A stretch of DNA of 29,218 nucleotides, from IMG/VR virus record IMGVR_UViG_3300045962_000016, positions 1-29,218 of that record. The stretch is one strand, 5' to 3'. The notes below the pieces were generated by a model. The model had not been told where the DNA came from, did no database searches, and saw only the letters and a program-made list of their open reading frames with translations. Positions 1-29,218 of the stretch are shown here, piece by piece. The DNA comes from a virus. Made by a program: the position numbers and the translations under genes. How positions within the stretch are numbered: position 1 is the stretch's first letter; each line of letters begins with the position of its first letter.

Positions 1-974
1 GTTGATGTTGAAAACGAACATAATCCGGAATCAGTGACAAGTATGTTTAAAACTCCCGCACCTAAATTTGTGAATGTATTAGACCTATCAAAGGTAATAT
101 TTGTTGAACCATTAGACCCTGAATAATAAAATGGTTCTGTACCTCCCGTTATATTAATCGTTACTTCACCATCATTACTATCACAATTTGGACTAACACT
201 AGTTATTGAACCAAACCCAACAGGTAAAACTTCAGAAATTAATTGAGTTTTAGATACTGAACAACCTGTACTATCAGTAACGACAACACCATATGAACCA
301 GCGGTTAAACCTGTTATACTATCTGTAGTCCCACTGTTAGACCATAAATAAGTGTAAGGCGGATTACCTGTTAATCCCGTGATAAATATTTTACCGGAAC
401 TCTCGGCACAACCCGCATCATCAACAGAATAAAACCCATAGTCAATAGTTGTTGAACTTTGAATTATTACCGTTTCAGATTTTCCGGTACAACCTCCACC
501 ATCACTACCAATAACATAATATGTGCTAGCAGATAAACCATTAAAAACAAATTCATTACTAAGTGACGACCCTGAAGTCAGAAACCCGTTAACATTATCA
601 TATAACTCAAACGTCGCAGTGTTATAAAAATTAGTCGTTGTAGCGGTAAGTGAACCGTTATTATCACCACATATCGTGTTATCAATATTAGTAATATCTA
701 TTGTAGTCCCACTTGATATATTAATATTAACAGCTTGTACCGTATTGGTGGGTGCACAACTATCTATGATATTAAAAGTATAGGTTCCCGCAGATAAACT
801 ATTAATAGTATAGCCCGTAACACCGGGACCTAAAGGTATAGTACCTAATGAAGGACTGACCCACTGTATTGTATAATCGGGTGCACTACCTTCAATATCA
901 ATACTAAAACCACCCGAACCATTGTTCAAACAATCACCACTAATACTTGGTAAATATGATAATAGACAACTCAT
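1..974 (-). CDS. Tail/receptor-binding protein with tandem SprB-like repeats (partial, C-terminus off window)
   Basis: My own translation from the ATG at 974 stays open to base 1, giving about 324 residues with the C-terminus missing. The protein falls into about four tandem units of 70-80 residues. Each tends to start with a Cys/Asn/Asp-rich stretch and end with a pattern such as GLTAGSYGVVVTDSTGC, which resembles SprB repeats (PF13573) of Bacteroidota gliding adhesins and surface proteins. The third unit, around residues 170-245, is the clearest, with PPYTYLWSNSGTT ahead of that ending. These beta-sandwich repeats are typically surface-exposed and adhesive. It starts two bases after the stop of the 997-residue tail protein, at the distal end of the structural operon, which fits a fibre, tip or receptor-binding component. 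The repeat call is from sequence; the adhesion role is inference. An A-rich leader and TATAAATA-like sequences lie upstream inside the previous gene. Confidence 0.72.
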   Translation of the reverse strand, partial: MSCLLSYLPSISGDCLNNGSGGFSIDIEGSAPDYTIQWVSPSLGTIPLGPGVTGYTINSLSAGTYTFNIIDSCAPTNTVQAVNINISSGTTIDITNIDNTICGDNNGSLTATTTNFYNTATFELYDNVNGFLTSGSSLSNEFVFNGLSASTYYVIGSDGGGCTGKSETVIIQSSTTIDYGFYSVDDAGCAESSGKIFITGLTGNPPYTYLWSNSGTTDSITGLTAGSYGVVVTDSTGCSVSKTQLISEVLPVGFGSITSVSPNCDSNDGEVTINITGGTEPFYYSGSNGSTNITFDRSNTFTNLGAGVLNILVTDSGLCSFSTS

Positions 975-976
975 TA

Positions 977-3970
977 TTAATTACATAAAATATTTATATT
1001 TATACCGACATTGATTTTAAAATTTGTCCCTGTTTCAGAAACAGAACATATAGGGTTATATACACCAACCTTACTACTCACTAAACTCGATGGGTCTTCA
1101 AAGTAATAATAGTCATAACCTAAATTTTTTAAATCGTTTAAAGACTGAGTTAAGGCGTTATCCCAAACTAAGTTTGACGGTGAACTTAATTGTGGTGTTA
1201 AATACCCCAATCCATTAAAAAAAGGTGTTTCAACAACTAACACATCGTCAATATACAATTCCACATACCAATTAGTTTGTAAACTATTTATAACACAATC
1301 ATCCAACACATATCCATTATCTCCCAAATAATTTGTTAACACCACACCCAATAAAGAACCAAAGTCCTGTATGTCCTCATTCCACGGATATACACTACAA
1401 ACTAACTCTTCAATAGGACAATCAGGTCTAAAAATATTTGTAACTAACTCACATGGGTTACAAGGTACAGGAATCAATTGACACCCTTCTTGTCTTCTCC
1501 ATACCATCTTTTGTCTATGAAATATTGAATTTTCGTATTTAACACCACTATTCCATATTGTGGAAGCGGGTATCATTTGTTCAACTAACCTAACCCAATA
1601 ATCACCGATACCCACAACATATTCAATCATATTTTCATAGTTGAAATTATTACTTTCGATACCTATGTTTTCCTGTGATTGTAAATATTTCCAATACACA
1701 GACTCAAGTGTAGGGTATCCACCTGTTTTACCATTAGAAGTATACATCCTATTTCTAACATTAATCATGTTAATCCAAAATGTTTGAGCGAACTCAAAGA
1801 ATGTTTGAGTCCTTGGTCTTGGCGAAACAGTTGTATCATCAACCCCACCTCTAATAGGTAAATTAATATAATTATCACCTGATATTGGGTACCCATATCT
1901 ATTAGACATATCCCAAACATCATAAACTAAACCTTGAGCCGGATTTAAAAATAAATCAACATTTTTTACATTTAAAACTAATTTATCGTTTTCGGTGTAA
2001 TATACTGCGTTCATCCGACCATCTAAATTACTCCTTAAACCGGTTTCAGTGTCAGTCCAACTTTTATTATTATCAATTTCCTTACGTAAGTTAAACTTAA
2101 CACCCATATATGGAAAATCCTCATATCTATTCAAATATTCTTGACCATAAGTAAACGGCTGTAAAATAGTTTGAAAATCCGGATTGTTCCCACTAAAAAC
2201 GCTGTTAGTTAAATCTACTTTTTCAGGTGACCTATGTTGAGGAGTTGATTCAAACCATCCCGCACCTTTTTGAAAAAAGTATTCACCACCGATTAAAGGT
2301 TTCTGAGGGTACCCATTACTATCTACCGGATATTCTTCTATTTGAACATTGGAATCTTCAATCGTATTACTAGTGGTAAAACCTGTATATTGTACCCCCA
2401 TAATAGAAAAGGTGTTTCCTGATTCTAATATTGGCGTATTAGAAACGTAAGTACCTCCCGATATTTCAGCATATTGTTTATCAAATTCTGTTACACTTAT
2501 TTTTTGGTCGGCTAAATACACATACTCATTAAATTCAACTAAAGCATCAGGAGCACCTATTAATTTCATCAGATACTCAATAGACTTTCTTGTCCCTTTA
2601 GATTTAAATAAGTAACCCGAATTCAATATCAAATTCCTATAATATTCATAGTTAAGCTCATCAGGAGTTTTTTCAGTACTTAAACCACTAAATTGTGATT
2701 GGTCAGTGTTTGAACCCCCAAATACAGAATTTAAAAATTCATCATTACTTATGGGTGAAATATTAGTTTCCCATCCCAATGTTTGTGATAAATTTCTTAA
2801 TAATTGTGAAGGTATATCATTTCCGGTGTTATAATTAACCGAATTCATGTAAGCTAACGCATCTATAAATTTCTTAGATTCATCAAAACTCCTACCATAG
2901 ATTTGTAAAGTTTTTTCAACTTTTTGGTCTGACGTATCAAATTCCTTTAACGAACCTGTTATCATAAATCTAGAAATTATATTAGTTTTATAACTATCAA
3001 ATTCTTGACTTACATCATTTAGTTGAGTTAAATAATTTTGAAATCTAGATGTTAATATGTCTAAATTCCATTGTCCATATAATGGCCAACTAATTCTATT
3101 GGACGCAATACTAAATGTACCATCATCAGATTCTCTCGGAACTTTAAATGTTGCGGTGTAAATAGGTGAAACATCTCGATTAAGTAAATATTTTTCAACT
3201 TCATCAAAATACATACTATATGATTTATTAACCTCAGTATCGTTAGGTCGTATAACTAAATCATCATAGGTAAATGATTGACCTGAAAAAGGATTACCTT
3301 GTACATAAAACTTTAAAATACCTGTACTTAATGACGTTGTTGGCTGTAGACTAGTTAATTTGTATTCCCCACCATTGAGGAATAAAGAATATTTAGTAAA
3401 TTCAACACTAATATTTCTTAGAGGTGATACTTCATTTTCTCTAACATCTAAATTACGTGAAGAATTTGTTGAAAAGTCAACCGAAAATGGGTTTCTTAAT
3501 CTACTAACATTTAACTCTATCTTAGTTTGGTCATATTCACTATAATAAATAATATTATCCGCCGTAATACCTGTAGTGTAATCTATACCCATAGATGTTG
3601 ACTCTATACCTGCAGGAAAATAATTAATAATGTTTTGAACTGATACGGACATTCTTTTAACCATTGAACCGTATTGTGTGAAATTGGTAATTTGAGATAA
3701 ATCAAAATTAGGAAAAACTTTAAAATTCTTTTGGAAAATAAGTCTTGATTCCTCATCACTATTAATACCTAAGTTTTCTAAAGAAATTGGCGTAGAAAAT
3801 GTACCCGTATTAAAGGTCCTATTAACCTTTTCATCGGATGTTGATTTAAACTCGAAATTTCCTTGTGTTAATCCACCTCCGGTAACTGTCTGTAAACCGA
3901 CAATGTTATCTGAGAAAGTACCTTCCCCTGATGGGCCCTGAGGCGGGTAACTATATTTAACTACCGGCAT
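977..3970 (-). CDS. Large baseplate/tail structural protein with gpI-like KGT motif
   Basis: This 997-residue protein has no signal peptide or membrane segment. The middle (roughly residues 320-480) is helical and holds SGYLFKSKGTRKSIEYLMKL at about 450-470. That resembles the 'KGT..aie.llk..g' segment of phage tail protein I and related baseplate wedge-to-fibre connectors. Flanking regions look beta-rich, as in virion proteins. Near the C-terminus five cysteines fall within about 30 residues (about 829-858), which could bind a metal or form disulfides. The start overlaps the preceding stop by one base (TAATG), so the two genes are probably translationally coupled, and the SprB-repeat gene follows two bases after its end. 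A baseplate connector role is inferred from the motif and context. I cannot match it to one T4 protein, although gp7- or gpI-like function is plausible. Confidence 0.6.
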   Translation of the reverse strand: MPVVKYSYPPQGPSGEGTFSDNIVGLQTVTGGGLTQGNFEFKSTSDEKVNRTFNTGTFSTPISLENLGINSDEESRLIFQKNFKVFPNFDLSQITNFTQYGSMVKRMSVSVQNIINYFPAGIESTSMGIDYTTGITADNIIYYSEYDQTKIELNVSRLRNPFSVDFSTNSSRNLDVRENEVSPLRNISVEFTKYSLFLNGGEYKLTSLQPTTSLSTGILKFYVQGNPFSGQSFTYDDLVIRPNDTEVNKSYSMYFDEVEKYLLNRDVSPIYTATFKVPRESDDGTFSIASNRISWPLYGQWNLDILTSRFQNYLTQLNDVSQEFDSYKTNIISRFMITGSLKEFDTSDQKVEKTLQIYGRSFDESKKFIDALAYMNSVNYNTGNDIPSQLLRNLSQTLGWETNISPISNDEFLNSVFGGSNTDQSQFSGLSTEKTPDELNYEYYRNLILNSGYLFKSKGTRKSIEYLMKLIGAPDALVEFNEYVYLADQKISVTEFDKQYAEISGGTYVSNTPILESGNTFSIMGVQYTGFTTSNTIEDSNVQIEEYPVDSNGYPQKPLIGGEYFFQKGAGWFESTPQHRSPEKVDLTNSVFSGNNPDFQTILQPFTYGQEYLNRYEDFPYMGVKFNLRKEIDNNKSWTDTETGLRSNLDGRMNAVYYTENDKLVLNVKNVDLFLNPAQGLVYDVWDMSNRYGYPISGDNYINLPIRGGVDDTTVSPRPRTQTFFEFAQTFWINMINVRNRMYTSNGKTGGYPTLESVYWKYLQSQENIGIESNNFNYENMIEYVVGIGDYWVRLVEQMIPASTIWNSGVKYENSIFHRQKMVWRRQEGCQLIPVPCNPCELVTNIFRPDCPIEELVCSVYPWNEDIQDFGSLLGVVLTNYLGDNGYVLDDCVINSLQTNWYVELYIDDVLVVETPFFNGLGYLTPQLSSPSNLVWDNALTQSLNDLKNLGYDYYYFEDPSSLVSSKVGVYNPICSVSETGTNFKINVGININILCN

Positions 3971-4878
3971 TATTCTGTTATGTTTGTAAAGTTTTTACTA
4001 AAATCGATATCAGAACCTCTGTCCTGCCTAACTTCGTAAAGTAATTCATTAAATTGGTCTCTGATTTCATATAAATTATATTGTTTATAAATGTTATTAT
4101 CTGTGTCGTAAATAGTGTATATACCATCTTCCATAGACTTAGTTTGATTACCGTATAACGATATAGCTAATGTTGATATATCATGTTCAACTATCTCAAT
4201 ATCCATAGTTATAGGGTTAAAAAACGTATTGGTCACTATTATATTTTGATTAGGCTGACCGATATAAGGTACAGCATTAGGCTTATTTGTTGGTGCTGAG
4301 GATGGAGTTAAAGTACAAAAAATCAAATTTGTGTTACTTTCAGTATATCTATATCTAACCGCCTTCTGTGAACTATTAGTTAAATTTTGAACAACCGGCT
4401 CACAAAAAAATGATGACGTTATTAATCTAAAGAAATTAGGTACCTTAGTACCATCATCGTTTAAGTATTCTACTCTAAAACCAACTAACCCCTGAGTAAC
4501 AAATTTATTTCGATATTCAGAAGGTACAGCGTTTAAATCAATAACAATACCCTTAACATTGGGTAAAGATGATAGTACACCACAATCTAAAATAGTTGTC
4601 CTAATTTGAGCGGGTCTAATAAATAAAGTGTAAATACCTAAGGCATTAAATTGTTCAGCCGGTAATCTTAAATTATATAACCCACCTAATATTTCAACAT
4701 CAGGTGACCCACCCGTACTATTGTTATTAAAGTAGGGTTGTAATATTGATGGTGCATCTAACTTAGTTAAAACAAAATTATCAGTTTCATCTCTAGTTGG
4801 TGTATAATTTAAAATTATCTCAACATCTTCGGGACTAACGTCCGCACTTCTTATATTTCCATATGTTCCGACAGCCAT
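3970..4878 (-). CDS. Uncharacterised virion structural protein (302 aa)
   Basis: I do not recognise the family. The protein is 302 residues, soluble and beta-rich, rich in Asn and Thr, with no signal peptide or membrane segment. Its place in an unbroken run of tail genes makes a baseplate or tail-tip role likely. The start ATG follows an A-rich leader (AAAAGATAAAAAATG) and lies 10 bases from a copy of the 12-base candidate late promoter, so this gene may head its own transcript for the last three genes of the block. Its stop overlaps the start of the 997-residue protein by one base. That function is inferred only from position. Confidence 0.55.
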   Translation of the reverse strand: MAVGTYGNIRSADVSPEDVEIILNYTPTRDETDNFVLTKLDAPSILQPYFNNNSTGGSPDVEILGGLYNLRLPAEQFNALGIYTLFIRPAQIRTTILDCGVLSSLPNVKGIVIDLNAVPSEYRNKFVTQGLVGFRVEYLNDDGTKVPNFFRLITSSFFCEPVVQNLTNSSQKAVRYRYTESNTNLIFCTLTPSSAPTNKPNAVPYIGQPNQNIIVTNTFFNPITMDIEIVEHDISTLAISLYGNQTKSMEDGIYTIYDTDNNIYKQYNLYEIRDQFNELLYEVRQDRGSDIDFSKNFTNITE

Positions 4879-4886
4879 TTTTTATC

Positions 4887-4901
4887 TTTTATTATAAATA
4901 C
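4887..4901 (-). promoter_or_regulatory. Candidate phage late promoter core (TATTTATAATAA)
   Basis: On the minus strand this reads GTATTTATAATAAAA, ending 9 bases before the ATG at 4878. The 12-base core TATTTATAATAA also occurs exactly upstream of the genes starting at 17290 and 26735, and with one inserted base before the gene at 14005. All four genes are in structural blocks. It resembles the AT-only late promoter of T4 (TATAAATA) but is not identical. The promoter role is inferred; the short distance to the ATG would mean a very short leader. Confidence 0.5.
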
Positions 4902-4906
4902 TTAAT

Positions 4907-6082
4907 TTATGTTTTTATTACATCAAAAAACTTGTAACCATATTTTTCCAAGTCTCCGACATTATCAACCTCACCTAATCTATTCATAGATTCTAAGGCT
5001 GACATTTTACCTCTTTCAATAAAGACATTTGATTGAATCTCAGCTTCACTAATAACACCCATTAAGACTTCGTTCTTAGTTAAACCTGAACATATAACCA
5101 TATCTTCAGTAATACCCGATGACTCAACAACAAATACCGTAGTCCCATCTGAGTAATCATAATAGTTTACATCATTAATGGTATACGCCGTATATAATCC
5201 GTCATTAGATACACCGTTAACAACTCCGTTAACACCATTGTCTCCTGTGACATTAACCCCAACTTTAAATTTACCACCTAACAGTAATGACTTTTTACCA
5301 TAAACTTGTAAGTCATTTATTGTTGATTCAGTATACCCACTAACAATAAACGGAGTTGTTGTAAAATTAGTAATAGGTGGACCTGAATCACACGACTCAT
5401 CACCGTGAAAAATATAATCATACATTAAAGGTGTTCCTGACCAGCTACCACCTCTAGGTAAAAAATATGCCGTACCATCGGGGTTATTAGCAATAACATT
5501 AGTAAATGGAACTGTTACATCTTTCTTAACAACATTATATCCCCATGGACTAGCACCGGATAACACTATTTTATATACCCCCGAAGAACCATACGTATGT
5601 GTATAATTTAACGGAGTCGTGTTAGTTATTGTTTGAACAGGGGAACCATCACCCCAATCGACATAATAATTAGAAAAACTTAAATACTTTTTAAATTCTT
5701 TATCAGAAGTATTATAAAAATGTACTTGATAAGGTGAAGTTGTTGTCGATGAAAATAAAAAATTACTAATAACCTCTTTTTGAGTTACCGCACCATCAAA
5801 AACTGAATAGTAACCCATATCGTTTGTGGTTTCAGTTAACAAAATAGGTATTGTCAAACCTGTTAATAATGAATCACCGTTAGTCCCACCTGTAAGTATT
5901 TGAGTCATAGATGAGTACACATAAGTCTCACCTGTTTTTGGTGTTATAATAGGTATTACATCAATATCACAACATTCATCATCTATAATGTCATCAGTTA
6001 TGAAACCATCGTTATACTTAACCCCATAAATCGTGTTTATGTTTTCAGGTGATATTTTAATATGAAAAGCTCTATCTGACAT
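4907..6082 (-). CDS. PKD-domain virion protein
   Basis: This 391-residue protein contains a PKD-like immunoglobulin-fold domain at about residues 110-195. The hallmark WGDGS is at 143-147, and the closing strand pattern THTYGSSGVYKIVLSG at 161-176 matches the 'H.Y...G.Y.V.l' signature of PKD domains. Such folds are common in phage tails and in Bacteroidota surface proteins, where they mediate carbohydrate or protein contacts. The rest is beta-rich with repeated Gly/Thr turns and an acidic CC pair near residue 37. It starts two bases after the end of the neighbouring 269-residue gene, so it belongs to the same transcript. A tail-tip or baseplate-decoration role is inferred from fold and context; no catalytic motif is visible. 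Confidence 0.62.
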   Translation of the reverse strand: MSDRAFHIKISPENINTIYGVKYNDGFITDDIIDDECCDIDVIPIITPKTGETYVYSSMTQILTGGTNGDSLLTGLTIPILLTETTNDMGYYSVFDGAVTQKEVISNFLFSSTTTSPYQVHFYNTSDKEFKKYLSFSNYYVDWGDGSPVQTITNTTPLNYTHTYGSSGVYKIVLSGASPWGYNVVKKDVTVPFTNVIANNPDGTAYFLPRGGSWSGTPLMYDYIFHGDESCDSGPPITNFTTTPFIVSGYTESTINDLQVYGKKSLLLGGKFKVGVNVTGDNGVNGVVNGVSNDGLYTAYTINDVNYYDYSDGTTVFVVESSGITEDMVICSGLTKNEVLMGVISEAEIQSNVFIERGKMSALESMNRLGEVDNVGDLEKYGYKFFDVIKT

Positions 6083-6083
6083 A

Positions 6084-6893
6084 TTATTGAGGATTTACAT
6101 ATTCATACCAATTAATCGGTGTATCGGTACCAACTCTATTACCTAGATTATTTTTAATCTGATAAGTTTTTTTATTGTAATCAAGATGAACATCATAATA
6201 AAAATATTCAGAACCTTCAAAAACAAATTTATCTGAAACTATTTGAGATTGTGGAGTATTCATCATTTTAACAAATACCCCTAATCTTGCATCAAAAAAT
6301 TTGGCTGTCATGTGAAATGTATTAATATTTAAGTATTCACTATTCCTTAACCAATAGTAAAAGAAACCTTCTTTATCCCCAACATAATCTAACGAGTATG
6401 ATGGTTTTTTTATATCAACATTAGGTTTAAATATTGACATTGAAACGTTTTCCGTACCCCCTTGTTGAACAGGAATTACGACAGTAAAAAGGTTTTTTTG
6501 ACTAATTGGGTTTTTCGTATCATAAAAATCCAATTTAAAAAACGACTTAGTAAATGGTTTTTCAAAATAGTAAACTTGTTGAGGTATAAATCCCTCGGTT
6601 ATGTAACTGACCTCCCAATCAGAATCTGATGAAGAATTAATATCCGTACCACCAAAAAAATGAAAATCATAGTTAACATTAGTTTTTATTTTTCCTGAAT
6701 TAATAGGAACATATTCTTCATGAGCAAACCTACCCACCTCAAAGTCATCAACACTACCTATAATTTCCTTAATAACTTCAGTTTCAAACTTATCAATACT
6801 ATCATCTTGACCTAAAGAATCCCATTTAATTTCTAAAGGTAAGTTGATGTATTTTCCACCATCTCTCGGTATTTTAAATTTATATTTATTCAC
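6084..6893 (-). CDS. Uncharacterised virion structural protein (269 aa)
   Basis: I do not recognise the family. The 269-residue protein is rich in aromatic residues (many Phe and Tyr), with alternating hydrophobic and polar residues typical of beta-sandwich virion proteins. It has no signal peptide, membrane segment or enzyme motif. The start overlaps the end of the upstream 609-residue gene by 8 bases, and the next gene begins after a 1-base gap, so the three are tightly coupled. A baseplate or tail-associated role is inferred only from the operon. Confidence 0.52.
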   Translation of the reverse strand: MNKYKFKIPRDGGKYINLPLEIKWDSLGQDDSIDKFETEVIKEIIGSVDDFEVGRFAHEEYVPINSGKIKTNVNYDFHFFGGTDINSSSDSDWEVSYITEGFIPQQVYYFEKPFTKSFFKLDFYDTKNPISQKNLFTVVIPVQQGGTENVSMSIFKPNVDIKKPSYSLDYVGDKEGFFYYWLRNSEYLNINTFHMTAKFFDARLGVFVKMMNTPQSQIVSDKFVFEGSEYFYYDVHLDYNKKTYQIKNNLGNRVGTDTPINWYEYVNPQ

Positions 6894-8715
6894 AGTTGTC
6901 TATTAATGGTTCTTGAGTTACACTTTGTTCTATATAATTAGTTCCTTCGGGTATTATTCTGAATATAAAATTTTCATAAGGGTAATGAGTATCGTTTAAA
7001 AATGGGTAATCCACACCAACACCATCAGTATCAATATACCCAAAAGGGTATAAATCTCTCCATATAAATTTATTACCATCGACAGAAAAATATGAATAAT
7101 CAGGTATTCCCGCAACATTTTTTTTGTCACCTTCTTCGATATATCCTGAGTAATCACGTATTTTTAACGAATAGTGAGGTTCATAATAATAACCTAACTG
7201 ATTCTCATTATTATCGGTTTCACTGATATCAAACACAAACTTATTAAATGTAAATTTATGTGTTAATTTAGAAACCACTCTCTCTTTCTGTTCAATATCG
7301 TTCCACTCACACAAATCACCTTCAATTATATCACCACTTTTTAATGACTTTACATAGGTGAAGGGTATAGGTCCATTTAAGGGTCCCGTCTGAACCGGTT
7401 GGGTAGTAGTATAACCACTTAACTCAAAATTAGTTTCAGATAACCCTTCACAAGTACACCACCAAGGTTGTGGGTAACCATTAACTAACGGTTTATTAAA
7501 TTCGTAACCTTGTTTTAACCCGGACTTAAGTGATGGGGTACGAAATAACCCAAAAGTATACCCAAAATAACCTTTCCATATAACACTAAAAAATAATTCA
7601 CTTACAGGTCTCTTTTGATTATCTAAGACACCATTTAAATCAATATCTTTATTGAAAGATAATGTATACGAACCACTACCTTCTATTGTTGAAACTCTTG
7701 ATTTTTTATTTGGGGTAAAGTTTTTACTTTCATACTGTCTTTTAACCCCAAAGGCGTTTTGTTCAAAACCTGCTTTAGTTAGCACTGCTTCACTAACATC
7801 AGTTAATAACTTATGTCTCCTAACATAGTAACTTGAAATTGTCTCACCACTTATATTAATATTGATTATTCTTTTAAAACAACCTATCACTCCGTCATTA
7901 AAAGTAGAACCTGTATAACCCACATTAATTATGTTAAATATATATTCATCAGAACCATAAAAATCATCACCTAAGGACGTAACTTGAAATGTGTTCACCC
8001 CATTATAATTTAAAGGCGTATTTACTCCCGCCACGGTTTCCGATAATTCAACATACTCACCAACAGATAAATTATGTTTAACTACAGAACGAAAAGAAAT
8101 AACATCTAAACCTTTACTAGTGGTGTTTTTAATTATAAATGGTAATCCATCAGATACGTTCCATTCAAATGGTTGGGGAATCGTTAACCCATATCCATCA
8201 AAATAACACTGAAGAGTTTTTTCATATAAATTATCATAAGGATACGAAACAAAATGATTCCAATTATAGGTTGAGGCACTTTTAGCAACAAAATCAATAT
8301 GGTTATCAGGTGGAGCGGTATAACCTGTAACATTATAATCATTCCTTATAAAATCAAACTCATTATATTGTAAAAATCCTTTCCAAAATACCGCAGAACT
8401 TCCTGATGCACACTGTTCTAACAAATCATCAGTAGCATCAACATAAGATATGTTATTTTCTAAAGGTTCATAGTTGGTAGCACCTGTGTATGCGTTTTTA
8501 AATATTAATGAAAATTTACCACTAGGTCTAAAAACAGTAGAACTCTGTCTTTCGTCATCATAAACTTGTTGTAGATTTATATTTACCGACCTATCGAACT
8601 CATCATTAATTTTATTATTCTGAACTAAAGGCACATTCAAGTATAATTCAGTTTCAGGTGCCGACTTATACCTCAATGAACCTAAAACAATCGTAGTATC
8701 AATTCTATTACCCAT
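6886..8715 (-). CDS. Uncharacterised large virion structural protein (609 aa)
   Basis: I do not recognise the family. The 609-residue protein is soluble and predicted mostly beta, with an even spread of Tyr, Phe, Gly and Asn and no signal peptide or membrane helix. The stretch around residues 195-300 (for example VVKHNLSVGEYVEL) resembles the small beta-barrel pieces common in baseplate proteins, but this is only an impression. Its ATG follows the stop of the 1762-residue gene after one base, and its end overlaps the next gene by 8 bases. A tail-tip or baseplate role is inferred from position. A TATAAATA sequence, identical to the T4 late promoter core, lies 22-29 bases upstream of the start. 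Confidence 0.53.
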   Translation of the reverse strand: MGNRIDTTIVLGSLRYKSAPETELYLNVPLVQNNKINDEFDRSVNINLQQVYDDERQSSTVFRPSGKFSLIFKNAYTGATNYEPLENNISYVDATDDLLEQCASGSSAVFWKGFLQYNEFDFIRNDYNVTGYTAPPDNHIDFVAKSASTYNWNHFVSYPYDNLYEKTLQCYFDGYGLTIPQPFEWNVSDGLPFIIKNTTSKGLDVISFRSVVKHNLSVGEYVELSETVAGVNTPLNYNGVNTFQVTSLGDDFYGSDEYIFNIINVGYTGSTFNDGVIGCFKRIININISGETISSYYVRRHKLLTDVSEAVLTKAGFEQNAFGVKRQYESKNFTPNKKSRVSTIEGSGSYTLSFNKDIDLNGVLDNQKRPVSELFFSVIWKGYFGYTFGLFRTPSLKSGLKQGYEFNKPLVNGYPQPWWCTCEGLSETNFELSGYTTTQPVQTGPLNGPIPFTYVKSLKSGDIIEGDLCEWNDIEQKERVVSKLTHKFTFNKFVFDISETDNNENQLGYYYEPHYSLKIRDYSGYIEEGDKKNVAGIPDYSYFSVDGNKFIWRDLYPFGYIDTDGVGVDYPFLNDTHYPYENFIFRIIPEGTNYIEQSVTQEPLIDNCE

Positions 8716-8716
8716 A

Positions 8717-11700
8717 TTAGTTTATTATTATTTCAGTATTTATAAATTTTTGTCTAAACCTATCAAAGGCAGAACCACCTTGTCTCAACCCAAAGTAGAA
8801 GTGGAAAGGACCACCAACAGTAATCCATTCATCACTGTCACCATCAAACCCCGAATTATTTCTATCCCAATTAGCGGTACTTTCATCAATATAAATATTA
8901 GGGTCAGGTGTGTTAATAGCTGAGGATAGTACAGAATATATATGACCTTTATTGAAATAAGTGAAATTACTACCAGCATCAGTTCTAAAGTATCTTGAAG
9001 TAGGTTGTAACCTATCTAAATCTTGATACCTATAAGAAAATAATCCACTATGTGCGGGTGTACCTAATGGATTCTTTTTCCACGTATTATCTTGGTTACC
9101 AAATATCCCACCACCATCAGCATCTCCCTCAATATACCATTGATACATTGGTATTACCTGAGAAAAAACGTTTATATCATTAAATGAACAACCGTCCACA
9201 GAATTAGTAAAAGGATTTAATATTTGTCTTCTCGGACTTATATAATCCCTTGTTTGAGTATTAGATGAAAAGAAAATACCCACAACCGCATTATTACTAC
9301 TAGCATTATTAAAAAATATTGGGTTTTGTTGAGAACCCGCAGGATTAGTATTATCCGGATAATTAGAGGCTTGGAAAGGAGCAACACCTAATTCTGAACT
9401 AATCGAAATTAGTTGAGAGTAATCACCATCAAAAGAACGTTTATACCTACTAAAATAACCTAATATGTTTAACGCCCCTAAAGTGTTTTTTAGAAACCCT
9501 GAGTTTATTAATCTGCTTATAATAAATAGATTTAACATATTATCAACTTCTCCATAAGAAGTTGAATTTAACTTATTAACCACATATCCATCATAATCGT
9601 CCGATAAAACAATTTCTTGTATAAAGGTGTTAATAGGTCCTAAATCCATCATAGTGGTAGGATACTTAATACCATCTTCATAACCAACAAACTTATTGTC
9701 ATCATAATTATACGGACTACTTCGATAGTAAAAATTAAACGTATCATCTAAGTATATAGTCTTTTTACAAAAATTACTTATTGGTTGATTAGGATTTGAA
9801 GAAGTAGGACTAGTAAAGAATACATCATTAGAGAATGGAAAGGCAAACAATGAACCATTTATCCAATTATTATTAAACCTATGTGAAAAAACATTTCTAC
9901 AAGCACCTAAGGCTATCATATTTCTAGATATCCACTCAGGTAACATTCCTAAATCTTTAGGTAATGATAAGAAAACTCTTGTTACAAAAATATAACAACC
10001 CCCCTTAAAAATTCTTTTACCTCCGGATTTATAACAACCATCCGGGTAGTCTTTTATTACCATGTTACCACTCTGCCCATCATAACAATCTAAAGGAGCT
10101 GAACCTTCACAAGTAAACGAGTTTATAACACTATTAATCGCCGTAATTCCTGTTGTCGCATCATCAAAATCACCAAAGGAATCATTTCCCGCACCTGACA
10201 CACTCCCTTGAGTTGAACTAACCCCAACAACACCCGTATTAGGTATTAGATACATTGCTAAAGTTGGGTTTTTTTGTAATGGAGCGGCGTTACAACAATA
10301 TTCAGTTGGTACTGTTGAAATAGGTAATCTATCACCTCTCATCACTATTTGATTATTACTACTTCCTAAAGAATAATTTAATGTGTTACCTGTTGTATTA
10401 TAAATTGGAGAATAATAAAATGTTTGACTTGCTTCAAGATTCAATGAACCTGTTTCACCTACAAAATTGATACCCATCAAAGATGAACCTTCAACAATTT
10501 CATTTGGAAAATAACCTCTGTTTCGGGCGGAGGTTGTACTATTATTTATAAACCCGTCTAAAACTGTAAAACCACCAATATTATCTATATCCCACTCTTT
10601 ACCAAATCTATTACTACTCCTAACTTTTAACCCATTCGAATCTGAAAAACCATATGAGTTAACAGTTGGAGGAGCACTACCAAAACCGCAATCCGGTCTA
10701 TAATTCGTAGAATTTTTATCTAAACTAGAATAATAACTAATTAGATTAGAACTAAAACCACTATATTCACCAACATTTACGGTTCCACCTGTGGTGGGGA
10801 TAGGGTATGAGACCAACGAAGGTTGATATAAAAATGAATCGTGATACAACTTTTGTGAACTATAACCGGTGTCATCATTAACATTAGAGTTAGATAAATC
10901 ACTTGATTTATGACTAACGTTTTTAAACCCACCGTTAATTGGTATATTTAATCTGTATGTATTTCCATTAACCTTAACGGCATCTTCACTAGCATACCCG
11001 AATATCTTACCTAAACCATATTCTATTTCAGTAGGAAGCGAGTAAGGGTCAACACCCCTATTTAAAATTAAAACAATGTTTTCCGAGGTATCTCTAACAT
11101 TATCAATAGGTTTAGTTGGAAATATACCATTGGGTGAACCATTTAACAACCTGTCTCCAACATTGGGGAGGATGAAGGCGATTCCGCTAGTATATACAGT
11201 ATTATATATTTTACTTGTATTATTAAGATATCTAACGTTAAGTGAATTATCTAACTGAGTACTACATTGTCCGCTGAATTCATTATAAGTCATACCCGAT
11301 ATAACTTGAAAATATTCTACATCGGTAGGGAACTTATGAAAGTTAACATTCTCTGTGGACCCCGTTGGTTGACTAACATTAGTGTAAGTTATAGATTGGT
11401 TACCTGAACCGTTTGGATTTGAAAAGTTAACAGTCAGTGAAGGTATATCATATCCGGTAGTAGTATTTATCACACTCGTTTTTGTACTACCTGTTACAGC
11501 GTCGTTACCATAAATATTACCACCCGGTAACCCATTTACATTTACATCTTTGGAATAAGATGGGTTTTGAAAACTTATTAATTGACCCGGACTAAACCTA
11601 CTTATAGTATTCTTATTACATATTAAAATAATAATATTATCAGTATGAAATTTGTTTGGTTCAAGAGTAGGGTTAAATTTAACCTTTACTCTATTAACAC

Positions 11701-14005
11701 CACCACCGGGATTATTAGCATTCTCATTAAAGTATTTGGCTTTAGTATTAAAAAGATTCACCCTATCAGCAATAGGTAAACTTAAACTATGGTACCATCT
11801 ATAATCCACCTTTTCATTATCACTAGGCCTTGGATAAACAACCTCAACGGGAGTTGGTGCACCTATTCCACTCGGACTAGGAGTATCACCACCAATATAT
11901 TGATTACCGGATAATAGACCCGTTATACCTTCTTTTATAGAACTATTAAATAAAGTTAAAGCGGGTACCGTAGTATCAGTTGGAGTAACGTACTTAAACG
12001 CCGCGGTAGTACTTAGTTTTGTAATTGAGCTACTTAAATATAGTTGATTAGCAGGAGTATCGTCCGCTACAATTGTTTCACACGGAATAAACTCGTTTTC
12101 ATCTAATCCTCCCGTTTCATATTCACCATCATCAGGTGTTTCCTCAGGTGGTGAACCATTACTACTACTACAATCACACATTTTACAGTCAGGATAAGTT
12201 AATAATGGTAATGCGATACCCCTCAATTTCATCTTCCATAGTTGGGCTAAAAGTAACCCTAAAGCAATACCAATAACCGTATATAAAACTATCATCGCGG
12301 CATACCCTATAATTAAACCTAAAGCATATGGTATTGTACCCGCAATCAATATAATATAATTAACTATCTTCACGATTGTCCATCCAATTAGTAATGGAAT
12401 TAAAGCAACTCTAAGAATCCAAATAGTAAAATATAATAAATGTAATAGAATTATTAACGCGAAAAATATTGGTGTTAGGATAATACTAAGAAATGTGAAA
12501 AGAATATATAATATATCGAATCTTAAATTACCGTCGTTAGTTGGAAATTTATTATTAGTACTTTCACATTCGCTATCTAAAATATTTTTAACCCCAACAT
12601 ATCTTTGTACCCCACTACCACGTCTCTGTTCATCAATAAATTGTGATACCGTATAAACTTTATTATAAACCATAGGATAAAATCTATCCTCACAATCTAT
12701 AGCTTCTTGTATCATATCTAAACCTGTTGGCGTGGTAACATCCCCATATTCACCCCAATCTAAACTAAACGCATAAGAGTTTGCCGCATCTGTAGAGTTA
12801 ACAACATCAGTCCCACTAGTGTTCCAACCATACTCCTTAACATTAGGAACTAAAAAATAACCTCTTTTAACCGCCTCATTAAGAGTAGATGTTTGACCCC
12901 ACTTGACTTTAAATCGGTACTTACCTGTTGTAGGTATCCCTATTTTAGGGTCATTAGAAATTACCTTCTCCCCAAACTCATTAGTGGTCACATAGTCCAT
13001 ATTCATAGGTACATCAATTAACCACGTACCATTTTCATCAATAACTAATCCCCCACTTGAACCTAAATCCACACTCTCTAAAATCGGTCTACCGTCACTA
13101 TCTTGAAATATAGTTTGTCTTATAGCGAGTATATCTCCGGAGTTAGTAATTAGATTACATTGGTATCCTTGTTTACCTTTAGGTTTACAATTTCGTCTAA
13201 CAGGTGAATCATCAGGTGATGATATAATTGACCCCATAAAAACAGCTGTTGGCCTTACATCAATATTTGCTTCACTACTTAAATCAAAATCAGTTCTATT
13301 AATACCTATATCACATAATTCTTCTTGTCCCCATAACGGCTCTACTTGTATAGTTTTATTTATATTAACAATTTGAGGTAATACTCTTAAATTTTCACTT
13401 GTTTTAAACTCAGTACCGGCAACTTGTTGTTCAGTAGCAACACCCATTCTAACTAAATCTTGAGGAGATAATGAAAATTCACCAATGTCTGATAAATCAA
13501 CATCCATCACAATTTGATGGCCCCCAACAGGAACACCAAACAACATAAAGTCACCACTTTCATTAGTTGTGGCAGTATATTTATAGTACTTGTCAAAAAC
13601 CTCAATTAAATTAGTATCTACAAGTACATCCTCTCTATCAAAAAAAGTACCTGTTGGTTTATGACCACTATGTGATTTAGTATATGGTAATAAATTATAT
13701 CGATACCCATCCTCATTAACATCATTTAATGTTTTGTACGGATACAATTCACTAATAATTGGATTGGTTTCATCTTCACTTTCTAAAGGAATAAAAATAG
13801 ATACTTTAGCGTTTGGGATACCAAATCCATTATTAACACTAACGCGACCAATAACAACACCATAATCAGAACATTGTCTGGTGTAGATATCACTTTGTAA
13901 TAATTTTAGAGATAAAATCTCCAAATATTCAAAATCTTGTTCAATGTTGACATTAATTGATTTGTCAACTCCGGGTGAGGTCCTTATTCTATATGATTTA
14001 GACAT
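8717..14005 (-). CDS. Giant tail/baseplate protein with N-terminal carboxypeptidase-regulatory-like domain and internal multi-helix membrane block
   Basis: This 1762-residue protein is the largest in the window. Residues about 48-170 look like a carboxypeptidase-regulatory-like (Ig-like) domain: GRVSVNNGFGIPNAKVSIFI at 53-72 opens it and NESGDFMLFGVPVGGHQIV at 148-166 closes it. Residues about 496-589 are almost uninterrupted hydrophobic sequence, enough for three to five transmembrane helices. It is followed by PDCKMCDC (Cys607, 610 and 612) and an acidic linker. The remaining 1100 residues are Asn/Ser/Gly-rich and beta-like, as in tail-tip proteins. It begins after a gap holding a candidate promoter and a palindrome, and is followed after one base by the 609-residue gene. 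A structural role is inferred from context. The hydrophobic block is odd in a virion protein and could act in membrane penetration. I cannot assign it to a known family. Confidence 0.6.
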   Translation of the reverse strand: MSKSYRIRTSPGVDKSINVNIEQDFEYLEILSLKLLQSDIYTRQCSDYGVVIGRVSVNNGFGIPNAKVSIFIPLESEDETNPIISELYPYKTLNDVNEDGYRYNLLPYTKSHSGHKPTGTFFDREDVLVDTNLIEVFDKYYKYTATTNESGDFMLFGVPVGGHQIVMDVDLSDIGEFSLSPQDLVRMGVATEQQVAGTEFKTSENLRVLPQIVNINKTIQVEPLWGQEELCDIGINRTDFDLSSEANIDVRPTAVFMGSIISSPDDSPVRRNCKPKGKQGYQCNLITNSGDILAIRQTIFQDSDGRPILESVDLGSSGGLVIDENGTWLIDVPMNMDYVTTNEFGEKVISNDPKIGIPTTGKYRFKVKWGQTSTLNEAVKRGYFLVPNVKEYGWNTSGTDVVNSTDAANSYAFSLDWGEYGDVTTPTGLDMIQEAIDCEDRFYPMVYNKVYTVSQFIDEQRRGSGVQRYVGVKNILDSECESTNNKFPTNDGNLRFDILYILFTFLSIILTPIFFALIILLHLLYFTIWILRVALIPLLIGWTIVKIVNYIILIAGTIPYALGLIIGYAAMIVLYTVIGIALGLLLAQLWKMKLRGIALPLLTYPDCKMCDCSSSNGSPPEETPDDGEYETGGLDENEFIPCETIVADDTPANQLYLSSSITKLSTTAAFKYVTPTDTTVPALTLFNSSIKEGITGLLSGNQYIGGDTPSPSGIGAPTPVEVVYPRPSDNEKVDYRWYHSLSLPIADRVNLFNTKAKYFNENANNPGGGVNRVKVKFNPTLEPNKFHTDNIIILICNKNTISRFSPGQLISFQNPSYSKDVNVNGLPGGNIYGNDAVTGSTKTSVINTTTGYDIPSLTVNFSNPNGSGNQSITYTNVSQPTGSTENVNFHKFPTDVEYFQVISGMTYNEFSGQCSTQLDNSLNVRYLNNTSKIYNTVYTSGIAFILPNVGDRLLNGSPNGIFPTKPIDNVRDTSENIVLILNRGVDPYSLPTEIEYGLGKIFGYASEDAVKVNGNTYRLNIPINGGFKNVSHKSSDLSNSNVNDDTGYSSQKLYHDSFLYQPSLVSYPIPTTGGTVNVGEYSGFSSNLISYYSSLDKNSTNYRPDCGFGSAPPTVNSYGFSDSNGLKVRSSNRFGKEWDIDNIGGFTVLDGFINNSTTSARNRGYFPNEIVEGSSLMGINFVGETGSLNLEASQTFYYSPIYNTTGNTLNYSLGSSNNQIVMRGDRLPISTVPTEYCCNAAPLQKNPTLAMYLIPNTGVVGVSSTQGSVSGAGNDSFGDFDDATTGITAINSVINSFTCEGSAPLDCYDGQSGNMVIKDYPDGCYKSGGKRIFKGGCYIFVTRVFLSLPKDLGMLPEWISRNMIALGACRNVFSHRFNNNWINGSLFAFPFSNDVFFTSPTSSNPNQPISNFCKKTIYLDDTFNFYYRSSPYNYDDNKFVGYEDGIKYPTTMMDLGPINTFIQEIVLSDDYDGYVVNKLNSTSYGEVDNMLNLFIISRLINSGFLKNTLGALNILGYFSRYKRSFDGDYSQLISISSELGVAPFQASNYPDNTNPAGSQQNPIFFNNASSNNAVVGIFFSSNTQTRDYISPRRQILNPFTNSVDGCSFNDINVFSQVIPMYQWYIEGDADGGGIFGNQDNTWKKNPLGTPAHSGLFSYRYQDLDRLQPTSRYFRTDAGSNFTYFNKGHIYSVLSSAINTPDPNIYIDESTANWDRNNSGFDGDSDEWITVGGPFHFYFGLRQGGSAFDRFRQKFINTEIIIN
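8737..8744 (-). promoter_or_regulatory. Possible T4-type late promoter box (TATAAATA)
   Basis: Read on the minus strand this is TATAAATA followed by CTG, 22-29 bases before the ATG at 8715, which would leave a short leader. It matches the T4 late promoter core, but an 8-base AT-only word is expected several times by chance in a genome this AT-rich. It also lies inside the 3' end of the upstream gene. I list it as a weak candidate. Confidence 0.2.
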
Positions 14006-14012
14006 GTTTTTC

Positions 14013-14028
14013 TTTTATTGATAAATAG
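14013..14028 (-). promoter_or_regulatory. Candidate late promoter (one-base variant of the 12-base motif)
   Basis: The minus strand reads CTATTTATCAATAAAA, which is the motif TATTTATAATAA with one inserted C. It ends 8 bases before the ATG of the 1762-residue gene at 14005. Motif-to-start spacing matches the copies before 4878 and 26735. The promoter role is inferred from recurrence and position. Confidence 0.4.
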
Positions 14029-14034
14029 TTTATA

Positions 14035-14052
14035 TATCATTTTAAAATGATA
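14035..14052 (-). repeat. Perfect 18-base palindrome upstream of the candidate promoter
   Basis: TATCATTTTAAAATGATA is a perfect inverted repeat without a loop, in the 88-base gap between the hydrolase and the 1762-residue gene. It sits immediately upstream of the candidate late promoter in the direction of transcription. It could be an operator for a dimeric regulator or part of a weak hairpin, but its composition is nearly all A and T, so chance cannot be excluded. Confidence 0.35.
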
Positions 14053-14093
14053 ACTTACTATGTTTTAAAATAAACCTACATAATAAAACTTAA

Positions 14094-14972
14094 TTAGTTT
14101 GGTTTACCATATAAAAATTTTCGTATATCTTTAATTATTAATGTTGATATTTCATTATCTATTGTGGTATGTTCAACACCCTCGATTTCAATATTACGAT
14201 AATTAGTATAACTATTACCTTTATATGGGATAACCAAACCACCTGAATTGGTAAAAAACTTTAAGTTATCCGACCATTTTGGTGAGGTATAGTTATAAAT
14301 GTTTTTAACGTTTTTTCGAACTAAGAAATCGTAATTGTTGTACTTTTTATTTGAAGTATCTAAAAGTATTACTAAGTCTACACTGACATTTATATCATTT
14401 AATTTTTCTAAAGCTTGGACAATATTATATGCACCTAAACTATGACCAACTAAAATAATTTTACCATTTGGTTTAATTAATCTGAAATCATTAACCATAT
14501 TAATTATTTTAATTGGTGTTAGATTAAATGTATGAGTCCCGACATAAGTTACAACTTGAGTTTTACCATTCTCCACATACCGTTCAATCGAACCTAACCC
14601 GTCATAATCTCTAGATGAAGTATTATCTACTTGAATTTGATTGTCTTTAACTCCGTCTTTTATAGGACTATTAGCCCCCTGAATTACTATAACTAAATTC
14701 TCAGTATTTTTATCAATTAATTCAAATTGATATTTTACCACTTCGTAATTTTGTCTATCATTAATATTAATAAATTCAAATATAATTAAAAATATTACGA
14801 TAGATTTTACGATATAACCGATTAGATTACGTTTACTTATTTTTAATAAATAAATAAAAATAAACAAATAAACCCATAACTTTAAGTTTAGAAATAAACC
14901 TGAAATAATACTTTGAATCCAACTTCCGTGGTTCCCCTTAATAAAGTTGATAACAATTTCTAAAATATCCAT
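14094..14972 (-). CDS. Membrane-anchored alpha/beta hydrolase (lipase/esterase-like)
   Basis: This 292-residue protein has two hydrophobic helices near the N-terminus (about residues 23-43 and 50-68), then a soluble domain from about residue 90. That domain shows the alpha/beta hydrolase plan: a first strand NLVIVIQGA (92-100), the nucleophile elbow GHSLG at 176-180 with Ser178, a probable acid Asp205 in VILLDTS, and His268 in GVEHTT near the C-terminus. The spacing fits a Ser-Asp-His catalytic triad. It lies between the gp6 gene and the giant tail gene, separated by short gaps on both sides, so it would be made late. Plausible roles are envelope-lipid or peptidoglycan-linked hydrolysis during lysis, or modification of the infected cell surface. 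The fold call is well supported. The substrate and role are not visible in the sequence. Confidence 0.72.
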   Translation of the reverse strand: MDILEIVINFIKGNHGSWIQSIISGLFLNLKLWVYLFIFIYLLKISKRNLIGYIVKSIVIFLIIFEFININDRQNYEVVKYQFELIDKNTENLVIVIQGANSPIKDGVKDNQIQVDNTSSRDYDGLGSIERYVENGKTQVVTYVGTHTFNLTPIKIINMVNDFRLIKPNGKIILVGHSLGAYNIVQALEKLNDINVSVDLVILLDTSNKKYNNYDFLVRKNVKNIYNYTSPKWSDNLKFFTNSGGLVIPYKGNSYTNYRNIEIEGVEHTTIDNEISTLIIKDIRKFLYGKPN

Positions 14973-15008
14973 ACTGTAAAATACGAAGTATTCTAATAAA
15001 ATAAATTG

Positions 15009-16847
15009 TTATGAGAAGTTTACGTTCTTAAGGTTTTTAACTCTAACATTTACATCTTTGTTAGGAAATCTTAGTTGGTATGTTTGACTTGGTTCAGCAA
15101 AAATAGTATCATCAATTAAACCAATTTGTCTAGTTTGTGAATCCACATACTTTTGAGAAGTCTGAGATGACGAATATTGACCCCCAACCTTATTATAAAT
15201 TTTTATATCTGATAATGATATAATTCCATTCTCCGATTGGATTAGTCTTCTTAATTCTGATATATAAACGTTCTCACCCATCCCTCTATTTAACGGACTG
15301 AAGAAGTCTGTAACAATATTAATAATTTTAGAAATTAAAGTACCTTGATTTTGACTATTATCTAAAACAACATCGACATCAACAGATAAATCAATAACAT
15401 TCGCAGATTCAATAGATATATAATCATTCATCATTCTATAGTTAGACAAATAATTAGCAACATTACTTTTTAAAGTCTCAGAAACAACTTCAGTTAATTG
15501 CCCCGACTCATTATATGATAAAATCTTAATCTCAATTTTATTGTTATTTTCAGTTATCGCTACTTTAGCAGGTGCACCAAATTGAGAAGGCATAGTTCTA
15601 AGAATAGCATTATAATCATTAATAGTAACAGCCCTATTTTGTGATGAAAAGTTAAACCCAACTAAATTTCTAACCTCTTCAATAGTCATTATATTTGCCC
15701 CACCAATTGCCGCAGTTACATTAGTACATCTTAAGGAATTTATAACACTAGTGTTTATATTATCTGAAGGACCATTAACAAAAAATGAAACAACACCAAT
15801 TTGGTTTATAACATTTACACCTAAATTACTTGCTAAACCACCACCAACTCTATATTGGATAAAAATTGTGGAGTTAGATTTAAGAGTCGACCCTAAAGCA
15901 AAATTATTAGAATATTTATTTAAATTAAGATTGTAACCGTTTCTAGCAAATTCTCTTAGTTGTTCATCCGCAGATTGGCTACCACCACCAAAAGTCATTT
16001 TAAGATAACCTTCAGGAGTATATTCAGTTATAAATTTATCGTTTGTTGTTATATATCTACCAACTTTAATTCCCGGATTATCTGAAACTTTAGAAGGGTC
16101 CTCTACAAATACTTTATCCTCAACTAAAGCCTTAACTTCATACCATCGGTTATCTAAAGATAAAAATTCCTGAGCCGGAGGTACATTGGCATATTGGGTA
16201 CCGTCCTTTAGAAGTACACTAGTCACACCTAACACATTTTTTTCAGGTAGAAATATCTCGTAAAATGGTCGTACATCATTAGGTGATATAGTTTTCTTAA
16301 AAACCTTAGTCACACCGTTAACAACAGTTTCTCTTTTTACTATGGTATAATTTATTAATTTATTATTAGCATCAAAATTAGGTATTTTTAATCTATTAGG
16401 TGTACCGTCACCACCAACCGAAGAAGCAAAATCAATATCATAAACTGTTTCAAAGACTTGTCCGGCACCAATAGATTGAGAACCTCTTCTTAGAATACCA
16501 CAGTACCTTAAATCCTCTTTATCTCCAAAAGCTGGAACCGTTATAGAGAAATCAACTAAAGCAACTGAAGGTCTTTGTCCCGGAATTTTTAAACCATAAG
16601 TTCTAGCGATATTAAATACCGATGATTTTTGTTGAGCGTATTGAAGTACTGTCTCTTGAATACTTCTATCTATATTGAATTGTAGATTATCTGTAACCGC
16701 CGCGTTTAAATCTAACAGAACTGAGAAGACTGACGCATCATTTACGTTATCAACTAAATCAGGGTAATACGTTTTAGTAAAGTTAATTAACTCTGTCCTT
16801 ATACCTTGGAAGTCCCTTGTTGTGTATGAAATTTTTTTATTACCCAT
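15009..16847 (-). CDS. Baseplate wedge protein, gp6-like (Baseplate J family)
   Basis: At 612 residues this is close to T4 gp6 (660). The N-terminus, with MGNKKISYTTRDFQGIR and a following DASVFSVLLDLNAAVTDNL, matches the start of gp6/baseplate J proteins, which dimerise around the central hub and hold the wedges together. The characteristic C-terminal part has VTINDYNAILRTMPSQFGAP at about residues 400-425, the J-family 'V.t..Dy..l..' signature, followed by beta strands and the segment with NRGMGENVYISELRR. It starts 5 bases after the stop of the gp25 gene, the usual order in contractile-tail modules. The wedge scaffold starts inside the phage tail assembly pathway in the host cytoplasm and controls sheath contraction. 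Confident in family, based on sequence and neighbour. Confidence 0.9.
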   Translation of the reverse strand: MGNKKISYTTRDFQGIRTELINFTKTYYPDLVDNVNDASVFSVLLDLNAAVTDNLQFNIDRSIQETVLQYAQQKSSVFNIARTYGLKIPGQRPSVALVDFSITVPAFGDKEDLRYCGILRRGSQSIGAGQVFETVYDIDFASSVGGDGTPNRLKIPNFDANNKLINYTIVKRETVVNGVTKVFKKTISPNDVRPFYEIFLPEKNVLGVTSVLLKDGTQYANVPPAQEFLSLDNRWYEVKALVEDKVFVEDPSKVSDNPGIKVGRYITTNDKFITEYTPEGYLKMTFGGGSQSADEQLREFARNGYNLNLNKYSNNFALGSTLKSNSTIFIQYRVGGGLASNLGVNVINQIGVVSFFVNGPSDNINTSVINSLRCTNVTAAIGGANIMTIEEVRNLVGFNFSSQNRAVTINDYNAILRTMPSQFGAPAKVAITENNNKIEIKILSYNESGQLTEVVSETLKSNVANYLSNYRMMNDYISIESANVIDLSVDVDVVLDNSQNQGTLISKIINIVTDFFSPLNRGMGENVYISELRRLIQSENGIISLSDIKIYNKVGGQYSSSQTSQKYVDSQTRQIGLIDDTIFAEPSQTYQLRFPNKDVNVRVKNLKNVNFS

Positions 16848-16852
16848 AATTT

Positions 16853-17290
16853 TTAAATGTTAATGATTATAAAATCATTACTGCTAAACGCACTGTTATT
16901 TATTGTATAATCTATTTTAACTTTAGCAGTATGTTCTTTAGTTTCTAAACCCGGAACTTGATAAACATTATTATCAGTAGATGGAGTATCTTCAGAAGAA
17001 GGTTTAATACTTATCTCATTTAAAGTTATTCCGGGCATAAACTCATCAACCGCATCTTTTATTTCTGATTGTATATCTGAAAACGTTGGCCCATCCATAG
17101 GTTCAAAAATAAACTCATATAATCTCGTCCCAAAACTAGGTAAAAAATATCTACTACCTTTACGTGTTAATATTAAATGTACTAAATCTGTCCTAATTTC
17201 TTCATCATCAGTTTGGGTTAGTTCCAAAAACTTACCATCCACAGAATCCAAAAATGGAAAAGTAATTCCGTATGTTCTACCATTTGCCAT
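16853..17290 (-). CDS. Baseplate wedge protein gp25-like
   Basis: The 145-residue protein matches the gpW/gp25 family (T4 gp25 has 132 residues). The signature LTRKGSRYFLPSFGTRLYEF is at residues 41-60, followed by IFEPMDGP, and the C-terminal half has the expected strand-helix pattern (DAVDEFMPGITLNEISI). gp25 links the baseplate to the first ring of sheath and primes sheath polymerisation. Its neighbour gp6 follows directly. The gene is the first after the terminator that ends the nrdA transcript, and a copy of the candidate late promoter lies 25-39 bases upstream, so it probably heads the late structural transcript. Strong assignment. Confidence 0.92.
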   Translation of the reverse strand: MANGRTYGITFPFLDSVDGKFLELTQTDDEEIRTDLVHLILTRKGSRYFLPSFGTRLYEFIFEPMDGPTFSDIQSEIKDAVDEFMPGITLNEISIKPSSEDTPSTDNNVYQVPGLETKEHTAKVKIDYTINNSAFSSNDFIIINI

Positions 17291-17314
17291 ATCGATAAAT
17301 ATATTGCCTTAGTT

Positions 17315-17329
17315 ATTTATTATAAATAC
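17315..17329 (-). promoter_or_regulatory. Candidate late promoter (TATTTATAATAA) at head of the baseplate block
   Basis: The minus strand contains GTATTTATAATAAAT between the nrdA terminator and the gp25 start at 17290. It is an exact copy of the 12-base motif seen before the genes at 4878 and 26735. Here it is 25 bases from the ATG, leaving a usable leader. Position directly behind a terminator and ahead of the baseplate genes makes this the best-placed copy. Confidence 0.55.
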
Positions 17330-17341
17330 CAATAAATAAAA

Positions 17342-17375
17342 AATCGTGACACAACAATAAAGACGTGTCACGATT
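17342..17375 (-). terminator. Rho-independent terminator after nrdA
   Basis: AATCGTGACAC (17365-17375 side on the minus strand) pairs perfectly with GTGTCACGATT over 11 bases with a 12-base loop, and the minus strand continues into TTTTTATTTATT. It lies 20 bases past the nrdA stop and ends the replication and nucleotide transcript before the baseplate genes. Confidence 0.85.
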
Positions 17376-17394
17376 AGTATATTTGGTTTATTTA

Positions 17395-19113
17395 TTATTG
17401 ACAACTGTCACACTCCAATATATTTCTTGAAAACGCTTGAGCCGAATTCTGTGAGAATTGATAATAAAGTGTCTTGACACCTTCTTCATGAGCATATAGA
17501 TATAATTGATTAATATCTTTAGCCGGAATAGAAGGATGAATCATAATATTCAAACTTTGAGCTTGGTCAATATATTTTTGTCGTTGAGCAGCTTGTAATA
17601 TAATTTCCTTAGGCGTAATCTCTAAGAATGTTTTAAAAACGTTTTTAGTTGGAAAGTCTAAATGTTGAACTGACCCATCTTTCTTTAGTATACCTTCCCA
17701 AACCTCAGGTGTATTAATACCATATTTTTCAAGTTCGGAAGTTAAGTAAGGATTCTTATAAACTGTTTTAATCTTAGCTAAATCCTTTACAAAGTAATTT
17801 GATTTGATTGGTTCAATACCCATACTTACCTGACCTAATATAAAAGAACTTGACTTAGTAGGTGCTATAGCCACTAAAGTTGTGTTAGCAAAACCGTCTC
17901 TAATTGATTTATATTTTTCATTATCTCTTTGATGTAACTCTTGAGAAGCCTTGTCAGTTCTTTCTTTAAGAATTTTAAAGATATGGTTATTATAATATTT
18001 AGATTCAAGTGATTCAAATTCTAATAATTTAGACTGTAAAAGAGAATGGTACCCTAACACACCAACCCCAATCGCTCTATGGTCTTTAGCAAATCTCCAA
18101 GCTCTCTTCATTCCCGGCATATTATAGGACTTAAAAATAAACTCATCTAAAACCGCATTTAAGAATTGAGTGTATACCTCGATAGCGTCAGTATTTTCTA
18201 TCTCATCCCAATGTAGTAGATTAATAGAACCAATACAACAAACAAATGAATTAAAACTATCTGTAGGTAGTTGAATTTCAGAACACAAGTTAGACGCAGT
18301 AATTTCTAACCCCATATCTTTATATGGTGAGTTATTATTAGTATTATCCTTAAACATCAAATACGGGAAACCAAACTCACTTCTTCTTTGAATCACTTTA
18401 GCCCAAATCTTACGTTTACTAGAATCCCCTTGTTTCATTTCGGACATCCACTCATCTGTAATAGTAACACCGAATTGTAAATTTTGTATCGGATTCCCTT
18501 CAGTACCAATATCTAAGAATTCTGATATATCCTCATGCTCAATAGGTAACCAAACCGCACATGCCCCTCTACGAGCTTCTGATTGTTTACACACATCAAT
18601 AGCGGTATCATATAATCTAGCATAATGAACCGGTCCATCAGCTTTACCACCTGTAGATATTACACTACCTCTTGACCTAATATTACCCAAATAAGCGGAA
18701 GTACCCCCACCATATTTTGACATCATACCGATTTCTCTACCCGCATTTAATATACTATCTAATGAGTCATCAACATTAGAACCGTAACAACTAATAGGTA
18801 ACCCTTTTTCTTTACCAAAGTTTATCCAAACAGGTGTAGATAAAGTATAAAACCCTCTAGACATGTAGTCTTCAAATTTTTTACCCCAACCTTCAATTTT
18901 GAGACTTTCCTCAGCTTTATTAGCTATATCCTTTATTCTTTGTTCCGGTGTTTCGGAAATATATCCTCGAGATAAAAATTTTCTCGATTCATCATTTAAC
19001 CAATAATACTTTTCATAATTAGAGGTTGTAATTTCGTTAACTTCTGAATTTAAGTTGTCGTTAACTTTGATTTCTTCTATCTCTTCAATAGAGTATCCGT
19101 TATTCATATCCAT
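17395..19113 (-). CDS. nrdA: Class I ribonucleotide reductase large subunit (NrdA)
   Basis: This enzyme reduces ribonucleoside diphosphates to deoxyribonucleotides with NrdB, supplying dNTPs for phage replication. Active-site features are visible: Cys109 in PISCYGS, the radical cysteine and its helpers in ASNLCSEI (Asn275, Cys277, Glu279), a partner cysteine at 292 or 293 in VCCIGSINL, the radical-transfer tyrosine pair Tyr550/Tyr551 in KTLYYQF, and a C-terminal redox pair Cys568/Cys571 in CDSC. At 572 residues it is far shorter than T4 or Escherichia coli NrdA (about 755-760). The N-terminal ATP-cone domain appears absent, so dATP feedback on overall activity is probably lost. It starts 27 bases after nrdB ends. 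Two ATGs lie at the start (MDM); the upstream one is used here. Strong assignment. Confidence 0.95.
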   Translation of the reverse strand: MDMNNGYSIEEIEEIKVNDNLNSEVNEITTSNYEKYYWLNDESRKFLSRGYISETPEQRIKDIANKAEESLKIEGWGKKFEDYMSRGFYTLSTPVWINFGKEKGLPISCYGSNVDDSLDSILNAGREIGMMSKYGGGTSAYLGNIRSRGSVISTGGKADGPVHYARLYDTAIDVCKQSEARRGACAVWLPIEHEDISEFLDIGTEGNPIQNLQFGVTITDEWMSEMKQGDSSKRKIWAKVIQRRSEFGFPYLMFKDNTNNNSPYKDMGLEITASNLCSEIQLPTDSFNSFVCCIGSINLLHWDEIENTDAIEVYTQFLNAVLDEFIFKSYNMPGMKRAWRFAKDHRAIGVGVLGYHSLLQSKLLEFESLESKYYNNHIFKILKERTDKASQELHQRDNEKYKSIRDGFANTTLVAIAPTKSSSFILGQVSMGIEPIKSNYFVKDLAKIKTVYKNPYLTSELEKYGINTPEVWEGILKKDGSVQHLDFPTKNVFKTFLEITPKEIILQAAQRQKYIDQAQSLNIMIHPSIPAKDINQLYLYAHEEGVKTLYYQFSQNSAQAFSRNILECDSCQ

Positions 19114-19140
19114 ATTTTATATTTTTGTTTTGTTTTTTGT

Positions 19141-20124
19141 TTAAAATAAGTCGTCTTCAGTAATCGCTTTTTGTTTTTTAGAATAATCTATTTGTTTCTT
19201 GTAAAAGAAATCCCCTTCTTTTGTTGAGGTTATTTCAACTTCGAACCATAATGTTTTTTCTAACTGATTAATATCAATGTCAAAAACATCATCCATTCCT
19301 ATCTTATTTAAAGAATTGTTAAATCTATTCATAATAAAATGTTTAATAGTTTCTTTTGGTAGAAAACTCAATTCACCACTTTCAAAAATCCAATCTAATA
19401 TTTTACATTCCGCATTAAAAGCCTTTTTACAAGCTGAATTAATTAAGTTTTCAAAATCTTCATCAAACCACTCAGGATTTTCACTCTTAATAATATTAAT
19501 CAGTTCAACACCAAAATTACCGTGGATATCTTCTTCTTTTGAAGTCGCTTCAACAACATTTGAAATTCCTTTAAAAACATTTAACTCCTTATTAAAAGAC
19601 ATCATAATTAAAAATTGTGAAAATAGAGAAACGTGTTCTATAAATAACGAAAATAACAATACCGATTTAGTATACATTTTATTATCTCGACTTCTTGTTC
19701 CGTCTAAATACTTAGTCAAATATTTAATTCTATCTTTAATAGCCGGAATTTCCACAACATTTTTAAATTCATCTTCTAATCCAAGAATTCTTATTAATCT
19801 AGCATAAGCGTCTTTATGTCTAACTTCAGATTCGGCAAATGTCATACCGACATCCCCAATCTCCGTGATAGGCATTCTTTTATATAAGTCTGCCCAAAAT
19901 GTTTTAACACTCACCTCAATTTGAGCGATAGACAACATAGTTCGTTTTATAACTTGTCTTTCGTTATCACCAATTACAACTTTAAAGTCGTTAATGTCAG
20001 TAGTAAAATTATACTCTGTATCAATCCAATAAGAGTGTCTAATAGCATCCTTATACTTCAGTAGTGAAGGATAATCGTAAGGTAATATATTTACTCTTTT
20101 GTTAAAAATACTTTGTTTTTCCAT
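19141..20124 (-). CDS. nrdB: Class I ribonucleotide reductase small subunit (NrdB)
   Basis: NrdB carries the metal-radical cofactor that starts catalysis in NrdA. Ligands are visible: Glu70 in QIEVSVKTFW (a Glu where E. coli has Asp84), Glu100 and His103 with the radical tyrosine Tyr107 in ESEVRHKDAY (E. coli E115, H118 and Y122), Glu163 in FIEHVSLF, and Glu198 with His201 in EEDIHG. The C-terminus ends in EDDLF, the tail expected to dock into NrdA. At 327 residues it is a compact form compared with T4 NrdB (388). The start follows an A-rich leader with no Shine-Dalgarno sequence, in an 89-base gap behind the helicase gene. Nrd order is B then A. Strong assignment. Confidence 0.95.
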   Translation of the reverse strand: MEKQSIFNKRVNILPYDYPSLLKYKDAIRHSYWIDTEYNFTTDINDFKVVIGDNERQVIKRTMLSIAQIEVSVKTFWADLYKRMPITEIGDVGMTFAESEVRHKDAYARLIRILGLEDEFKNVVEIPAIKDRIKYLTKYLDGTRSRDNKMYTKSVLLFSLFIEHVSLFSQFLIMMSFNKELNVFKGISNVVEATSKEEDIHGNFGVELINIIKSENPEWFDEDFENLINSACKKAFNAECKILDWIFESGELSFLPKETIKHFIMNRFNNSLNKIGMDDVFDIDINQLEKTLWFEVEITSTKEGDFFYKKQIDYSKKQKAITEDDLF

Positions 20125-20213
20125 ATGTTTTTTTTTCTTTGTTATATAACTATTTTAAAATAATAATTAGTTTTGTTAAATTTTTGTTTAATGTATTGAA
20201 CAATAAGATTAAA

Positions 20214-21596
20214 TTATTGTGAACTTTTTTGTTTTAACTTTTTCTTCTCCAATAACTCTTTTACTCTTTGTCTGTTTTTTTCCTCTTTGTTATCTTCAAG
20301 ACCTAAAAAAGTTACCGAACTTTCGGTGTCAATCTCTAACATACCATTATCGAACTTACAATTTTCGAAAACGATACCGTCATCACCAATTCTTGATTTA
20401 GTTATCGCTATAGTTGCTAATTTCATTTCTTTTTGTTGTAATGATTTAGCGACCGATATAATAACATGACCAACTTGAGCCTTTTTTATAGAACCACCCA
20501 TTTGGTCAGTAGTTACAACATCTGAGGATATAGAACTTCTATTACCTTGGGTTGCCGTCCACCCAACAATATCTAATTCGTGACACATAGCCTCAAACGC
20601 CCTCATTACAGAACCTTCAGATTTCCACTCATCACCTAAATTTCTCTCAGGTACAACACAGTCAATGTAATCTAATAGAATCACATCAATGTTAACACCA
20701 TCAGCAATCATTTTTCTAACTTGATTCTTAATCTGACCCATAGTAACAGTATCTGACGGAAGTTTTTTTAGAATTAACTTATTTTCCATAGTATCTCTCA
20801 CCTCTTGAACTTTAACCATAACCTCTCCCTTTCTTTCAGATAAATCGTCAGGATGAATTTTTGTCCAAAGAGTTATATGTTTTCTTTGAATTATTTTTGG
20901 GTTGTCCTCGAAAAAAACTTGTAAAACGTTTTTACCTATGTTAAAAGCATGATTAGCTATTTTAGTCAATAGTGTAGATTTACCTACTCCGGTTGGGGCT
21001 AAAACAACACCTATCTCACCTTTAGCCAAACCTCCCTTTAAAAGTCTATCTATACCCGGTATACCCATAGGTACCGGATGTCTGTAATCCTCGTTTAAAA
21101 CCTCATCTAAATTGTAGAAAACGTCTGACATATTGTCTTCTCGTTCCCCAACCTGTAAAGCTTCTCTAACTAACCTTTCTAACGTATCATAATTTTCAAA
21201 TTCACCGTCATCAATTATCTTTTGAGCCGTATGCATAACCTTCTGTAATTCTTGTTGTTTACAAAATTTCATAGCTTTCTCTTGAACGAACTCAGCACCC
21301 TCAATACTAACATCTTTTATTTTAGTTAAAGTATCAATTATGATTTTACTCGCCATTTCCTGCTGAATCTCCGACTTTGTTAATTGTTTTAAAGTCTCAA
21401 AATTTGGTGTATGCTCATATTTCAAATAATACTCTTTAATCATCTGTGTGATGATTTTAAAATATTTATTATCAAAATAATCTGTTTCGATTACATCTAT
21501 AATAGACCTAGAAAAATCTTTATCAACTATGATTTGATTTAGTAATTGTTGTTGGAAAGTGGTCCCAAGATAATCGAATTTTTTTGTTATAGACAT
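20214..21596 (-). CDS. Replicative DNA helicase, DnaB/gp41 family
   Basis: This hexameric 5'-3' helicase unwinds DNA at the fork. The P-loop LAPTGVGKST is at residues 199-208 and the Walker B strand DVILLDY at 304-310, with the RecA-fold core about 175-430. The N-terminal 150 residues are helical, as expected for the DnaB N-terminal and linker helix region. Length 460 is close to T4 gp41 (475). It starts behind a 158-residue unknown gene and precedes nrdB, within a replication block that includes SSB, UvsX and RNase H. No primase gene is visible in the window. Other RecA-fold ATPases are the only real alternative, and the neighbourhood argues for the replicative enzyme. Confidence 0.9.
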   Translation of the reverse strand: MSITKKFDYLGTTFQQQLLNQIIVDKDFSRSIIDVIETDYFDNKYFKIITQMIKEYYLKYEHTPNFETLKQLTKSEIQQEMASKIIIDTLTKIKDVSIEGAEFVQEKAMKFCKQQELQKVMHTAQKIIDDGEFENYDTLERLVREALQVGEREDNMSDVFYNLDEVLNEDYRHPVPMGIPGIDRLLKGGLAKGEIGVVLAPTGVGKSTLLTKIANHAFNIGKNVLQVFFEDNPKIIQRKHITLWTKIHPDDLSERKGEVMVKVQEVRDTMENKLILKKLPSDTVTMGQIKNQVRKMIADGVNIDVILLDYIDCVVPERNLGDEWKSEGSVMRAFEAMCHELDIVGWTATQGNRSSISSDVVTTDQMGGSIKKAQVGHVIISVAKSLQQKEMKLATIAITKSRIGDDGIVFENCKFDNGMLEIDTESSVTFLGLEDNKEEKNRQRVKELLEKKKLKQKSSQ

Positions 21597-21624
21597 ATAA
21601 TTTTATTTGTAGTAAAAATAAATA

Positions 21625-22101
21625 TTAGTTACTTAGATTAACGTTCAGATATTTGTAATTTAATTCTTCAGATGAAAATATGTCAGTCAAATCGTAAAGT
21701 AGAGATTTTAGGTGAGGACGGACATCTACGGTATATCTTATTTTAGGTGGGTATAGTTTTGCATCTAAAATTCTATGACACATTGTCACCCCATCTTTTT
21801 TAAGATAAATGTTTATATGTTCAGGACCCTCAGTATTTGAAGTTTCCAAAATATTTGGATTGTTCATTATTTGGTACATGTTTTCACACATGTAATCCAT
21901 TGATTTAACTTTTAAATCATTACTTAAAACACTTGCGAAATCTTTTAAATACTCATATAACTCATAAGAATTTTTCGCCTTTTTGTTATAGTCTCTCACA
22001 TTAAAAAAACGTTGTACAATAAAGTTGTCGTTAACCGTCATTAGAAACTCTAACTTAGTTGAATCTTGGTTTTTACCATTAATTAAATCTTCACTTTTCA
22101 T
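21625..22101 (-). CDS. Hypothetical protein (158 aa) in replication block
   Basis: I do not recognise it. The 158-residue protein is mixed charge, with no membrane helix, signal peptide or obvious catalytic motif, and a helical-looking first half (NSYELYEYLKDFASVLSND) followed by beta-like sequence (HINIYLKKDGVTM) and a helical end. It sits one base after the end of a membrane-protein gene and 28 bases ahead of the helicase gene. That place makes a helicase-associated or regulatory role possible, but nothing in the sequence shows it. Confidence 0.55.
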   Translation of the reverse strand: MKSEDLINGKNQDSTKLEFLMTVNDNFIVQRFFNVRDYNKKAKNSYELYEYLKDFASVLSNDLKVKSMDYMCENMYQIMNNPNILETSNTEGPEHINIYLKKDGVTMCHRILDAKLYPPKIRYTVDVRPHLKSLLYDLTDIFSSEELNYKYLNVNLSN

Positions 22102-22102
22102 A

Positions 22103-22504
22103 TTATTTTGTTTGTTGTTTTACAATTTTAAAATTACCACATACAGTAATCTCTCTTTTCTTTTTGTTTCTATTAAATTTTACACATTGACCGTCAATTT
22201 TATAATCGTTAGTATTATACTCTTCACCGAACGAATCAGTCACCAAATATAAACCTTTTTCTTCAGATAACATAATTTTAGTACCAATTATTAATGTTAA
22301 CACTACTACTATAATTATAACAATCTTCTTCATATTTTTCTTAAACCATTTTTTTATTTTTTGATTTACACCACTAATTATATTACTTACAAGACCACCC
22401 ATATCAACACCACTTGATTTACCACCCATCATTTGTTTTTGCATGTCTTTAAGAATTTTAGGGTTCATATTACCCAACATCTTCATTTGTTTTTCAATAT
22501 CCAT
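22103..22504 (-). CDS. Small single-pass membrane protein (133 aa)
   Basis: The 133-residue protein has one clear transmembrane helix at about residues 61-79 (IVIIIVVVLTLIIG core). It is preceded by a run of lysines (50-60), which by the positive-inside rule puts the N-terminus in the cytoplasm. The first 30 residues are Met-rich and amphipathic (MNPKILKDMQKQMMGG), and the C-terminal part outside the membrane has two cysteines (107 and 122) that could form a disulfide. Neighbours are RNase H upstream (4 bases away) and a 158-residue unknown. Function is unknown; membrane tethering of the replication machinery or exclusion of other phages are guesses. Confidence 0.6.
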   Translation of the reverse strand: MDIEKQMKMLGNMNPKILKDMQKQMMGGKSSGVDMGGLVSNIISGVNQKIKKWFKKNMKKIVIIIVVVLTLIIGTKIMLSEEKGLYLVTDSFGEEYNTNDYKIDGQCVKFNRNKKKREITVCGNFKIVKQQTK

Positions 22505-22508
22505 ATTG

Positions 22509-23522
22509 TTACTTATTTTTTTTATAATTTCTTTTTTCTTTTCGAGTTAACTTTAAAAATGGAGTTAAAAAATAAACCCATTTATCATCACCTTTAGGGA
22601 GGTATTTAAATATCCCATCCTCCATCATCATTTTTATTAGGTTACGATGTCCTCGACCTTCAGGGTCTAAAGTTTCGGAGTAATAAAGTTCAACTAACTC
22701 TTTTCCCTCGTCAGTTATTAATGGTTTGGACAAATCTACTATTTTTTCATTAATAACAAAAAATTCATCACCATAAATCCCTGATTTTGTTTTACCGGTT
22801 AATAGGTTTTTTATTGCCGCCCCACCTTCATTGTTTTCAAATAACTTTTCCGCCTTTGTTAAAATATCGGAAACTGAAAGCGTATTATCAAGTATCTCAG
22901 GGAAAAACTTAACTAAAGTTTTCTCACCAAAATAATAGATACCGTCAATGTTATCTGATTTATCACCCGATAAAACTTTAAGAGTCTTAATATTAGAGTG
23001 CGGGAATTCAAAATCTTTACCCTTAACTTTATCTCCGTTATGATAGAATTGTTTTGTATTTGGGGAATATAGAGATACTGTCTCACCGATTAGTTGGGTA
23101 AGGTCTTTATCACCTGAAAAAATTGTTTTGTGTTCGTTTTCCGATATCTGACAGTAGTAAGCAATTAAATCATCGGCCTCGTTATTATCAACATCAATTT
23201 GTCTAATAAACATCTCCTCTAAATAAAGTTTAACCCTTTCCTTTTGTTCAGAGAATGATTGTTCTTTATATTCGTTGGAGTCAGAATGTTCCTTTCTATT
23301 TTCCTTATACTGAGGGTATATCAGTTTTCTTGCATTAGAACTACCTTCTCCGTCCCAAAAAACCACAACCTTATCGTAATTGTGGTTTTCAATGAAACGT
23401 CTAGTAGTATTCAAGAAATGCCATATCCCACCAATATGTTTACCTTTATGGTAGTAGTCTTTGACTCCGTGGAAACCTATCTTCAGTAAGTTATTACCGT
23501 CGACTAATAATGTTTTAATCAC
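22509..23522 (-). CDS. RNase H / 5'-3' exonuclease (FEN family)
   Basis: This PIN/FEN-like nuclease removes RNA primers and flap ends, as T4 RNase H does. Metal-binding acidic residues appear in order: Asp8 in LLVDGNN, Asp57 in VFWDGEGS, Glu115, Asp117 and Asp118 in NNEADDLI, Asp138 and Asp140 in SGDKDLT, and Asp187 and Asp190 in LSGDKSDNIDG. A helix-hairpin-helix-like stretch follows (IDGIYYFGEKTLVKFF). Length 337 compares with 305 for T4. The start is GTG: an ATG two bases upstream is out of frame, the TGA upstream in frame is close, and the GTG places Asp8 correctly. A GAAA-loop hairpin precedes it. The family is clear; RNase H versus broader flap nuclease is inferred from context. Confidence 0.88.
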   Translation of the reverse strand: MIKTLLVDGNNLLKIGFHGVKDYYHKGKHIGGIWHFLNTTRRFIENHNYDKVVVFWDGEGSSNARKLIYPQYKENRKEHSDSNEYKEQSFSEQKERVKLYLEEMFIRQIDVDNNEADDLIAYYCQISENEHKTIFSGDKDLTQLIGETVSLYSPNTKQFYHNGDKVKGKDFEFPHSNIKTLKVLSGDKSDNIDGIYYFGEKTLVKFFPEILDNTLSVSDILTKAEKLFENNEGGAAIKNLLTGKTKSGIYGDEFFVINEKIVDLSKPLITDEGKELVELYYSETLDPEGRGHRNLIKMMMEDGIFKYLPKGDDKWVYFLTPFLKLTRKEKRNYKKNK

Positions 23523-23537
23523 ATTTTTTTTTGTTGT

Positions 23538-23551
23538 GGTGATTTCTCACC
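23538..23551 (-). promoter_or_regulatory. GAAA-tetraloop hairpin in the leader of the RNase H gene
   Basis: On the minus strand GGTGAGAAATCACC folds into a 5-bp stem with a GAAA loop. It sits 19 bases after the uvsX stop and 16 bases before the GTG start of the RNase H gene, followed by an A-run (ACAACAAAAAAAAAT). No T-run follows, so it is not a classical terminator. It could stabilise the mRNA or tune translation; the role is inferred. Confidence 0.35.
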
Positions 23552-23569
23552 GGTTTGTACTCTAAAAAT

Positions 23570-24574
23570 TTACTCTCCTCTTTCTTCTTTTAAATCAAAA
23601 TCACCTTCAGAACCAATTATTTTGTTCCAATATTCAGCGTTAGCCTCTTTATATTTTTCTATTGATTTTTTTTCTTCCGTACTATCTTTACCAGGTAAAA
23701 ACCCATGAGGTGTAACTAAAATTTTACCGTCTTCATAACCTAACCCATTGATGTGATTTTTCATAACAGAAATTTTAGTTCTAGATGCGAATCTAATTTT
23801 TCTCTTATCTTTTACTGCAGATATTTTAGTAGTACCCGCATCTTTTTGATTACCAAATAGGAAAACTAAAGATGAATTTAACCAAATGGCTTCACCACCT
23901 TTACTCTTTATCTTAGGTTGACCAAATGGGTTGTCAGGAAGTTGTACCCAAGGTTGGTTAACAATAATTAAAGTATTTTCATATTTTGAATCAGCTCTCC
24001 TACTACCTGATATTCTCTGATTAATCCCCATACCTATTTTATCTGACAATGCTGACGCCGTATGCATTTTACCACCTTTACCATCAAAAGTCATTTTACA
24101 AGGTACCGAACCAACAGAATCCCACATTATACAAAGACTATAATCTAATTCACCTTTTTGTTGAGCATCTAATAGTTGATTTATATAATCGGTAATTTGT
24201 TCCAAATATTCAAAATCGTTATTAAATAAAAAGAACCCATCCCAATCTAATTCACCTGTTTCTTCATCAACCACTTCTTCACATTCAAAACCCATTAATC
24301 TAGCATGTTCAAAAGACCATTTTTGTTCCGTAATAATAAAAACGGGTAACACACCTTTTTTCTGAGCATCAACTGCAGTTTTTACTAAAGCAGTAGTTTT
24401 ACCTGTATCAGAATGACCTAAAAACATATTTAAATGACCAATAGCCGGTCCCGGAACTCCTGCAGCATCTAAAAATGATTCACCAACATCAAAAAACCTC
24501 TGTGGTTTATATTTTGCTGAAGTTGAAAATTTCTGTTTAAGACTTTTAAAATCAGTTTTTTTCTTTATCGCCAT
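23570..24574 (-). CDS. uvsX: UvsX/RecA-like recombinase
   Basis: UvsX pairs single strands with homologous duplexes and starts recombination-dependent replication in T4-type phages. The P-loop is GHSDTGKT at residues 53-60, a likely catalytic Glu83 lies in ITEQKWS, and the Walker B strand is SLCIMWDSVG, with Asp152. A RecA-type Asn-Gln (VNQPW, Gln207) and a glycine-rich segment KSKGGEAIWLNSS (223-235) follow as in RecA. At 334 residues it is shorter than T4 UvsX (391). The start overlaps the end of the 72-residue gene by 10 bases. Strong fold call. UvsX rather than a bacterial-type RecA is inferred from the surrounding T4-like replication genes. Confidence 0.88.
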   Translation of the reverse strand: MAIKKKTDFKSLKQKFSTSAKYKPQRFFDVGESFLDAAGVPGPAIGHLNMFLGHSDTGKTTALVKTAVDAQKKGVLPVFIITEQKWSFEHARLMGFECEEVVDEETGELDWDGFFLFNNDFEYLEQITDYINQLLDAQQKGELDYSLCIMWDSVGSVPCKMTFDGKGGKMHTASALSDKIGMGINQRISGSRRADSKYENTLIIVNQPWVQLPDNPFGQPKIKSKGGEAIWLNSSLVFLFGNQKDAGTTKISAVKDKRKIRFASRTKISVMKNHINGLGYEDGKILVTPHGFLPGKDSTEEKKSIEKYKEANAEYWNKIIGSEGDFDLKEERGE

Positions 24575-24783
24575 ATTTTTTTACTTTCTTTTAAGGTTTG
24601 TAACTTATCTTTTGATTCACCTAATGATTTAATCGCATTGTCAATTTCATCTATGATTTGAGGGTGTTCCCCAACTCCAACAGGGTTATTATAATATAAA
24701 TCTAATTTAAATTGAGACTCAGCAATTTCAGACTCATATTTTAATTTTAAAGACTCGTATATTCTTTCTTGTATTGTACTCAT
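24565..24783 (-). CDS. Small helical protein (72 aa), unknown
   Basis: A 72-residue, highly charged protein with mostly helical propensity; heptad-like residues near the ends suggest a short coiled coil. No known motif. It lies between the SSB terminator and uvsX, ending inside the first codons of uvsX, so the two are co-translated. An association with recombination is possible by position only. Confidence 0.5.
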   Translation of the reverse strand: MSTIQERIYESLKLKYESEIAESQFKLDLYYNNPVGVGEHPQIIDEIDNAIKSLGESKDKLQTLKESKKIWR

Positions 24784-24807
24784 TTTTAATTTTTATTTGA
24801 TATTAAA

Positions 24808-24836
24808 ATAACCTCCCACATAGAATGGGAGGTTAT
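24808..24836 (-). terminator. Hairpin terminator after the SSB gene
   Basis: ATAACCTCCCA and TGGGAGGTTAT form a perfect 11-bp stem with a 7-base loop, between the SSB stop (24856) and the 72-residue gene (24783). On the minus strand the stem is followed by TTTAATATC, a short weak T-run, so termination may be partial, letting SSB be made in excess over the downstream genes. Confidence 0.72.
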
Positions 24837-24855
24837 AAATTATTAATCATATTAC

Positions 24856-25716
24856 TTAGAACGGCATGTCATCTGAAGCCTGTTCTTTAGCTTGTGGGTC
24901 CTCTTTCTTAGTGTCCTCTTTAGTTGATTGTCCACCAAATGAATAATCACCTTGACTACTATCACCATATACATACTTACCTGTCACAGTATCCCACTTT
25001 GGAGTTTCACCATTGGCTACCGCCTCTAAATATTCAACAGGTTTTTTAGCGTAAACATCATGTAGTGTTGAGGTATCATTAACCCAAGTATCTCCTGTGT
25101 CTTTATCTTCATGTACCGGAGATGGGTCATCGAACATAACTGTTTGAACCACGGTGTACTGATTTCCGTTATTAGCTTTAGCCTTAGTTAATTCTAAGAT
25201 AATATCTCTTCCTTTTTCAGGGTCAGTAATATCACCTTTAGTTCTAAAGATAGGAATAATCTTATCTAATATACCTTCGTTTTTGTAGTTGTGTTTAAAT
25301 CTCCAAAATTTAACACCGTCAGCTTCATTATCTCTATCGATAACTTTAACAATGTAAAATTTACGTGAACGATATTGTGAAGCCAATTGTCTATCAGAAT
25401 CTTTACCTGTAGATGTAAGAGCTTCATATACCTCAGTTAATGGTGAACGTTCATTGTCGTTCGCTCCTGGGTCATATAGTTTAACCCATTTACCATCTAC
25501 TTGCATTTCATGGTACCACACCTCTTTAAAGGGTGAGGAACCATCCAATGTGGGTAGGATTCTAAGTCTTCTTTGACCTTGTTTTTCATCTTTTGGTAGG
25601 ATAGCTGCGAAATACTTTTTCAGTCTTTCTTCACTAGTCATTTTGTTTGAGGAATTCCCCGAGTTCTGTGCTTTCTCATATTGATTTAAGATAGCATCTA
25701 ATGCGTTGTTTGACAT
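24856..25716 (-). CDS. Single-stranded DNA-binding protein, gp32-like
   Basis: This 286-residue protein matches T4 gp32 (301) in size, place and plan. Residues 24-40 (KMTSEERLKKYFAAILP) and RRLRILPTLDGSSPF lead into an OB-like core with aromatic and basic residues typical of DNA binding (YHEMQVDGKWVKLYDPG). The zinc-binding Cys/His set of T4 gp32 is absent: I see no cysteine in the protein. The C-terminus is acidic and ends in DDMPF, like the DDDIPF tail of bacterial SSB. It is the first gene behind a strong terminator and a host-type promoter, and is followed by its own terminator, so it should be made separately and abundantly. gp32 identity is inferred from sequence plus replication context. 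Confidence 0.8.
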   Translation of the reverse strand: MSNNALDAILNQYEKAQNSGNSSNKMTSEERLKKYFAAILPKDEKQGQRRLRILPTLDGSSPFKEVWYHEMQVDGKWVKLYDPGANDNERSPLTEVYEALTSTGKDSDRQLASQYRSRKFYIVKVIDRDNEADGVKFWRFKHNYKNEGILDKIIPIFRTKGDITDPEKGRDIILELTKAKANNGNQYTVVQTVMFDDPSPVHEDKDTGDTWVNDTSTLHDVYAKKPVEYLEAVANGETPKWDTVTGKYVYGDSSQGDYSFGGQSTKEDTKKEDPQAKEQASDDMPF

Positions 25717-25747
25717 AATTTTATATTTTTTTTAATGATTAATACTT

Positions 25748-25779
25748 TAAATATAAGGAACATTTATTGTTTTGTCAAA
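25748..25779 (-). promoter_or_regulatory. Bacteroidota-type promoter for the SSB gene
   Basis: On the minus strand TTTGACA (25779-25773) is followed 20 bases after its TTG by TATATTTA (25755-25748), one mismatch from the TAnnTTTG -7 box of Bacteroidota sigma factors; TTG matches the -33 box. It lies about 30 bases upstream of the SSB ATG at 25716 and directly behind a terminator. A host RNA polymerase could start the replication block here. Role inferred. Confidence 0.55.
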
Positions 25780-25794
25780 TGATTATATAAAAAA

Positions 25795-25820
25795 AAAAGA
25801 GTCCTAATTAGGACTCTTTT
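25795..25820 (-). terminator. Strong bidirectional hairpin terminator
   Basis: AAAAGAGTCCTAATTAGGACTCTTTT is a 26-base palindrome with a GC-containing stem; A-runs on the left and T-runs on the right give terminator character on both strands. On the minus strand the stem is followed by TTTTTTTTTATATAA. It closes the structural transcript ending at 25848 before the SSB promoter. Confidence 0.9.
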
Positions 25821-25847
25821 TAAAATTACGTTTAAAATTATTATATC

Positions 25848-26504
25848 TTAAATGAATGATTGTCTTATTTGGTCATCCGTAAAATTTTCAACCTCATCAG
25901 TAGTTAAAATATATTCATTTTTACCTGTTTTTTCAATGTCTTTTTGTTTATCAATGAAAAAATCACTTAACTTTTGTTTATAAGGACCTGAATCAAGACT
26001 TCTTAACTCTAATTTTTCTTCAGGAGTTTTAGGTCTATATTTTTCAATCTTGTCCTCTAAACTATTTAACTTATCAACAATTTGGTCCATATTACCCAAT
26101 TTACCTTCTAACTCATCTAATTGATTAAATAAATTATTAAAATAATCGTCTTGTTTTTCTTCAATAGTTTTTTGAGAATTAACTAAATCGGTTATTTCTA
26201 ACTCTTCAGTATCATCTGAACCTTCTTCAGTATTTGAATCTCCACCTATAACATTACCATCATCATTTAGTTTTTCAACATCAGGGTCATTAACCGTATC
26301 GATAGGTTGTGCGGTCGTAGGTTCCATAGGGGGTGTGGATTCCATATCACCTATTTCCTCCTCATCTGGCATAGGACCACCCACTTCTCCGGCAGGTAAA
26401 TCATCTTCCGGTGATGGTGGTAATTCAGCTTCCTGTTCCGTAATATAGTTATTTATTGAATTATATCTTGTTAACTCGTCAAGTATTTTTTTATCAATTT
26501 CCAT
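25848..26504 (-). CDS. Acidic low-complexity protein with coiled coil (218 aa)
   Basis: I do not recognise the family. The 218-residue protein starts with a short helical segment (RYNSINNYITEQ), then a long Asp/Glu/Pro-rich disordered region (about residues 25-110), then a likely coiled coil (about 115-160, with QLDELEGKLGNMDQIVDKL) and a C-terminal helical part. Such acidic disordered proteins occur as phage scaffold, chaperone or linker proteins. It follows a 74-residue gene after 6 bases, behind the hub-like gene, and ends at a strong terminator, so it is in the late structural block. Role not visible. Confidence 0.55.
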   Translation of the reverse strand: MEIDKKILDELTRYNSINNYITEQEAELPPSPEDDLPAGEVGGPMPDEEEIGDMESTPPMEPTTAQPIDTVNDPDVEKLNDDGNVIGGDSNTEEGSDDTEELEITDLVNSQKTIEEKQDDYFNNLFNQLDELEGKLGNMDQIVDKLNSLEDKIEKYRPKTPEEKLELRSLDSGPYKQKLSDFFIDKQKDIEKTGKNEYILTTDEVENFTDDQIRQSFI

Positions 26505-26510
26505 ATTTAA

Positions 26511-26735
26511 TTATCCGTTTAACAGTTGTTTAACTCCGTTTGAAGTTTCCACCTGAATTCGTTTATTTGTTCTCATAGTATTGTCTACTCTTTCAATAAG
26601 ACCGTCTCTCATACTTATAGTATAACAGTCACCAGTATCCAAATCACAAACTTGTTTAGTTCCGTCTCCGTTATCTTTTTCAGACATTTTAGTATTCTTA
26701 CCCAAATAATTGTCTAGTATTAATTTTAAATCCAT
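26511..26735 (-). CDS. Small virion-block protein (74 aa), unknown
   Basis: A 74-residue protein with no known motif. Its two cysteines lie eight residues apart in KQVCDLDTGDCYT, which could form a disulfide or bind metal. The leader before the ATG is A-rich (ATAAAAACAAAATATG) with a copy of the 12-base candidate late promoter 8 bases from the start. It lies between the hub-like gene and the acidic protein in the structural block. Function unknown. Confidence 0.5.
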   Translation of the reverse strand: MDLKLILDNYLGKNTKMSEKDNGDGTKQVCDLDTGDCYTISMRDGLIERVDNTMRTNKRIQVETSNGVKQLLNG

Positions 26736-26742
26736 ATTTTGT

Positions 26743-26757
26743 TTTTATTATAAATAT
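26743..26757 (-). promoter_or_regulatory. Candidate late promoter (TATTTATAATAA)
   Basis: The minus strand reads ATATTTATAATAAAA, ending 8 bases before the ATG at 26735, in the gap after the hub-like gene. This is an exact 12-base match to the copies before 4878 and 17290, with the same spacing to the start codon as at 4878 and 14005. Promoter role inferred. Confidence 0.5.
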
Positions 26758-26784
26758 CGTTTATTATGAAAAAATTTAATTTTA

Positions 26785-29218
26785 TTACGTTATATCGTAT
26801 AAATTAATAGATTCCTTAACTAAACTTTCAATTTTTTTCTTATCCACATCATCCATATCAGTGTAAACATTATCATCTAAAGTAATAGGTCCACTGTTTA
26901 GTATTAAGAATTTAGATATACTAATCTCATCTTTTGTTACATCATCAACTCTCTTCTCCCATCTACTTTTAAGTAAACCAATATTATCAAGTAAACTATT
27001 AAACGCAACATAAGGAGTGTTGTTTTTAACACAGTAAAATAACTTACTTGACATGTATTGATTAACAATACCTTGAGAATATTTTTCTTTTATACTTATA
27101 CCTGAAAAATTATTATCATAGGATATAAATTGATTACTTTTATTTGAACCTAAGTATATAGATGCAAATATAATATACTCTAAATTACCACTGTTAGCAT
27201 CAACCGTATTTACTATATTAACTTTAACATCAGCATACGAACTGCTAGTTAATGATGGTACGACATTTTCAAATTCACTATAAACACCATTATAATTAGG
27301 TTCACAATTACTAGTGTTAGAATACTCTTTATTTGGTTGATTCAACAAATCATTAGCAACACCACTTTTTTGAGTTATCACATTAGTATTAGTATTCCCT
27401 GTTTTAGTGGTACTTGGAGTTGCAATTTTATCATTATTGTTTTCAAGTATACTATTTAACAAGTTATTTCTTAGAGTTTGAATATAGTTATCCACTCTAG
27501 GTAGTCCCGCAAAAGGTTGTCTAATACCTTCAATAATAGTTTCAAATTGACCCGGATTAATTGTATGGTCCACTCTTGTAATCATGTATGGACCATTAAA
27601 CATAGGAACATGTCTTAAATTAAAATACATAGTCGGTTGTAACATAGCATTACCCATCATAGATAAAACACAACTATAACTTCTATTCTTATATATATTA
27701 TATAAACCTAAATTTGAATTGCTTTGTTGATAACTGTTTACCAAAGCATTTTCAGCCTCTATAGATTCATAAGTGGCTTTCCCCGGATTTTGCGAAACTC
27801 TAAAAGATGTAAAAATAGACTGATTCTGAGGACCAATGTCAACGTTAAAACCAACAACTTTATTAGAAATAGCAAAATCATCTTTATCTTCGTTGATATC
27901 ATCAACAAATCCACTATCCGGTTTACGTAAATCAGGGGCGTCACTCTTAAATCTGTAACTACCATTATCCTCCATCGATAGTTTAGAGCTTCCTGTATTC
28001 CCATATAAACAAACTAACTTGGTTGACGATTCTCGGTAATCCACACTCTCGAACGTACCAAATAAAGTATTCGCCGAATCTAAACTACTTTCCGGTTTAG
28101 GTGTAGGATTTTTAACGACTTTATTTACGTTATAGAAATTAAAATATGAAGGGACGTTAAGTACATTAAACCCATTATCCACGATAATAGTTGTCACAAA
28201 TGTTAACACATCCATTGAACTGCTATTTTCAATATCATGAAGTAAGTCTTTTAATTTGTATATATCAACAAAAACTTCGTTACCAATATCTCTACTTGCC
28301 CTATCTAAAAATAACACACCCTCAAACACAGTTTCCGTTGAAAAATCGTGACCCGAAATCCACTTGTCATTTAAAGCTTTAAATAACTCCCATAATTCTA
28401 CTTTAATTTGTTCACCACCTAAAATAGCACTTTTCTTCTTTAAAGAAGTACTCGAATCCACATCAGGTAAACTTGACCTTAATTTAGTAATTAAATTATT
28501 TGTTATCTTATTTTGAAAACTATCCGCATCATTTATATAATTTTCGATTAATTGACCAAATTTAGCCGACGTCATTGTCGAATCTTTTAGTTTTTGAGTG
28601 GCATACATTTTAATGATTGGTGAAAAGTTTTTTATATTTTCAGAATTAAAAGATACGTTATTATCAATAAAAAAATCCGTAATGTAGGAACCATCATTAT
28701 CATAAACTAATTCAGGAATATCCGAAAACCCAACATATAATTCTAAATCTCTCCACTCATTAGGATATGCTAGTTTGGAATTAGCTACGGTAATAGTATT
28801 ACTAATTGTAGGTAAAGCATTTGGAGTAGATAGACTATATTGTTCCCAAGTATAACCATCAACAAGTGTTGTATTATTTGCAAACGAATAAAAAAGTCTT
28901 TTATCAAATAGACCGGGATTACCGTATTTGAAGTAAACATTATATTCTAAAAATTGACCCACCACATTACTGAAAAAATCCATTTGCTCATTTTGGGATT
29001 TACTTACCGTTCCCTCACCTGTGGTTAAAGTCACCTTAGGTATTCGACACATTTGTATAAAAAATTCATGAAAATTTGTGAAGTTACTAACAGTCCCATT
29101 CCCATCTATCGCTGCGAAATCTTCAGGACTAGTTTTTATATCAAATCTACTCTTTGAAAAGTCTAAAAACTTAGTCTCAAATTGGTCCATCACGTCTTTT
29201 TCAAAAACTGAAAACGTT
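26785..29218 (-). CDS. Baseplate-hub-like tail protein (N-terminus may lie beyond window)
   Basis: The protein is at least 802 residues. Residues about 505-557 hold MMGNAMLQPTMYFNLRHVPM followed by FNGPYMITRVDHTINPGQFE and TIIEGIRQPF. This resembles the C-terminal beta-barrel part of tail hub proteins of the gp27/late-control-D type, where 'G.Y.It.v.H.i..g.F.t' is typical. The hub sits at the tail axis and threads the tube and tip. A GTG at 29193 or ATG at 29190 could start it, but the frame stays open to base 29218 with no stop and no A-rich leader upstream, so the real start is probably outside. The rest is Asn/Ser-rich and beta-like. Hub identity is inferred from one segment and the tail context; other baseplate structural proteins remain possible. 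Confidence 0.6.
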   Translation of the reverse strand, partial: TFSVFEKDVMDQFETKFLDFSKSRFDIKTSPEDFAAIDGNGTVSNFTNFHEFFIQMCRIPKVTLTTGEGTVSKSQNEQMDFFSNVVGQFLEYNVYFKYGNPGLFDKRLFYSFANNTTLVDGYTWEQYSLSTPNALPTISNTITVANSKLAYPNEWRDLELYVGFSDIPELVYDNDGSYITDFFIDNNVSFNSENIKNFSPIIKMYATQKLKDSTMTSAKFGQLIENYINDADSFQNKITNNLITKLRSSLPDVDSSTSLKKKSAILGGEQIKVELWELFKALNDKWISGHDFSTETVFEGVLFLDRASRDIGNEVFVDIYKLKDLLHDIENSSSMDVLTFVTTIIVDNGFNVLNVPSYFNFYNVNKVVKNPTPKPESSLDSANTLFGTFESVDYRESSTKLVCLYGNTGSSKLSMEDNGSYRFKSDAPDLRKPDSGFVDDINEDKDDFAISNKVVGFNVDIGPQNQSIFTSFRVSQNPGKATYESIEAENALVNSYQQSNSNLGLYNIYKNRSYSCVLSMMGNAMLQPTMYFNLRHVPMFNGPYMITRVDHTINPGQFETIIEGIRQPFAGLPRVDNYIQTLRNNLLNSILENNNDKIATPSTTKTGNTNTNVITQKSGVANDLLNQPNKEYSNTSNCEPNYNGVYSEFENVVPSLTSSSYADVKVNIVNTVDANSGNLEYIIFASIYLGSNKSNQFISYDNNFSGISIKEKYSQGIVNQYMSSKLFYCVKNNTPYVAFNSLLDNIGLLKSRWEKRVDDVTKDEISISKFLILNSGPITLDDNVYTDMDDVDKKKIESLVKESINLYDIT

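Follow-up and report, generated by a model that had tools for sequence, protein, structure and literature searches.

It is unsettled how the DNA of contractile phages crosses the inner membrane once the tail tube has pierced the outer layers; suspicion usually falls on the tape measure protein. The hydrophobic stretch of T4 gp29 was proposed to act at the membrane, helping to open the inner membrane, and a membrane role was likewise proposed for the tape measure protein of phiCD508 (gp59), which has a three-helix predicted transmembrane (TM) domain (PMC11948020). In a thylakoid-anchored contractile injection system, the protein Cis13 carries a TM helix at the baseplate periphery, and its removal leaves many of the machines free-floating (PMC8894136). 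The ejection proteins gp14 and gp16 of T7 have predicted TM helices and are virion proteins that enter the envelope (PMC8954989). Our search of the literature on phage baseplate proteins with TM helices found no direct precedent for the protein described here, a 1762-aa viral protein termed P0001. Like T4 gp29 and phiCD508 gp59, it would be a component of a contractile tail that contains a hydrophobic helical stretch, whose membrane activity in P0001 is putative. Cis12/Cis13 similarly combine a baseplate-side extension with a TM helix that holds a contractile machine in the membrane; unlike P0001, Cis13 is non-phage, tail-fibre-like and has a single TM helix, and it is likened here by description. 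The same holds for the T7 proteins, which, unlike P0001, are internal head proteins of short-tailed phages.

The window analysed here, the whole stretch of DNA of 29,218 bases, is a complete IMG/VR record that carries gp25- and gp6-like baseplate genes. Beside these lie ORFs (helicase, RecA-like, reductase) that, judged from sequence, are apparent genes of replication and of ribonucleotide reductase. For the RecA-like protein, the closest cultured relatives are in the Flavobacterium phages 'immuto' (43% identity), which are also among the few cultured relatives of the gp6-like protein (27% identity). The gene order of the window recurs almost entirely in two larger records (272 kb and 322 kb). 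Since the 272-kb relative has a tail sheath gene, the viruses of the P0001 family are taken to be contractile-tailed phages, and the lineage is an extensive uncultivated family of large, T4-like phages, whose hosts are probably Bacteroidota. The host is also hinted at by an edge-cut ORF at positions 1-974 (minus strand), in which SprB repeats score above the Pfam cut-off; SprB is a gliding adhesin of Bacteroidota. The 272-kb relative (L150) also has a glycosyltransferase gene (15470-16717) adjoining large repeat proteins.

The genes of the window that bear on P0001 are as follows.

977..3970, minus strand: 997-aa protein with large relatives encoded after gp6 in immuto and Mel-JY01
6886..8715, minus strand: 609-aa protein directly downstream of P0001, in a conserved gene context
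8717..14005, minus strand: P0001, 1762-aa baseplate-operon protein, assigned from its ORF, relatives and gene context
15009..16847, minus strand: baseplate wedge gp6 / J-like protein, upstream of P0001 (PF04865, E 1e-5)
16853..17290, minus strand: baseplate wedge gp25-like protein (PF04965, E 5e-13)

The placement of P0001 inside a baseplate/tail operon, proposed in the earlier note, is borne out by the PF04965 and PF04865 matches close by. Unlike a tape measure protein, P0001 lies between gp6 and other baseplate-operon genes, separate from the likely tape measure gene. Among the 305 loci with a P0001 relative, gp6 was directly upstream in 277 of the 283 testable, gp25 was near in 236 of 241, and the 609-aa gene was directly downstream in 175 of 176 testable. 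This locked position between gp6 and a conserved tail-operon gene makes it very improbable that P0001 functions as a membrane protein of the infected cell rather than as part of the virion. Between gp6 and P0001, the window and the 272-kb relative have a gene (14094-14972, minus strand, in the window) for a 292-aa alpha/beta hydrolase-like protein with a GHSLG motif, Pfam matches below the cut-off and hydrophobic N-terminal segments. No such gene was seen between gp6 and P0001 in the 322-kb relative, and related genes lie upstream of P0001 in 36/283 loci.

Relatives of P0001 were collected from IMG/VR with its sequence as query (64 loci) and with an alignment as query (at least 600 stretches), and two further queries supplied the more distant groups; searching IMG/VR with L069, a compact relative, gave no matches. 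The tblastn searches of 50,697 phage records with P0001 and three distant relatives found no relatives, and no cultured relative was found. P0001 had no meaningful match in Pfam, PHROGs or NCBIfam, and no significant match in a PDB profile search. Foldseek searches with both P0001 models against the PDB, and with the C-terminal model also against viral models, gave no significant match, and a second look with VIA at the C-terminal half returned the lambda tail tip only (Z 2.2, not meaningful). Profile comparison with the baseplate-region proteins of T4, immuto and Mel-JY01 likewise gave no match. Only four matches of the family fall in bacterial genome bins, and these are probably misbinned phage contigs, not resident injection systems. 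P0001 appears to belong to a family of abundant but uncultured, unnamed tail components. Giant proteins related to P0001, up to ~3000 aa long, occur in records of up to 412 kb (L067 and L243-L322), which apparently form a large uncultured branch of big phages.

Within P0001, the following elements are distinguished.

13256..13873, minus strand: beta-sandwich, residues ~45-250, carboxypeptidase-regulatory / Ig-like (AF2 model, VIA Z)
12566..12568, minus strand: invariant C480 just before the hydrophobic block (107/107 near relatives)
12236..12520, minus strand: hydrophobic block, residues 496-590 (end up to 591), from the Kyte-Doolittle profile
12404..12514, minus strand: family-wide core helix with a polar stripe, residues 498-534 (periodicity; within model helix 498-556)
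12233..12322, minus strand: second modelled helix, residues 562-591, in the optional extension (AF2 model)
12170..12187, minus strand: C607-x2-C610-x-C612 after 'YPD', invariant in the near clade

The Ig-like start described in the earlier note is plausible but weak. The best solved analogues of the modelled sandwich, whose confidence is moderate, are carboxypeptidase-regulatory/transthyretin-like domains (VIA Z ~6 over 87 residues), with matches that include carboxypeptidase M, DUF3823 and similar domains. However, no Pfam match above the curated cut-off was found at the N-terminus of P0001, and in its relatives CarboxypepD_reg (PF13620) scored 14-18 bits, below the cut-off of 32.3.

The hydrophobic block begins and ends where it had been placed from the letters, with residue 496 starting at 12520 and residue 590 ending at 12236. 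Its hydrophobicity is far above shuffles: the best 90-residue mean Kyte-Doolittle (KD) value of P0001 is 2.15, compared with at most 1.16 in 1000 shuffles of the same protein. Over 60 residues, the best means of family members longer than 900 aa ranged from 1.04 to 2.96 (median 2.07), and none of the 325 other ORFs of 500 aa or longer in the loci analysed exceeded 0.89. Comparisons with L002, L003 and L006 (~80% identity) gave dN/dS values of ~0.2-0.26 in the first helix and 0.19-0.20 in the remaining block. The cysteines C607, C610 and C612 follow the block and precede an acidic stretch (residues 621-638), as the earlier note had it.

The same layout recurs in relatives. The block, C480, P488 and the three cysteines were kept in 107 of 107 distinct near relatives; because these relatives were selected by having the C-x2-C-x-C motif, the invariance of C607/C610/C612 is partly by construction, a bias that does not touch the block, C480 or P488. 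A metal site of H522 (kept in 102/107) and the three cysteines was considered and rejected, since relatives without H522 keep the cysteines. The sequences would also allow C480 as a possible fourth ligand with residues 607, 610 and 612. Among 151 distant relatives with an N-terminus, 136 retain a shorter hydrophobic block in the corresponding position, followed by a varying cysteine motif (YP-x-C and others). Of the 15 exceptions, nine are truncated at a contig end, three carry a weaker segment in this position, and three (L066, L069 and L267) have no clear block there. The block is thus not a chance feature, because relatives with gp6 directly upstream have it in the same position. It is dispensable for the core, as the compact relatives L066 (766 aa) and L069 (732 aa) lack it. 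Furthermore, the match of L066 covers the N-terminal region up to profile position 464 and resumes in the C-terminal part (1313-1429), so that the block and the middle of the protein seem to have been gained or lost together.

Outside the helices, the AF2 model of P0001 is of poor quality (mean pLDDT 50) and at modest confidence shows mainly strands. In the block it gives helices at 498-556 and 562-591 (pLDDT mostly 75-90), not the beta core that the earlier note had named as the outcome contrary to membrane helices. Column-averaged hydrophobicity over 498-534 has a period of 3.56 residues in distant and 3.58 in near relatives, and none of 5000 shuffles was as strong. The polar stripe comprises positions 500, 504, 508, 511, 515, 518, 522, 525, 529 and 532. 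In the near clade, strongly polar residues make up 25% at the stripe positions and 1% elsewhere, a contrast that is descriptive because the positions were chosen after inspection, the period test being the formal one. Gaps over 488-534 occur in 10/196 sequences, and 21 sequences have extra letters in 485-534. The universal core of the block is therefore probably one continuous alpha-helix of ~37 residues or more (~498-534), possibly kinked at P512. Two TM helices forming a hairpin in 498-534 are less likely, as the 3.6-residue periodicity runs through this segment and AF2 gives one helix. The window's clade has ~15-115 further residues after the core helix. The earlier estimate of three to five helices thus fits the extended version in this clade alone, the family-wide element being one helix.

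A long helix that is hydrophobic except along one narrow face would suit a membrane bundle and a buried bundle alike. Accordingly, the block may be a permanently buried helix bundle that joins baseplate subunits and never meets lipid, with the stripe packing on partners or facing solvent, a reading that we rank nearly as likely as insertion into the membrane, though below even confidence. Its main support is T4 gp7 (L162 7061-10159, gene 7), which has a TM-like helix from ~residue 886 (max19 2.07) and a GenBank note of a 'predicted integral membrane domain', and has nonetheless been solved in baseplates, so that hydrophobicity alone is no proof of insertion. Like gp7, P0001 is large and encoded after gp6, near gp25, with the hydrolase gene intervening in the window; unlike P0001, gp7 has no multi-helix block. 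Comparison of the P0001 family profile with gp7 detected no homology (hhalign probability 0.2%), and very remote homology is possible. The gp7-like candidate by position is the 997-aa protein, a possible gp7/TriB equivalent on that ground only; it is related to a 1265-aa protein of Flavobacterium phage immuto and a 1336-aa protein of Microcystis phage Mel-JY01 (hhalign 78% and 91%). A buried bundle would also agree with the shorter and less hydrophobic block of the distant relatives (mean KD 1.77 over 498-534), and with the closest cultured phages, whose large proteins encoded after gp6 need no such block. However, 1% strongly polar residues at the off-stripe positions of the near clade and a spacing of the flanking motifs that reaches 149 residues in some relatives would be unusual for a water-soluble wedge core. 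In T4 wedge proteins, moreover, the 60-residue mean is at most 0.66, below even the minimum of the P0001 family.

Two facts favour the membrane. The spacing of the flanking motifs in near relatives varies from 52 to 149 residues, since everything after ~535 is variable, and the extensions mostly stay hydrophobic whatever their length. In addition, the putative tape measure proteins of two relatives (581 aa in G002 and 645 aa in G001), assigned by position, size and helix-rich composition and not by homology, have no hydrophobic stretch (max19 1.07 and 1.35, compared with 2.2 in T4 gp29). P0001 itself, being beta-rich outside the block in models of modest confidence, is not mostly helical in the manner of a tape measure protein. 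With these two facts on one side and T4 gp7 on the other, we place first, at somewhat less than even confidence, the reading that P0001 is a virion-stored, baseplate-associated element that enters the envelope of the host upon attachment. The membrane-insertion idea of the earlier note is upheld in so far as the block is membrane-type, alpha-helical and conserved in a baseplate-operon protein, and requires correction in the family-wide number of helices. From the sequence evidence, an envelope-inserting element is plausible, and 'pore' is a step beyond that evidence.

In the insertion reading, P0001 would be a tail component at the baseplate periphery of the virion. Its conserved middle element would consist of the long hydrophobic alpha-helix with its narrow polar stripe, the clade-specific hydrophobic helices and four cysteines at the base. 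Several copies may pack their hydrophobic helices together in the free virion, or under other baseplate parts. On attachment the baseplate would open and expose the helices, which would then insert into the envelope of the host, beginning with the outer membrane; they would hold the baseplate in place and form a seal around the tube. This role would be akin to that proposed for the hydrophobic stretch of the T4 tape measure protein at the inner membrane.

A long hydrophobic stretch can also be inserted co-translationally, and the block might instead anchor growing baseplates to the inner membrane of the producing cell during assembly, with virions freed at lysis. The thylakoid injection system, held by the TM helix of a tail-fibre-like protein (PMC8894136), offers a parallel. 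We nevertheless consider such an anchor improbable, as the family occurs in phage contigs and the four probably misbinned bins, not in resident injection systems. Free virions would, moreover, carry exposed helices or lipid, and we know of no phage whose virions do so.

An extension of the insertion reading, which we regard as unlikely, is that, in this lineage, the element that crosses the membrane has been transferred from the tape measure protein to a giant baseplate protein. A ring of P0001 around the tube would then form or seal the passage through the envelope, with the polar stripe lining its inside and the cysteine cluster (metal or disulfide) clamping its base. With membrane-type helices in a baseplate-operon protein and none in the likely tape measure protein, the P0001 family provides a natural test case for DNA entry by contractile phages, in which the baseplate, rather than the tape measure, may grip or cross the host membrane during infection.
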